Assembly (NCBI GenBank): GCA_018820275.1
Contig: JAHJOO010000008.1
Span: 1 to 64,000, forward strand
Direction of reading: 5' to 3'
DNA from: Alphaproteobacteria bacterium
GTDB lineage: Bacteria > Pseudomonadota > Alphaproteobacteria > Caulobacterales > Caulobacteraceae
DNA: 64,000 bases
Shown: piece by piece, positions 1 through 64,000 of the stretch
How the letters are laid out: every line of letters starts with the position of its first letter
Position numbering within the stretch: the first letter of the stretch is position 1
The notes under the pieces: generated by a model
The model's input: only the letters and a program-made list of their open reading frames with translations
Database searches by the model: none
What the model was told of the DNA's origin: nothing
Made by a program: the position numbers and the translations under genes

Positions 1-1
1 C

Positions 2-340
2 GGGGCCGCAAGCGCCGCCGCCGCGGTCGTCGGCATGTCGCGCGACGTCGCGGTGCTGCAAGGCCTGGGCGCCGATCCGGCCCGGCTGCGCCGCCTGACG
101 CTGGCGGCGATCCTGCCCTTCGTGGGCGCGGCCGCGACCGCGGGAGCGGCGGCGGGCGTCCTGTTGACCGCGGTGTGGAAACTGGTCGCGGCGGGGGGGC
201 AGGCGGCGTCCGCCCTGCCGATCGCGTGGGGCGACCTGCTGCTGGCGCCCGCCGTCGTGCTCGGCGCGCTCCTGGCCGCGGCCCTGTCCAGCGATCGCGC
301 CCTGCGCGAAGTCCTTGGCGGCGGCGCTCGCCACGGCTAG
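2..340 (+). CDS. ftsX: FtsX-like cell division ABC transporter permease, C-terminal part (5' end outside window)
   Basis: Open frame runs off the left edge; hydrophobic C-terminal segments; followed by ydcF-like and plsC-like genes, a common alphaproteobacterial order. Confidence 0.6.
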   Translation, partial: GAASAAAAVVGMSRDVAVLQGLGADPARLRRLTLAAILPFVGAAATAGAAAGVLLTAVWKLVAAGGQAASALPIAWGDLLLAPAVVLGALLAAALSSDRALREVLGGGARHG

Positions 341-352
341 GCTTGCATCAGC

Positions 353-1000
353 ATGAAGGTGATCGCCGCATTGGCCATCGTGGCCCTGGTCTGGCTGGTG
401 GGGCTGTTCGCCTTCGCCGAACGGGTGCGCGGCCTGACCCCGGCCGCGGAACCGGCCCGCGCCGAGGGCATCGTCGCCCTGACCGGCCCCTCGCCCGAAC
501 GGGTCAACGCCGCCATGCGGCTGCTGGAACAGGGCAAGGGCGACCGGCTGCTGATCTCGGGCGTCAACCGTCAGGTCCGGCGTCAGGAACTGCGCGAGGT
601 CACGCCCGGCTCGCGGCGGCTGTTCAACTGCTGCGTCGACCTCGGCTTCGAGGCCGAGAACACGCGCGGCAACGCCGAGGAGATCGCCGCCTGGGCGCGG
701 GCCCGGGGCTACGACAGCCTGATCGTCGTCACCTCCGACTATCACATGCCCCGCAGCCTGGTGGAGATTCGCACCGCGGCGCCGGAGCTGGTGCTCGTGC
801 CCCACGCCGTGTCGACGCCCGAGCTGGACGACTCGCGCTGGTGGCGCGCGGCCGTGACCGCGCGGCGGATGACGCTGGAATACATGAAGTATCTGGCCGT
901 CCTGTTCCGGGAGCTGGTGCGCCGCGTGTCCGGCGACGAACCGGCCCAGGCCGTCCAGGACGCGGCCGAGGCCGCGGGACAGGCGCGCAAGGCCGGGTGA
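353..1000 (+). CDS. YdcF/ElyC-family (DUF218) envelope protein
   Basis: N-terminal TM, then VALTGPSPERVNAAMRLLEQGKGDRLLISG and TSDYHMPRS motifs typical of DUF218. Confidence 0.85.
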   Translation: MKVIAALAIVALVWLVGLFAFAERVRGLTPAAEPARAEGIVALTGPSPERVNAAMRLLEQGKGDRLLISGVNRQVRRQELREVTPGSRRLFNCCVDLGFEAENTRGNAEEIAAWARARGYDSLIVVTSDYHMPRSLVEIRTAAPELVLVPHAVSTPELDDSRWWRAAVTARRMTLEYMKYLAVLFRELVRRVSGDEPAQAVQDAAEAAGQARKAG

Positions 1001-1013
1001 CGAAGCCCCCGTC

Positions 1014-1757
1014 ATGGGGCAAAGACGGGGCATGACGACCGTCCGCTCCCTGCTGTTCGTGGCCTGGCTGTACCTGTCCATGGCGATCTTCGCCGTCGGC
1101 CTTTCGCCCCTGCTGCTGGGGCCCCACGCCGGGGCCATGTGGGTGATCCGCAACTGGTCCCGCTTCGTCCTGTTCGGCCTGCGCTGGATCGCCGGCGTCC
1201 GCGTCGAGTTCCGGGGCCTCGAACACCGGCCGACGGGCGCAGGCCTGATCGCCGGCAAGCACCAGTCGATGCTGGACGTGATCGCGCCCTTCGCCGCGCT
1301 GCCCGACAACTGCTTCATCATGAAGAAGGAGCTGATGCCCCTGCCCTTCTTCGGCTGGTTCGCGTGGAAGACAAAGATGATCGCAGTGGACCGCTCGGCG
1401 CATTCGAAGGCGCTGAAGGACATGGTCCGCCAGGCCCGCGACCGCTTCGCCGAGGGCCGCCAGCTGCTGATCTTTCCCGAGGGCACGCGCGCGGCGGTGG
1501 GCGCCCCGCCCGACTACAAGCCCGGCATCGCGGCCCTGTACCGCGATCTGGACGCCGACTGCACGCCGATGAGCACCAACTCCGGCGTCCACTGGCCCGC
1601 GCACGGCTTCCGCCGTCACCCCGGCCTGGTCGTCTACGAATTCCACCCCGCCATCCCCGCCGGCCTGAAGCGGGCCGACTTCATGGCGCGGCTGGAGTCC
1701 GAGCTGGAGGCGGCGTCGACGGCGCTGCTGGCGAGGCCCGAAAGGACGGCCGGATGA
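1014..1757 (+). CDS. plsC: 1-acyl-sn-glycerol-3-phosphate acyltransferase (start may be 1032)
   Basis: KHQSMLDVIA and FPEGTRA acyltransferase motifs. Confidence 0.9.
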   Translation: MGQRRGMTTVRSLLFVAWLYLSMAIFAVGLSPLLLGPHAGAMWVIRNWSRFVLFGLRWIAGVRVEFRGLEHRPTGAGLIAGKHQSMLDVIAPFAALPDNCFIMKKELMPLPFFGWFAWKTKMIAVDRSAHSKALKDMVRQARDRFAEGRQLLIFPEGTRAAVGAPPDYKPGIAALYRDLDADCTPMSTNSGVHWPAHGFRRHPGLVVYEFHPAIPAGLKRADFMARLESELEAASTALLARPERTAG

Positions 1758-2155
1758 TCCGCGCCCTCATCCTCGCCGCCTCTGTCCTGACCATGGGCAC
1801 CAGCCAGGCCGACCGCTACGCCGTCGGGCAGGTGTGGGAGTACCGGACCCGCCCCCAGGACGCCGGCTCCCTGCTGAAGATCCAGAAGATCGAGCCGTGG
1901 GCCGACGGTCGGGTCTACCACCTGTCGCTCGTCGGCGTGAGCCTCGGCGGGGTCACGACCGACGTCCACCATGTCCCGGTCTCGCGAGAGACCCTCGACG
2001 CCAGCGTGACCCGGCTGTCGACTTCGACCCGCGCCTTCCCGGACGCGACCGAAGGCATCGCCATCTGGCGAGAGGATCGGGGCGGCGTCTTCACCATCTC
2101 CGTGGCCCGGATCGCGCAGGTGATCGAAGACACCCTGCCCGACGCGGCGAGCTGA
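1754..2155 (+). CDS. hypothetical secreted protein
   Basis: ATGA overlap with plsC stop; signal-like N-terminus MIRALILAASVLTMGTSQA. Confidence 0.6.
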   Translation: MIRALILAASVLTMGTSQADRYAVGQVWEYRTRPQDAGSLLKIQKIEPWADGRVYHLSLVGVSLGGVTTDVHHVPVSRETLDASVTRLSTSTRAFPDATEGIAIWREDRGGVFTISVARIAQVIEDTLPDAAS

Positions 2156-2275
2156 CGACCGGGCACCGGCCGGATGCCCCCTGCGTCATTCTGGCAAGGC
2201 GTCGAACCCATCCCTTCGTTCGATGTTCACGAGCCACGGCTAGAAGCTCCTGACCTCTCCAGACACGGATCTCCC

Positions 2276-3055
2276 ATGCGCCTCGCCCTCGCCGCCGCCG
2301 CCCTCGTCATGACCGCCGCCGGACAGGCCGCGGCCCAGACCCAGCCGTTCGAGGCCCGCGGGCCGGAGGTCCGCGGCTGGGCCGTCGATCTGGGCGTCGG
2401 TGCCCTGTACGGGGTCGACTCGGACGGCGACACGGGCAGCGAGACGCGCGTGGTGCCCTACGTCTCGGCCAGCTGGAATGACGCGGTCTATTTCAGCCCG
2501 TTCGAGGGCCTCGGCTGGAATCTGGTCAAGACCGACGACTTCCGCGCCGGCGTCCAGCTGCGGCCGCGCTTCGACGCCGACGACGTCGAGGGGCTGACGC
2601 TGGACCGGCCGGACTTCGGCGCCGACGCGGCGATCTATGCCTTCAGGCGCATCCCCGGGAACGTCGTCGTCGGCGGGCGCATCAGCCGCGACGTCTCGGG
2701 CGTCAGCGACGGGACCGAAGTGGTGCTGCAGGCCGCGCACCAGACCGTCACCCCCCTGGGCGGGCTGACGCTCACGGGCTTCGTCCGCGGCGGCGACCGC
2801 AACCTCGCCGAGGCCTACTACGGCGTCGACGCGGCCGAGGCGCTGGCCAACGGGATCGGCGTCTACGCCCCGGGCGACGGCGTGCATGGCGCGGGCGTGA
2901 ACGCGGTGCTGGTCGCCCCGCTCGGCGACGGCTGGGCCCTGGGCGGTCTGGCCGGCTGGGAGCGGCGGCTGGGCGACGTGGCCGACAGTCCGCTGTCGCG
3001 CAATGACGACGCCTGGCGGGTCGGCGCCTTCCTCGCGCGACGTCTGAGTTTCTGA
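2276..3055 (+). CDS. MipA/OmpV family outer membrane protein
   Basis: Signal peptide, beta-barrel-like pattern, terminal aromatic F (RRLSF). Confidence 0.8.
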   Translation: MRLALAAAALVMTAAGQAAAQTQPFEARGPEVRGWAVDLGVGALYGVDSDGDTGSETRVVPYVSASWNDAVYFSPFEGLGWNLVKTDDFRAGVQLRPRFDADDVEGLTLDRPDFGADAAIYAFRRIPGNVVVGGRISRDVSGVSDGTEVVLQAAHQTVTPLGGLTLTGFVRGGDRNLAEAYYGVDAAEALANGIGVYAPGDGVHGAGVNAVLVAPLGDGWALGGLAGWERRLGDVADSPLSRNDDAWRVGAFLARRLSF

Positions 3056-3088
3056 CCGGGGCTCGCAATCAAGCTGCACCATGCCCAT

Positions 3089-3292
3089 ATGGGGGGCATG
3101 ACCTTTCGACCCACGACGCTGGAGCGCGCCTATCAGCTGGCGGACTCCGGCGAATGCCGCACCGTCGGCGACGTCAAGAAACGCCTGCAGGCCGAGGGCT
3201 ACGACCGGATCGCGGACCAGCTCTACGGCCGCACCGTGACCAACGCCCTGCGCGACCGCTGCGCCGCCGCCCTGGCCCGCGCCGAGACCTGA
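3089..3292 (+). CDS. small conserved-type hypothetical protein
   Basis: ORF 67 aa; start may be ATG 3098. Confidence 0.5.
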   Translation: MGGMTFRPTTLERAYQLADSGECRTVGDVKKRLQAEGYDRIADQLYGRTVTNALRDRCAAALARAET

Positions 3293-3470
3293 CGGCCAGG
3301 CGCCTTGCATTCGCCGCACCCGGCGCGCATGTTGCCGGTCGTCGATCTCTTCTGCGTAACGCTCTCGTTCTCCCGCGCTTCGCCAGAGATCCTCAGCCGC
3401 TCCCACAAAAGACCGACCCCCACCGGCGCGCGCTCTTGCGCGGCGGTCACGCACAACGGAGGTCCAGAAA

Positions 3471-3680
3471 ATGGCGACCGGCAAAGTGAAATGGTACAAC
3501 TCCACCAAGGGCTACGGCTTCATCGAGCCGACCGACGGCGGCAAGGACGTCTTCGTCCACGTCTCGGCGGTCGAGGCCTCGGGCCTGGGCACCCTGAACG
3601 AAGGCCAGACGATCTCGTATGAGATCGAACAGGACCGTCGCTCGGGCAAGGAATCCGCGGGTCAGCTGAAAGCCGGCTGA
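3471..3680 (+). CDS. cold shock protein
   Basis: [35 protein letters not shown]: canonical CSD RNP motifs. Confidence 0.97.
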
Positions 3681-3719
3681 TTTCGCACGGGCGGCCGACC
3701 CGGTCGTTCGACGCGCTCA

Positions 3720-3748
3720 CCCCCGGTCGGTCCGCCGATCGGGGGTTT
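3720..3748 (+). terminator. putative intrinsic terminator after cold shock gene
   Basis: CCCCCGGTCGG-tccg-CCGATCGGGGG then TTT; 11-bp stem with one G-U pair. Confidence 0.65.
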
Positions 3749-3857
3749 CGCGTTTCAGGGAGGCCTACATGCGGATTCGCCCGAAGGCCGTCGTCGCCCC
3801 GGGACGTAGCCGCCGAGGTCGGGAAGGCCCGGCGCGCCGACCGCATGAACTGAACCG

Positions 3858-4589
3858 TCAGGCCAGACGGTCCCACCCGATGGCGTGCACCTTGTCCCGG
3901 CCCAGCGCGGCGACCAGGGGCGGCACCCCGAACAGGCCGGCGACGGCGGCGTCGCGCACGTCCAGACCGCCGGTGAAGGCCCCGAAGGCCGGCATCACCA
4001 GCCGGCCGCCATCGGTCACGAAGCACGGCCGCCGCACGCCCCGGCCATAGGCGGCGACCCGCGCCGCGGGATGCAGGTGGCCCGCCACCTCGCCCGGCGA
4101 CGCCCCTGCCTGCGGCTCGTGGATCAGGGTCAGGGCACCGACCTGCAGCGTGGCGACCACCTCACCGGTCAGCCGGTCCAGCGCCCCCGCCAGCGCCTCA
4201 AGGTCGTGGTTCCCCTCCAGCCAGATCCAGCTGCGCCCCCGCGCCATCCGGCCCAGGCGCGCGTGCCCGTCCCCGCCCAGGCGGTCGACGGCCCGGGAAT
4301 CATGAAAGCTGTCGCCGAGCAGGACCACCGTGCCCGGGTCCAGCGCCTCGACCTCGGCCTCCAGCTTGGCGATCGTGGCGGGGCTGTCGTAGGGCGGCAG
4401 CATCTGACCGCGCGCGGCGAAAGCCGAGCCCTTCTCCAGATGCAGGTCCGAGGCGATCAGCGTCCGCCGCTCAGGCACCCACAGGGCACCCGAACAGCGC
4501 AGCACGCAGGCCTCGCCGTTCACCCGCACCTTCAGCCCGCCGCAGGCGTGCCGGAAGGGAGACAGGGTCTCGCGCAGGGCCGCGTTCAC
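3858..4589 (-). CDS. pdeM: ligase-associated DNA damage response endonuclease PdeM-like metallophosphatase
   Basis: SDLHLEKG, GDSFHD, GNHD calcineurin-type motifs; GTG start overlaps stop of the upstream helicase gene. Confidence 0.85.
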   Translation of the reverse strand: MNAALRETLSPFRHACGGLKVRVNGEACVLRCSGALWVPERRTLIASDLHLEKGSAFAARGQMLPPYDSPATIAKLEAEVEALDPGTVVLLGDSFHDSRAVDRLGGDGHARLGRMARGRSWIWLEGNHDLEALAGALDRLTGEVVATLQVGALTLIHEPQAGASPGEVAGHLHPAARVAAYGRGVRRPCFVTDGGRLVMPAFGAFTGGLDVRDAAVAGLFGVPPLVAALGRDKVHAIGWDRLA

Positions 4590-7087
4590 GCCATCACCTC
4601 GGCGATCAGGGCTTCCTCGGAGAACTCCATCGCCGTTTCGTCGAGGATCATCTCGGCCGCCCCGCCGCCGACCCGCTCGCGGCCGATCTGGACCAGTACG
4701 GGCACGCAGAAGGGCGAGGGGCGCTCCAGGCGCTTCAGCACGATCCGGCCCTGGACCCGCGACAGCATCTCGCCCAGCCGTGCCACGTCCAGCAGGCCGG
4801 CGGCCGCGTCGGCGCGGGCGGTGCGAAGCAGCAGGTGGTCGGGCTGGTGGCGGCGCAGCACGTCGTAGATCAGGTCGGTGGAAAAGGTCACCTGCCGGCC
4901 CGTCTTCTCGGCGCCCGGCTGGCGTCGCTCGATCAAGCCGGAGATCAGGGCGCAATTGCGGAAGGTGCGCTTCATCATGAAGCTCTCCTCCAGCCAGGTC
5001 TCCAGGTCGTCACCCAGCATGTCGGGCTCGAACAGGGCGTCCAGGTCCAGCCCGTCCATCGGCTTGATCGCCCAGATGGCCAGGGAATAGTCGGTCACCA
5101 CGAACCCCAGCGGCCCGACGCCAAGCCGGTCCAGCCGCCGGGTCAGCAGCATGCACAGGGTCGAATGCGCCAGCCGGCCCTCGAACGGATAGGCCACCAG
5201 GAAATGCCGCGACCCGCGCGGAAACGTCTCGACCAGCATGTCGCCCGCGCGCGGGATGACGGAGCGCGCCTCCTGCAGCTCCAGCCACTCCTGCACGTCC
5301 GGCGGCAGGACGCGCCAGTGGTCGCGGTCCTGGATCATGTCCCGCACCCGCTCGGCCAGGCTGGTGCCCAGCGGGAATTTCGACCCGCCCCATGACGGGA
5401 TCTTCGGATCGACGTCGCGCGCGTGGGTCACGAGCGCGTCGGTGCCGCTGATGCCCTGATAGGCCCAGACCTGACCGGCGAAGACGAAGGTGTCGCCGGG
5501 CGTCAGCTGCTCGAAATACCACTCCTCGGCCTCGCCGACCTTGCGGCCCGCCGACCAGCGCGCCGCGCCCGTGCCGCCGCCGCGCCGGTGGGCGACCTTG
5601 ATGTTCAGCGTCCCGGCCGAGACGATGGCCCCCACGTTCATGCGGTGACGCTGGGCCACCTGGGCGTTGCGGACCTTCCAGCGGCCGTCGCGCGTCCTCA
5701 CGATGCGGGCGAACCGTTCGTAGCTGCGCAGGGCGTAGCCGCCGGTGGCGACCAGATCGACCACCTCCTCGAACGTCTCGTACGTGAGCGCTCGATAGGG
5801 GCCGCAGCCGGTGATCTCCGCATACAGATCATCGAGCGTGAAGGGCTCGGAACAGGCGCAGCCCATGACGTGCTGGGCCAAGGTGTCCAGCGTCCCGACG
5901 TGCACCGGCTCCCAGTCGAAGGCGTTCTCCGCCACCGCCTCGCGGGCGGCCTGGCATTCCAGCATCTCGAACCGGCTGGCGGGCACCATCAGGGCGCGCG
6001 ACGGCTCGTCCAGCCGGTGATTGGCGCGGCCGATGCGCTGCACCAGCCGGCTGGCCCCCTTGGGAGCCGCCAGCTGGATGACCAGGTCGACGTCGCCCCA
6101 GTCGATGCCGAGGTCCAGGGTGGAGGTGCAGACCACGGCCCGCAGCTCGCCTCGCGCCATCGCCGCCTCGACCTTGCGCCGCTGCTCGGCCGCCAGCGAG
6201 CCGTGGTGCAGGGCGATGGGCAGGTTCTCGTCGTTGATCTCCCACAGCCGCTGGAACACGAACTCCGACTGCCAGCGGGTGTTGACGAAGATCAGGGTCA
6301 TGCCCGACCGCTTGATGGCCTCGTACACCTCGGGGATGGCGTGCACGCCCGTGTGCCCGGCCCACGGCACGCGGCCTTCGGAAATCAGCACGTCCACCAC
6401 CGGCGGCGCACCGGGATCGCCGCGGACGATGATCACCGGTGACGGCTCCGTCGGCTTCAGCCACCCCGCGATCATGTCCGGATCATCGACCGTCGCGCTC
6501 AGCGCCACCCGCCGCATCTCGGGCGCGAAGCGCTGCAGCCGCCCCAGCCCGAGGTTCAACAGGTCGCCCCGCTTGCCGCTCCAGATGGCGTGGACCTCGT
6601 CCAGCACGACGCATTTCAGGTCGGCGAAATAGGCGCGCGCGCCCTCCCAGGCGCAGAACAGGGCCAGCTGCTCCGGCGTGGTCAGCAGGATGTCCGGCGG
6701 AAACTCGCGCTGGCGCTGGCGCTTGGACTGTTTGGTGTCCCCCGTCCGGCTCTCGACGTGGACGTTCAGCCCGATCTCGCGGATCGGCGCCATCAGGTTG
6801 CGCTCGACGTCGGTCGTCAGCGCCTTGAGCGGCGAGAGATACAGGGTGTGCACCCCCGAGCCGGGCCCGTGCTCCGGCCGCGGCCCGCGCCCGGCCAGCT
6901 CGATCAGCGACGGCAGGAACCCCGCCAGCGTCTTGCCGCCCCCGGTCGGCGCGACCAGCAGCGCGTGCGACCCGGCCTGCGCCGCCGCCACCATCTCCAG
7001 CTGATGCCGCCGGGCCGCCCAGCCGCGCGAGGCGAACCAGTCGGCGAAGAGGGGGGGAAGCTGTGCGGGAGGCTCGGGCGGCGTCAC
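4586..7087 (-). CDS. ligase-associated DNA damage response DEXH-box helicase (Lhr-like)
   Basis: APTGGGKT, DEVH, SAT, QRIGRANHR helicase motifs; adjacent to PdeM. Confidence 0.9.
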   Translation of the reverse strand: MTPPEPPAQLPPLFADWFASRGWAARRHQLEMVAAAQAGSHALLVAPTGGGKTLAGFLPSLIELAGRGPRPEHGPGSGVHTLYLSPLKALTTDVERNLMAPIREIGLNVHVESRTGDTKQSKRQRQREFPPDILLTTPEQLALFCAWEGARAYFADLKCVVLDEVHAIWSGKRGDLLNLGLGRLQRFAPEMRRVALSATVDDPDMIAGWLKPTEPSPVIIVRGDPGAPPVVDVLISEGRVPWAGHTGVHAIPEVYEAIKRSGMTLIFVNTRWQSEFVFQRLWEINDENLPIALHHGSLAAEQRRKVEAAMARGELRAVVCTSTLDLGIDWGDVDLVIQLAAPKGASRLVQRIGRANHRLDEPSRALMVPASRFEMLECQAAREAVAENAFDWEPVHVGTLDTLAQHVMGCACSEPFTLDDLYAEITGCGPYRALTYETFEEVVDLVATGGYALRSYERFARIVRTRDGRWKVRNAQVAQRHRMNVGAIVSAGTLNIKVAHRRGGGTGAARWSAGRKVGEAEEWYFEQLTPGDTFVFAGQVWAYQGISGTDALVTHARDVDPKIPSWGGSKFPLGTSLAERVRDMIQDRDHWRVLPPDVQEWLELQEARSVIPRAGDMLVETFPRGSRHFLVAYPFEGRLAHSTLCMLLTRRLDRLGVGPLGFVVTDYSLAIWAIKPMDGLDLDALFEPDMLGDDLETWLEESFMMKRTFRNCALISGLIERRQPGAEKTGRQVTFSTDLIYDVLRRHQPDHLLLRTARADAAAGLLDVARLGEMLSRVQGRIVLKRLERPSPFCVPVLVQIGRERVGGGAAEMILDETAMEFSEEALIAEVMA

Positions 7088-7145
7088 CCGCGGCCTATAA
7101 CATGTTCCCGTTCCGTTTCACCCGTTTCGTCGCTATCTTTAGGGC

Positions 7146-9992
7146 GTGTCCCCTGACTCGCCGACATCCCTGACGACGCGCGCGGTCACGCTCGCCGCCC
7201 TGCCCCCCGCGCTGGCCGTGCCGCCGGGCAGCGGGGCCGTGGCGGACGCCGACGGTGCGCGCAAGATCGGGCGCGGGGCGGCCGAGGGGCTGTTCACCGG
7301 GGGACCGGTTCTGGTCTGCCACGCCAGCCTGACGGCGCGGCGGCTGGGCCTCGCGCCGCCGCCCCGGTCGCGGGATCTGCTGGACGTGCTGGAGCTGTTC
7401 GCCTTCGTGCGGCCGGCGCGGTTCTGCGCGCCGTCGCCGACCGGGCTGGCGCTGGCCACCGGTCAGGCGGAGCCGAAGGGGGCGGAGGCGCAAGGCCTGG
7501 CCCTGCGCGAGGCGGCGCGGCTGCTGCTGGAGGAGATGACCGAGGCGGCGTGGCCCGGCCGCGAGGACGCCGTGACCTTGGCCGAGACGCTGCAGCGCGC
7601 GGGCTGGGCGTGGGCCGACCGGGTGCTGGAGGCGTTGCAGGCGCAGCCGGTGCGCGAGCGACGTCAGAGGGGCAGCGGCCTCGACGCCTGGTCGCGTCTG
7701 GCCGAGTGGGAGGACGAGGCCCCGCGCGGCGAGGCCGGGTCCGCGCCCGTGGATTCCGAGAGCGCGCGCATCCGGCTGGAGAAGCTGCTGCAGGCCTCGG
7801 GGCTGGACGAGGCGCGGCCGACGCAGAGCGACTACGCCGCCGAGGTCGCCTATGCCTTCTCCCCGCGTGACGAGGAGGGGCGGCCGCGGGTGCTGCTGGC
7901 CGAGGCCGGGACCGGGACGGGCAAGACGCTGGGGTACCTCGCCCCCGCCAGCCTGTGGGCCGAGCGGAATGCCGGCGCGGCCTGGGTGTCGACCTACACC
8001 CGCGCCCTGCAGCGCCAGATCGACCGCGAGAGCGCGGCCCTGTGGCCCGACCCCGCCGAGCGCCGCAAAAAGGCCGTCGTCCGCAAGGGGCGCGAGAACT
8101 ACCTCTGCCTGTTGAACCTGCAGGAGACGGTGCAGGCGGCGCAGCTGGGCAACGGCGACCTGATCGGCGCGGCGCTGGCGTCGCGCTGGGCGATGCACAC
8201 GCGCGACGGCGACATGACCGGCGGCGACTGGCCCGGCTGGCTGCCGACGCTGTTCGCCGTACCCGCCGGCCAGCAGGCGTCGGCCGCCAATCTGGTCGAC
8301 CGGCGCGGCGAGTGCGTGCACGCCGCCTGCCCCCACTACCGCACCTGTTTCGTCGAGAAGACGATCCGCGCGAGCCGCCGGGCCGATCTGGTCATCGCCA
8401 ACCACGCGCTGGTCATGACCCAGGCCGCCTTCGACGGTGCCCGCACCGCGCGCGGGCTGAAGCAGGACGGGGAGACGGCGGCCCTGAAGCGCATCGTCTT
8501 CGACGAGGGCCACCACCTGTTCGACGCCGCCGACGGCGCCTTTTCCGCCTGTCTGTCGGGGCAGGAGGCGGCGGAGCTGCGCCGCTGGATCCGCGGGCCG
8601 GAGGGGCGGGGCCGGCGCGGGCGCGGGCTCGAGCAGAGGATTGGCGAGCTGTGCGCGGACTCAGACGCCGCGGTGACCGCCCTGAACGACGCCGTGCGCG
8701 CCGCCGCCCAGCTGCCGGGCGAAGGCGTGTCCAGCCGCATCGCCCCGCCGTCGGGCGAGATCAATCCGGTCGGGCCGATCGAGCGCTTTCTGGTCGCCGC
8801 GCTGGAGCAGCTGCGCGCCCGGACCAGCGAGAACGCCGTGCCCGGCGGCGGCGAGTTCGGCATGGAGTGCTCGCTGTTCCCGGTGACCGATCCGGTGCTG
8901 GAGGCGGCGCGGGCGGCGGCGCAGGCGCTGGCGGCGGTCGAGGCCCCGCTGCTGGCCCTGTCGCGGCATCTTGAGGACATCCTGGACGACGAGGCGGCGG
9001 ATCTGGAGCCGTCGTCGCGCGCACGGATCGAGGGGGCGCTGCGCGGGCTGGACCGGCGGGCGCGTATGACCCTGCCCGGCTGGCGCGCCATGCTGCAGGC
9101 GCTGGAGAGCGACGTCGGCGAACCCGACCCGGACTTCGTCGACTGGCTGTCCGCCGAGGCGGCGTTCGGCCGCATCCACGACGTGGCCCTGCGCCGCCAC
9201 TGGATCGACCCGACCGTGCCGCTGGAGGCGGCGGTGGTGATGCCGTCGCACGGCGTGCTGGTGACCTCCGCCACGCTCAGCGATCCGCTGGCCGACGACC
9301 CGTTCGAACTGGCCCGCCTGCGCACGGGTGCCGCGCGGCTGATCGAGCCGGCGCGGACGCTGAAGGTCGACAGCCCGTTCGACTATGCGGCCAACAGCCG
9401 GGTCATCGTGGTCAACGATGTGATGAAGGACGACCCGCGCCAGACGGCGGCGGCGATGCGCGAGCTGTTCCTGGCGGCCGGCGGCGGCGGGCTGGGCCTG
9501 TTCACCGCCATCCGTCGGCTGAAGGCGGTCTATGAGCGGCTGGGGCCCGAGCTGGCGCGGGCAGGCATCCCGCTGCACGCCCAGCACGTCGATCCTCTGG
9601 AGGTCGGGGCGCTGGTAGACGTGTTCCGGGCCGAACAGGACAGCTGCCTGCTGGGCACGGACGCCGTCAGGGACGGGGTCGACGTGCCCGGCCGGTCCCT
9701 GCGCATCCTCGCCTTCGACCGGGTGCCGTGGCCGCGGCCGGACCTGCTGCACAAGGCCCGGCGCGAGCGGTTCGGCGGCAAGGGCTACGACGACGCCCTG
9801 GCGCGCGGCCGCATGGCGCAGGCGTTCGGCCGCCTGATCCGCCGGGCGGACGACAGGGGCGTCTTCGTCATGCTGGACGCCGCCTGCCCCACCCGCCTGT
9901 TCGCGGGCCTGCCGCCCGGCACGGAGGTCCAGCGCATGGGCCTGGCCGAGGCGGTGGAGACGGTCGGCGACTTCCTCAGTTCTCGAACGTGA
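7146..9992 (+). CDS. DinG/XPD-like ATP-dependent DNA helicase (GTG start)
   Basis: AEAGTGTGKTLGYLAPA Walker A, DEGHH box, Cys cluster (CVHAACPHYRTC), C-terminal QAFGRLIRR. Confidence 0.9.
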   Translation: MSPDSPTSLTTRAVTLAALPPALAVPPGSGAVADADGARKIGRGAAEGLFTGGPVLVCHASLTARRLGLAPPPRSRDLLDVLELFAFVRPARFCAPSPTGLALATGQAEPKGAEAQGLALREAARLLLEEMTEAAWPGREDAVTLAETLQRAGWAWADRVLEALQAQPVRERRQRGSGLDAWSRLAEWEDEAPRGEAGSAPVDSESARIRLEKLLQASGLDEARPTQSDYAAEVAYAFSPRDEEGRPRVLLAEAGTGTGKTLGYLAPASLWAERNAGAAWVSTYTRALQRQIDRESAALWPDPAERRKKAVVRKGRENYLCLLNLQETVQAAQLGNGDLIGAALASRWAMHTRDGDMTGGDWPGWLPTLFAVPAGQQASAANLVDRRGECVHAACPHYRTCFVEKTIRASRRADLVIANHALVMTQAAFDGARTARGLKQDGETAALKRIVFDEGHHLFDAADGAFSACLSGQEAAELRRWIRGPEGRGRRGRGLEQRIGELCADSDAAVTALNDAVRAAAQLPGEGVSSRIAPPSGEINPVGPIERFLVAALEQLRARTSENAVPGGGEFGMECSLFPVTDPVLEAARAAAQALAAVEAPLLALSRHLEDILDDEAADLEPSSRARIEGALRGLDRRARMTLPGWRAMLQALESDVGEPDPDFVDWLSAEAAFGRIHDVALRRHWIDPTVPLEAAVVMPSHGVLVTSATLSDPLADDPFELARLRTGAARLIEPARTLKVDSPFDYAANSRVIVVNDVMKDDPRQTAAAMRELFLAAGGGGLGLFTAIRRLKAVYERLGPELARAGIPLHAQHVDPLEVGALVDVFRAEQDSCLLGTDAVRDGVDVPGRSLRILAFDRVPWPRPDLLHKARRERFGGKGYDDALARGRMAQAFGRLIRRADDRGVFVMLDAACPTRLFAGLPPGTEVQRMGLAEAVETVGDFLSSRT

Positions 9993-10410
9993 TCTCGACG
10001 CTGTCGGCGCTCTTCCTCGCCTCGCCGTGGAAGACCGCCTCCACGTTGTTGCCGTCCGGATCCAGCAGGAAGGCGGCATAGTAGCCGGGGTGATAGGGGC
10101 GCTCGCCCGGCGCGCCATTGTCCGTACCGCCCGCCTTCAGACCCGCCGCATGCCACGCGTCGACCATGGCGCGGTCGCGGGCCTGAAACGCCAGGTGATG
10201 CCGGCCCGTCAGCTTGCCCGTCGCCGCCGGGCTGTCGGCCGACGAGACGAACAGTTCGTCGGCCCAGAAGAAGGTCTCCTCGTCGCCGCCGATCGGCACG
10301 CCCAGCACCTCGAGCAGGGTGCCGTAGAAGCGGCGGCTGGCCTCGATGTCGCGCACCACCAGATGCAGGTGGTCGATCAGGCGGCCGCGATGAAGATGTT
10401 GGGTTTCCAT
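9976..10410 (-). CDS. VOC family (glyoxalase-like) protein
   Basis: DHLHLVVRDIEASRRFYGTLLEVLG and DPDGNNVEAVFHG. Confidence 0.9.
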   Translation of the reverse strand: METQHLHRGRLIDHLHLVVRDIEASRRFYGTLLEVLGVPIGGDEETFFWADELFVSSADSPAATGKLTGRHHLAFQARDRAMVDAWHAAGLKAGGTDNGAPGERPYHPGYYAAFLLDPDGNNVEAVFHGEARKSADSVEITFEN

Positions 10411-10499
10411 GGGCGTCTCCTTTGCGCGATGAACGGCGTGACGACCGGCCGCGTTCCCCCTCGGCTTGACCGCTCCCCCCGATCTGCCATGAGCCGCCC

Positions 10500-11495
10500 A
10501 TGACCGACGCCCCCGTCCGCCACTCCCGCCGCGGCCTGATCGTGCCCTTCCTGATCGTGGGGCTGATCCTCGCGGCCTGGACCGTCTGGTGGTTCGTGCT
10601 GGCGCGGCAGGTCGAGACCCGGGCGACGGCGCAGCTGGATACCCTGCGGCAAGCGGGCTGGACCATCGAGACCGCGCCCCTGTCGGTCGACGGCTGGCCG
10701 TTCCGCGTGCGGCTGGATCTCGGAGAGACCCGGGTGGTCGCCCCCTCGGGGCACGGGCTGGAGACGCCGCGGCTGATCGCCGAGGCCAACGCCTGGGCGC
10801 CCCTGACCTGGGTCGCCATCGCGCCGGACGACCTGACCCTGACCCGCCCCGACAAAGGGCAGGTTCGCATCGAGGGCGACGGGGCCCGGATGAGCCTGAC
10901 GGGCATCGACCGGCCTTGGCCGCGCTTCGCGCTGGAGCTGATCCGCCCGACCTTCGTCCCCGTCGGCGAGGCCGAGGCCTTCCCCATCTCGCGGGCCGCG
11001 CACATCTCGCTGGAGACAAAGCCGGGGCACGGGGATCAGGCCGTCGACGTCCTGTTCCAGATGGTCGACGGCCGCGGGCGCGCGGGCGGGCCGGTGGACA
11101 GTGTGACGGACTCGGGCCTGCTCAGCGCCCGCGTCGAACTTCGGATGGAGAACGCCGCCGGTCTGCGGACCCCGTCGGACGACGGGCTGATGGCCGGGTG
11201 GAGCCGGACGGGCGGGCGCTTCACCCACCTGCGCGGAATTCTGGAAAGCGGCGACGACCGGGCCCTGATCGAGAGCGAGAGCCTGTCGGCCCGCGAGGAC
11301 GGACGGCTGGACGGGCGCATCTCGCTCCGGGCGGATCGGCCCGCCGCCGTGGTCGCCGGCCTCGCCGGGCGCGGGGGCGGCGCGGCGAAGATGGCCGGGT
11401 CGGCCGGTCGCGACGTCGCCCTGACGCTGGAGTTCCGCGACGGCCGCGCCTGGCTGGGGCCTTTCGCGGTCGCGCCGGCGCCGCGCCTGTTCTGA
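10500..11495 (+). CDS. DUF2125 domain-containing protein
   Basis: N-terminal TM plus GWTIETAPLSVDGWPFRVRLDL typical of DUF2125. Confidence 0.8.
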   Translation: MTDAPVRHSRRGLIVPFLIVGLILAAWTVWWFVLARQVETRATAQLDTLRQAGWTIETAPLSVDGWPFRVRLDLGETRVVAPSGHGLETPRLIAEANAWAPLTWVAIAPDDLTLTRPDKGQVRIEGDGARMSLTGIDRPWPRFALELIRPTFVPVGEAEAFPISRAAHISLETKPGHGDQAVDVLFQMVDGRGRAGGPVDSVTDSGLLSARVELRMENAAGLRTPSDDGLMAGWSRTGGRFTHLRGILESGDDRALIESESLSAREDGRLDGRISLRADRPAAVVAGLAGRGGGAAKMAGSAGRDVALTLEFRDGRAWLGPFAVAPAPRLF

Positions 11496-12163
11496 TGCTG
11501 GTCGAACCGAACGCCGACCCGGCGCGGGACGCGGCCGACGACGCCCTGCTGCACGCGCTGGCCGCGCGCCTGAAGCTGGCCGCGACCCCGCCGGACGCCG
11601 AGGCGCTGGCCCTGCGCCGCCTGCTGGCGCAGACGCCCGGGCGGGCGGACCTCCTCAAGGCCCTGTGGGGACGGCTGGATCGCGCGCCCCTGCACGTCCA
11701 CGGCGCCGACGCCGCCCTGCTGGCCGCCGACCGGTACGGGCTGGGCTTTCAAATGCACGAGACGGCCGACAAGGCGCTGACGGCGGCCGAGGCCGGCGGG
11801 TCGGCCCTGATCGGCCTGTCGGGCGTGACTCCCTGGTGGGGCCGGCTGCTGGCGCGGCCGAAGTTGCGCGTGACCGGTGCCCTGCCCGACGACGCGACCC
11901 GCGTGCCCCGCGCCCTGCGCGTCTCGACCGCCCCACCGGGGCCGACCGGTGACGACCGCACCTTCTGGCTCACCGACGCGGCCCAGGGCGACGCCGCCAT
12001 CCTTGCCGCCCTGGGACAGACCGGTCTGGCCGCCACGCCCCTGCATCAGGCCGGCGGGTTGAAGCTGTTCGCGCTGGCGGGCTATGTGCAGGCCGAAGAT
12101 CCGCGCCTGACCGGCCTGCCCGGCGCGCTCACCGGCGTCATCGGCGCCGCTCCCGTCTACTGA
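11495..12163 (+). CDS. chorismate mutase-like protein, degenerate N-terminal domain
   Basis: TGATG overlap with DUF2125 stop; N-terminus resembles a shortened AroQ helix pattern; immediately precedes hisC. Confidence 0.5.
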   Translation: MLVEPNADPARDAADDALLHALAARLKLAATPPDAEALALRRLLAQTPGRADLLKALWGRLDRAPLHVHGADAALLAADRYGLGFQMHETADKALTAAEAGGSALIGLSGVTPWWGRLLARPKLRVTGALPDDATRVPRALRVSTAPPGPTGDDRTFWLTDAAQGDAAILAALGQTGLAATPLHQAGGLKLFALAGYVQAEDPRLTGLPGALTGVIGAAPVY

Positions 12164-12174
12164 AAGCTCTCCGC

Positions 12175-13263
12175 ATGACCGAAGCCCCGACCCCCAAGCC
12201 CGGCATCCTCGACATCGCCCCCTATGTCGGCGGCAAGTCGAAGATCGACGGCGTGGCCGAACCGATGAAGCTGTCCTCCAACGAGAACATGCTGGGCGCG
12301 GGCGAGAAGGCGCGCGCGGCCTATGAGGCGGCGATCCGCAACATTCACATCTATCCCGACGGCCGCGCCTCGAAACTGCGCGCCGCCGTGGCCGCGCACC
12401 ACGGGCTGGAGCCCGAGCGGCTGATCTTCGGCAACGGCTCGGACGAGGTCTTCGCCCTGCTGAACCAGACCTATCTGACGCCGGGCGACGACATCGTGAC
12501 GGGCCAGTACGGCTTCCTCGCCTATCGCATCTCGGCCCTGGCCAACCAGGCCAGCGTGCGCCTGGCCCCCGAGCCGGAGTTCAAGGCCACGCCGGAGGCC
12601 CTGCTGGAGCAGGTCACCGAGCGCACCCGCATCGTCTACGTCTCCAGCCCGTCGAACCCGACCGGCAGCTACAACACCCCCGACGAGATCCGCCGCCTGC
12701 ACGAGGGCCTGCGCCCCGACGTCCTGCTGGTCATCGACGAAGCCTATGCCGAATACGTCACCGAGGCGGACTGGGAGACCAGTTTCGACCTGGCGCGGAC
12801 CAGCCAGAACGTCGTCGTCACCCGCACCTTCTCCAAGATCCACGGCCTCGGCGGTCTGCGCATCGGCTTCGGCTATGCGCCGTTGAAGGTGGCCGAGGCC
12901 GTCGACCGCATCCGCCTGCCCTTCAACGTCTCGGTGCCGGGCCTCGAGGCGGCGGTGGCGGCGCTGGGCGACGAGGCCCACCAGAAGGCGTCGCGCGACC
13001 TGATCCAGACCTGGTGCCCGCGCCTGACCCAGTCGCTGCGCGGCTTCGGCTTCGACGTCCTCCCGTCCGCGGGCAACTTCGTCCTGATCCGCTTCAAGGA
13101 TGTGGAGACCTGTCAGGCCGCCAACGACTGGCTCAACCAGAAGGGCATCATTGTTCGCCCGGTAGGCGGCTACGGCCTGCCGGAATGCCTGCGCATCACC
13201 GTCGGCACCGACGACCAGAACCGCGCCGTCCTCGACGCCATGAGCGAGTTCGCGGCCCGCTAG
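12175..13263 (+). CDS. hisC: histidinol-phosphate / aromatic aminotransferase
   Basis: LSSNENMLG, SSPSNPTG, DEAYAEY, TRTFSKIHGLGGLRIG (PLP lysine). Confidence 0.93.
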   Translation: MTEAPTPKPGILDIAPYVGGKSKIDGVAEPMKLSSNENMLGAGEKARAAYEAAIRNIHIYPDGRASKLRAAVAAHHGLEPERLIFGNGSDEVFALLNQTYLTPGDDIVTGQYGFLAYRISALANQASVRLAPEPEFKATPEALLEQVTERTRIVYVSSPSNPTGSYNTPDEIRRLHEGLRPDVLLVIDEAYAEYVTEADWETSFDLARTSQNVVVTRTFSKIHGLGGLRIGFGYAPLKVAEAVDRIRLPFNVSVPGLEAAVAALGDEAHQKASRDLIQTWCPRLTQSLRGFGFDVLPSAGNFVLIRFKDVETCQAANDWLNQKGIIVRPVGGYGLPECLRITVGTDDQNRAVLDAMSEFAAR

Positions 13264-13276
13264 CGTCTGGCGACCG

Positions 13277-13696
13277 CTAGATCAGGCCGAGCGCCAGCCC
13301 GGCCACCGCCCCGGCCGTGGCCGTCAGGCGCAGGCGGCGATAGCCGGGCGCGCTGACCGGCCAATCCCAGGCCAGCTGGACCAGAAGACACAGGGCCAGC
13401 ACGCCCAGCGCGACGCTCGAGCCCACGCCCGCCAGCGCGAGCGCCGCCCAGGCCGCCAGCGGGAAGACGTTGCTGAGCGCCAGCACCCTGTCTGACGGAC
13501 GCTCGTCCGCGCCCGCCGCGCCCCACCGCGCCCCGGCCATGAAGGCGACGATCACCGCGCCGTAGAGGGACAGGATTTCCCGCGCGGCCTCCGGGGCGAT
13601 CCCCATGGTGCCGACCGCGGCCGAGCCCCCCAGACCGAGGAAGGGGATCACGCCCATCAGGGCCAGGGTCCAGGCGGTGCGAGTCGGTTGGTTCAT
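13277..13696 (-). CDS. DUF3429 domain-containing membrane protein
   Basis: MGVIPFLGLG, GARWG and several TM segments. Confidence 0.8.
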   Translation of the reverse strand: MNQPTRTAWTLALMGVIPFLGLGGSAAVGTMGIAPEAAREILSLYGAVIVAFMAGARWGAAGADERPSDRVLALSNVFPLAAWAALALAGVGSSVALGVLALCLLVQLAWDWPVSAPGYRRLRLTATAGAVAGLALGLI

Positions 13697-13700
13697 CGGC

Positions 13701-14510
13701 TCACCCCCTCCGGAACACCCGGCTCGCGGCCCAGCCCGTGAAGGCCGCCAGCAGGACGCACAGCACGCCGTACAGCCACGGTTGGCGGTGGGCGAACTCG
13801 TAGACGTCGCGCTCGATGCCGACCTTGCCGACCGTCAGCGTCAGGTTGGACGAGGCGACGGGCTCGCCGTCCTGGAACAGCCAGACCTCGGCGAAATAGG
13901 CGCCCGTCGGGGCCGTGGTCGGCAGGACCAGCTCGGCGCGGAACAGGCCGCGGTCCACGAAGCGCACGCCGTCGGGCTTGGTGTCGTACAGGCCGGCGTC
14001 CTCGCGCAGCCGGATGGCGGCCCGGCGCCAGTCCAGATAGTCGTCGCCCAGACGGCTGACGACCACGTCGCGCACGCCATAGCGGGTCTCGACCCGGCGC
14101 TCCTCCGGCGCGGCGATCCTCAGATGATCCACCCCCACGCCCAGCCGGCGCAGCTGGCCGAAATTGGCGATATCCGACAGCGGCCGCGTCGAGGCCGTCA
14201 TGTAGAAGCCGGGCGCGCCCTCGAACACCACGGGCCGGCTGTTCAGCCAGAAGGGCCCGGCCTCGACCTTGCGGATCAGGCGCAGGGGCGCATCGGGACC
14301 GCGCACCACCACGACCACGTCGACGGGCGCGTCGGTCGGGTTGAACACCGCGCCGTACAGCACGATCGAGGCGCCCTGGAAGCCGGAGTCGACCTTGACC
14401 TCCGCGTCCGTCAGGGCGGCCGACACGCGCACCGGCTCGCCGGCGTTCAGGGTCGTGATCGAGCGCTCGATGACGACGGCGGGGTCGGCGGGGGGCAGGT
14501 CCTGGATCAT
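13701..14510 (-). CDS. TIGR02186 family transmembrane protein
   Basis: Conserved pairing with TauE/SafE; C-terminal TM; ATGA overlap with upstream gene. Confidence 0.75.
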   Translation of the reverse strand: MIQDLPPADPAVVIERSITTLNAGEPVRVSAALTDAEVKVDSGFQGASIVLYGAVFNPTDAPVDVVVVVRGPDAPLRLIRKVEAGPFWLNSRPVVFEGAPGFYMTASTRPLSDIANFGQLRRLGVGVDHLRIAAPEERRVETRYGVRDVVVSRLGDDYLDWRRAAIRLREDAGLYDTKPDGVRFVDRGLFRAELVLPTTAPTGAYFAEVWLFQDGEPVASSNLTLTVGKVGIERDVYEFAHRQPWLYGVLCVLLAAFTGWAASRVFRRG

Positions 14511-15430
14511 TCCGGCACCCCCGGGGCGATCTCGAACATGTCGGACGGCCGCACGATCAGCTCCATCCCCATCTGGATGCCGACCAGCAGCACGATCAGG
14601 CCCAGCGCCGCGCGCAGGGTATCGGCGCGGAACCGGCCCGACCAGCGCGCCCCGATCTGGGCCCCCACCACGCCGCCGAACAGCAGCAACGAGGCCAGCA
14701 CGATGTCCACCGTCTGGTTGCGCCCGGCCTGCAGCACCGTGGTCACCGCCGTGGTGATGATGATCTGGAACAGGCTGGTGCCGACCACCACCGAGGCCTT
14801 CATGCGCAGCACATAGAGCATGACCGGCACCAGGATGAAGCCGCCGCCCACGCCCATGATGGCGGACAGAACCCCGACGAACCCGCCCAGCGCCAACGGC
14901 GGGATGGCCGAGATGTAGAGGCCCGACTTGGGAAACTTCACCTTCCACGGCAGGCCGTACAGCCACAGCGGCCGGCGGCGGTCCTTGCGCGGCGGCGGCA
15001 GGCCGCGGCGGCGGCGCACGATCTGCTCCAGGCTCTCCTTCAGCATCAGACTGCCGATGACGCCGAGAAAGATCAGATAGGACAGAGCCACCACCAGGTC
15101 GGCCTGGCCCAGCAGGCGCAGCCAGCGGAACACCTCGACGCCCAGGAAGGCGCCCAGCACCCCGCCCGCCGCCATGATGCCGCCCATGCGGAAGTCGACC
15201 TGGCCCGCGCCGGAATAGGCGATCACGCCCGAGGTCGAGGAGGCGACGACGTGGCTGGCCTGGCTGGCCACGGCCACCGTCGGCGGGATGCCCAGAAACA
15301 CCAGCACCGGGGCCATCAGGAAGCCGCCGCCGATCCCGAACAGACCGGACACGAAGCCGACCACGGCCCCCAGCATCAGCATCAGGGGCCAGTTCACCGA
15401 AACCTCGGCGATCGGCAGGTACAGGTCCAA
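14507..15430 (-). CDS. TauE/SafE family sulfite exporter-like permease
   Basis: GFVSGLFGIGGGFLMAPVL and VGVLSAIMGVGGGFILVPVM repeats. Confidence 0.92.
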   Translation of the reverse strand: MDLYLPIAEVSVNWPLMLMLGAVVGFVSGLFGIGGGFLMAPVLVFLGIPPTVAVASQASHVVASSTSGVIAYSGAGQVDFRMGGIMAAGGVLGAFLGVEVFRWLRLLGQADLVVALSYLIFLGVIGSLMLKESLEQIVRRRRGLPPPRKDRRRPLWLYGLPWKVKFPKSGLYISAIPPLALGGFVGVLSAIMGVGGGFILVPVMLYVLRMKASVVVGTSLFQIIITTAVTTVLQAGRNQTVDIVLASLLLFGGVVGAQIGARWSGRFRADTLRAALGLIVLLVGIQMGMELIVRPSDMFEIAPGVPE

Positions 15431-15536
15431 AGGGCGCGCCTTCGGTGCGGGGTGAAGGATGGCCGCTCCGGGGGAACGACGACCCGGGTTTAGAGCGCGT
15501 CGCCGGCCGGCGCCATCGGCCGCACGCTCCGCGCGA

Positions 15537-18233
15537 TCATTCCGTCCCGGTCTGGAAGTCGGCGGCGGACTGGCGGGCCTCGGCGCGCTGGGCCTCGGTC
15601 AGCGTCGGGGCGAGGGTCTGCGCCTCCTCGCGCGCCTGCACGTCGCCGCCGCGCGCGGCAATCAGCAGCCAGCGATAGGCCTCCGCCGGATCGGCCGGCG
15701 CGCCTGCCTCGCCCGTCTTCAGGATCAAGCCGGCGTTGAACTGGGCGTCAACCAGACCGGCCTCGGCCGCCTTCAGGATCCACTCGAACCCGCCGGCGCG
15801 GTCCTGCGGGCCACCCTGGCCCTCGAACAGATACATGCCGTAGCCGAACATGCCGCGCGCGTCGCCGCTCTCGGCCGCGCGGCGGATCCAGCTGCGGGCC
15901 TGGGTCATGTCGGACGCCAGACCGGCGTCGCCGGTCTCGTACAGGCCGGCCATCATCAGCTGGGCGGGCGGATGGCCCAGTTCGGCGGCGCGGCGCAGGG
16001 TGTCGACGCCGGACAGGTCGTCGGCATCGAGGGCGGCCACGGCGTCCCCGAACAGGCGCGCCCCCTCGGCCCGCTGTTCGGGCGTGGTCGCCGGGACGGC
16101 GTCGGTGGTGGCCAGCGCCAGGGTGGCGGGCGCCGCCGCGTCGGTCCCCTGCCCGGTCAGCGCGGCCCAGGGAGCCTCCACGCCCTGCACCCGGGCGAAG
16201 CCGTAGAGGCCGCCCGTCAGGGCCACCGCGACGGCCGAGGCGCCCAGCGCCTTGCGCACCGTCGAGCCGGAGGCCTGGCGATCCAGCCGTTCCTGCAGCC
16301 GCGACTTGCCGCCCTTCTTCAGGCCGAAGGCCCCCCGGGCGGGCGCCTCGTCCGCCGCCGGGGTCGCCATGGCGGCGCGGGCCTGGTCGATGGTGGCGCG
16401 CGTCGAGGAGGCGCGGCCAGCCTGGGCGGCCGCGCGCAGGGCGCGCGGATCGACGAAGTCGGTCTCGGCCGCGAACTCGTGGTGACCGAAGTCCGGCGCC
16501 GTCGCGGCGAGGGCGTCGGTCACGTCGGCGCCGCCGAAACCGCCGGCGGCGACGCGGCCGAACGGCCCGGGGACGGGAGCCTCGGCGGACTGCGGTGCGG
16601 GCTCGGGCGCCGCCGCGGGTGCCTCGAGCACGGGCTCGAGCGGAGCCGCGAAGGGGCGCGCGGCCGTTTCGGGCGTCGGCTCGGCCTGCGCCTCGAACGC
16701 CGGGCCCGCCGTGGCGGTGAACGGGTCGTCCAGACCCAGGTCGAGGTCCGGGAAGGCGGCGGCGCGCCAGTCGGCCTGCGCCGGCGACGGCTCGACGGGG
16801 CCCTCGGGGATGGGGGCGAAAATCGCCTCCGGGCGCGCCGCGGGTTCGGGCACCGGCACGGGCCGCGGCTCGGGCGTCGCGGCGGTGCGCGTCTCCATCG
16901 CCTCGCGCGCTTCGGCCAGCAGCTTCGCCGTGCGCTCCTCGGACTGGCGCAGGCGCTCGGCCAGCTCGCCGGAGGTCCGGTCGTGGCGTTGCTCCAGGCG
17001 TCCGGTGCCCTCGGCCAGACGGCGTCCGATCTCCTCGATGGCCTGGGCCGACTTGCGCTCCGACTGGGCGATGCGGTCGGTCAGACGATCGGAGATGCGC
17101 GTGATCTCGACGCCCAGCTTCTCCAGCGCCAGGGCGTGGCGGTCCTCGGCGGCGGCCTGGCGCTGCTCGAGGGCCTGGGCCTGACGCGCGCCCTCGCGCT
17201 CCACCACCTGCACGCGCCCGTGCAGGTTCTGGCCGATGCGCAGCACCTCGCGGCCCATGGCCTCGATGCCCTGGGCCGACTTCTGCTCGGACGACTTGAC
17301 CTGCTCGCCGATGGCCAGGACGGCGCGCTCGATGCGGTCCATCCGGCCCTCGGCCTCGGCCGCGTCCATGCGGCGCATCATCTCGGCGCGGTTGGCCTCG
17401 ACCTGTCGGCTCAGCGTCTCGGCCAGTTTCTCGAAGCGGGCAGCCTCCCGGGCCCCTTCCGGCTCGACGCGCGATTCCGTGGCGTGCAGGCGGCGGTCCA
17501 GCTGGGCGAAACTGGCCTCGAGCCGGCGCAGGGCGTCGGCGGTCTGGCCTTGGGCGGCGTCCAGCCGCCGGCCGACCTCGCCCAGCACTTCCGTCCCGTT
17601 GCCCGGCGCGACCTTCTCCACCGCCTCGATGCGGCGGCGCAGGTCCTCGGCGGTGCGGCCCTGACGGTCCTCGACCTCCAGCAGCCGGCCGGTGATGGCC
17701 TGCAGGCCCTTCTCGACCTTGCCGAAGGCCTCCTGCGTCGACGGCCCCGTCTCCTGCTCGAAGCGGCGCAGGCGGCGGTGTCCCTCGCGCAGCTCCTCGG
17801 CCACGTCGTCGATGCGGCGGGTCAGGGCGGAGGCCGACTTGTCCTGTTCGTCCAGGCGGCGCAGCAGGCCGGTGACGGCCTGGTCCACGCCCTGGATGGC
17901 GGTGGTGGAGCGGCGCTCGGCCGCCTCCAGCCGGGCGGCGATGGCGTCGACGCTGGCGCCGATGCGGTCCCAGCCCTGCTCCTCCATCTGGTAGGCGTCG
18001 TCCAGCCGGCGGCTGCGCCCGCGCCGCTCGTAGGTGTCCATGACGTGCGGACGGCGACCCAGCGGCACCACGCCGCCGTCGTCGTCGTCCTCCATGATCA
18101 TGGAGTTCAGCCACTCGCCCAGCGTCATGCCGGAGCGACGCGCCAGATCCTTGGCGATCTCGCGCGCCTTGGGGTCGATCCCCTTCACGCTCCACGGCGC
18201 GGCTGCGCTCACCTGATTCGCCTCCCGACCCAT
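15537..18233 (-). CDS. podJ: PodJ-like polar organelle development protein (coiled coil, TM, Sel1 repeats)
   Basis: N-terminus SAAAPWSVKGIDPKAREIAKDLARRSGMTLGEWLN, long coiled coil, TM KALGASAVAVALTGGLYGF, C-terminal Sel1 repeats. Confidence 0.8.
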   Translation of the reverse strand: MGREANQVSAAAPWSVKGIDPKAREIAKDLARRSGMTLGEWLNSMIMEDDDDGGVVPLGRRPHVMDTYERRGRSRRLDDAYQMEEQGWDRIGASVDAIAARLEAAERRSTTAIQGVDQAVTGLLRRLDEQDKSASALTRRIDDVAEELREGHRRLRRFEQETGPSTQEAFGKVEKGLQAITGRLLEVEDRQGRTAEDLRRRIEAVEKVAPGNGTEVLGEVGRRLDAAQGQTADALRRLEASFAQLDRRLHATESRVEPEGAREAARFEKLAETLSRQVEANRAEMMRRMDAAEAEGRMDRIERAVLAIGEQVKSSEQKSAQGIEAMGREVLRIGQNLHGRVQVVEREGARQAQALEQRQAAAEDRHALALEKLGVEITRISDRLTDRIAQSERKSAQAIEEIGRRLAEGTGRLEQRHDRTSGELAERLRQSEERTAKLLAEAREAMETRTAATPEPRPVPVPEPAARPEAIFAPIPEGPVEPSPAQADWRAAAFPDLDLGLDDPFTATAGPAFEAQAEPTPETAARPFAAPLEPVLEAPAAAPEPAPQSAEAPVPGPFGRVAAGGFGGADVTDALAATAPDFGHHEFAAETDFVDPRALRAAAQAGRASSTRATIDQARAAMATPAADEAPARGAFGLKKGGKSRLQERLDRQASGSTVRKALGASAVAVALTGGLYGFARVQGVEAPWAALTGQGTDAAAPATLALATTDAVPATTPEQRAEGARLFGDAVAALDADDLSGVDTLRRAAELGHPPAQLMMAGLYETGDAGLASDMTQARSWIRRAAESGDARGMFGYGMYLFEGQGGPQDRAGGFEWILKAAEAGLVDAQFNAGLILKTGEAGAPADPAEAYRWLLIAARGGDVQAREEAQTLAPTLTEAQRAEARQSAADFQTGTE

Positions 18234-18353
18234 GCACGCACGCTACTGATCCAGATCAGGGGTGTAAACGCGCCGTTAACCCCAAGATATGGGGGCGCCG
18301 GGAGGTTCCTGTGGATGGCCGCCGGGCCCTCTCTCCATCTCGCCGCGCGCCGG

Positions 18354-18380
18354 TTAACGCGGCCTTAAGATTAAGGAGTC
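18354..18380. promoter_or_regulatory. putative CtrA box (TTAA-N7-TTAA) plus CcrM GANTC site upstream of podJ-like gene
   Basis: ggTTAAcgcggccTTAAgattaagGAGTC. Confidence 0.6.
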
Positions 18381-18441
18381 CGTAAGCTTTGCGGTGAGCG
18401 CCCTTGCCTCCCGTCGCCGACTTCGCCATGTGCCCGCGACC

Positions 18442-18636
18442 ATGAGCCTGACCCTGACCCTGATCCTGCTGGCCGCCGCCCTGGCCTTCACCGTCTTCGC
18501 GGGATGGCGGGGCGCGCAGCTGCCGAACGTGGCCAAGGGGCCGCGAATGGTGCCGTGGCGCTTCGTCATGCTGCTGGGCGGGGTCCTCGTCTTCCTGCTG
18601 CTGGTTCACCTTGCCGCACTGGCCAAGGGCGGCTGA
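18442..18636 (+). CDS. small two-TM membrane protein
   Basis: Two hydrophobic helices; start at ATG 18442 preferred over ORF start 18394. Confidence 0.6.
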   Translation: MSLTLTLILLAAALAFTVFAGWRGAQLPNVAKGPRMVPWRFVMLLGGVLVFLLLVHLAALAKGG

Positions 18637-18703
18637 CTTCCGGCCAAGCTGGAACGCGGGCCGGCGACGGGCATTGGCTTCGGGACACGCCAAGGAGCCC
18701 TCC

Positions 18704-19207
18704 ATGTCCGACGACCTGACCCCGCAGAAAGCCGAAGACGCCTTCTGGGACGCGCTGAAGAAATCCAACACCGGCATGCTGGGCCTGGACCGGCCGGGCG
18801 AGCACGCCCAGCCGATGACCGCCTACCGCGAGGAGGAGACCGGCACGATCTGGTTCTTCACCCGCAACGACACCGACATGGCGCGCGAGGTGGCCCAGGG
18901 CCCCCAGGACGCCATGTTCCACTATGGTTCGAAGGATCAGGACGTCTGGGCCTGCGTCGCCGGCACGCTGACGGCGCGCGGCCACGACCGGGAGATCATC
19001 GACCGCTACTGGAACCCGGTGCTGGCCGCCTGGTATCCGGACGGCAAGGAAGACCCGGCGATCGACATCCTGCGCTTCGACGCCCAGGACGGCCGCGTCT
19101 GGGTCAGTGAGGGCGGCTTCTTCAAATTCGCCTACGAGATCGCCAAGGCGAACGTCACGAAGACCATCCCCGACGCCGGCGGCGTGCAGGACGTGAACCT
19201 GAACTGA
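18704..19207 (+). CDS. pyridoxamine 5'-phosphate oxidase family (general stress protein type)
   Basis: GTIWFFTRNDTDMAREV, YWNPVLAAWYPDGKEDP. Confidence 0.88.
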   Translation: MSDDLTPQKAEDAFWDALKKSNTGMLGLDRPGEHAQPMTAYREEETGTIWFFTRNDTDMAREVAQGPQDAMFHYGSKDQDVWACVAGTLTARGHDREIIDRYWNPVLAAWYPDGKEDPAIDILRFDAQDGRVWVSEGGFFKFAYEIAKANVTKTIPDAGGVQDVNLN

Positions 19208-19261
19208 CGAACCGGGCAGCAGCCAGCATCGCGGCTGCGCCGCCCTGCTGCCTCTGCGGCG

Positions 19262-20179
19262 TCAGCCGCCCGCGAAGCACCACGCCAGCACCGCCTTCTG
19301 CGCGTGGATGCGGTTCTCGGCCTCGTCCCAGACCAGCGAGCGGGGTCCGTCGATGACGGAGTCCGTCACCTCTTCGCCGCGGTGGGCGGGCAGGCAGTGC
19401 AGGAAGACCGCGTCGCCGGCGGCGGCGTCCATCAGGGCGTCGTCGACGCCGTAGCCTTCGAAGGCCTCCAGACGCGCCTCATAGTCCTGGTCGCCCATCG
19501 ACACCCAGGTGTCGGTGACCACGACGTCGGCGCCCTGCACCGCCTCGCGCGGATCGCTGGTCAGGTGGACGTGGTCGCCGCCCTTGGCGAGGTCGTGCAG
19601 GTCGGGATGGTACTCCGCCGGGCAGGCCACCCGGAACTGGAAGCCGAACAGCGGCGCGGCGTGCATGAAGCTGTGGCAGACGTTGTTGCCGTCGCCGACC
19701 CAGGCGATCGTCTTGCCGCCGACCGGGCCGCGATGTTCCTCGATCGTCATCAGGTCGGCCAGGATCTGACAGGGGTGGCTGCGGTCCGTCAGGCCGTTGA
19801 CCACCGGCACGGAGGCGACCCGGGCGAAATTCTCGACGTCCTCGTGGCTGACGGCGCGGATCATCACCGCGTCGACCATGCGCGACAGCACCCGCGCGGT
19901 GTCCTCCACCGGCTCGCCGCGGCCCAGCTGCATGTCGCCGGCGTTGACGATGATCGACGCCCCGCCCAGCTGGCGCATCGCCGCATCGAAGCTGAAACGC
20001 GTGCGGGTGGAGTTCTTCTCGAACACCATGGCCAGCACCCGGTCCTTCGCCGGCGCATCGGTGTCGACCCGGCCCTTCGGCCAGCCCCTGCGCGCGGCCT
20101 TCCTTGCATGGGCGTCGTCCAGCATGGCCCGCAGCGTGGCGGCGTCCAGGCGGTGAATGTCGAGGAAGTGGCGGGTCAT
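19262..20179 (-). CDS. argF: ornithine carbamoyltransferase
   Basis: [37 protein letters not shown]. Confidence 0.96.
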
Positions 20180-20211
20180 GCGGGGCCAGACGGGAGGGAG
20201 GGGTGGTTCAT

Positions 20212-20675
20212 CACAAAGAGCACAAAGGGATCACGAAGGACACGAAGGTTTCAGCGCACGACCCGGCGCAGACTGTTCTTGAGCATCACGGCGTTGAAGT
20301 TGATCAGATAGCCCAGCCGAACGCCTGAGAACCTCAGATAGGTCAGGATCTGGGCCGTATGGATCGCCGCCAGGGCGTCGATCGCCTTGACCTCGATCAC
20401 GACGCGGTCCTCGACCAGGAGGTCGAGCCGGAAGCCGACGTCCATCCGCACGTCGCCATAGGCGACGGGCACCCCAACCTGTCTCTCCACCTTCAGGCCG
20501 GCGCGCCTCAGTTCCTCAGCCAGACACGCCTCATAGACGGACTCCAAAAGCCCCGGCCCGAGGGCAGAGTGGACCTTGAATGCCGCGTCCAGCACCGCCC
20601 TGCCGACACGCTCGACTTCTGCCGGCAAGGGCGCGGTTTCTTCGTGTCCTTCGTGCATCCTTGGTGCTCTTCGTG
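20212..20675. repeat. compact cassette bounded by imperfect ~36-bp terminal inverted repeats enclosing the GxxExxY gene
   Basis: Left 20212-20247 cacaaagagcacaaagggatcacgaaggacacgaag; reverse complement of 20640-20675 cacgaagagcaccaaggatgcacgaaggacacgaag; 31/36 match. Confidence 0.8.
20251..20658 (-). CDS. GxxExxY protein
   Basis: [19 protein letters not shown] (GxxExxY), [31 protein letters not shown]. Confidence 0.93.
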
Positions 20676-20688
20676 TCGAACCAGCGAT

Positions 20689-21888
20689 CTACGCCGCGGC
20701 CGCCATCTTCTCCCGCGCCGCCTCGCAGGTCGCCTCGAAGCGGGCCACGGCCTCCTGGGCCTCTTCCAGGGTCAGGTTCAGCGGCGGCAGGATGCGCACG
20801 CAGTTGTCGCCACCGCCGGCCACCAGCAGGCGCTGGCCGTCGCGGGCCCAGCCCATGAATTCGCGGTTGTTGGGGACCAGCTTGACCCCGATCAGCAGGC
20901 CCTTGCCGCGCACGTCGACGATCACGTCGGGATAGCGGTCCTTCAGCCCGACCAGCTGCTGCTTCAGATAGCCGGCCACCTCGTTCACGTGCGCCAGGGT
21001 CTCGGGCTTCGAGATCTCGCCGAAGGCCGCGCGGCCGACCGCCATGGCCAGCGGATTGCCGCCGAAGGTCGAGCCGTGGACGCCCACCACCATGCCCTTG
21101 GCCGCCCGTTCGGTGGCCAGGCAGGCCCCGACGGGGAAGCCGCCGCCCAGCGCCTTGGCCACCGCCATGATGTCCGGCGCCATGCCGGCCCACTCGTGCG
21201 CCCACAGCTTGCCGGTCCGGCCCATGCCGCACTGGACCTCGTCGAAGATGATCAGCACGCCGTGCTCGTCGGCCAGCTCGCGCAGGCCGCGCAGGCAGAC
21301 GTCGGGCATGGCGCGGCAGCCGCCCTCGCCCTGCACCGGCTCGACGATGACGGCCGCGCAGGTGGGCGAGGCGATCGCCGCCTTGATGGCCTCGTGGTCG
21401 CCCCACTTCAGCTGGTGGAAGCCTTCCATCTTTGGACCGAAGCCCTCGGTATAGCCGGGGTTGGCCGCCGCGTTGATCGCGCCGTAGGTGCGGCCGTGGA
21501 AGCTGCCGTCGAAGCCATAGACGTCGATCCGCTCCGGCTGGCCGTTCGCCACGTGGAACTTCCGCGCCGTCTTCAGCGCGCACTCGACCGCCTCGGTGCC
21601 CGAGTTGGTGAAGAAGACGACGTCGGCGAACGACTTTTCGCACAGGGCGTCGGCCAAGGCTTCCTGATCCGGGATGCGGAAGATGTTGGAGACGTGCCAC
21701 AGCTTCTCGGCCTGGGCCTTGACCGCCTCGACCAGCACCGGGTTGGCGTGGCCGAGGGCGTTGGTCGAAATGCCCATGACGCAGTCGAGGTATTCCGTCC
21801 CGTCCCTGCTCCACAGGCGGGCGCCCTGGCCGCGATCCACCTCCAGCGGCGCGCGGTTGTAGACTCCCATCAGGTGCTCGGTGGACAC
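20689..21888 (-). CDS. argD: acetylornithine/succinyldiaminopimelate aminotransferase
   Basis: [45 protein letters not shown]. Confidence 0.95.
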
Positions 21889-21998
21889 GGCGGCTTCCTC
21901 CCGGAAAAGCGACGCGGCCCCGAACGCCGCGCGCCGGGACCGCCTTCAGTCTCGATGCCCGCCTTGTCGAACCGGGGGCCGGGTCAGTCAACCCCGGG

Positions 21999-22886
21999 TC
22001 AGGCCACGGACGGCGACGGATCCAGCTTGCGCAGGTCCTTGAAGCCGAGGACCGTTCCGGCAGCTTCCAGCGACGCCTTCAACTGCTCCAGATTCCTCAG
22101 GCGGGGATCGGACATCTCGAACATCCGCTCAAGCACCTCCTCCAGCTCGCTCGCGCCGCCGGGTGCCGGGTCGACGGCCGGGGCGGCGGCGTCACCGGCC
22201 TCGTCGGCCGAGGGCGGCTCCGCCTTCGCGACCACCGGGCGGGACTCGAGATCACGCAGGAGAATGCCGTTCGCCTGCTTCCCGAGGTCGTAGGTCTCGG
22301 TGATCATGGCGTCGAGCGCCCGAAGCACGCGGTCGACCACCAGCCGCCCGTGGTCGTTGATCTTCACGTCGCACAGGACGTTGTGCACGAATTCCGTCCG
22401 AACCTTGCCGAGGCGCTGGTTGAGATCGAACATGTCGACGTCGTAGGCGCCCGACCGGGACTTGGCCACGTCCAGGGCGACCGCGAAGCCGTAGCGCGCG
22501 TCCCAGACCGCTTCGACCGTCGCCGCGACGGTCTCGTAGAGCGCGTAGAACCTGCGGCGGATGGCCAGGCCTTCGGCCGCCCATTCATAAGACTTCAGAA
22601 AGGCGGCGATCGCGAAGACGTCCAGCCAGAAGAAGACCACGCTGGTGGTCAGATTGTCGCTCGGATCGAAGCCGAAGGTCGGAACCCGCGCGGCCAGCTC
22701 CGGGCGCAGGACGCCGAGCGCCAGGTAGCCGGTGAGGGCGAGCGCGAAGGCTACGGCCGAGCCGATGGCCAGGGTGAGCGCGGACCCGGCGAACGGCAGC
22801 CACCAGGGCCGGCCGCTGATGCGCGCCTTTGGCCGCGGCTTTCGCGCCTCCGCGCGGCGCGACTTCTGCTGCGCCTCATCGACCAT
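21999..22886 (-). CDS. hypothetical protein, two predicted TM helices and cytoplasmic helical C-terminus
   Basis: Clear ORF with TM segments near N-terminus; no recognisable family. Confidence 0.6.
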
Positions 22887-22960
22887 GACCGCCCTCCCCC
22901 GAGGCGATCAGGAAAGCAGACTTGAGCGTTCCGGCACCCCGGATTCCCGTCAGAGGGGAG

Positions 22961-23779
22961 TCAGCTCTTCAGCCGCCAGCCCGAGCGGAACACCGACCAG
23001 CAGGTCCAGGCCAGCACCACCGTGAGGACCGCGGCCATGATCGCGCCGACCATGACGTCGCTCTCGGCGCGGCCGATGAAGCCGGCGCGGAAGCCGTCGA
23101 TCAGGTAGAACATCGGGTTGAAATGGCTGATCGTGGCGAAGGGCTCGGGCAGCCGCTCCACCAGATAGAAGGTGCCCGACAGGAAGGTCATGGGCATGAC
23201 CACGAAATTCTGGACCGCCGCCAGCTGGTCGAACTTCTGCGCCCACAGGCCGGCGAACACGCCCAGCATGCCCATGATCAGGCAGGCCGCCAGGCCGAAG
23301 CCCAGCACCATCGGCAGGCTGGAGATCGACAGGCCGGCGAACGGCAGGACGCAGATCGCCGTCACAATCCCCACCACCAGGCCCCGCGTCGCCGCGCCGA
23401 GGGTAAAGGCCGCCGTCACCTCCAGCGGGCTTAGCGGCGGGGTCAGGAAGTCGGTCGCCGTGCCCATGATCTTGGCCTGGATCAGGCTGGACGAGGCGTT
23501 GGCGAAACTGTTGTTCAGCATGGCCATCATGATCAGGCCGGGAGCCACGAACTCGGGGAAGGGCGTGCCGTGCAGCGGCGCGCGGGTGCCCTGCGTCGCG
23601 ACCACGAAGACCAGCATGTAGAGCAGGGTCGTCACGACCGGACCCGCCACGGTCTGGGCTCCCACCTTCCAGAAGCGCCGCACCTCCTTGAGATACAGGG
23701 TCTGGAACCCGATCCAGTTGACGCCGCGATGTTCCAGCGGCTGCGGCGGGGCGGGCGGGGTCAGGGCGTCAGGACTCAT
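22961..23779 (-). CDS. ABC-2 type transporter permease
   Basis: LYLKEVRRFWKVGAQTVAGPVVTTLLYMLVF...MPMTFLSGTFYLVERLP. Confidence 0.92.
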   Translation of the reverse strand: MSPDALTPPAPPQPLEHRGVNWIGFQTLYLKEVRRFWKVGAQTVAGPVVTTLLYMLVFVVATQGTRAPLHGTPFPEFVAPGLIMMAMLNNSFANASSSLIQAKIMGTATDFLTPPLSPLEVTAAFTLGAATRGLVVGIVTAICVLPFAGLSISSLPMVLGFGLAACLIMGMLGVFAGLWAQKFDQLAAVQNFVVMPMTFLSGTFYLVERLPEPFATISHFNPMFYLIDGFRAGFIGRAESDVMVGAIMAAVLTVVLAWTCWSVFRSGWRLKS

Positions 23780-23870
23780 GCGGCGACAGATGCGCCGCGA
23801 GGCCCGGAGTCGCAAGGGTCGCGGCCTTCCCCGATCGCCGGGGAGGGAGGCCGGGACCGGACCCAAGCGA

Positions 23871-23893
23871 ACATGTTTGCATTCTAAACTTGT
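23871..23893. promoter_or_regulatory. AT-rich dyad (operator-like) upstream of acyltransferase gene
   Basis: ACATGTTT-gcattct-AAACTTGT, 7/8 symmetric. Confidence 0.4.
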
Positions 23894-23929
23894 CTGTGAG
23901 ATACGCCGATCATTCGAGGAGGAGGCGTC

Positions 23930-25138
23930 ATGTCCCACACCCCATCCCCCGGTGACCGCCTGCACGGACTGGACGCCGTGCGCGCGATCGCCCTGCTGCT
24001 CGGCGTCGTCCTGCACGCCTCGCTGTCCTATTTCCCCACGCCGATCTGGCCCGTACCGGACGCCGAGACGTCCAGCGGCACCTATGTCGTGATGTTCGCC
24101 ATCCACCTGTTCCGCATGACGGCCTTCTTCGTCGTCGCCGGCCTGTTCGCGCAGATGCTGATGGCGCGGCGCGGCATGTGGGGCTTCGCGAAGAATCGGC
24201 TGGGCCGGATCGCCAACCCCCTGTTCGGCATGTGGTGGGTGGTCTTCCCCGCCGTGATCGCCGTGATCGTGTGGAAGGCCGCGCTCGACAACGGCGGCAC
24301 GATCCCGACCGACGGGCCGCCGCCGCCGCCGCTGGTACTGGAGACCCTGCCCCTGCTGCACCTGTGGTTCCTGTGGGTCCTGCTGGTCTTCTACGCGGCC
24401 GTGCTGATCCTGCGTCCCCTGGCGCGGCTGATCGACCGCGAGGGCCGCATCGCCGACCGGCTGGCGGGCTGGATGGTCGGCCCGTGGACACCGCTGATCC
24501 CCACCCTGCCGCTGGCGGCCGCGCTGGCCTACTATCCGAACTGGATCCCCTTCTTCGGCATCCCCACGCCCGACTACGGCTTCGTGCCCAACGTGCCCGC
24601 GCTGGTCGGCTTCGGCCTCGCCTTCGCGATGGGCTGGCTGCTGGCCCGCCGGCTGGACCTGCTGCCGCGGCTGGCGCGGCTGTGGCCCCTGTTCCTGATC
24701 GTCGGCGGCGCGACCGGCACGGCCGCCTTCCTGCTGGCCGGGGGCCTGACGCCCGCGATCGAGGTGCAGCTGGACATACCGATGCGTCTGACCCAGTCGT
24801 GGGTCACCGCCCTGGCGGTCTACAGCTCGGCCTTCGCCTTCATCGGCCTGTGCGTGGTCCTGTTCAGCCGCGCCAACGCGGTCGTCCGCTACCTCTCGGA
24901 CGCCTCCTACTGGACCTATCTGATCCACCTGCCGCTGGTCATGGTGGCCCAGGTTCTGGTGCTCGACCTCGCCATGCCGTGGGGGGCCAAGATGGCCATC
25001 GTCATGGTCTCGGTGACGGCCGTCTGCCTGATCACCTATGAGCTGCTGGTGCGGCACACCTTTGTCGGCAAGGCGCTGAACGGCCGCCGCGTGCCCTGGC
25101 GCAAGCCGGGCGCGGCCGCGCTCCGGCCCGCCGAATGA
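23930..25138 (+). CDS. acyltransferase family 3 / OpgC-like membrane protein
   Basis: RLHGLDAVRAIALLLGVVLHA and multi-TM architecture. Confidence 0.88.
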   Translation: MSHTPSPGDRLHGLDAVRAIALLLGVVLHASLSYFPTPIWPVPDAETSSGTYVVMFAIHLFRMTAFFVVAGLFAQMLMARRGMWGFAKNRLGRIANPLFGMWWVVFPAVIAVIVWKAALDNGGTIPTDGPPPPPLVLETLPLLHLWFLWVLLVFYAAVLILRPLARLIDREGRIADRLAGWMVGPWTPLIPTLPLAAALAYYPNWIPFFGIPTPDYGFVPNVPALVGFGLAFAMGWLLARRLDLLPRLARLWPLFLIVGGATGTAAFLLAGGLTPAIEVQLDIPMRLTQSWVTALAVYSSAFAFIGLCVVLFSRANAVVRYLSDASYWTYLIHLPLVMVAQVLVLDLAMPWGAKMAIVMVSVTAVCLITYELLVRHTFVGKALNGRRVPWRKPGAAALRPAE

Positions 25139-25150
25139 CTTGCCAAGCCC

Positions 25151-25183
25151 GACCGGCTCGTCCACCCGAAGGACGAGCCGGTC
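25151..25183. repeat. perfect 13-bp inverted repeat (hairpin)
   Basis: GACCGGCTCGTCC-acccgaa-GGACGAGCCGGTC. Confidence 0.85.
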
Positions 25184-25203
25184 CCCACCGCCAGAGTCGC
25201 CCC

Positions 25204-25842
25204 ATGCCCGCAACGCCCCGCCCGCATTCGCCCGAAGACGACCTCGCCTTCCTGCGCGCCATCGTGGAGGGGGGCGGCCGTCCGCCGATGACGCTGGCCG
25301 TCTGCTATCTGGCCGGCGGTCTGCTGTACGGTCTGCAGTGTCTGTTCCACGTCGGGCAGGCGACCGGTCTGATCCGCTGGCCGGACCTGGCCAATCTGGC
25401 CGTCGTCGTCGGCATCTCGGCGACCTTTCTGGCGATCCTGACCTGGGCGATCCTGCGGGACCGCAAGGACGGCGGCGCCCACCGCGGGCCGACGGCCAGC
25501 CGCACGCTCAGCGCGGCCTTCAGCGCCACCGGCATGGCCAATCTGGCCGTCATCATCGTCTTCGGCGTGGGCGCCTGGCGTGACGGCGACTTCGCCATCT
25601 GGCTGTACTACGCCTCGATCGTCTTCGCGCTTCAGGCCGCGGCCTGGTTCGTGGCGTGGACGCTGAAGAAGAAGGGCTGGATGCTGGCCACGGCGCTGGG
25701 CGGCTGGGTCACGGCCGTGGCCCTGGGCGTCACGGTGCGCGAGCCGATGATCTATCTGGGCATCTGCACGATCGCCCTGTTCCTGCTGTTCGCCCTGCCC
25801 GGCTGGATCCTGTTCAACGACGCCCGATCGAAGCCGGCCTGA
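25204..25842 (+). CDS. hypothetical multi-TM membrane protein
   Basis: About six hydrophobic segments; operonic with downstream regulator. Confidence 0.75.
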   Translation: MPATPRPHSPEDDLAFLRAIVEGGGRPPMTLAVCYLAGGLLYGLQCLFHVGQATGLIRWPDLANLAVVVGISATFLAILTWAILRDRKDGGAHRGPTASRTLSAAFSATGMANLAVIIVFGVGAWRDGDFAIWLYYASIVFALQAAAWFVAWTLKKKGWMLATALGGWVTAVALGVTVREPMIYLGICTIALFLLFALPGWILFNDARSKPA

Positions 25843-25844
25843 GC

Positions 25845-26147
25845 ATGGGACTGCACGATCTCGGCCGCATCGACGAGGTCATCCACGGCCGCATGCGGCT
25901 GGGGATCATGGTCTATCTGGCCGACGCCGAGGCCGCCGACTTCACCGAGTTGAAGACCGTGCTGGAGGCGACCCAGGGCAATCTGTCGGTCCATCTGAAG
26001 AAGCTGGAGGAGGCCGGCTACGTCGCCATCGCCAAGAGCTTCAAGGACAACAAGCCCCTGACCCGGGCCTCCATCACCCCCGCCGGGCGCAAGGCCTTCG
26101 CGGCCTACCTGGAAGCGCTGGGCCGCCTGATCGGGGGGCGCGGCTGA
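25845..26147 (+). CDS. winged-helix transcriptional regulator
   Basis: FTELKTVLEATQGNLSVHLKKLEEAGYVAIAKSFKDNKPLTRASITPAGRKAF. Confidence 0.85.
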   Translation: MGLHDLGRIDEVIHGRMRLGIMVYLADAEAADFTELKTVLEATQGNLSVHLKKLEEAGYVAIAKSFKDNKPLTRASITPAGRKAFAAYLEALGRLIGGRG

Positions 26148-26746
26148 TGGCGCCGATGGTCGTCGACCCCGCGCGCGTGCGCCCGTTCGAGGACTTCCAG
26201 GCCTTTCACGACTGGCTGGCGGCGAACCACGACCGCGAGACCGAAATCTGGGTCAAGATCCACAAGAAGGGCTCGGGCCTGAGGTCGATCGACTGGAGCG
26301 GGGCGGTCGACGCGGCGCTGTGCTGGGGCTGGATCGACGGCCTGAAGAAGAGCTTCGACGACACCAGCTTCCTGCAGCGGTTCACGCCGCGAAAGCCCAA
26401 GAGCAGCTGGTCGCAGATCAACGTCGACAAGGTCGCTGTCCTGACCGCGGCCGGCCACATGCGGCCGCAAGGGCTGACCCACGTCGAGGCCGCGAAGGCC
26501 GACGGCCGCTGGGACGCCGCCTATCGCGTCAGGGACGCCGAAATGCCCGCCGACCTCCAGGCCGCCATCGACGCCGACCCCAAGGCGCGCGCCGCCTTCG
26601 CCACCCTGACGGCCCAGAACCGCTTCGCCCTGATCTTTCGCACCACGCAGATGAAGACCGGGGCCGGCCGGGCCAGAAAGATCGCCGACCTCACCGCCAT
26701 GCTCGCGCGCGGCGAGACGCCCCATCCGCAGAAGGCGAAACCATGA
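26147..26746 (+). CDS. YdeI/OmpD-associated family protein
   Basis: EIWVKIHKKGSG, ALCWGWIDGLKKS, FTPRKPKSSWSQIN. Confidence 0.9.
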   Translation: MAPMVVDPARVRPFEDFQAFHDWLAANHDRETEIWVKIHKKGSGLRSIDWSGAVDAALCWGWIDGLKKSFDDTSFLQRFTPRKPKSSWSQINVDKVAVLTAAGHMRPQGLTHVEAAKADGRWDAAYRVRDAEMPADLQAAIDADPKARAAFATLTAQNRFALIFRTTQMKTGAGRARKIADLTAMLARGETPHPQKAKP

Positions 26747-27549
26747 CCCCCCGCGTCATGGGCATCGTCAACGTCACGCCGGACAGCTTCTCCGATGGCG
26801 GGCGCCTGTCCTCCGTCGAGGCGGCGGTCGCGCACGGGCTGCGGCTGGTCGAACAGGGCGCCGACCTGCTGGACGTCGGCGGCGAGAGCACGCGGCCGGG
26901 TGCCGAGCCGGTCTCCGAGGCCGACGAGATCGCCCGCGTCGCGCCCGTCGTCGCCGGACTGCGCGCGGCCTGGGACGGCCCCATCAGCGTCGACACCATG
27001 AAGCCCGCCGTCGCCCGCGCGGCGGTCGCGGCCGGGGCGACGATGTGGAACGACGTCACGGCCCTGACCTTCTCGCCCGACGCCCCGGCGGTCGCCGCCG
27101 ACCTGGGCTGCGAGGTGGTGTTGATGCACATGCAGGGGGCCCCGCAGACCATGCAGACCGATCCCCGCTACGACGACGTGGTGGCCGAGGTCCGCGACGC
27201 CCTGCTGGCCCGCGCCGGGGCGACGATGGCGGCGGGCGTTGCGCGCGACCGCATCTGGCTGGACCCCGGCATCGGCTTCGGCAAGACGGCGGCGCACAAC
27301 CTGGCCCTCACCGCCCGTCTCGACGCCCTGGCCGCCACCGGCTTCCCTGTGCTGTACGGCGCCAGCCGCAAGCGCACGATCCAGTCCGTCGACCCGACCG
27401 CGACCGACCCCGGCGACCGTCTGGGCGGCAGTCTGGCGCTGGCGCTGGAGGCGGCCCGCAACGGCGCGGCCATCGTCCGCGTCCACGACGTCCGCGAGAC
27501 GGTTCAGGCGCTGAAGGTTCAGGCGGCGCTCACCAGATCCTCCCCCTGA
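26743..27549 (+). CDS. folP: dihydropteroate synthase
   Basis: MGIVNVTPDSFSDGG, DVGGESTRPGA, DPGIGFGKT. Confidence 0.97.
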   Translation: MTPRVMGIVNVTPDSFSDGGRLSSVEAAVAHGLRLVEQGADLLDVGGESTRPGAEPVSEADEIARVAPVVAGLRAAWDGPISVDTMKPAVARAAVAAGATMWNDVTALTFSPDAPAVAADLGCEVVLMHMQGAPQTMQTDPRYDDVVAEVRDALLARAGATMAAGVARDRIWLDPGIGFGKTAAHNLALTARLDALAATGFPVLYGASRKRTIQSVDPTATDPGDRLGGSLALALEAARNGAAIVRVHDVRETVQALKVQAALTRSSP

Positions 27550-27675
27550 GCGCAGCGAAAGGGGGAGGGGGACCGCGAAGCGGTGGAGGGGGCGAACCCC
27601 GAGCGCCGGCGGATGCGGTCGCCCCCTTCACCATGCTGCGCATGGTCCCCCTCCCCCGCTGGCGCGGGGGAGGAT
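27537..27675. repeat. large palindromic intergenic element overlapping folP 3' end
   Basis: Arms atcctccccc.../...gggggaggat; shares 29-nt core with element at 45821. Confidence 0.8.
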
Positions 27676-27678
27676 TTT

Positions 27679-28059
27679 TCAGGGGCAGTTGATCTGCCAC
27701 GACGGGCCGTAGCGGTCCTTCACCCAGGCGAACCGCGTCGAGAAGCCATAGGCGCCGGGCAGCATAAGCAGGGCGCCGCCATCGGTCGCCATCGCGTGGG
27801 CGATCTGGTCGACCTGCGCCTCCGTCTCGACCGTCAGGAAGATCGAATTGGACGGCGTGAAGTCGAAGTCATGCACCGGCGGGCTGTCGTTGGCGATGAT
27901 CTCGAGCCCGGACACGGACAGCCGGGCCATGGCCACCGTGCCGTCGGGCTTCTTGTCCATGGCCACGATCCGGGCGCCGGGAAGGGCGGCGGCGTAGGCG
28001 GTCAGCGCCTGCTCGCACTTGCCCTGAAACATCAGAAAGGGAGCGGCGGCGGTGATCAT
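27679..28059 (-). CDS. PhnB-like VOC family protein
   Basis: FLMFQGKCEQALTAYAAALPGARI...DRYGPSWQINCP. Confidence 0.88.
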   Translation of the reverse strand: MITAAAPFLMFQGKCEQALTAYAAALPGARIVAMDKKPDGTVAMARLSVSGLEIIANDSPPVHDFDFTPSNSIFLTVETEAQVDQIAHAMATDGGALLMLPGAYGFSTRFAWVKDRYGPSWQINCP

Positions 28060-28481
28060 GGGTCTCTCCGTCGATAGGTGGTCCGGCTGAAGTCCTGCCA
28101 CGACCCGTCGGCCGCCTTGACCCGACCGATCGAGCGCCGCTCGTCCGGCGAGACGATCTCGAACACGTCGACGTAGTCCGTCTCCGGTCCCTGGCCGGTC
28201 ATGTCGGGCCCGCGGCTGTACAGATGCAGGGCGCCGTCCGCCTCCACCGCCCCGTCATAGGTCCAGAGCTGCGCGTGCTCCCAGTGAACGAAGTCGCCGG
28301 TCACGCGGCCGGTCGCGGGATCGGGCGCCAGCTGGAAGCGATAGCCCTCGCCCTCGATCACGATCCAGGCGCCGCGTCGCACGACGCTTTCGACGCCCGT
28401 CCGCACCTGGGCCGGATCGTCGGGCACGGACCGCCCCTCCAGAACCCACTCGCCCACCATCTGGTCCAGCCAGTCGCTCAT
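28056..28481 (-). CDS. DUF1579-like protein
   Basis: MSDWLDQMVGEWVLEGRSVPDDPAQVRTGVESVVRRGAWIVIEGEG. Confidence 0.6.
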   Translation of the reverse strand: MSDWLDQMVGEWVLEGRSVPDDPAQVRTGVESVVRRGAWIVIEGEGYRFQLAPDPATGRVTGDFVHWEHAQLWTYDGAVEADGALHLYSRGPDMTGQGPETDYVDVFEIVSPDERRSIGRVKAADGSWQDFSRTTYRRRDP

Positions 28482-28948
28482 GCCGCGTCCTCCCGCACAC
28501 CGACGGCCGCCTCGAACGGACGTCCCTCGCCGCTCTCGAGGTAGGGGACGAGGCTGTGCGCCAGGAACTGCTCCCAGCCCTGGGTGCACGCATCGTGGCA
28601 GCCGAGCATCGGCGTCAGACCGATATGCGTGACGTCGATCAAGGTCGCGTCCCGCTCCGGCCTCAGGGTCCAGCGCACCTGCGTGCCGTCCCACTCCGAT
28701 CGACGGTCAAGTCCGGCCAGGTCGAGATGGCTGGCGACGCACTGCCAGGTCACGCCGGCGTTCGGCTCCATCTCGACGACCCGGAACGTCTTGAAGGTCG
28801 CGTCGAAGCGGACCGTGAACTCCGCGCCCACCGCATCCGCCCGCCCCTCGAACTCCCGCGACCACCAGTGGTCGATGGACCGGGTCAGCGCGGCGAAGGC
28901 GTCCGCCGACGAACAGGCGACCCGGACAGTGTGGGCGAAGTCGGTCAT
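28478..28948 (-). CDS. SRPBCC domain protein
   Basis: HTVRVACSSADAFAALTRSIDHWW...GWEQFLAHSLVPYLESGEG. Confidence 0.85.
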   Translation of the reverse strand: MTDFAHTVRVACSSADAFAALTRSIDHWWSREFEGRADAVGAEFTVRFDATFKTFRVVEMEPNAGVTWQCVASHLDLAGLDRRSEWDGTQVRWTLRPERDATLIDVTHIGLTPMLGCHDACTQGWEQFLAHSLVPYLESGEGRPFEAAVGVREDAA

Positions 28949-28963
28949 CTTTGGCTCTCCTGT

Positions 28964-29566
28964 TCAGTTCGCGACCGCGGTCGTCGTCCAGTCGTTGGAA
29001 TATTCGCCCCCGGCCTCGGCCTGCCCGATCCGCTCGGCATAGGCGTCGCGCAGGGCGAACCAGCGATCCCAGTCCCAGGCGTGGCGGGTCAGGGCGCAGG
29101 CGTCGTCCAGCCCCTCCATGTGGTGGTGCCAGCCGGCGAGCACGTTGCGGCGCGCGTCGGTCCAGCTTTCGGGCACGCGGTGCTCCAGCCGCAGCAGCGT
29201 GCCGTCGCCGTCGGGCGTCAGGGTCCAGACGACGATCGAGTCCGGATTGCCGCCAAAGGTGTGCTCGAACCGGGTGAAGGGCCGCGCCACCAACACCTCG
29301 TTGTGCTGCATCCGCCGCTCCGGCACGTCGGGCATGAATTCGTGGTCCGGCTGGCGGAAATGCAGGTCCATGCGGCCGCCCGGTTCGGCGTCGATCCTCG
29401 CCTCGGCCAGCCAGCAGGCCAGCCCCTCCGGCGTCGTCAGCGCCCGCCACACCCGCTCCGGCGAATGGCGCAGGCGGCGCTCGAAGCGAATCTCCCAACC
29501 GCCCGTGATGCGGCTCAGCTCGCCGGCGTCGGCGCCCAGCGTCACACGGTCCGTGACTTCGGTCAT
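28964..29566 (-). CDS. SRPBCC (AHSA1-type) domain protein
   Basis: FERRLRHSPERVWRALTTPEGLACWLAEARI, GWHHHMEGL. Confidence 0.88.
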   Translation of the reverse strand: MTEVTDRVTLGADAGELSRITGGWEIRFERRLRHSPERVWRALTTPEGLACWLAEARIDAEPGGRMDLHFRQPDHEFMPDVPERRMQHNEVLVARPFTRFEHTFGGNPDSIVVWTLTPDGDGTLLRLEHRVPESWTDARRNVLAGWHHHMEGLDDACALTRHAWDWDRWFALRDAYAERIGQAEAGGEYSNDWTTTAVAN

Positions 29567-29883
29567 TGCGGAAACTCCCTGTCCAGATGGGCTTCCAGCG
29601 CGTCCAGCCGGGCGCCCCAGAAGCGGCGATAGGTCTCCAGCCAGGCGTCCAGCTCGGCCAGCGGCCGCGGATCGAGGCTGTACAGTCGGCGCGTGCCATC
29701 CTTGCGCACGGTCACCAGACCCGCCGCCTTCAGCACCCCCAGGTGCTTGGAGACCGTCGGCTGGGCGATCGGCAGGGCGCGCACGAAGTCGCCCGCCGGC
29801 CGCTCTCCGGACGCCAGCATGTCCAGCATCGCCAGGCGGTTCGGTTCGGCCAGGGCCTGAAGGGCGGCGGGGTTCATGCGCAT
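29563..29883 (-). CDS. ArsR family transcriptional regulator
   Basis: LAEPNRLAMLDMLASGERPAGDFVRALPIAQPTVSKHLGVLKAAGLV. Confidence 0.95.
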   Translation of the reverse strand: MRMNPAALQALAEPNRLAMLDMLASGERPAGDFVRALPIAQPTVSKHLGVLKAAGLVTVRKDGTRRLYSLDPRPLAELDAWLETYRRFWGARLDALEAHLDREFPQ

Positions 29884-29896
29884 CACCGTACAGCAA

Positions 29897-29914
29897 TATT
29901 GCCATATCGCAATA
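29897..29914. promoter_or_regulatory. putative ArsR autoregulatory operator
   Basis: TATTGC-catatc-GCAATA perfect dyad 14 bp upstream of arsR-type start. Confidence 0.65.
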
Positions 29915-29958
29915 CGTCTGCGCTTGCCGAAGCTCCCGCCCTGCGGCAATGGCGATCC

Positions 29959-30312
29959 ATGAGCATTCCGCACGTCGCGCCGATCCTGCTGCTGGTCGTG
30001 TCGAACGTCTTCATGACCTTCGCCTGGTACGGCCATCTGAAGGTCGACAGCCGCCCGCTGTGGATCCTGGTGTTGGTCAGCTGGGGCATCGCGTTCTTCG
30101 AGTACTGGTTCGCCGTGCCCGCCAATCGCATCGGCCATCAGGTCTATTCGGCGGCCGAGCTGAAGACGATGCAGGAGGTGATCACCCTGATCGTGTTCGC
30201 CGCCTTCTCGGTGCTGTGGTTGGGCGAGAAGCTGACCTGGAACCACGCCGTCGGTTTCGCCTTCATCGCCGCCGGCGCCTGGTTCGTGTTCCGGGCCCCG
30301 ATACCGGGCTGA
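29959..30312 (+). CDS. DUF486 / DMT family protein
   Basis: FMTFAWYGHLK, WGIAFFEYWFAVPANRIGH. Confidence 0.9.
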   Translation: MSIPHVAPILLLVVSNVFMTFAWYGHLKVDSRPLWILVLVSWGIAFFEYWFAVPANRIGHQVYSAAELKTMQEVITLIVFAAFSVLWLGEKLTWNHAVGFAFIAAGAWFVFRAPIPG

Positions 30313-30350
30313 GGCTTGCCCGGAGGGTCGGCTTGTCCCATCTGGGCCGG

Positions 30351-30677
30351 ATGAACCCCTGGCTCTCCCTGATCATCGCCGGCCTGCTGGAAGTGGCCTG
30401 GGCCTCCGGCTTCAAATTCGTCGGGCCGCAGCGGCCGGTCACCTCGCTGGCCGTCGGCGTGGCGATGATCGCCAGCTTCTGGTTCCTGTGGCTGGCGACG
30501 CAGAAGCTGCCGATCGGCACCGCCTACGCCATCTGGACCGGCATCGGCGCGGTCGGCGCGGCCAGCGTCGGCATGCTGGCCTATGGCGAGCCGGCGACGG
30601 CGCTGCGCATCGTCTGCATCGTCCTGATCGTCGCCGGCATCATCGGGCTGAAGCTGTTCTCCGGCGCCCCGGCGTGA
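30351..30677 (+). CDS. SMR family transporter, Gdx/SugE-like
   Basis: AGLLEVAWASGFKFV, GTAYAIWTGIGAVGA, GLKLFS. Confidence 0.9.
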   Translation: MNPWLSLIIAGLLEVAWASGFKFVGPQRPVTSLAVGVAMIASFWFLWLATQKLPIGTAYAIWTGIGAVGAASVGMLAYGEPATALRIVCIVLIVAGIIGLKLFSGAPA

Positions 30678-31525
30678 CGGGCGCTGAAGCAGCGAGCGCC
30701 CGCGGCGCGAGCGATAGCGCCTCAAAGGGGAGGGTCCTCGTCATCGCCGGCTCGGACTCCGGCGGGGGCGCCGGCCTGCAGGGCGACATCAAGGCCATCA
30801 CCCTGCTCGGCGGGTTCGCCGCCACCGCCGTCACCGCCATCACGGTCCAGAACACGCTCGGCGTCCACGCCGTGCACCCCCTGCCGATCGAGCTGATCGC
30901 CGCCCAGGCCGACGCCGTGCTGGACGACATCGGCGCGGACGCGGTGAAGACCGGCATGCTGGGCTCCGTCACCGTGGTCGAGACCGTCGCCGCCATCCTC
31001 GACCGCGCCGGGGCCCCCGCCGTGGTCGACCCCGTCATGGTGGCCAAGGGCGGTCACCCCCTGCTGCCGCTCGAGGCGGTGGAGGCGGTGAAGGCCCTGA
31101 TGGTCCCCCGCGCCGCCCTGCTGACCCCCAATGCGCCCGAGGCCGAGGCCCTGACGGGGATCGCGGTGCGCGACCTCGACGGCCAGCGCCGCGCCGGCGA
31201 GGCCATCCTGGCCATGGGCGCCCGGGCCGTCCTGATGAAGGGCGGCCACGTACCCGGGGCGACCGTCGTCGACCTTCTGCTGACCCCATCCGGCGAGACC
31301 CTGCTGGAAGGCGAGCGGGTCGAGACGCGCCACACCCACGGCACCGGCTGCACCCTGGCCAGCGCTTGCGCCGCCGGCCTGGCGCGCGGCCTGCCGCTCG
31401 AGGTCGCGGTGGCCGAAGCCTGGGCCTACGTGGCCGAGGCCATCCGCCGCGCGCCCGGTCTGGGCGGAGGCCACGGCCCGCTGGACCACGGCTGGCCCGT
31501 GCGGGACCGGCTGGACAAACGCTGA
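30674..31525 (+). CDS. thiD: bifunctional hydroxymethylpyrimidine kinase/phosphomethylpyrimidine kinase (GTG start)
   Basis: IAGSDSGGGAGLQGDIKA, DPVMVAKGG, GTGCTLASA; GTGA overlap with SMR stop. Confidence 0.93.
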   Translation: MTGAEAASARGASDSASKGRVLVIAGSDSGGGAGLQGDIKAITLLGGFAATAVTAITVQNTLGVHAVHPLPIELIAAQADAVLDDIGADAVKTGMLGSVTVVETVAAILDRAGAPAVVDPVMVAKGGHPLLPLEAVEAVKALMVPRAALLTPNAPEAEALTGIAVRDLDGQRRAGEAILAMGARAVLMKGGHVPGATVVDLLLTPSGETLLEGERVETRHTHGTGCTLASACAAGLARGLPLEVAVAEAWAYVAEAIRRAPGLGGGHGPLDHGWPVRDRLDKR

Positions 31526-31565
31526 GTTCGGGCGGAGCGTGGCGGTTCCTCGGGAGGGACCTGTC

Positions 31566-32033
31566 ATGCGCACCGTCGCCGTCGCCGCCATCGTCGGCCT
31601 GATCTGCACATCCGTGACCGCCGCGGCGCAGGACCCCGTCGGCATGGGCGCGGCCGACGTCGTGGCCGGGCGCAAGGCGGCCATGGCCCTGTCGGGCGCG
31701 GCCATGTCGTCGATGAAGGCCACCCTCGACGCCGGCGGCCCGGTGCGCGGTCAGGCCTTCGCCGCCGGCGGCGTCGCCCGCTGGGGCCAGGCCATCCCCG
31801 GCATGTTCCCCGCCGGCACCGGTCAGGGCGCGCTGGGGTCTGAAGCCACCGACGCGAAGGACGGCATCTGGGCCGACCGCGCCGACTTCGAGGCCAAGGC
31901 CGCGAGCTTCGCCACCGAGGCCGGCAAGCTGGCCGAGCTGGCCCGCGCCGACGACGCCGCCGGCTTCGCCGCGCAGTGGGGCGTGGTGCGCGCGGGCTGC
32001 CAGTCGTGCCATGCGGCCTACAAGGCCGACTGA
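31566..32033 (+). CDS. cytochrome c'-type protein
   Basis: Signal peptide; C-terminal CQSCHAAYK heme motif. Confidence 0.9.
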   Translation: MRTVAVAAIVGLICTSVTAAAQDPVGMGAADVVAGRKAAMALSGAAMSSMKATLDAGGPVRGQAFAAGGVARWGQAIPGMFPAGTGQGALGSEATDAKDGIWADRADFEAKAASFATEAGKLAELARADDAAGFAAQWGVVRAGCQSCHAAYKAD

Positions 32034-32039
32034 CCGGCC

Positions 32040-33062
32040 TCAGCCGGCCGGCAGGGGCAGGATCAGGATCGCCACAAGCGCCAGCACGCCGATCAGCACG
32101 GCCGACAGCGCCGCCGTCGCCGCCGTGCGCGGCCCGGCGCGGGCCACCGCCCGCGGATCGACGCCCAGGCCCAGCGCCGCCATGGCCGTCAGGGTCAGCA
32201 CGGTGACGACGACCTCCAGCGGCGGCAGGACGACGTCGGGGATCAGGCCCGCGGACCTCAGGCCCATCAGCGCCAGAAAGACCACGACGAACCACGGCGC
32301 GAGATGGTGCAGGGGCGGGCGCCGCCCGGGGGCCTCGCCGCCGAACCGCTCCGGCCCGATCAGCGCCAGGATCAGGCACACCGGGCCCAGCGTCAGCACC
32401 CGCACCAGCTTGACGATCGCGCCCAGCTGGATCGCCGCGGCCCCCGCCGGTGCCGCCGCCGCCAGCACCTGCGGCACGGCATAGACGGTCAGCCCGGCCA
32501 GCGCCCCGGTCTCCAGAGCGTCGAACCCCATCAGGGCGCCGACGACCGGCACCAGCAGCACCACGGCAATGCCCAGCACGGCGGTGAAGCCGATGGCCGC
32601 GGCCACATCCTCGCCCTCGGCGCGGATCACGGGCGCCACGGCGGCGATGGCGGAGTTGCCGCAGATGGCGTTGCCGCAGGCCACCAGCAGGGCCATGGCC
32701 GGCGGCAGGCCCAGCGCCCGGCCGAGGGCGTAGCCGCCGACCAGCGCCAGGGCGACCACCGCCACGATCGCCACCAGAAGCCCGGGGCCCAGCGCCATCA
32801 CCGCCGCCCCGCTGATGGTCGCGCCCAGCAGGGCGACGCCGATCTCCAGCAGGGTCCGGCCGCTGAAGCGGATGCCGGGGCCCCAGGTCTCCGACGGGGT
32901 CCAGACCAGCCTCAGCCCGGCCCCGATCAGGATGGCTAGCACCAGGGCCTCGACCCAGGCCCGGCCCATCATGTCGGCTTCGAGCGTCTGCACGCCGAAC
33001 GCCGCCGCGCCGACGGCCGCGCTCAGCAGCACGCCCGGCACGAGGCGCAGGACGGCCGTCAT
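32040..33062 (-). CDS. YeiH family putative sulfate exporter
   Basis: LVACGNAICGNSAIAAVAPVI and about 10 TM helices. Confidence 0.9.
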   Translation of the reverse strand: MTAVLRLVPGVLLSAAVGAAAFGVQTLEADMMGRAWVEALVLAILIGAGLRLVWTPSETWGPGIRFSGRTLLEIGVALLGATISGAAVMALGPGLLVAIVAVVALALVGGYALGRALGLPPAMALLVACGNAICGNSAIAAVAPVIRAEGEDVAAAIGFTAVLGIAVVLLVPVVGALMGFDALETGALAGLTVYAVPQVLAAAAPAGAAAIQLGAIVKLVRVLTLGPVCLILALIGPERFGGEAPGRRPPLHHLAPWFVVVFLALMGLRSAGLIPDVVLPPLEVVVTVLTLTAMAALGLGVDPRAVARAGPRTAATAALSAVLIGVLALVAILILPLPAG

Positions 33063-33096
33063 CGCGCCCGGAGAGGAAGGGGGCGCGTCAGCCCCC

Positions 33097-35145
33097 TCAC
33101 ACCTTCGCCGAGCGGTTGATGATCCAGCCGTAGAGCAGCACCGTCAGCACCGCGAACACCGCGATCCCCGCCGTCATGGCCGGCCAGGTGTCGGCCAGAC
33201 CCAGCACCGCCGCCCACTCCGCATTGCCGGTGCCAACGATTGTGGCGGCGTTGAACACGCCGAACAGGCTCTCGCCGACGATCAGGCCCGACGCCAGCAG
33301 CACGCCCATCCGCTTGGCCACCGCGCCGTAGGCCTTGCCCGCCACCAGCCGATTGTAGAGGAAGCCGACCACCGCGCCGATCACCAGCATGAAGGTCACC
33401 GCGGCCGGCAGGTAGAAGCCGATGCCCACGGCCAGCGGCGGCAGCTTGATCCTGTTGCCGCTGACCTTCCGCAGCACCTCGTCCAGCACGATGATGACCG
33501 CGCCGATCGCCGCGCCGATGCCGATCAGGTCCCAGCGCAGGTCGCCGGCGATGACGCCGCGCGCCAGGGCCGAGATCAGCGTGGCCTGCGGCGCCGCCAG
33601 CGGCTCGTCGGCGATGCCGGCGGGGCCGCCCTCGAAGCCGAAGGCCGCGTTCAGCTGGTTCAGCACAAAGGGGATGACCAGGGCGCCGGCGACGACGCCG
33701 ACGATCAGGGCCGTCTGCTGGCGCCACGGCGTGGCGGCCACCAGCTGGCCGGTCTTCAGGTCCTGCAGGTTGTCGTTGGCGATGACGGCGACGGCGAAGA
33801 CGATGGCGGTCACGATCAGGGCGAAGGCGACGACGTTGGGGTCGGCCGGCAGGCCGGTGATCCCCAGCACCACCAGCATCAGCAGCGAGGCGATGACGAT
33901 GGCCAGGATGCCGACGCCCGACACCGGGCTGTTCGACGAACCGATCAGGCCGGCCATGTAGCCGCAGATGGCCGCGACCGCGAAGCCGATGACCACGACG
34001 TAGATCAGGCCGCCGACGACCAGCAGCGGCGCCGCCGACCCCAGCCCCATGCCGTTGGCGACGAACGCCAGCAGCACGCCGATGCCGCCCAGCGACAGCA
34101 GCGACAGGATCGCCACGCGCGTGATCGGAATGTCCTGCTCGGTGACGTCCAGCACCTCGCCCGCATTGCGGCGACGGTTGGCCGCCAGCGCCGAGGTCAC
34201 GCCGCCGATCAGGGGACCGGCCAGCTTGATCAGGGTCCAGATCGCGGCCACGCCGATGACGCCCGCGCCCATGAAGCGCACCTCGCGCGACCACACCGTG
34301 CCGGCCAGTTCCTCGGCACCGGCACCCGGCTCCAGCGTGGTGGCGATCGACGGGATGCCGTTGGCGGTCAGCCAGGCGATGGTGTCGGGGCTGGTCAGGA
34401 TCGGCACCGCGATCAGCCAGGCCAGCGCCAGGCCGAACAGCTGGGCCAGACCCACCGCCAGACCGATCAGGTGGCCGGCGCCCAGCAGCGCGAACTGCAT
34501 GCCCACGCCGACGCCCGTTGCGCCGCCGCCCAGCGAGGCCGGCAGGCTGACGAACCGCGTCGCCTCGCCCGCGAAGGCCCGGGCCGCCGCGCCGAGGGCA
34601 TAGGCAGCCGAGACGATCGCGCCCCAGATCACCACCCACAGGCCCGACCTGTTCTCGCGCACCGCGCTCTCGGTCTGGTCCACACCCGGCGAGCCGACCT
34701 TCAGCACCTCGGCCGCGGCCACGCCTTCCGGATAGGGAAGGCCGCCGTTGACCACCAGCGCGCGGCGCAGCGGAATGGAGAAGGTCACGCCCAGCACGCC
34801 GCCGAGGACGCAGATCATCACCGACTCCCAGAACGGGAACTCCAGCCACCAGCCGACCATGACGAGGCCGGGCAGGACGAAGATGATCGAGCTCATGGCC
34901 CCGCCGACCGAGGCAACGGTCTGAACGGTCATGTTCTCCCAGATGGTCGAGCCGCGCAGCGCGCGCAGCACGGCCATGGAGATGACCGCCGCCGGAATGG
35001 CCGAGGCGAAGGTCAGGCCCACCTGCAGGCCCAGATAGGTGTTGGCGGCGGTGAAGATCACCGCCAGCAGGCAGCCCAGAACCAGCGCGCGCAGCGTCAG
35101 TTCGATGCGGCGCCCGCCCCCGGCGGGGCTCGGCACGTCGGTCAT
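33097..35145 (-). CDS. OPT family oligopeptide transporter
   Basis: LTLRALVLGCLLAVIFTAANTYLGLQVGLTFASAIPAAV. Confidence 0.93.
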   Translation of the reverse strand: MTDVPSPAGGGRRIELTLRALVLGCLLAVIFTAANTYLGLQVGLTFASAIPAAVISMAVLRALRGSTIWENMTVQTVASVGGAMSSIIFVLPGLVMVGWWLEFPFWESVMICVLGGVLGVTFSIPLRRALVVNGGLPYPEGVAAAEVLKVGSPGVDQTESAVRENRSGLWVVIWGAIVSAAYALGAAARAFAGEATRFVSLPASLGGGATGVGVGMQFALLGAGHLIGLAVGLAQLFGLALAWLIAVPILTSPDTIAWLTANGIPSIATTLEPGAGAEELAGTVWSREVRFMGAGVIGVAAIWTLIKLAGPLIGGVTSALAANRRRNAGEVLDVTEQDIPITRVAILSLLSLGGIGVLLAFVANGMGLGSAAPLLVVGGLIYVVVIGFAVAAICGYMAGLIGSSNSPVSGVGILAIVIASLLMLVVLGITGLPADPNVVAFALIVTAIVFAVAVIANDNLQDLKTGQLVAATPWRQQTALIVGVVAGALVIPFVLNQLNAAFGFEGGPAGIADEPLAAPQATLISALARGVIAGDLRWDLIGIGAAIGAVIIVLDEVLRKVSGNRIKLPPLAVGIGFYLPAAVTFMLVIGAVVGFLYNRLVAGKAYGAVAKRMGVLLASGLIVGESLFGVFNAATIVGTGNAEWAAVLGLADTWPAMTAGIAVFAVLTVLLYGWIINRSAKV

Positions 35146-35199
35146 TGTGGAATTCCCTCTCCCAATCGGCGGGAGGTAACCAAGTCCGGACGACTTCGT

Positions 35200-36798
35200 C
35201 TACGGACAATCCGGCGGACGCAGACCCGGCCGGGCCCGGTCGATCCGGAACAGCCAGAGCGTCCGGGTCTCGCCCGGTCCGGTCGCGACCTCGCGCGGCC
35301 CCAGCGCGACCGCCCCCTCCCCCGCGGCCGCGACGCGGGCGGGGTCTGCACAGCCGGCGACGACCAGCAGCGGGCCCGACTCCCGGCCGGTCACGGGCGC
35401 GCTCATCTGGAAATGGTCGTCGGGCACGCCGCCGGGCCCCGGCCAGGCCAGAACGGGCAGGGCGTCGGCGCGCAGGTGATAGGTCAGCGCCGCCGCGTCC
35501 CGGCGCCGCTCGGTCACCACCGCCACCGCGCCCTCGGCCCGCGCGGCGTCGGCCACGGCGCGCGCCGTCGTCTCCCATCCCAGGGTCACCGCATAGGGCG
35601 CCTGCCCCGCGAGCGACAGCCGGGCGGCATGGGCGTCGGCCCAGAACAGGAGCCCCTGCACCGCCGCGCCGAGGGCCAGTCCCCCCGCCAGCCAGCCGCG
35701 CCGCCCGCGCGCCAGCAGATGGGCCGTCCCCAGCACGAACGTGGCGATCAGCGCCGTCGCGGCCCAGTTCCCGTGCGCCCGGGTCACCAGGGCGACCCCG
35801 GCGACGGCGAGGAAGATCGGCAGGCTGAAAGCCAGCAGCAGCCGCGTCTCGGCCGTGCGGGGCCTGACCGCCGCGAGGATCAGCCCCGTCAGGATCACGG
35901 GCCCGGCGAGGGCGAACTGGGCGGCGAGGAACTCCAGCGCGTCGCCCACCCCGAGGCTGAGCCCGCCCCCGGACGCATTGGCGGCCGTGTGCCGCACCGT
36001 GGCCCCGCCGTGATCGAGGTTCCACAGCAGGTTGGGGACCAGGGCGACGAGGCCGGCGACCAGCGCCGCCACGACGACGGGCCGTCTCAGCGCAGCCCGG
36101 CTGGCGGGGTCCGCGGCCGCCGCCACCAGAACGCAGCCGTAGAAATAGAGCATGGCGTATTTCGACAGCAGGCCCAGCCCCAGCGCCGCCGCCAGCAGCC
36201 CGGCCCAGGCGACGCCGCCCCCCGCCCTCAGCCGCACCCAGGCCAGCAGGGCCAGGGCCCAGAACAGCAGAAGCGGCACATCGGTCGACAGGATGCGCGC
36301 CGAGAACACCGCGCCCGGCGCCAGCAGGGCGGCCCAGCCGGCCCAGACGCCGACCCGCGTCCCGAACAGGGCGGCGGCGATGCCGAAGGTCGCCAGAGCG
36401 GTCCCCGCCCACAGCAGCGGCGCCGGCGACCGCACGCAGGCCGCGCCGGACCCGCAGACCGGCTCGACCAGGGCGATCAGCCAGGCCACCATCGGCGGCT
36501 TCGAGAAATAGCCCCAGGCCGGATCCCGGGCCCAGGCCCAGTACTGGGCCTCGTCGTAGTGGAGGCCGGCCTCCGACGTCCAGAGCAGGGCCAGCCGCGC
36601 GACCGTCAGGGCCGCGGCGACCGCCAGGAACAGGGCGACCGCCCGCGCCCCCTCCCGCCCCTCGTGCGACGACAGGGGGTTCAGCCCGCCGTCTCCGCGC
36701 GCGCCGCGCGCAGCGCCAGGGCGCGCCGCCGGGCCGGCGCCGGCGCTTCGACCATGACCCGCCACAGGACGCCCAGCACCAGGGCCGTCAGCGACCAC
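35200..36798 (-). CDS. GT39 (ArnT/PMT-like) membrane glycosyltransferase; start codon uncertain
   Basis: HYDEAQYWAWARDPAWGYFSKPPMVAWLI; multi-TM. Confidence 0.82.
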   Translation of the reverse strand: MVADGPGAGRPVAGHGRSAGAGPAARPGAARGARGDGGLNPLSSHEGREGARAVALFLAVAAALTVARLALLWTSEAGLHYDEAQYWAWARDPAWGYFSKPPMVAWLIALVEPVCGSGAACVRSPAPLLWAGTALATFGIAAALFGTRVGVWAGWAALLAPGAVFSARILSTDVPLLLFWALALLAWVRLRAGGGVAWAGLLAAALGLGLLSKYAMLYFYGCVLVAAAADPASRAALRRPVVVAALVAGLVALVPNLLWNLDHGGATVRHTAANASGGGLSLGVGDALEFLAAQFALAGPVILTGLILAAVRPRTAETRLLLAFSLPIFLAVAGVALVTRAHGNWAATALIATFVLGTAHLLARGRRGWLAGGLALGAAVQGLLFWADAHAARLSLAGQAPYAVTLGWETTARAVADAARAEGAVAVVTERRRDAAALTYHLRADALPVLAWPGPGGVPDDHFQMSAPVTGRESGPLLVVAGCADPARVAAAGEGAVALGPREVATGPGETRTLWLFRIDRARPGLRPPDCP

Positions 36799-37502
36799 GA
36801 CAGAAGGATGTCCGAGGCGAAATGGCCGCCGAACGCCAGCCGGTTCAGCGACAGGGCCGCCGCGTAGACCACGACCGGCCCCAGCAGCCAGCGCCGCACC
36901 GCGGCGGGCAGCATGACCACGGCGGCCACGGTCCAGGCCGCCGAGGCCGCCTCACCCGAGACGAAGGAACAGTTGGCGTCGCACCAGTCGCTGATCTGCC
37001 AGACCGGGACATAGGGGGCGTCGCCGCCGAAGGCCTCCAGATGCACCGGACGCGGCCGGCCCCACAGGCCCTTCAGCACGCCGTTGACCAGAAGCCCGGG
37101 CCCCAGCGCCAGCCCCGCCAGCAGGAACCAGCCCTTGCGCGCCGTGCGCGAGGTGAAGGGCCGCCCTTCCATGGCCCGCTTGACCAGGGCGCCCAGCACG
37201 CCCAGCAGGGCCAGCCCCATGACCCAGGTCGAGCTCTTGCGCAGGGCCCGCAGCACCGGCTCCTGCGACAGGGGAAATCCGCCGGCTTCGTGGAAGGCGG
37301 CGCTGACGGCCAGATCCACGGAGGGAACCAGCAGGAAGTACAGCGTCAGAAGAAAGGTCGCGGCCAGCGCCACGATGGCGGGCTCCTCGACGCGGGCGCC
37401 GGCGGCGGCGGCCAGCCGCACGCGGGCCCAGGCCCGTCTGACCGCGCGGCGCGGGCGCTCGCTCCAGGGCGCGTCGGTGAAATCGGGATGTCCGGCCGTC
37501 AT
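36681..37502 (-). CDS. PAP2 superfamily membrane phosphatase
   Basis: GLWGRPRPVHL, SFVSGEAASAAW, GGHFASDIL motifs. Confidence 0.92.
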   Translation of the reverse strand: MTAGHPDFTDAPWSERPRRAVRRAWARVRLAAAAGARVEEPAIVALAATFLLTLYFLLVPSVDLAVSAAFHEAGGFPLSQEPVLRALRKSSTWVMGLALLGVLGALVKRAMEGRPFTSRTARKGWFLLAGLALGPGLLVNGVLKGLWGRPRPVHLEAFGGDAPYVPVWQISDWCDANCSFVSGEAASAAWTVAAVVMLPAAVRRWLLGPVVVYAAALSLNRLAFGGHFASDILLSWSLTALVLGVLWRVMVEAPAPARRRALALRAARAETAG

Positions 37503-37756
37503 GTCTCCCCCAGGGCGGCGTCCGCCCGACATGCCTGACTCGCTTGGCGCCAAGGTCACGGTTCGGCGTCGTCCGCGTGGCGGTTCGGCGGCAGTACGGT
37601 TGCGCCTCGTCCCGGATCGGACGGTTCGGCGCGGGCGGCCTTGGGCGGCCCCGGGGAAACGGGGCGTCATGCGTCGGGACTCATGGGAACCGGGGTCCGG
37701 CTGGCTGGCGGAAGGCCGGACTGATGGCCGTCCCCGGGGAGGCCCGCCAACGCCTA

Positions 37757-37788
37757 TGCACGAACGGTCGCGGCGCGTGCACGAACGG
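37757..37788 (-). promoter_or_regulatory. putative LytTR binding site: two direct repeats, 21-bp spacing
   Basis: TGCACGAACGG at 37757 and 37778; minus-strand ACCGTTCGT and GCCGTTCGT. Confidence 0.5.
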
Positions 37789-37846
37789 CGTCGCCGCCGC
37801 GAAGCCGACGCGTGTCAGGGATCGGGCGAAGGGGCGACGCCGCGCG

Positions 37847-38668
37847 TCAGACCCCCGCGGGCGCCGCCTCTCCGGTCAGGACGGACGTGACCTCGCCGCG
37901 CCGGCTTCTGGCGACGGGCAGGGCGACGCCGTTGACCAGTTCGATCTTCATCCGGCCGCCCTCGCGCGACACCCCGGCGACGAACCGCGGATCGATCCAG
38001 TGCGACCTGTGAACCCGCAGCCCGGCGTCCGGCCCCAGCTGCGCCAGCGCCTCGCCGAAGCCCTGCAGAATGAGCGCGTCACCCAGGGTCGTGTGGACGC
38101 GCAGGTAATGGAGTTCCGCACTGAGCGCGATCAGCTGGCCGCGCCGCGCCGCCGGCAGTCGCCTCATGAAGTCGGGCTCGTGGCTGCCGGACCCGGACGG
38201 GGTCGAGGTCGACGGCGCCGGAGCGTCGGGCGACAGTCGGAGGAACCGCACGGCGTTGAGGCCCAGCCACACCAGCGTCACGGGCGGCGCGAGGGCGATC
38301 CACTCCTCCAGCACCGCGGCGAGGGTCCAGCTGCCGTCCTCGGCGGGATCGAGGGGTGCCACCATGAGGTGATCCAGCCCGAGGGCGAGCGGCGTCACCA
38401 GCGTCGACGCGGCCAGGCCCGCGGCCGCGATCGAGAGCCAGGGGTTCTCCCGCGGCGCCAGATGGCGGGAAATCACGACCTGACACGCCTGGGCCAGCGC
38501 CAGCGTTGCGAACACGTGCAGGGCCCAGAAGACGATCAGGGCCGGCAGGCCCAGCACGTCCGTCGGCGCGGGCTCCATAAAGACGAACAGCACGGTCAGG
38601 CCCACGCCCGCCGCGCCCAGAAAGCCGGGCCAGGTGCGTTGCGGGTCGAGGCGTTCGAGCCAGGTCAT
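37847..38668 (-). CDS. membrane-anchored LytTR DNA-binding protein
   Basis: Four hydrophobic segments then ALSAELHYLRVHTTLGDALILQGFGEALAQLGPDAGLRVHRSHWI. Confidence 0.92.
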   Translation of the reverse strand: MTWLERLDPQRTWPGFLGAAGVGLTVLFVFMEPAPTDVLGLPALIVFWALHVFATLALAQACQVVISRHLAPRENPWLSIAAAGLAASTLVTPLALGLDHLMVAPLDPAEDGSWTLAAVLEEWIALAPPVTLVWLGLNAVRFLRLSPDAPAPSTSTPSGSGSHEPDFMRRLPAARRGQLIALSAELHYLRVHTTLGDALILQGFGEALAQLGPDAGLRVHRSHWIDPRFVAGVSREGGRMKIELVNGVALPVARSRRGEVTSVLTGEAAPAGV

Positions 38669-38821
38669 GGCCGAGACATAGCATCGCGTCGCCGGGGCCC
38701 GTCCACGGGCGGGCCCGCGACCGACGGCCGCGCCCGCGTCCACCCGGGGCGACCTTTCCGTCTGGCCGCGCGCCGAGGGTCTGCTACTGACCGCGCTTCG
38801 CTTTCCGACCAGGCGCCGCCC

Positions 38822-39685
38822 ATGCCCGAGCTTCCCGAAGTCGAGACCGTCCGGCGCGGACTGGAACCCGTGCTGGCCGGCGCGCGGCTGTCGGCGGTGC
38901 GGGTCAACCGGCCCGACCTGCGCTTCCCCTTCCCCGACCGCTTCGCCGCGCGGCTGGACGGCGCCCGGGTCGAGCGGGTGCTGCGCCGGGCCAAGTATCT
39001 GCTGATGCCCCTGTCCACCGGCGAGACCTGGGTCACCCACCTGGGCATGACCGGCCGCTTCACCCTGGACGGGCAGCAACTGGGCGAGTTCGAGGAGCCC
39101 GCCCCCATCGCCGGCAAGCACGAACACCTCAGCCTGTGCGCCGACGCCGGTTCGGGCCGCACCCGCATCGGATTCGCCGACGCCCGCCGCTTCGGCTTCA
39201 TGGGCCTGATCCCCGATAATCAGGTCGACGCCCATCCGTGGTTCGCCGGTCTGGGCCCCGAGCCGCTGGGCAACGCCTTCTCCGCCGACCACCTGAAGGC
39301 CGCATTCCGGGGCAAGGCCCAGAACATCAAGGTGTCGCTGCTGGATCAGCGCATCGTCTCGGGCCTCGGCAATATCTACGTCTGCGAGGCCCTGTGGCGC
39401 GCCCGCATCTCGCCCCGGCTGGCGGCGGGCAAGGTGTCCGGGCCCCGGCTGGAGGCGCTCACCGCGGCCATCCGCGACGTGCTGAACGAAGCCATCGAGG
39501 CCGGTGGCTCGACGCTGCGCGACTTCGCCAACGCCGACGGCGGCCAAGGCTATTTCCAGCACCGCTTCGACGTCTATGGCCGCGAGGGCGAACCCTGCCG
39601 CCGCGTCGACGGCCATCCCGTCATCCGCCGCATCGTCCAGGGCGGGCGGTCGACATTCTTCTGTCCGGAGTGCCAGAAGCGATGA
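38822..39685 (+). CDS. mutM: formamidopyrimidine-DNA glycosylase
   Basis: MPELPEVETVRRGL; C-terminal FFCPECQKR zinc finger. Confidence 0.97.
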   Translation: MPELPEVETVRRGLEPVLAGARLSAVRVNRPDLRFPFPDRFAARLDGARVERVLRRAKYLLMPLSTGETWVTHLGMTGRFTLDGQQLGEFEEPAPIAGKHEHLSLCADAGSGRTRIGFADARRFGFMGLIPDNQVDAHPWFAGLGPEPLGNAFSADHLKAAFRGKAQNIKVSLLDQRIVSGLGNIYVCEALWRARISPRLAAGKVSGPRLEALTAAIRDVLNEAIEAGGSTLRDFANADGGQGYFQHRFDVYGREGEPCRRVDGHPVIRRIVQGGRSTFFCPECQKR

Positions 39686-40227
39686 CCGACCACCGGATCA
39701 TCCTGTTCCGCGGCATGAACACCGGCGGCGTCCGCGCGCCGGTGGCCGACCAGCGCGCCATGGCGGAGAAGATGGGGCTGAAGAACCCGCGCACCCTGCT
39801 GGCCAGCGGCAATCTGGTGGTCGAAAGCGACCGCGATCCGGCCGCGCTCGAGGCGGAGATCGAGGCGGCGATGCAGGCAACCTTCGGCCTGAAGATCACC
39901 GCCATGGTCCGCACCGCCGACCAGTGGGCCGCCCTCATCGCCGCCTGCCCCTTCTCCGCCGAGGCCGCCGCGCACCCGTCAAAGACCCTGCTCATGGTCA
40001 TGAAGGACGGTGCGAAGGACGACGCGCTCGAGGCCCTGCGCGGCTTCGCCGTCGGCGACGAGCGGGCGGAGGCCACGCCCGGCACCCTGTGGTTCTTCCA
40101 CCCCGACGGCATCGGCCAGTCGAAAATGGCCGAGAAGGCCGCGCAGGTCCGCCTGACCGGCATGGGCACGGCCCGGAACTGGAACACGGTGCTGAAGCTG
40201 GCGGCGATGGTGGGAGTGACGACGTGA
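39682..40227 (+). CDS. DUF1697 domain-containing protein
   Basis: ILFRGMNTGGVRAPVADQRAMAEKMGLKNPRTLLASGNLV...RNWNTVLKL. Confidence 0.92.
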   Translation: MTDHRIILFRGMNTGGVRAPVADQRAMAEKMGLKNPRTLLASGNLVVESDRDPAALEAEIEAAMQATFGLKITAMVRTADQWAALIAACPFSAEAAAHPSKTLLMVMKDGAKDDALEALRGFAVGDERAEATPGTLWFFHPDGIGQSKMAEKAAQVRLTGMGTARNWNTVLKLAAMVGVTT

Positions 40228-40667
40228 GAAAAATCCACCTCTGGATCAGCCTGCTGGTCGGGACCGGCGTCTGGGGCGCCTATTTCGCGCACTTCGCCCA
40301 GGCCGTGCGGGCCGACGACCTGTCGGGCCTGATCTGGTGGTTTCTCGGCGCGCTGATCGCGGCCGTCGCGCTGGAGGCGGGGGCGACGTCGACCGTGGCC
40401 TGGCTGTTCCGCAAGCGGGCGCGCAACCTCGACGACGGGCCCAGCCTGAACGCGGCGCTGAAGGCCGGTCACGTGGCCCTGATGGCGCTGATCGTCATGC
40501 TTCTGACCGCGGCCGCGGCCCTGGCCCTGGCCTCGCGGTTCGGCTGGAGCCTGGACCTGTCGACGGCGCGGGCCCAAGCGGTGGCGGCCAACCTGCTGCT
40601 GGGCATGGTGGTGCTGGCCGAACTGATCCGCGCCGCCTTCACCCTGATGCTGCTGCCGCGTCGGTGA
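40224..40667 (+). CDS. hypothetical multi-TM protein (GTG start)
   Basis: GTGA overlap with upstream stop; four hydrophobic segments. Confidence 0.7.
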   Translation: MRKIHLWISLLVGTGVWGAYFAHFAQAVRADDLSGLIWWFLGALIAAVALEAGATSTVAWLFRKRARNLDDGPSLNAALKAGHVALMALIVMLLTAAAALALASRFGWSLDLSTARAQAVAANLLLGMVVLAELIRAAFTLMLLPRR

Positions 40668-40718
40668 TTGCGACCGCCTTCGTCGCACGCGCGTGGCAGA
40701 CTGCCCGGATCGACGAAT

Positions 40719-40752
40719 GTGCACTATGTGCACTCGAAAAATCGGAGTGCAC
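40719..40752. promoter_or_regulatory. triple GTGCAC motif, operator-like, abutting enoyl-CoA hydratase start
   Basis: GTGCACtatGTGCACtcgaaaaatcggaGTGCAC-ATG. Confidence 0.5.
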
Positions 40753-41537
<785 letters not shown>

Positions 41538-41541
<4 letters not shown>

Positions 41542-42194
41542 TCCACCCGGGCCATGGCCCGCACCGGAAACGTGCCCATGCCCCTGACCTTCGGCGGGGC
41601 GGCGGTGAAGCGGAACGCTCGCGGCGGCAGGGCGGCGAGATGGGTCATGTGCTCCACGATCGGCACGCCGGCGCGCAGCAGGACGGAATGCACGGGCCGG
41701 GTCCGCACGCGGGTGTCGTCGATGTTGTGGGAGTCGATGCCCACCAGCGCCGCCCCGCGGTCCCGCAGCAGCACGGCGGCGGCCTCGGACAGGAAGGGAT
41801 GGTTCTCGAAATAGGCGTCGGTGCGCCAGTTCCGGCTCCAGTCGGTGCGCACCAGCACGGCGTGCCCCGCCACCTCCAGTCCCGCGAACAGCTCCGGGCC
41901 CACGGACAGGTCGCCCGCTCCCGTCGCGTCGACGCACAGGCCGGGCAGGTCGGCGACCCGATCCAGCGCCACCGCCGCCAGGTCGTCGCCGTCGCGCCAG
42001 CGATGGGCGGGCACGTCGATGTAGGTGCCGGTGTTGGCGACCATGTCGATGCGGGCGATGCTGAACTCCTCGCCCCCGTCGTACAGCGGCCGCGAGGCCT
42101 CGAACGTCAGGTGATCGCAGATCAGCGGGGCCGGCAGGCCCTTGTAGGTGACCATGCCGGCCTCGATCTCATGGCTCAGATCGATCAGTCTCAT
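41538..42194 (-). CDS. cyclase family (kynurenine formamidase-like) protein
   Basis: DLSHEIEAGM, NTGTYIDVPAHRW, GIDSHNID. Confidence 0.9.
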
Positions 42195-42311
42195 CTCGCG
42201 CCTCCCATCGCCTTGCCTCCCCCGGACCTTTCCGCTATACGCCGCGCCTCTTGAGATTTCCGCGCCGTGGGACGTCATTCCGCGGCGCTTTCCGTTCGAT
42301 AGGTTTGATTG

Positions 42312-42581
42312 ATGGCCAACAACGCCGGCGCCAAGAAGGCGATCCGCAAGATCGCCGCCCGCACCGAGGTGAACAAGTCGCGCCGCACGCGCGTCCGCAC
42401 CTTCCTGCGCAAGTTCCAGGAAGCCGTCGCCGGCGGCGACGCCGAGGCCGCCAAGGGCGCCTTCGTCACCGCCCAGTCCGAGCTGATGCGCGCCGTCTCC
42501 AAGGGCGTCGTTCACAAGAACACGGGCTCGCGCAAGGTCGGTCGCCTGGCCGCCCAGCTGAAGAAAATGTCGGCGGCCTGA
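42312..42581 (+). CDS. rpsT: 30S ribosomal protein S20
   Basis: [51 protein letters not shown]. Confidence 0.98.
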
Positions 42582-42638
42582 TCGACCGCTCCCGGACGGG
42601 GCTTCACGGCTCCGTCATGGTAAATACCAACGATTTCA

Positions 42639-42668
42639 AAGGCGAGACAGGATCACCTGTCTCGCCTT
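42639..42668 (+). terminator. 12-bp perfect stem-loop after rpsT, candidate terminator
   Basis: AAGGCGAGACAG-gatcac-CTGTCTCGCCTT; U-tract weak. Confidence 0.55.
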
Positions 42669-42759
42669 CGTCATGTCCGCGCCTAAGTGTCCGAAGACGA
42701 TTCCGGCCTGGCTCACGGCCCCGCTCGCCAAAATTCCGAGGCCGTTTTTGGGCTTGCGC

Positions 42760-42796
42760 GAGTCAAGCGAATTAACTGCTTCGAAGGATTCGAATC
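42760..42796. promoter_or_regulatory. three CcrM GANTC sites upstream of dnaA
   Basis: GAGTC at 42760, GATTC at 42787 and GAATC at 42792 immediately adjacent. Confidence 0.55.
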
Positions 42797-43018
42797 AGCG
42801 TTGACGGGTCCCCGCCGGAGAGTAGTTTTCAGACCTGACGCACTTCCATCCCTTCACGGATGAAGACGGCGCGAGACCTCCGTTTCGCGTCGGCGGGAGA
42901 TGTCTGTCCGGTCGGCCGCCAAGGCCCTGAAGCGCCAGTTTCAGGGGTCGGGGAAGGCTTGCCCCGGCCCAGGCTCTCCGGCGCGTCGCCAGCGGGGAAC
43001 GGAGACGAGAGGGTGGCA

Positions 43019-44458
43019 ATGATGGCGGCAGAAGCGGCGCGTGTGGCGATGACCGATCCGGACCGGATCTGGGCGGAGGCGGCCGGCCGGCTGCGCGCCG
43101 AGATCGGCGACGGCCCGTTCAGCAGCTATATCGCCCCCTCGGCCGTGCGCCTCGACGGCTCGGGCCAGCTGGTTCTGGTCACCCCCACCGGCTACGCCCG
43201 CGACTGGGTGCGCAAGAACGCCCTGCGCCGCCTCAACGAGCTGTGGCTGGGCCTCGACGGCCTGTCGCGCCGGCTGGACGTGCGCTGCCGCGCCGACATG
43301 CCCGCCGTGACGCCGTCGGTGATCGCCTCGGCCGACGCCGCCCCGTCCGCGCCCCGCCCCGCCGCCATGCCGGCCCCGACCGTGGGCCCCGTCGCCGACG
43401 GCGCCCGCGCCGTGCGCGCCGCGGGTCTGCAGGAGCGGCTGACCTTCGACGGGTTCGTGGAGGGCAGCGGCAACGCCTTCGCCCTGGCCATCGCGCGTCA
43501 GGTCGCCGGCTGGGCCGACGGCCACTTCAACCCGGTGGTCTTCTGCGGCCCCTACGGCCACGGCAAGACCCACCTGCTGAACGCCATCGCCTGGGAGGCG
43601 CAGCGCCTGCGCCCCGACGCCCGGGTCATCTACCTGACCGCCGAGCGCTTCCTGTCCAACTTCATGCGCGCGGTCCAGGACCGCACCACCGCGGGCTTCA
43701 AGGAGGCCCTGCGCAGCGCCGACATGCTGCTGATCGACGACGTCCAGTTCGTCGGCAACAAGGCGGCGACCCAGGAGGAACTGCTCTCCACCCTGACCTC
43801 GCTGATCGAGGACGGGCGGCGCGTCGTCCTGTCGGCCGACCGGGCGCCCATGGCCCTGACCGAGATCGAGCCCCGCCTGCGCAGCCATCTGTCGGCCGGC
43901 CTGACCTGCCCGATCGAGGCGGGCGACCGCGACCTGAAGCTGGCCGTGGCCCGCAACCGCTTCCACACCCTGGCCGGCCTCGGCGTGGTCTCGGGCGAGG
44001 CGCCCGACGCCGTGCTGGAGCAGCTGGTCGACCAGACCCCGGGCACGATGCGCGAGCTGGAGGGGGCGGTGAACACCGTCGCCGCCGCCGCCGGGGGCCG
44101 CCTGTCGACCCTGACGATCGACGAGGTGCGCGGCCTGCTGGGCGCCGCCTTCCGCGGCGGGCCGGAGCGCCGCATCACCGTCGACGAAATCCAGAAGACC
44201 GTCGCCGAGCATTTCCAGCTGAAGCAGGCCGACCTGCTCAGCGACCGCCGCAACCGCGCCATCGCCCGGCCGCGCCAGATCGCCATGTACCTGTGCAAGC
44301 AGCACACGACGCGGTCCTATCCCGACATCGGCCGCCGCTTCGGCGGGCGCGACCACACCACCGTCCTGCACGGCGTGCGCAAGGTCGGCGAGCTGATGAC
44401 CCAGGACGACCAGGTCGCCCGCGACGTCGAGGCGTTGACCCGCAAGTTGAGGGGCTGA
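43019..44458 (+). CDS. dnaA: chromosomal replication initiator DnaA
   Basis: GPYGHGKTHLLNAI Walker A, LLIDDVQF, LCKQHTTRSYPDIGRRFGGRDHTTVLH. Confidence 0.98.
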   Translation: MMAAEAARVAMTDPDRIWAEAAGRLRAEIGDGPFSSYIAPSAVRLDGSGQLVLVTPTGYARDWVRKNALRRLNELWLGLDGLSRRLDVRCRADMPAVTPSVIASADAAPSAPRPAAMPAPTVGPVADGARAVRAAGLQERLTFDGFVEGSGNAFALAIARQVAGWADGHFNPVVFCGPYGHGKTHLLNAIAWEAQRLRPDARVIYLTAERFLSNFMRAVQDRTTAGFKEALRSADMLLIDDVQFVGNKAATQEELLSTLTSLIEDGRRVVLSADRAPMALTEIEPRLRSHLSAGLTCPIEAGDRDLKLAVARNRFHTLAGLGVVSGEAPDAVLEQLVDQTPGTMRELEGAVNTVAAAAGGRLSTLTIDEVRGLLGAAFRGGPERRITVDEIQKTVAEHFQLKQADLLSDRRNRAIARPRQIAMYLCKQHTTRSYPDIGRRFGGRDHTTVLHGVRKVGELMTQDDQVARDVEALTRKLRG

Positions 44459-44479
44459 TGTCGCGGCCCACGGGCTCGG

Positions 44480-44609
44480 GGCTTAGGGCTTAGGGATTGA
44501 GGCTTAGGGCTCAGGGCTGGACTGCAATGAGGGTCCGGGGCCGTTGTCCACCGGGTTATCCACGGGCGGCGGCGATGCGTCCTAAGCCCTAAGTCCTGAG
44601 CCCTAAGCC
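44480..44609. repeat. inverted arrays of GGCTTAG heptamers flanking DnaA-box-like sites
   Basis: Left five units 44480-44514, right four inverted units 44582-44609; perfect 14-bp pairing 44501-44514 with 44596-44609. Confidence 0.9.
44544..44564 (+). promoter_or_regulatory. two DnaA-box-like 9-mers between dnaA and dnaN
   Basis: TTGTCCACC 44544-44552; TTATCCACG 44556-44564. Confidence 0.45.
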
Positions 44610-44693
44610 CCTTCCTTGCCCCCCATCCCCAATCCGCTAGTGTTCCCGGCCACAGTGTAAGGGGCGGCCTGAGTCGTCCCCGGGCGAGACGAC

Positions 44694-45812
44694 ATGCAGC
44701 TGACCATCGAACGATCCGCGCTCCTTCGGGCCCTGGGCCACGTGCAGAGCGTGGTCGAGCGCCGCAACACCATCCCGATCCTGTCCAACGTCCTGCTGTC
44801 GGCCGGCCGCGACCGGCTCAGCTTCGCTGCCACCGATCTGGACATGGAGATGGTCGACGAGGCCGAGGCCCAGGTGAACGTCGAGGGCCAGATCACCGCC
44901 CCGGCCCACACCCTGTACGAGATCGCCCGCAAACTGCCCGAAGGCGCCGAGGTCTCCCTGTCCTACGACGGCGACGATCCGCGTCTGGTGGTCCAGGCCG
45001 GCCGGTCCAAGTTCAACCTGCCGGTCCTGCCGGCCGGCGACTTCCCGGTCATGTCGACCGAGACCGGCGGGGCCCGCTTCTCCATGCCCAAGGAGGATCT
45101 GGCCCGGCTGATCGACAAGACCCGCTTTGCCGTCTCGACCGAGGAGACGCGCTACTATCTGAACGGCCTGTATCTCCACACCGTGGCCGAGGGCGGCGTG
45201 CCCCTGCTGCGCGCCGTGGCGACCGACGGCCACCGCCTGGCCCTGGCCGAGACCCCCGCGCCCGAGGGTGCCGCCGGCGGCCCCGGCGTCATCGTCCCGC
45301 GCAAGACCATCGACCAGGTCCGCCGCCTGCTGGACGACGGCTCCGGCCCGGTCGAGGTCATGGTCTCGGCCCAGAAGATCCGCTTCGAATTCGGCCAGGC
45401 CAGCCTGACCTCCAAGGTCATCGACGGCGCCTTCCCCGACTACATGCGCGTCATCCCCAAGGGCAACGACAAGCAGGCCGACATCGACAACGCCGTCTTC
45501 GCCTCGGCCGTCGACCGCGTGGCGACCATCTCGGCCGAGAAGAGCCGCAGCGTGAAGCTGGCCTTCGACCTCGACCGCGTCACCCTGACCGTGCGCAACA
45601 TGGAGGCCGGCCAGGGCGTCGAGGAGGTCGAGATCGGCTATTCCGAAGAGCCCTTCGAGATCGGCTTCAACGCCCGCTATCTGCTGGACGTCGCCGGCCA
45701 GATCACCGGCGAGACCGCCCACTTCAAATTCGCCGATCCGGCGTCGCCGACGCTGGTCCTCGATCCCGGCGACCCGGGCGTGCAGTATGTGCTGATGCCG
45801 CTGCGGGTGTGA
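44694..45812 (+). CDS. dnaN: DNA polymerase III beta subunit
   Basis: [36 protein letters not shown]-terminal YVLMPLRV. Confidence 0.98.
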
Positions 45813-45820
45813 TGAGCGAA

Positions 45821-45935
45821 ATCCTCCCCCACAGGGGGAGGGGGACCATGCGCAGCATGGTGGAGAGGGACGGACCCGCGCTGCACTCGAGCCCCCTCGG
45901 TCCGCTCCGCGGACAGCTCTCCCGACGGGGGAGGC
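45821..45935. repeat. palindromic intergenic element between dnaN and recF
   Basis: atcctcccccacagggggagggggaccatgcgcagcatggtg...cgggggaggc; shares 29 nt with the folP element. Confidence 0.8.
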
Positions 45936-45942
45936 TTCGGTC

Positions 45943-47106
45943 GTGATCACCGCCCTCACCCTCACCGACTTCCGCTCCTACGCCGCCGCGCGGCTGGAGC
46001 CCGGCCGCGCCATCACCGTGCTGCACGGGGCCAACGGGGCGGGCAAGACCAATGTGCTGGAGGCGGTCAGCCTGTTCACCCCGGGCCGTGGCCTGCGCGG
46101 GGCGACCGCGCCGGAGATGGGGCGGCGCGAGCCGGGCGAGCGGTCGGGCCGGGCCTGGGCCGTCGCGGCGGTCCTGACCACCGACGGGGACGAGGTGAAG
46201 CTGGGCACGGGCGTCCAGTCGGCCGGCGGCGCGCGGCGCGTGGTGCGCATCGACGGCGAGACCGCCCCGCCCGGTCGCCTGCTGGACCACCTGCGCCCCG
46301 TCTGGGCCACGCCGGAGCAGGACCGGCTGTTCTCCGACGCCCGGGCCGACCGGCTGAAATTCTTCGACCGGCTGGTGTTCGCCGCCGACCCCGACCACGC
46401 CGCCCACGTCGCCGCCTATGAGAAGGCGCTGCGCGAGCGGCTGCGGCTGCTGGTCGACGGCGCCGAGGGCCGCGCGGCCGACCCCCTGTGGCTGGATGCG
46501 CTGGAGGCCCGGCTGGGTCAGTCGGGCGCCGCCGCCGCGATCGCCCGCGCCGGGGCGCTGCAGGACCTGCAGACCGCCATCGACGCGCGCGGCGACCGGC
46601 CCTTCCCCCAGGCCGATCTGGGCCTGACGGGCGAGGCCGAGACCCTGGCCGCCGAGGGCGCCGACGCCGAAGCCATCGCCGCCTCGATCCGCGAGGGCCT
46701 GTCCCGCTCCCGCGCCCGCGACGCCGCCGCCGGGCGGTCGCTGTTCGGCCCGCATCGCTCCGATCTGACCGCCCTGCACCGCGAGAAGAACCGCCCCGCC
46801 GCCGAGGGCTCGTCCGGCGAGCAGAAGGCGCTGGTGCTCAATCTCGTGCTGGCCCAGCTGAACCGGCTGACCGGCGTCCTCGCCATTCCGGACGTGGCGA
46901 AGCCGCGAGCCGGAACCCCGCTGCTGCTGCTGGACGAGGCCCCCGCCCACCTCGACGCGCACCGCCGCGCGGCCCTGTTCGACGAGGTCGAGGCGCTGGG
47001 CCTGCAGGCCTTCATGACGGGCACCGAGCCCGACCTGTTCGCCCCCCTGCGCGGCCGTGCCGGCTTCGTGCGGGTCGAGGGCGGGGCGCTGGTCCCTGAA
47101 AGCTAG
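45943..47106 (+). CDS. recF: DNA replication/repair protein RecF (GTG start)
   Basis: [50 protein letters not shown]. Confidence 0.96.
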
Positions 47107-47978
47107 CGCAGGAAGCGCAGCACCGCCGCCTCGAAGCGGCGCGGCTGGTCGATCATGACCATGTGCTCGGCACCCTCGATCGGCTCCATCCGCACCGGCG
47201 TGCGCAGCCCGGCGAAGGCCGGACGCAGCCGGCGCTCCAGATCGCGGCGCGGCGAGTCCTCGGTCCGGCTCCAGCCATAGGCGACGGTCACGGGGCCGAC
47301 CACATCGTCCAGCCTGTGCCGCATATCCAGGGTCATGACCTCGTACAGGCCCTGGGCCAGGACGCGGCGGTCGCCGCCCTGCCAGCCCATGCCGGCCATC
47401 ACCGCCTCCGAGGCCCCATCCGCCCCCCAGACGCCCTGCTGCAGGGCGTCGTCGCCGAGGAACAGCACCGCCTGATAGGCCACGCGCGCGATCGGCTCGA
47501 CGTCCCGGGCCGAGGTCGCGCCGTTCAGCAGGGCGGGAAAGAAGGGCGAGGCGTCCACCACCATGATCCGGCCGATCGACCGCCCGCCGTCCGCCCCGAC
47601 CCGCAGCGCCACCAGCCCGCCCATGGAATGGCCGATGATGGCGGGCGTGCGGAGTCCGCGGGTGCGGACGTAGCGCAGCACCTCCTGCGCCACCGGCCCG
47701 ACCAGCGGGCCCGAGGCATTGGCCCCGGCGGGCAGGGGGCCGAAGCCGCGCACCGAGACCAGATGCACCGTGTGGTCGTCGTCCAGCCGGTCCGCCAGCC
47801 GCGTCCAGACCACGGCCGTCGAGGCCAGGCCGGGGATCAGCACCACATCCGGCCCCCGGCCGCGCGTCTCCACGGTGATGCGGTCGGAGCGGAACGTCTG
47901 GGTCTGGGCCTGCGCCGGGGCCACGGCCAGCAGCGTCAGGACCAGGGCGGCGAACAGGGCGGAGAGTCGGGCGGGCAT
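47103..47978 (-). CDS. secreted alpha/beta hydrolase
   Basis: Signal peptide; [21 protein letters not shown] nucleophile elbow, catalytic-like EGAEHM. Confidence 0.92.
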
Positions 47979-48084
47979 GGATCGATCCTGGCGCGGGGCT
48001 GGGGCGAAGTCAGGGCATGAACGCGGGGCCTTGCCAATCGTCGCCGAACGCGGATCATTGGCGCGGCTGTTGAGGGAGGACGAC

Positions 48085-48576
48085 ATGAAGCTGCTGGGCT
48101 TGATGATCCTCGGCGCGTGCATCGCCGCGCCGGGCATGGCGAAGGCGCAGGAAGAGGTTCTGACCACCGAGCCGGCCGCCGCCACGGCGGCGGGGACGCC
48201 GGCCTGGCGGACGCTGTCGCGGACCTCGTCCTCGATCTATCTCGTCGACGTGGGCACGATGACCGAGGCCGACGGCATGAAGACCGCGCGCATGGCCCGC
48301 ACCCTGCGATCCCCGCCCACGCCCCGCGACCGCGAACACGCGATCGAGACCTATCAGTTCCGCTGCGCGGCCAACCAGTGGCGCGTCGTCCGCACCGAGG
48401 AATACGGCGCCGATGGCGGCGAGGTCGACGCCTGGGACGAGGCGGACGCGCCCTGGCTGGACGTCCCGCCCGAGACCAACATGGCCTTCCTCAAGGCCGT
48501 GGTCTGCGACGGAGAGGTCCCGACGGCGCGGCCGTGGGCGCGGCTGGATGACTTCCTGGCCTCGCCGCGGACCTGA
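48085..48576 (+). CDS. hypothetical secreted protein (surface-adhesin E-like)
   Basis: Signal peptide; SIYLVDVGTMTEADGMKTARMARTL. Confidence 0.65.
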   Translation: MKLLGLMILGACIAAPGMAKAQEEVLTTEPAAATAAGTPAWRTLSRTSSSIYLVDVGTMTEADGMKTARMARTLRSPPTPRDREHAIETYQFRCAANQWRVVRTEEYGADGGEVDAWDEADAPWLDVPPETNMAFLKAVVCDGEVPTARPWARLDDFLASPRT

Positions 48577-48579
48577 CGG

Positions 48580-51273
<2,694 letters not shown>

Positions 51274-51276
51274 AAC

Positions 51277-53136
51277 CTACGCCGCCAGCGCCTTCAGCAC
51301 GGCCTCGCCGTAGCGCGCCATCTTGGCCTCGCCGACGCCCGGCACGGGGGCCAGTTCCGGCAGGCGGGCGGGGTTGATGCGGGCGATCTCCAGCAGGGTC
51401 CGGTCCTGGAAGATGACATAGGGCGGCACGCGCTGCTCGGCGGCGCGGTCGCGGCGCCAGGCGCGCAGGCGTTCGAAGCGCATCCGCACCTCCTCGGGCA
51501 GATGCTCCAGCGCCGCCGAGGCCTTGCCCTCGCCGCGCCGACGGGGATTGCCCGACCGCGTCGCGGCCATGGCGGCGGGGGCCTGCGCCACTTCCACCGT
51601 CCGCTCGCCGCGATAGACGGCGCGCACCGCCGCGGGGTCACCCAGCCGCAGCAGGGGCCGGCCGTCGTTGGCGTCCTCCTCCAGCAGGCCCTCGAACATC
51701 AGGTGGTCGATCACCTCGCGCCAGCCGTGCGGCGACAGGTCAGCGCCGACGCCCCAGGTGGACAGGCCCTGCTCCCAGCCCTGCACGTCCTTCGTCCGGC
51801 CGGTCAGATGATCGATCACCCGCCCGCGGCCGAACCGCTGGTCCAGCCGCTGCACCGCCGCCAGCGCCTTCTGGGCGTGGACGGTGGCATCATAGGTCTG
51901 GGGCGGATCCAGACAGACGTCGCAGACGCCGCAGACCTCGGCCCCCTCCTCCCCGAAATAGCGCCGCACCGCCTGCGGGCGACAGACCGCCCCGTCCAGC
52001 ATGCCGAACAGCCGCCGCGCCTTGCCCACCTGGGCGGCCTTGACCACCTCGTCCATCGGCCGGCCGTCCAGCCGCTTCAGCGTCCAGGCGATGTCCGACG
52101 GGCCGTACAGCGTCAGCCCCTCGGCCGGCTCGCCGTCGCGGCCCGCGCGGCCGATCTCCTGCCAGTAGGCCTCCAGCGACCCCGGCGGGTCGGCGTGGAT
52201 GACGAAGCGCACGTCCGGCTTGTCCACCCCCATGCCGAAGGCGATGGTCGCCACCATCACCCCCGCGTCGGCCGCCAGGAACCGCGCCAGCCGCCGGTCG
52301 CGCTCCTTGCCGTCCATGCCGGCGTGATAAGCAAGGGCGTCGATGCCCGCGCCGACCAGCGCCTCGGCCAGCCGCTCACAGCCGTCGCGGCTGCCGCAAT
52401 AGACCACGCCCGACCGGCCGCGCCGGGCCGAGACCAGCTCGATCACCCGCCGCTCGGTCCAGGCGCGCGTGCCCGCGCCCTTCTTCTCCGCCGCCAGGGC
52501 CAGGTTCGGCCGGGCGAAGCTGTCGACGAAGACCTGGGCGTCGCCCAGCCGCAGCGAGGCAACGATGTCGTCACGCGTCCGGGCGTCGGCCGTCGCCGTC
52601 ACAGCGAGCCGCGGCACGTGCGGGAACACCTCGGCCAGCCGTCCCAGCGTCCGGTAGTCGGGCCGGAAGTCGTGGCCCCATTGGGACACGCAGTGGGCCT
52701 CGTCGATGGCGATCAGACTGAGCTGGATCTCCGACAGCCGCTCCAGCATGGCCCCGGCCGCCAGCCCCTCGGGCGAGACGTACAGCAGGTCCAGCTCGCC
52801 CGCCCGCGCCGCGCGCCACACCGCCGACCGGTCGTCCAGCGTCATGCCCGAATCCAGCCGCGCCGCCCGCACGCCCTGCTGCCGCAGGCCCTCGACCTGA
52901 TCGGTCATCAGCGCGATCAGCGGCGAGATCACCAGCCCCATGCCGGGCCGCAGGATGGCCGGCACCTGATAGCAGACCGACTTGCCGCCGCCGGTCGGCA
53001 GCACCGCCAGGGCGTCGCGTCCGGCCAGCGCCTCGGCCACGACCCCCGCCTGCAGGCCGCGGAAATCGGCATGGCCCCAGACGCGCTCCAGCAGGGCGCG
53101 GGCCTCGGTCAGGTCGATCGGGGATTCGGCGGACAC
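51277..53136 (-). CDS. recQ: ATP-dependent DNA helicase RecQ (GTG start)
   Basis: LPTGGGKSVCYQVPA, DEAHCVSQWGHDFRPDY, HRDC domain at C-terminus. Confidence 0.96.
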   Translation of the reverse strand: MSAESPIDLTEARALLERVWGHADFRGLQAGVVAEALAGRDALAVLPTGGGKSVCYQVPAILRPGMGLVISPLIALMTDQVEGLRQQGVRAARLDSGMTLDDRSAVWRAARAGELDLLYVSPEGLAAGAMLERLSEIQLSLIAIDEAHCVSQWGHDFRPDYRTLGRLAEVFPHVPRLAVTATADARTRDDIVASLRLGDAQVFVDSFARPNLALAAEKKGAGTRAWTERRVIELVSARRGRSGVVYCGSRDGCERLAEALVGAGIDALAYHAGMDGKERDRRLARFLAADAGVMVATIAFGMGVDKPDVRFVIHADPPGSLEAYWQEIGRAGRDGEPAEGLTLYGPSDIAWTLKRLDGRPMDEVVKAAQVGKARRLFGMLDGAVCRPQAVRRYFGEEGAEVCGVCDVCLDPPQTYDATVHAQKALAAVQRLDQRFGRGRVIDHLTGRTKDVQGWEQGLSTWGVGADLSPHGWREVIDHLMFEGLLEEDANDGRPLLRLGDPAAVRAVYRGERTVEVAQAPAAMAATRSGNPRRRGEGKASAALEHLPEEVRMRFERLRAWRRDRAAEQRVPPYVIFQDRTLLEIARINPARLPELAPVPGVGEAKMARYGEAVLKALAA

Positions 53137-53216
53137 GGGGCGTGAGTGCCCCACCCGGCCCCGCGTGTCATGCGCGACATTTGATTTCGGGGCCGATCCC
53201 GTGGATTGAGCCGGGA

Positions 53217-54116
53217 ATGACCGTCCTGCTTTACGGCCGCCCGCCGGCGGTGTTCGACCCGCCGTCCGACGCGCTGCAGACCTCGCCCCTGATCCCCGGG
53301 GCGGCGGCGCTGGAAGACGTCCCGCCCGGCTCGGCCGACCTCGCGGTCATCTACGCCCCACCCGGCGCGCTGGAACGCCGCGCCGTTCTGGCCCACGCCC
53401 TGCGCGCGCTGAAGCCCGGCGGACGCCTCGACGCCATGGCCCCCAAGGACAAGGGCGGCTCCCGCCTGAAGAAGGAGCTGGAGGGCTTCGGTCTCTCCGT
53501 CATGGACGAGCCCAAGGCGCACCACCGCCGCTGCCGCGCGGCCGTGGACGGACCGCTGACCGGGCTGGAGCAAGCGATCGAAGCCGGGGCCGCGCGGCGC
53601 GTGCCCGACACGGGCCTGTGGTCGCGCCCGGGTGTCTTCGCCTGGGACCGGATCGACGCGGGCACGGCGACCCTCGCCCTGCAGCTGCCGCCGATGAAGG
53701 GGGCCGGGGCGGACCTGGGCTGCGGCGTCGGCGTGCTGTCGCTGGCGGTTCTGACCTCCGAGGCGGTGACGGCGCTGTCGGGCATCGACCTCGACCGCCG
53801 CGCCGTCGAGGCCGCGCGTCTGAACGTGACCGACCCCCGCGCCGGGTTCGCCCAGGCCGATGCGCGGACCCTGGCCGCCGCGGGCGACCTCGACTTCGTC
53901 GTCATGAACCCGCCCTTCCACGACGGCGGCCAGGAGGATCGCCGGCTGGGCCAGGCCTTCGTGCGCAAGGCCGCCGAGTTGCTGCGCAAGAACGGCGCGC
54001 TGTGGATGGTCGCCAACCGCCACCTGCCCTACGAGGCCGACCTGAACGCGGCATTCCGTCGGGTCCGCGTCGTCGACGAGAGCGCGGGCTACAAAATCTT
54101 TGAGGCCCTGAAATGA
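53217..54116 (+). CDS. class I SAM methyltransferase, RsmC/RlmG-like
   Basis: ADLGCGVGVLSLAVL and VVMNPPFHDGG. Confidence 0.88.
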   Translation: MTVLLYGRPPAVFDPPSDALQTSPLIPGAAALEDVPPGSADLAVIYAPPGALERRAVLAHALRALKPGGRLDAMAPKDKGGSRLKKELEGFGLSVMDEPKAHHRRCRAAVDGPLTGLEQAIEAGAARRVPDTGLWSRPGVFAWDRIDAGTATLALQLPPMKGAGADLGCGVGVLSLAVLTSEAVTALSGIDLDRRAVEAARLNVTDPRAGFAQADARTLAAAGDLDFVVMNPPFHDGGQEDRRLGQAFVRKAAELLRKNGALWMVANRHLPYEADLNAAFRRVRVVDESAGYKIFEALK

Positions 54117-54850
54117 AGCCCGTCCGCCTCGACCGTCTGCTCGGCGGCATGGGCTACGGTTCGCGGCAGGAGATCGCCAAGCTGGCCCGGGTCGGCGGCA
54201 TCACCCTCGACGGCCGCGACCTCACCGACGCCGCGCAGAAGATCGCCCCGACGCCCGACCTGCCCGGCCGCATGACGATCGACGGCCATCCGGTCGATCC
54301 GCCGCCCGGGCTGGTGATCCTGCTGAACAAGCCGCTGGGCATGACCTGTTCGCACAAGGAGGACGGGGCGCTGGTCTACGACGTCCTGCCGTCCCGCTGG
54401 CGTCGCCGCGACCCGGCCATCTCGACCGTCGGGCGGCTGGACAAGCAGACCTCGGGGCTGCTGCTGCTGACCGACGACGGCGACCTGCTGCACCGGATCA
54501 TCAGCCCCCGCCGCCACGTGGCCAAGGTCTATCGCGCCGGCCTGGCCCGCCCGCTGGAGGGGCACGAGGCCGCCCTGTTCGCCTCCGGGGAACTGGTGCT
54601 GGAGGGCGAGGACAAGCCGCTGGCGCCCGCCGTGCTCGAGCGGATCGGCCCCACCGAGGCGCGGCTGACGGTCCACGAGGGCCGCTATCATCAGGTCCGC
54701 CGCATGTTCGCCGCCGCCGGCAACCACGTCGAGACGCTTCACCGCGAGCGCATGGGTGGCCTGACCGTGCCGGACGACCTGGCACCCGGCGACTGGCGCC
54801 TGCTGACGCCGGACGAAAGCGCGCGCGTTTTTGAGGAACCGCCGGTGTAG
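54113..54850 (+). CDS. rsuA: 16S rRNA pseudouridine(516) synthase-like
   Basis: S4-like N-terminus; STVGRLDKQTSGLLLLTDDG; EGRYHQVRRMF. Confidence 0.92.
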   Translation: MKPVRLDRLLGGMGYGSRQEIAKLARVGGITLDGRDLTDAAQKIAPTPDLPGRMTIDGHPVDPPPGLVILLNKPLGMTCSHKEDGALVYDVLPSRWRRRDPAISTVGRLDKQTSGLLLLTDDGDLLHRIISPRRHVAKVYRAGLARPLEGHEAALFASGELVLEGEDKPLAPAVLERIGPTEARLTVHEGRYHQVRRMFAAAGNHVETLHRERMGGLTVPDDLAPGDWRLLTPDESARVFEEPPV

Positions 54851-54907
54851 CGGCGGCTTTAGGCTTGGCCGTATCGCCCGGCGGCCCTCGAAAGCCACAG
54901 AATCCCG

Positions 54908-56119
54908 ATGTCCGCCACCCACGAACGCGATCTACGCACCGGACGATCGCTGTGGGCCGACGGTCCGGGACTGGGCGTGCCGATCCGCCCGCTGACCCAG
55001 GCGATCAGCGTCGACGTGGCGGTCATCGGCGCAGGCATCTCCGGCGCCTTCATGGCGCACGGACTGGCGCGCGATTTCAGCGTCGCCGTGCTGGATCGCC
55101 GCCCGCCTCTGATGGGATCGACGGTCGCCTCCACCGCCCTGCTGCAGTGGGAGATCGACCTGCCGCTGGTCGAACTGGGCAAGAAGATCGGCCCGACGAA
55201 CGCGCGGCGCGCCTATGCCCGCTCCCGCGCCGCCGTCGATCACCTGCGCGATATCGTGGCGCGCGAGCGCATTCCCTGCGGGCTGAAGCCCAGCCGCACC
55301 CTCTATCTTGCGGGCGATGAATACGGCTTCCGCGCGCTTGGGGCCGAGGCCGAGGCGCGCGCGGCGATGGGGCTGGAGAGCGCCTTCGTGACCGCCGCGA
55401 CGCTGCGCGCCGACTACGGAATCGACCGCACCGGCGCCATCCTGTCGGACGGATCCGCCCGCGCCGACCCGGCCCGCCTGGCCGCCGGCCTGCTGCGCCG
55501 TGCGCAGCAGGCCGGCGCCCGCGTCTATTCCCCCGTCGAGGTCATGGAGGCGGTGTCGGACCCCGACGGCGTCACCCTGCTGACCGATGTGGGCCACGCC
55601 GTCCGGGCGAAGACGGTCGTCTTCTGCTGCGGCTACGAGTTCCCCAAGGGCGTGCCCACGCCCGGCGCCAGGGTCATCTCCACCTGGGCCCTGGCGACGA
55701 CGCCGCGCACACCCTGCCCGGCCTGGCTGCGGGAGATGCTGGTCTGGGAGGCCTCGGATCCGTACCTGTATTTCCGCATGGCCCGCGACGGCCGACTGAT
55801 CGTCGGCGGCGAGGACGAGGACAGCCCGACCGCCCACACCTCGATCCCCAAGCTGAAGGCCAGGACCGGGCGCATCGCCCGCAAGCTGAAGGCGCTGCTG
55901 CCCATGGTCGAGTTCGAGATCGATCACGCCTGGGCCGGCGCATTTGGCGAAAGCGCCACCGGCCTGCCCTCCATCGGCCCGGTGCCCGACATGGACCACG
56001 CCTTCGCCGTCATGGGCTTCGGCGGCAACGGCATCACCTATTCGGTCATCGCTTCCCAGGTGGTCGGCGCGGCGATCCGAGGGCGGGCCGACCCCGACGC
56101 GGACCTGTATTGCGATTGA
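54908..56119 (+). CDS. FAD-dependent oxidoreductase (DAO family)
   Basis: VDVAVIGAGISGAFMAHGLARDFSVAVLDRR; C-terminal GFGGNGITYS. Confidence 0.93.
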   Translation: MSATHERDLRTGRSLWADGPGLGVPIRPLTQAISVDVAVIGAGISGAFMAHGLARDFSVAVLDRRPPLMGSTVASTALLQWEIDLPLVELGKKIGPTNARRAYARSRAAVDHLRDIVARERIPCGLKPSRTLYLAGDEYGFRALGAEAEARAAMGLESAFVTAATLRADYGIDRTGAILSDGSARADPARLAAGLLRRAQQAGARVYSPVEVMEAVSDPDGVTLLTDVGHAVRAKTVVFCCGYEFPKGVPTPGARVISTWALATTPRTPCPAWLREMLVWEASDPYLYFRMARDGRLIVGGEDEDSPTAHTSIPKLKARTGRIARKLKALLPMVEFEIDHAWAGAFGESATGLPSIGPVPDMDHAFAVMGFGGNGITYSVIASQVVGAAIRGRADPDADLYCD

Positions 56120-56125
56120 CTCGAC

Positions 56126-56147
56126 GATAGCCATCCAGATGGCTATC
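56126..56147. promoter_or_regulatory. perfect 9-bp inverted repeat, candidate TA operator
   Basis: GATAGCCAT-ccag-ATGGCTATC, 9 bp before antitoxin ATG. Confidence 0.7.
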
Positions 56148-56155
56148 TTGAGCGC

Positions 56156-56401
56156 ATGACCCACTATTCCGTCGCCGAGGCGAAGAACAATCTGCCGAAG
56201 CTGCTCGACCGCATGCTGGCCGGCGAAGAAGTGGTCATCACCCGCCGCGGCAAGCCCATCGCGCGCCTGGAGCCGGAAGGGAAGCGCCAGGTCGGCGAGC
56301 CGCTGGACATCGAATGGCTGAACGCCAACCGGGTTGAAACGAAGGACGGTGAGAGAACACCGAACGCCGTCCTCGAGATGCGCCGCGAGTACCGCTATTG
56401 A
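56156..56401 (+). CDS. type II antitoxin, Phd/YefM family
   Basis: MTHYSVAEAKNNLPKLLDRMLAGEEVVITRRGKPIARLEP. Confidence 0.95.
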   Translation: MTHYSVAEAKNNLPKLLDRMLAGEEVVITRRGKPIARLEPEGKRQVGEPLDIEWLNANRVETKDGERTPNAVLEMRREYRY

Positions 56402-56811
56402 CGGTCTACCTCGACACCAGCGTCGCCATCTCGCTGTTTCTCGAAGACGATCATTCTCGCCGGGCCCAGATTTGGGCGCGCCCGGAGCAGCGCATTGTGG
56501 TCAGCCCGTGGACACTGACGGAGTTCACCTCGGCCCTCTCGTTCATGATCCGGACGGGTGCCGTCGAGCCGCAGGCCTCGGCCCGGGCCGAGAAGCGGTT
56601 TGATCGCTGGTCCGCCGCCGGCCGTCTCGTGGATCTCGATCCCGACGCCTTCGGGGAGGCGCGTCGACTGATGCGCCGGCACCGTCGCCTGCGCGCGCCG
56701 GACGCCTTGCACCTCGCCGCGGCGAAGCTGGCCGGACTGGGGTTTGCGACGTTCGACCTTGATCTCGCCGACGCCGCCCGCGCCGAAGGCATGGAGGTCG
56801 TCGACCTGTGA
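56398..56811 (+). CDS. type II toxin, VapC-type PIN domain
   Basis: MTVYLDTSVAISLF; TEFTSAL; APDALHLAAA; FDLDLADAA: conserved acidic residues present. Confidence 0.95.
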   Translation: MTVYLDTSVAISLFLEDDHSRRAQIWARPEQRIVVSPWTLTEFTSALSFMIRTGAVEPQASARAEKRFDRWSAAGRLVDLDPDAFGEARRLMRRHRRLRAPDALHLAAAKLAGLGFATFDLDLADAARAEGMEVVDL

Positions 56812-57446
56812 CCCTCGCCAAGATCTGCGGCCTGACGACCCCCGAGACGCTGGACGTCGCGCTGGACCACGGCGCGGCCTTCGTCGGTGCGGTGATCTTC
56901 GAGAAGAGCCCGCGCCATCTGGAGCCGCTGCACGCGGCGACCCTGTTCGACCGGGCGCGGGGGCGGGCCAGGATCGTCGCCGTCGTCGTCGACCCGTCCG
57001 ACCTGCTGCTGACCACCCTGGCCCTGAGCCTGCGGCCCGACTTCGTCCAGCTGCACGGGTCCGAGACGCCGGAACGCGCCCATGAGGTCCGCCGCCTGAC
57101 GAAGGCCGGGATCATCAAGGCATTGCCGGTGCGCGACGCGGCCGATCTGGCCGCCGCCGACGCCTGGAAAGACGCCGCCGACCATCTGATGTTCGACGCC
57201 AGGCCGCCAGAGGGTGCCGACCTGCCCGGCGGCGTCGGCCACGCCTTCGACTGGACGATCCTGTCGGGCCGCGCCTTCGACCGGCCGTGGTTCCTCGCGG
57301 GCGGGCTGGACCCGGACAATGTGACGCGCGCGATCCGCATGACCGGCGCGCCCCTGGTCGACGTCTCCTCTGGCGTGGAAAGCGCCCCGGGTGTTAAGGA
57401 GCCGGCCCGCATCGCGGCCTTTCTCGAGGCCGTCGCCGAGGCCTGA
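56808..57446 (+). CDS. trpF: phosphoribosylanthranilate isomerase (GTG start overlapping toxin stop)
   Basis: [32 protein letters not shown]. Confidence 0.96.
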
Positions 57447-57457
57447 AAGCCGGACCC

Positions 57458-58675
57458 GTGAACGCCCCCATTCCCAACTTCCAGTACGCCTGGCCCGACG
57501 CCGAGGGCCGTTTCGGCCCCTTCGGCGGCCGCTTCGTCGCCGAGACCCTGATGCCCGCCGTGCTGGAGCTGCAGGAAGCCTATGAGGCGGCCAAGGCCGA
57601 TCCCGCCTTCCAGGCCGAGCTGGACGACTGGCTGGAGCACTACGTCGGCCGCCCCAGCCCCCTGTATCTGGCCCAGCGCCTGACCGACCATCACGGCGGC
57701 GCCGACATCTGGTTCAAGCGCGACGAGCTGAACCACACCGGCGCGCACAAGGTGAACAACTGCATGGGCCAGATCCTTCTGGCCATGCGGATGGGCAAGA
57801 AGCGGATCATCGCCGAGACCGGCGCCGGCCAGCATGGCGTAGCCACCGCCACGGTCTGCGCCCGCTTCGGCCTGCCCTGCACGGTCTACATGGGCGCCGT
57901 CGACGTCGAGCGTCAGGCGCCCAACGTCTTCCGCATGAAGCTGCTGGGTGCCGAAGTGGTGCCGGTCACCAACGGCCGTTCGACGCTGAAGGAGGCGATG
58001 AACGAGGCCATGCGCGACTGGGTCACCAACGTGGCCGACACCTATTACATCATCGGCACGGCGGCCGGTCCGCACCCCTATCCGGAGCTGGTGCGCGACT
58101 TCCAGTCCGTGATCGGCAAGGAGACGCGGGCCCAGATGCAGGCGCGCCGCGGCAAGCTGCCCGACGCCTGCGTCGCGGCCATCGGCGGCGGCTCCAACGC
58201 CATCGGCCTGTTCCATCCCTTCATCGAGGATCCCTCGGTGCGCCTGATCGGGATCGAGGCGGCCGGGCGCGGTCTGGACGGCCCGGACCACGCCGCGTCC
58301 CTGCAAGGCGGCCGCCCCGGCGTGCTGCACGGCAACCGCACCTATCTGCTGCAGGACGACGACGGCCAGATCCTCGAGGGCCATTCCATCTCGGCCGGAC
58401 TGGACTATCCCGGGATCGGCCCGGAGCACGCCTGGCTGCACGACTCCGGCCGCGCCGAATATCGCGCCGCGACCGACGCCGAGGCGCTGGAGGCCTTCCA
58501 GCTGTGCTCGAAGCTGGAGGGCATCATCCCGGCGCTGGAGCCGAGCCACGCGCTGGCCCGCGTCGGCGAGATCGCGCGGGAAGTTGGCAAGGGCGGCGAC
58601 GTCGTGCTGAACATGTGCGGGCGGGGCGACAAGGACATCTTCGCCGTGGCGAAGCATCTGGGCGTGGAGTTGTGA
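57458..58675 (+). CDS. trpB: tryptophan synthase beta chain
   Basis: [39 protein letters not shown]. Confidence 0.98.
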
Positions 58676-58677
58676 GC

Positions 58678-59091
58678 ATGAAGACCTGGCTTCTGGCGGC
58701 CATGGCGTTGGGCGCCGTGGCGGCCTCCGGCGACCCCGCCCGGGCGCAGGAGGCGGTGTCCCTGCCCCTGGTCCAGGGCATGGAGTTCGACGACTCCTGC
58801 GGGCCCCGTCCGCAGTTCCAGGGCCGCGCGATCTGCGTCCAGGGACCGCTGGCGTCCATCTCGACGGCCGCCGACGCCTACATCGCCCACTACGTCGCGC
58901 AAGGGTGGGAGGTCGTGGCCGGAGAGGCCAACGGCGTCGTCCTCGCGCGGCGGCGCGCGGCCGGCGGCTGCGACGGGCTGGAAATGGCCGCCTTCTACGA
59001 CGAGACCCGACCGGTCGGTCCCGGGACGACGGGCTGGCTGGCCTTCGCGCCGATCCCCGGCGACCTCTGCCCCGGGGTCGCCGCCCAGTGA
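58678..59091 (+). CDS. hypothetical secreted protein between trpB and trpA
   Basis: Signal peptide MKTWLLAAMALGAVAASGDPARAQ; tightly packed. Confidence 0.7.
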   Translation: MKTWLLAAMALGAVAASGDPARAQEAVSLPLVQGMEFDDSCGPRPQFQGRAICVQGPLASISTAADAYIAHYVAQGWEVVAGEANGVVLARRRAAGGCDGLEMAAFYDETRPVGPGTTGWLAFAPIPGDLCPGVAAQ

Positions 59092-59918
59092 CCGTCGCCC
59101 GCATCGACGCGCGCTTCGCGGCGCTCAGGGCGCAAGGCCGCGCGGGCTTCGTGACCTACGTCATGGCCGGCGATCCGACGCGCGAGGCGACGCTGGAGAT
59201 CCTGCGCGGCCTGCCCGCCGCGGGTGCCGACCTGATCGAGCTGGGCTTTCCCTTCTCCGATCCCATGGCCGAGGGGCCGACCATCCAGAAGGCCGCCGCG
59301 AGGGGGCTGAAATCCGGCCTGACGCTGAGGGGCACGCTGGATCTGGCGCGCGCCTTCCGTGAAGGCGACGCCGACACCCCCCTGATCCTGATGGGCTACC
59401 TCAACCCGCTGGAAACCTACGGCCACGCCGCCTTCGCGCGCGACGCCGCGGCCGCCGGCGTCGACGGCCTGATCGTGGTGGACTGCCCGCCGGAAGAGGC
59501 CGGCCCCCTGACCGACGCGCTGGACGCCGAAGGGGTCGCCCTGATCCGTCTGGCCACGCCGACCTCGGACGACCACCGCCTGAAGACGGTGACGGCCCGC
59601 ACCTCGGGCTTCGTCTACTACGTCTCCGTCGCCGGGGTGACCGGCGTGAAGTCGGCCGACGCCGACGCCGTGGCCCCCGCCGTCGCCCGGGTGCGCGCCG
59701 CCTCCGGCCTGCCCGTGGCCGTCGGCTTCGGCATCCGCACGGCGGACGGCGCGGCGCGGATGGCCCGCGTCGCCGACGCCGTGGTGGCCGGCTCGGTGCT
59801 GGTCGATGAGGGCGCCGCCGCCGTGGTCGAGAACGCCGACCCGGTCCGGCGCGTTCTCGACAAGGTGCGCAGCCTCGCCGACGCGGTCAGGGGTGCGCGC
59901 GCGACCGAGATGGCGTAG
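59088..59918 (+). CDS. trpA: tryptophan synthase alpha chain (GTG start)
   Basis: GFVTYVMAGDPT, LIELGFPFSDPMAEGPTIQ, GVTG, VGFGI. Confidence 0.97.
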   Translation: MTVARIDARFAALRAQGRAGFVTYVMAGDPTREATLEILRGLPAAGADLIELGFPFSDPMAEGPTIQKAAARGLKSGLTLRGTLDLARAFREGDADTPLILMGYLNPLETYGHAAFARDAAAAGVDGLIVVDCPPEEAGPLTDALDAEGVALIRLATPTSDDHRLKTVTARTSGFVYYVSVAGVTGVKSADADAVAPAVARVRAASGLPVAVGFGIRTADGAARMARVADAVVAGSVLVDEGAAAVVENADPVRRVLDKVRSLADAVRGARATEMA

Positions 59919-59929
59919 AGGCCCCACCC

Positions 59930-60820
59930 ATGGCCAATGAGAAGTCCCCCGACAACCGCCCGCTGACCGGCTGGCTCAGCCGCTTCGCCCCCGGCGTGCG
60001 CAAGATCGTCAACCGCCGCGACACGCCGGACAATCTCTGGATCAAGGATCCGGACACCGGCGACATGCTGTACCGCCCGGATCTGGAGGCGGCCCTGTGG
60101 GTCACGCCGTCCGGCCGACACATGCGCCTGAACGCGCCCCAGCGGCTGCAGGCCACCTTCGACGACGGCCTCTGGGAAGAGGTCGGCACCCCCGACGTGC
60201 CCGAGGATCCGCTGAAGTTCTCGGACGGCAAACCCTATCGCGAGCGGCTGGCCCAGGCCCGCAAGGCCGCGGGCCGCAAGGACACCATGGCCATCGGCGT
60301 CGGCGAGATCGACGGCATCGAGGCGGTCGTCATCGTCCAGGACTTCTCCTTCATGGGCGGCTCGCTGGGCATGGCGGCGGGCGAGGCCTTCATCGCCGCC
60401 GCGCAGGAGGCCGTGAAGCGCGGCCTGCCCTTCGTCTGCTTCACCGCCGCCGGCGGCGCCCGCATGCAGGAGGGCGCGCTCAGCCTGATGCAGATGGCGC
60501 GCACCACCCTGGCCATCCAGGAGATCAAGGCGGCCCAGCTGCCCTACGTCGTGGTCCTGACCGACCCGACCACCGGCGGCGTCACCGCCAGCTACGCCAT
60601 GCTGGGCGACGTCCATCTGGCCGAGCCGGGGGCCCTGATCGGCTTCGCCGGCCCGCGCGTGATCGAGGCCACCATCCGCGAGAAACTGCCCCCCGGCTTC
60701 CAGCGCGCCGAATATCTGCAGGAAAAGGGCATGGTCGACCGGGTCGTCCCCCGCCCCGACCTGCCCCGCACGCTCGGCCAGATCCTGTCCATGCTGACGG
60801 ACGGCAAGCGGGCCGCCTGA
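59930..60820 (+). CDS. accD: acetyl-CoA carboxylase carboxyltransferase subunit beta
   Basis: GGARMQEGALSLMQMA, TDPTTGGVTASYAMLGD, GPRVIE. Confidence 0.97.
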   Translation: MANEKSPDNRPLTGWLSRFAPGVRKIVNRRDTPDNLWIKDPDTGDMLYRPDLEAALWVTPSGRHMRLNAPQRLQATFDDGLWEEVGTPDVPEDPLKFSDGKPYRERLAQARKAAGRKDTMAIGVGEIDGIEAVVIVQDFSFMGGSLGMAAGEAFIAAAQEAVKRGLPFVCFTAAGGARMQEGALSLMQMARTTLAIQEIKAAQLPYVVVLTDPTTGGVTASYAMLGDVHLAEPGALIGFAGPRVIEATIREKLPPGFQRAEYLQEKGMVDRVVPRPDLPRTLGQILSMLTDGKRAA

Positions 60821-60825
60821 CGGCC

Positions 60826-62100
60826 GTGGACCCCGTCTCCGAGCGCCTGCGCCTGCGGCACCCGCAGCGGATCGACCTGTCGCTGGAGCGCATGCCGGCC
60901 CTGTGCCGGGCGCTCGGCGATCCGCAGGACCGGCTGCCCCCCGTGGTCCACGTCGCCGGCACCAACGGCAAGGGCTCCACCGTCGCCTTCCTCCGCGCCA
61001 TGGCCGAGGCCGCGGGTCTGCGCGTCCACGCCTACACCTCGCCGCATCTGGTGCGGTTCAACGAGCGCATCCGGCTGGCCGGCACCCTGATCGACGACGC
61101 GGCGCTCAATGAAATCCTCGACCGCATCGAGGCCACGGGGCTGGAGGCCACGGTGTTCGAGAGCACCACCGCCGCCGCCTTCCTGGCCATGGCGGAGACG
61201 CCTGCCGACCTCGCCGTCATCGAGGTCGGTCTGGGCGGGCGGCTGGACGCCACCAACGTCATCTCGCGGCCCCTGATCACCGCCGTCGCCCCGGTCGATC
61301 TGGATCACGCCGAGTTCCTCGGGACCGACCTCGCCGGCGTGGCGGCGGAAAAGGCCGGCATCTTCAAGCCCGGCGCCCCCGCCATCCTGGGCCGCCAGTC
61401 GGAGGTGGCCCATGCGGCGCTGCTGGCCCGCGCCGAGGCCGTCGGCGCGCCCGTCACCGCCATGGGAACCGACTTCGACGCCTGGGCCGAGCGCGGCGGC
61501 ATGGTGGTGCAGACGACCGAGCGGCTGCTGGACCTGCCCGCGCCCCGCCTGCCCGGCCCGCACCAGATCGACAACGCCGGGCTGGCCGCCGCCATCGCGC
61601 TGGAACTGGGCCTGCCCGAAGAGGCGATCGCGCGCGGGATGGAAACCGCCACCTGGCCCGCCCGCCTGCAGCGGCTGACCGCCGGCCCCTACGGCCGCGC
61701 GGCGGCGGCGGCGGGGGCCGAGCTGTGGGTGGACGGCGGGCACAACCCGCACGCGGGCCGGGCGCTGGCCGCTTTCCTGAGTGAGCGTCAGGCGCGCGAT
61801 CCGCGCCCCACGGCCCTGATCGTCGGCCTGCTGGCCAACAAGGACCACGCGGGATTCTTCGAAGCCCTGCGCGGCTCTGCCGCCCAGATCTTCACGGTCG
61901 GCTTCGACGGCACCTGCGCCCCGCCCGAGGCCCTCGCCGCCGTCGCCACTGGTCATGGCTTGGGTGCCTTGGCCGTTGGTCAGGTCGACGCCGCGCTGGA
62001 CCGCGCCCTGTCCCTGGGCGCGGGCCGCGTCGTCATCTGCGGCTCGCTGTATCTGGCGGGCGAGGTGCTCGGCGCGGCCGAAGAGACGTGGCCGACCTGA
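60826..62100 (+). CDS. folC: folylpolyglutamate/dihydrofolate synthase (GTG start)
   Basis: VHVAGTNGKGSTVAFLRAM, YTSPHLVRFNERI, EVGLGGRLDATNV. Confidence 0.96.
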   Translation: MDPVSERLRLRHPQRIDLSLERMPALCRALGDPQDRLPPVVHVAGTNGKGSTVAFLRAMAEAAGLRVHAYTSPHLVRFNERIRLAGTLIDDAALNEILDRIEATGLEATVFESTTAAAFLAMAETPADLAVIEVGLGGRLDATNVISRPLITAVAPVDLDHAEFLGTDLAGVAAEKAGIFKPGAPAILGRQSEVAHAALLARAEAVGAPVTAMGTDFDAWAERGGMVVQTTERLLDLPAPRLPGPHQIDNAGLAAAIALELGLPEEAIARGMETATWPARLQRLTAGPYGRAAAAAGAELWVDGGHNPHAGRALAAFLSERQARDPRPTALIVGLLANKDHAGFFEALRGSAAQIFTVGFDGTCAPPEALAAVATGHGLGALAVGQVDAALDRALSLGAGRVVICGSLYLAGEVLGAAEETWPT

Positions 62101-62104
62101 GCCG

Positions 62105-62437
62105 TCAGCCCGCCGTCACGCCCGCTTCGGCCAGCCATTCGACCAGCTTGCCCTTGGGCATGGGGCCGACCTTCATGGCGGTCATCTCACCGTCGCGGAA
62201 CAGCATCAGGGTCGGAATGCCCTTCACGCCCAGCTTCGACGGGGTCATCGGGCTGTCGTCGATGTTGACCTTGGCCACGGTGACGGCGCCGGCCATCTCG
62301 TCGGCGATCTGTTCCAGCGCCGGGCCGATCTGCTTGCAGGGGCCGCACCACTCCGCCCAGAAGTCGACGAGCACGGGGGTGGAGGACTTCAGCACGTCGG
62401 TCTCGAAGCTGTCGTCGGTGACCTTGACGGTGGGCAT
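62105..62437 (-). CDS. trxA: thioredoxin
   Basis: [24 protein letters not shown]. Confidence 0.97.
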
Positions 62438-62585
62438 GGGCGTATCCTGAGGGAGAAGAGGGGTCGGCGCGACGTCGCGCCCGGTCGGCCATGATGTGGG
62501 GCGAATCGAGCCGGGTTCAATCCCGCGACCCACGTCGGCCCGCCCTCGTCGCTTGACCGCCGGCGCTTGCGGGTGATCATGCCGC

Positions 62586-62852
62586 GTGCCCGCACCCCAC
62601 GCCCGTCCCACCCGGTCTCCCGCAAACGCCCGCGCCGCGGCTTTCGGTGCAGGCGCGGGCGGTGCCGTCTCGGTCGGAGCCTCGGCGTTCGGAGCCCTGG
62701 CGATCGGTGCCGCGGCGGTCGGCGCCCTCGCCATCGGGGCCCTCGCCATCGGTCGCCTGTCGATCCGGCGCGGACGGGTGCGGCGGCTGCGGATCGACGA
62801 TCTCAGCGTGGGCGTGCTCAGGGTGGAGCGGATCGTCGACGCCGACGACTGA
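62586..62852 (+). CDS. small protein with five-residue repeats (xIGxL)
   Basis: [46 protein letters not shown]; degenerate 15-bp DNA repeats. Confidence 0.6.
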
Positions 62853-62861
62853 CCCGGGCGG

Positions 62862-64000
62862 TCAGCCCCCCGCCAGCAAGGCCTCCGGCACCGGCATCAG
62901 CCGCGGCCCGTCGGTCCAGACCAGCGCCGCCTCGACCCGCCGCCCCGGCCAGACCGTCCTCAGCGCCGCCACATACAGCGCCATCTGCGTCAGATAGGCC
63001 GGATCGGCGTCCTCGATGCGGTCCGGGGCCGGGCGATTGGTCTTGAAGTCGATCACCAGAACCCGGTCCGGCGTGATCGCCAGCCGGTCGATGCGGCCCG
63101 ACACCGTCAGCCCGCCGACCTTGCCCGCCACGGCGACCTCGGCGCGCGAGCCCGGCCCGAACACCTCGGCGAAGACCGCGTCGTCCAGCACCCCCAGCGC
63201 GGCACCGACCATCTCGTCGATGCGCGCCTCATCCAGATCGGGTTCGCGCGCCAGCAGGCGCCGCGCCACCGCCTCGCGCCGCGCGGGCTCGACGTCGGGC
63301 AGCCGCTCCAGCAGCCGGTGGATCAGGTCGCCGCGCCGGAACCGGCCCAGCGGCGCCCCGGGCCCGGCCGCCGTGGCCAGCGGCGACGGCGCGGGCACGC
63401 GGATCGACCCCTCCAGCCGCGACGGCGACGATGGCCGCGCCAGCACGTCCGCCGGCGGCACCCGGCGCGCCCACGCCGGCACGACCGGCGGTGTCGCCTC
63501 CACCACCGCCGCCGGGCCGATCGCCGTCACGGGATCGGGTCCGAAGCGGCGGATCGTCTTGCCCGTCGCCCCCGTCAGATCGCGCACGTCCGCCAGCCGG
63601 CCGAAGGTCTCCTCGATGACGTCGCGCCAGCTGCCCTCGGGCGCGCCCTTCTTCGTCGCGGCGTGGCGGCCCATGACGATCACCCGGTCCCGCGCCCGCG
63701 TCAGCGCCACGTACAGCAGCCGCAGGCCCTCGGCCTTGCCCCGCTCGTCGCGCTCCGTCCGCGCGGCCGAGGCCACGTCGCAATCCTCGCCCTTGGACGA
63801 CGCGCACAGCACCCGCCCCTCGGTCCCGTCCGGCAGGGTCAGCGGCAGCAGCGCCACGCCCTTGCCGCCAGCGGGCGCGCCCGTGGTGTCGGGCAGGATC
63901 ACCACCGGCGCCTCCAGCCCCTTGGCCCCGTGCACCGTCATGACGCGCACCTGGCCGCGCGGCCCCTCCAGCTCGCGCTTCACCTGCACCTCGGCGGTCT
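62862..64000 (-). CDS. addA: double-strand break repair helicase AddA, C-terminal part (5' end outside window)
   Basis: [20 protein letters not shown] (UvrD motif), [18 protein letters not shown]-terminal nuclease [12 protein letters not shown]. Confidence 0.93.

Follow-up and report, generated by a model that had tools for sequence, protein, structure and literature searches.

The element between dnaA and dnaN belongs to a family of long hairpins that is dispersed and typical of the genus, with arms built from mirrored 7-bp units of the form AG[G/T]NNNN. The unexpected part of this finding is the turnover of the units at orthologous sites, with the two arms still being matched to each other. 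Compensation within stems is usually read per base pair, whereas here whole 7-nt arrays have been swapped in both arms at one site between related species. Such an exchange of arrays represents a countable natural test of stem rewriting, in which selection for pairing can be set against template switching.

Within the window, i.e., the whole 64-kb stretch of DNA that was analyzed, the element follows the dnaA coding sequence (42860..44458, plus strand), which was taken from the ORF listing and is conserved in relatives at its C-terminus and stop. The left heptamer array (44473..44521, plus strand) begins 14 nt after this stop and reads GGCTCGG GGCTTAG GGCTTAG GGATTGA GGCTTAG GGCTCAG GGCTGGA, corresponding to AGGGCTT units in the AG register. 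A 60-nt spacer forms the loop (44522..44581) and is partly kept in close relatives (TTATCCACSGG..CGGCGG in the alignment with G017, G124, and G089). The right, inverted array (44582..44609, minus strand) consists of CTAAGCC CTAAGTC CTGAGCC CTAAGCC. The initial annotation had given the letters and coordinates of its listed units correctly, including a start at 44480, 21 nt past the end of the dnaA stop; the left array is longer than listed there, as it also comprises the degenerate units GGCTCGG (44473) and GGCTGGA (44515). Its description of a strict 7-nt period in mirrored arms agrees with our results: Tandem Repeats Finder reported period 7 in both arrays (5.7 copies at 44479-44518 and 4.3 copies at 44581-44610), and 44501-44514 is identical to the complement of 44596-44609, giving the perfect 14-bp pairing described. 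A search for GGCTTAGGGCTTAG with up to two mismatches returned six matches in the window, all of them inside 44473-44609, whereas dinucleotide shuffles of the window averaged 0.10 matches and never exceeded 2. DnaA-box-like sites had likewise been noted between the arms. A near-consensus box, TTATCCACG, is indeed located in the loop (44556..44564, plus strand), and nowhere else in the 64 kb does a sequence come within one mismatch of the DnaA-box consensus TTATCCACA. Beyond the right arm, comparison of relatives revealed a block conserved genus-wide, CTTGCCCCCCATCCCCAATCCGCTAGTGT (44615..44643, plus strand), which lies just 3' of the hairpin and is probably the dnaN promoter; dnaN itself was defined by the ORF listing and by relatives (44694..45812, plus strand).

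Folding of the 235-nt dnaA-dnaN gap as RNA yielded z = -3.1, and z fell to -4.6 when only the stem region before the conserved block was folded, while the gap folded with single-stranded DNA parameters was unremarkable (z = -0.9). Consensus scans at the window copy retrieved no canonical terminator with a T-run after the stem and no sigma-70 promoter near the conserved block. The search of the element against Rfam 15 gave sub-threshold matches only, with nothing above the gathering score.

Extension of the analysis to the entire assembly (G000; 2.82 Mb, 75 contigs) showed that the element is far from being solitary. The unit dimer, allowing two mismatches, was found 94 times in comparison to 16 times for the reversed pattern, grouping into about 12 clusters over 10 contigs. 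Copy numbers from short-read assemblies have to be taken as lower bounds, since contigs break off inside (GGCTTAG)n arrays with 12 or more units at G000:C33:39258-39348 and G000:C60:34904-35029, so that the longest arrays probably break the assembly and are left unassembled. Read singly, nearly all clusters are inverted pairs with the G-rich strand leading, and their spacers and flanks are unrelated. A unit-free heptad pattern detected 50 places versus six in the reversed control; in this search, AGGGCTT was the unit used in 11 of 14 clusters. In same-genus relatives, heptamer elements are spread along whole chromosomes. Sampling 400 kb of the complete genome G046 regardless of unit revealed 12 period-7 arrays (one being a masked N run) and 0-5 arrays of other periods, with inverted array pairs occurring at period 7 only. 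The AGKG heptad pattern is present in 13 of the 15 sampled same-genus genomes (own genome included) and in just 8 of 95 genomes from 21 other genera of the family, nearly all of these eight having one match each, except G225 and G226. The literature that we searched held nothing on this unit or on such repeats in Brevundimonas or Caulobacter. The initial annotation had set copies clustered at the origin against dispersed ones; the copies are dispersed, which largely corresponds to the generic interspersed repeat that it had named as the opposite of an origin-linked element. Taken as a whole, its interpretation is partly supported.

We read the gap between dnaA and dnaN in 90 genomes of the genus and searched 60 of these for arms. 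Period-7 arms were found in 31 of the 60 species, 24 of them by strict definition (lag 7 best in both arms) and seven, with short arms, by eye. The units differ between species: AGGGCTT (G000, G017, G076, G103, G109), AGGGATT/AGGGATG (G049, G079, G089, G099, G105, G108), AGGGTCG/AGGGGCG (G052, G059, G081, G087, G111), AGGTTCC/AGGTTCT (G040, G042, G044, G066), AGTGATT (G074, G083, G112), AGTGGCG (G063, G107), and AGGCAGT (G086). Common to them is the arm consensus AG[G/T]NNNN; at lag 7, AG recurs in 49 and GG in 57 of the 62 arms. Despite this diversity, each left arm fits its own right arm, with a mean local arm-to-arm score of 31.0 within species versus 17.0 between species, a contrast against which the relatedness of the species works by lifting the between-species scores. 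In 100,000 permutations, the mean never rose to the observed 31.0 (best permuted mean 23.8), a result that is no formal probability because the set was partly picked for having arms and the species are related. The 31 stems folded as RNA at a mean z of -4.7, with z < -2 in 29 of them. In the close set of G000, G017, G124, and G089, a portion of the loop (TTATCCAC...CGGCGG) has been conserved together with the downstream flank, in contrast to the arm units, which differ, e.g., AGGGCTT in G000 and G017 versus AGGGATG/AGGGATT in G089, showing that the unit was replaced in place, at least there. Of the 31 species with heptad arms, 17 have TTATCCAC between the arms. Other species carry no arrays, a short hairpin, or another large palindromic repeat at this site.

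Unit changes are not restricted to the dnaA-dnaN gap. At the C7 site, AGGGCTT is used in G000, G007, G094, and G087, AGGGNCG in G111, AGGCAGT in G079, and AGGCGGT/AGTCGGT in G017. Within the cluster of ribosomal protein genes, the element located between rpmD and rplO (C49 site; G000:C49:5303-5367) has AGGGCTT in G000 and AGTGGCG in G079; a plain GC-rich, terminator-like hairpin stands in place of the array in G089, G017, and G008. This plain hairpin in three relatives suggests that rplO has its own promoter in the genus. In G087, the unit is AGTGGCT at the C22:39.1k site and AGGGATT in one arm at the C54 site; the elements at C54 and C22:34.8k are absent from G089 and G017. Genome-wide, one unit dominates in G111 (AGGGNCG, heptads on 19 contigs), G004 (AGTGGCG), and G000 (AGGGCTT), and several units exist side by side in G025 and G087. 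It is conceivable, yet in our estimation quite improbable, that a trans-acting protein or templated enzyme sets such a heptamer "dialect" for each genome by reading or writing AG[G/T]NNNN hairpins after stops while evolving jointly with the unit, the whole set of copies thereby switching at once: the genomes with one dominant unit look like this, G087 and G025 do not. The order of units is weakly mirrored between the arms (48 elements; mean excess 0.35; Wilcoxon p = 0.007; small effect), and with this weak excess we no longer take strictly mirrored order to prove copying between the arms. Among single elements, mirrored order is clearest in a very long one in G079 (G079:C1:1387525-1387788), in which AGGGAGT and AGGGATT alternate in both arms, with about 20 units in one arm.

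Gene context was assigned by a codon-usage gene finder trained on the genes of the window, and by the ORF listing for the window copy. In the own genome, four elements lie between convergent, five between co-directional, and one between divergent genes, with two further ones at contig ends; nine of ten have a stop codon no more than about 20 nt away. Among 31 elements in other genomes of the genus, 22 are co-directional, three convergent, four divergent, and two within a predicted ORF, and 25 lie 29 nt or less from a stop codon, often 5 nt or less. Combined, 34 of the 41 elements placed in gene context have a stop codon at most 29 nt away, five are found between divergent genes and two inside predicted ORFs, these elements not all being independent, because some are orthologous to each other. 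For comparison, 9 of the 28 gaps of at least 60 nt in the window are divergent.

Based on these positions and predicted folds, we consider it fairly probable that the stop-adjacent heptamer hairpins serve as 3'-end RNA hairpins, acting as terminator or stabilizer of the mRNA end, which grow by 7-nt slippage and stay paired through selection and/or template switching. The mRNA of the upstream gene would fold into the heptamer stem, by which its 3' end would be terminated or protected. At the dnaA copy, with the conserved block after the right arm resembling a dnaN promoter, the hairpin would form a boundary between dnaA and the dnaN promoter; with no T-run terminator and no sigma-70 promoter returned by the scans, the case for this boundary draws on its location and on the plain hairpin that takes the place of the array at C49. 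Units may arise and spread through 7-nt slippage within one arm, and the opposite arm would return to register via selection for pairing and/or template switching between the arms during replication. Template switching is reported to make and maintain stems (PMC8794818), and a further publication describes homogenized inverted-repeat arms (PMC8604942). We infer that slippage followed by template-switch re-matching of the arms represents an economical mutational route; in view of the weakly mirrored unit order, selection for pairing may nevertheless do more than copying. Against a 3'-end role stand the lack of a T-run at the window copy as well as the five divergent elements and the two inside predicted ORFs. 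With copies located after dnaA and between rpmD and rplO, changes of the unit could alter the 3'-end formation of essential genes.

A purely mutational, functionless origin would equally yield matched arms. Period-7 slippage and template switching would then make and homogenize inverted arrays wherever intergenic space permits, and stop adjacency would merely mark tolerated insertion sites. Unit turnover, variable unit numbers, locus-specific loops, and the copies missing from orthologous sites (C22:34.8k and C54) fit such a mutation-driven repeat, and an excess of heptamers has been linked to polymerase slippage in a hypothesis cited in PMC4692102. The very tight adjacency to stop codons inside the gaps, the persistence of the element at dnaA-dnaN across many species, and the substitution of the array by a plain hairpin at C49 argue against it, making a neutral by-product rather unlikely in our view. 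Spread of a mobile REP/MITE-like element by a transposase appears improbable. Many copies per genome and the dominance of a single unit in G000, G111, and G004 would be expected from it, and the dispersed family that the initial annotation had considered as one possibility does exist; its mobility is doubtful, because loops and flanks differ between copies and the genome yielded no Y1/RAYT transposase. The search for PF01797 (Y1_Tnp) gave zero matches in the own genome, with the control being positive in E. coli and Caulobacter. Furthermore, orthologous sites switch their unit in place and retain loop and flank. A mobile element with a common core was rejected after a k-mer search beside 151 arrays, which found no shared core and GCGATG next to only eight of them.

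The three G per 7 nt of the window unit make the (TTAGGGC)n strand a candidate for a quadruplex acting at the DNA or RNA level, as proposed for the heptamers of Xanthomonas and Nostoc, which form quadruplexes in vitro (PMC4692102). We regard this as highly improbable for the family described here. The units AGTGATT, AGTGGCG, and AGGTTCC at dnaA-dnaN are devoid of GGG runs, yet their arms are still matched; consequently, it is the hairpin and not the G-quadruplex that persists, and the heptamers of this genus keep hairpin rather than quadruplex capacity. The loss of GGG runs in several species rules out a quadruplex as the conserved feature of the orthologous dnaA-dnaN site.

The initial annotation had also proposed a replication or segregation site linked to the origin, to which we assign a hardly noticeable chance. 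In its favor, a DnaA box is present in the loop and kept in many relatives. Dispersal of the copies over the genome, a flat GC skew along the 64-kb window, and several relatives without arrays at dnaA-dnaN speak against it. In the complete relative G046, dnaN is located at 2.1 kb and hemE at about 279 kb, i.e., 277 kb apart. There, the sampled skew changes from -0.058 at 180 kb and -0.004 at 258 kb, before hemE, to +0.046 at 281 kb and +0.089 at 320 kb, past hemE, and switches back between 1.8 and 2.1 Mb; as the samples at 3.3 Mb and 60 kb deviate, this argument is good but not perfect. The sign change thereby adjoins hemE, not dnaA. In ten complete relatives, hemE and dnaN are roughly 150-530 kb apart, and in Caulobacter hemE flanks the replication origin. 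Skew, hemE distances, and this Caulobacter neighborhood together make it very unlikely that the dnaA-dnaN gap is the origin, and the origin or segregation site was rejected on the basis of dispersal, skew, and hemE position. The gaps of G021, G035, and G078 have a TTATCCACA box without heptamer arrays, showing that DnaA box and arrays are independent features; under the proposed 3'-end role, the box in the loop would be a separate site enclosed by the arms by chance.

The closest known system, and one of the same kind, is that of the G-rich heptamer repeats of Xanthomonas. Rehm et al. 2015 (PMC4692102) described GGGAATC/GGGNATC heptamers in Xanthomonas and GGGGA(C/T)T in Nostoc; the Xanthomonas sites are close to a preceding stop codon and rare between divergent genes, and two sites in convergent orientation (inverted pairs) occur in 70 (Xcc) and 75 (Xac) cases. 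Shared with our family are G-rich 7-nt units in variable number, the intergenic, dispersed distribution with no origin bias, the proximity to a preceding stop, and the low number of divergent placements. In contrast to Xanthomonas, the unit in this other genus is not GGGNATC/GGGANTN but AGGGCTT and its variants, several of them without GGG, the element occurs mostly as inverted pairs, the unit changes between species and loci with the arms matched, and quadruplex capacity is not conserved. The TAACTGA heptamers of Beggiatoaceae are also 7-nt, intergenic, and dispersed; they are direct repeats (one indirect set versus 169 direct), mostly just upstream of start codons, with one conserved unit (MacGregor 2015, PMC4679880). 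REP/BIME and MITE palindromes resemble the present elements in being intergenic, dispersed, and often 3' of genes, and differ from them in that the elements here have arms of 7-nt tandem units, no common core, and no RAYT/Y1 transposase that we could find; as the copies share the 7-nt unit only, they do not class with REP/RAYT palindromes. With intrinsic terminators they have in common the GC-rich hairpin straight after the stop codon and its plain counterpart at rpmD-rplO in relatives, and are unlike them in the 60-nt loop, the tandem-repeat arms, and the missing strong T-run at the window copy.

Several hairpin families unrelated to one another seem to be tolerated at the dnaA-dnaN site. In G012, G025, G041, G043, G046, G088, G097, and G104, the place of the heptamers is taken by another large palindromic repeat (CTCCCTCCCC...GGGGAGGGAG), and a further, distinct repeat (TCATCCTCCGGCTTGACCGG...) is found at this site in G029, G030, and G037. 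The gap of G117 has heptad arms with an unrelated palindromic repeat of about 200 nt nested in the loop. Away from this site, a GGGGTA hexamer array directly adjoins a GGCTTAG array at G000:C57:48620-48680.
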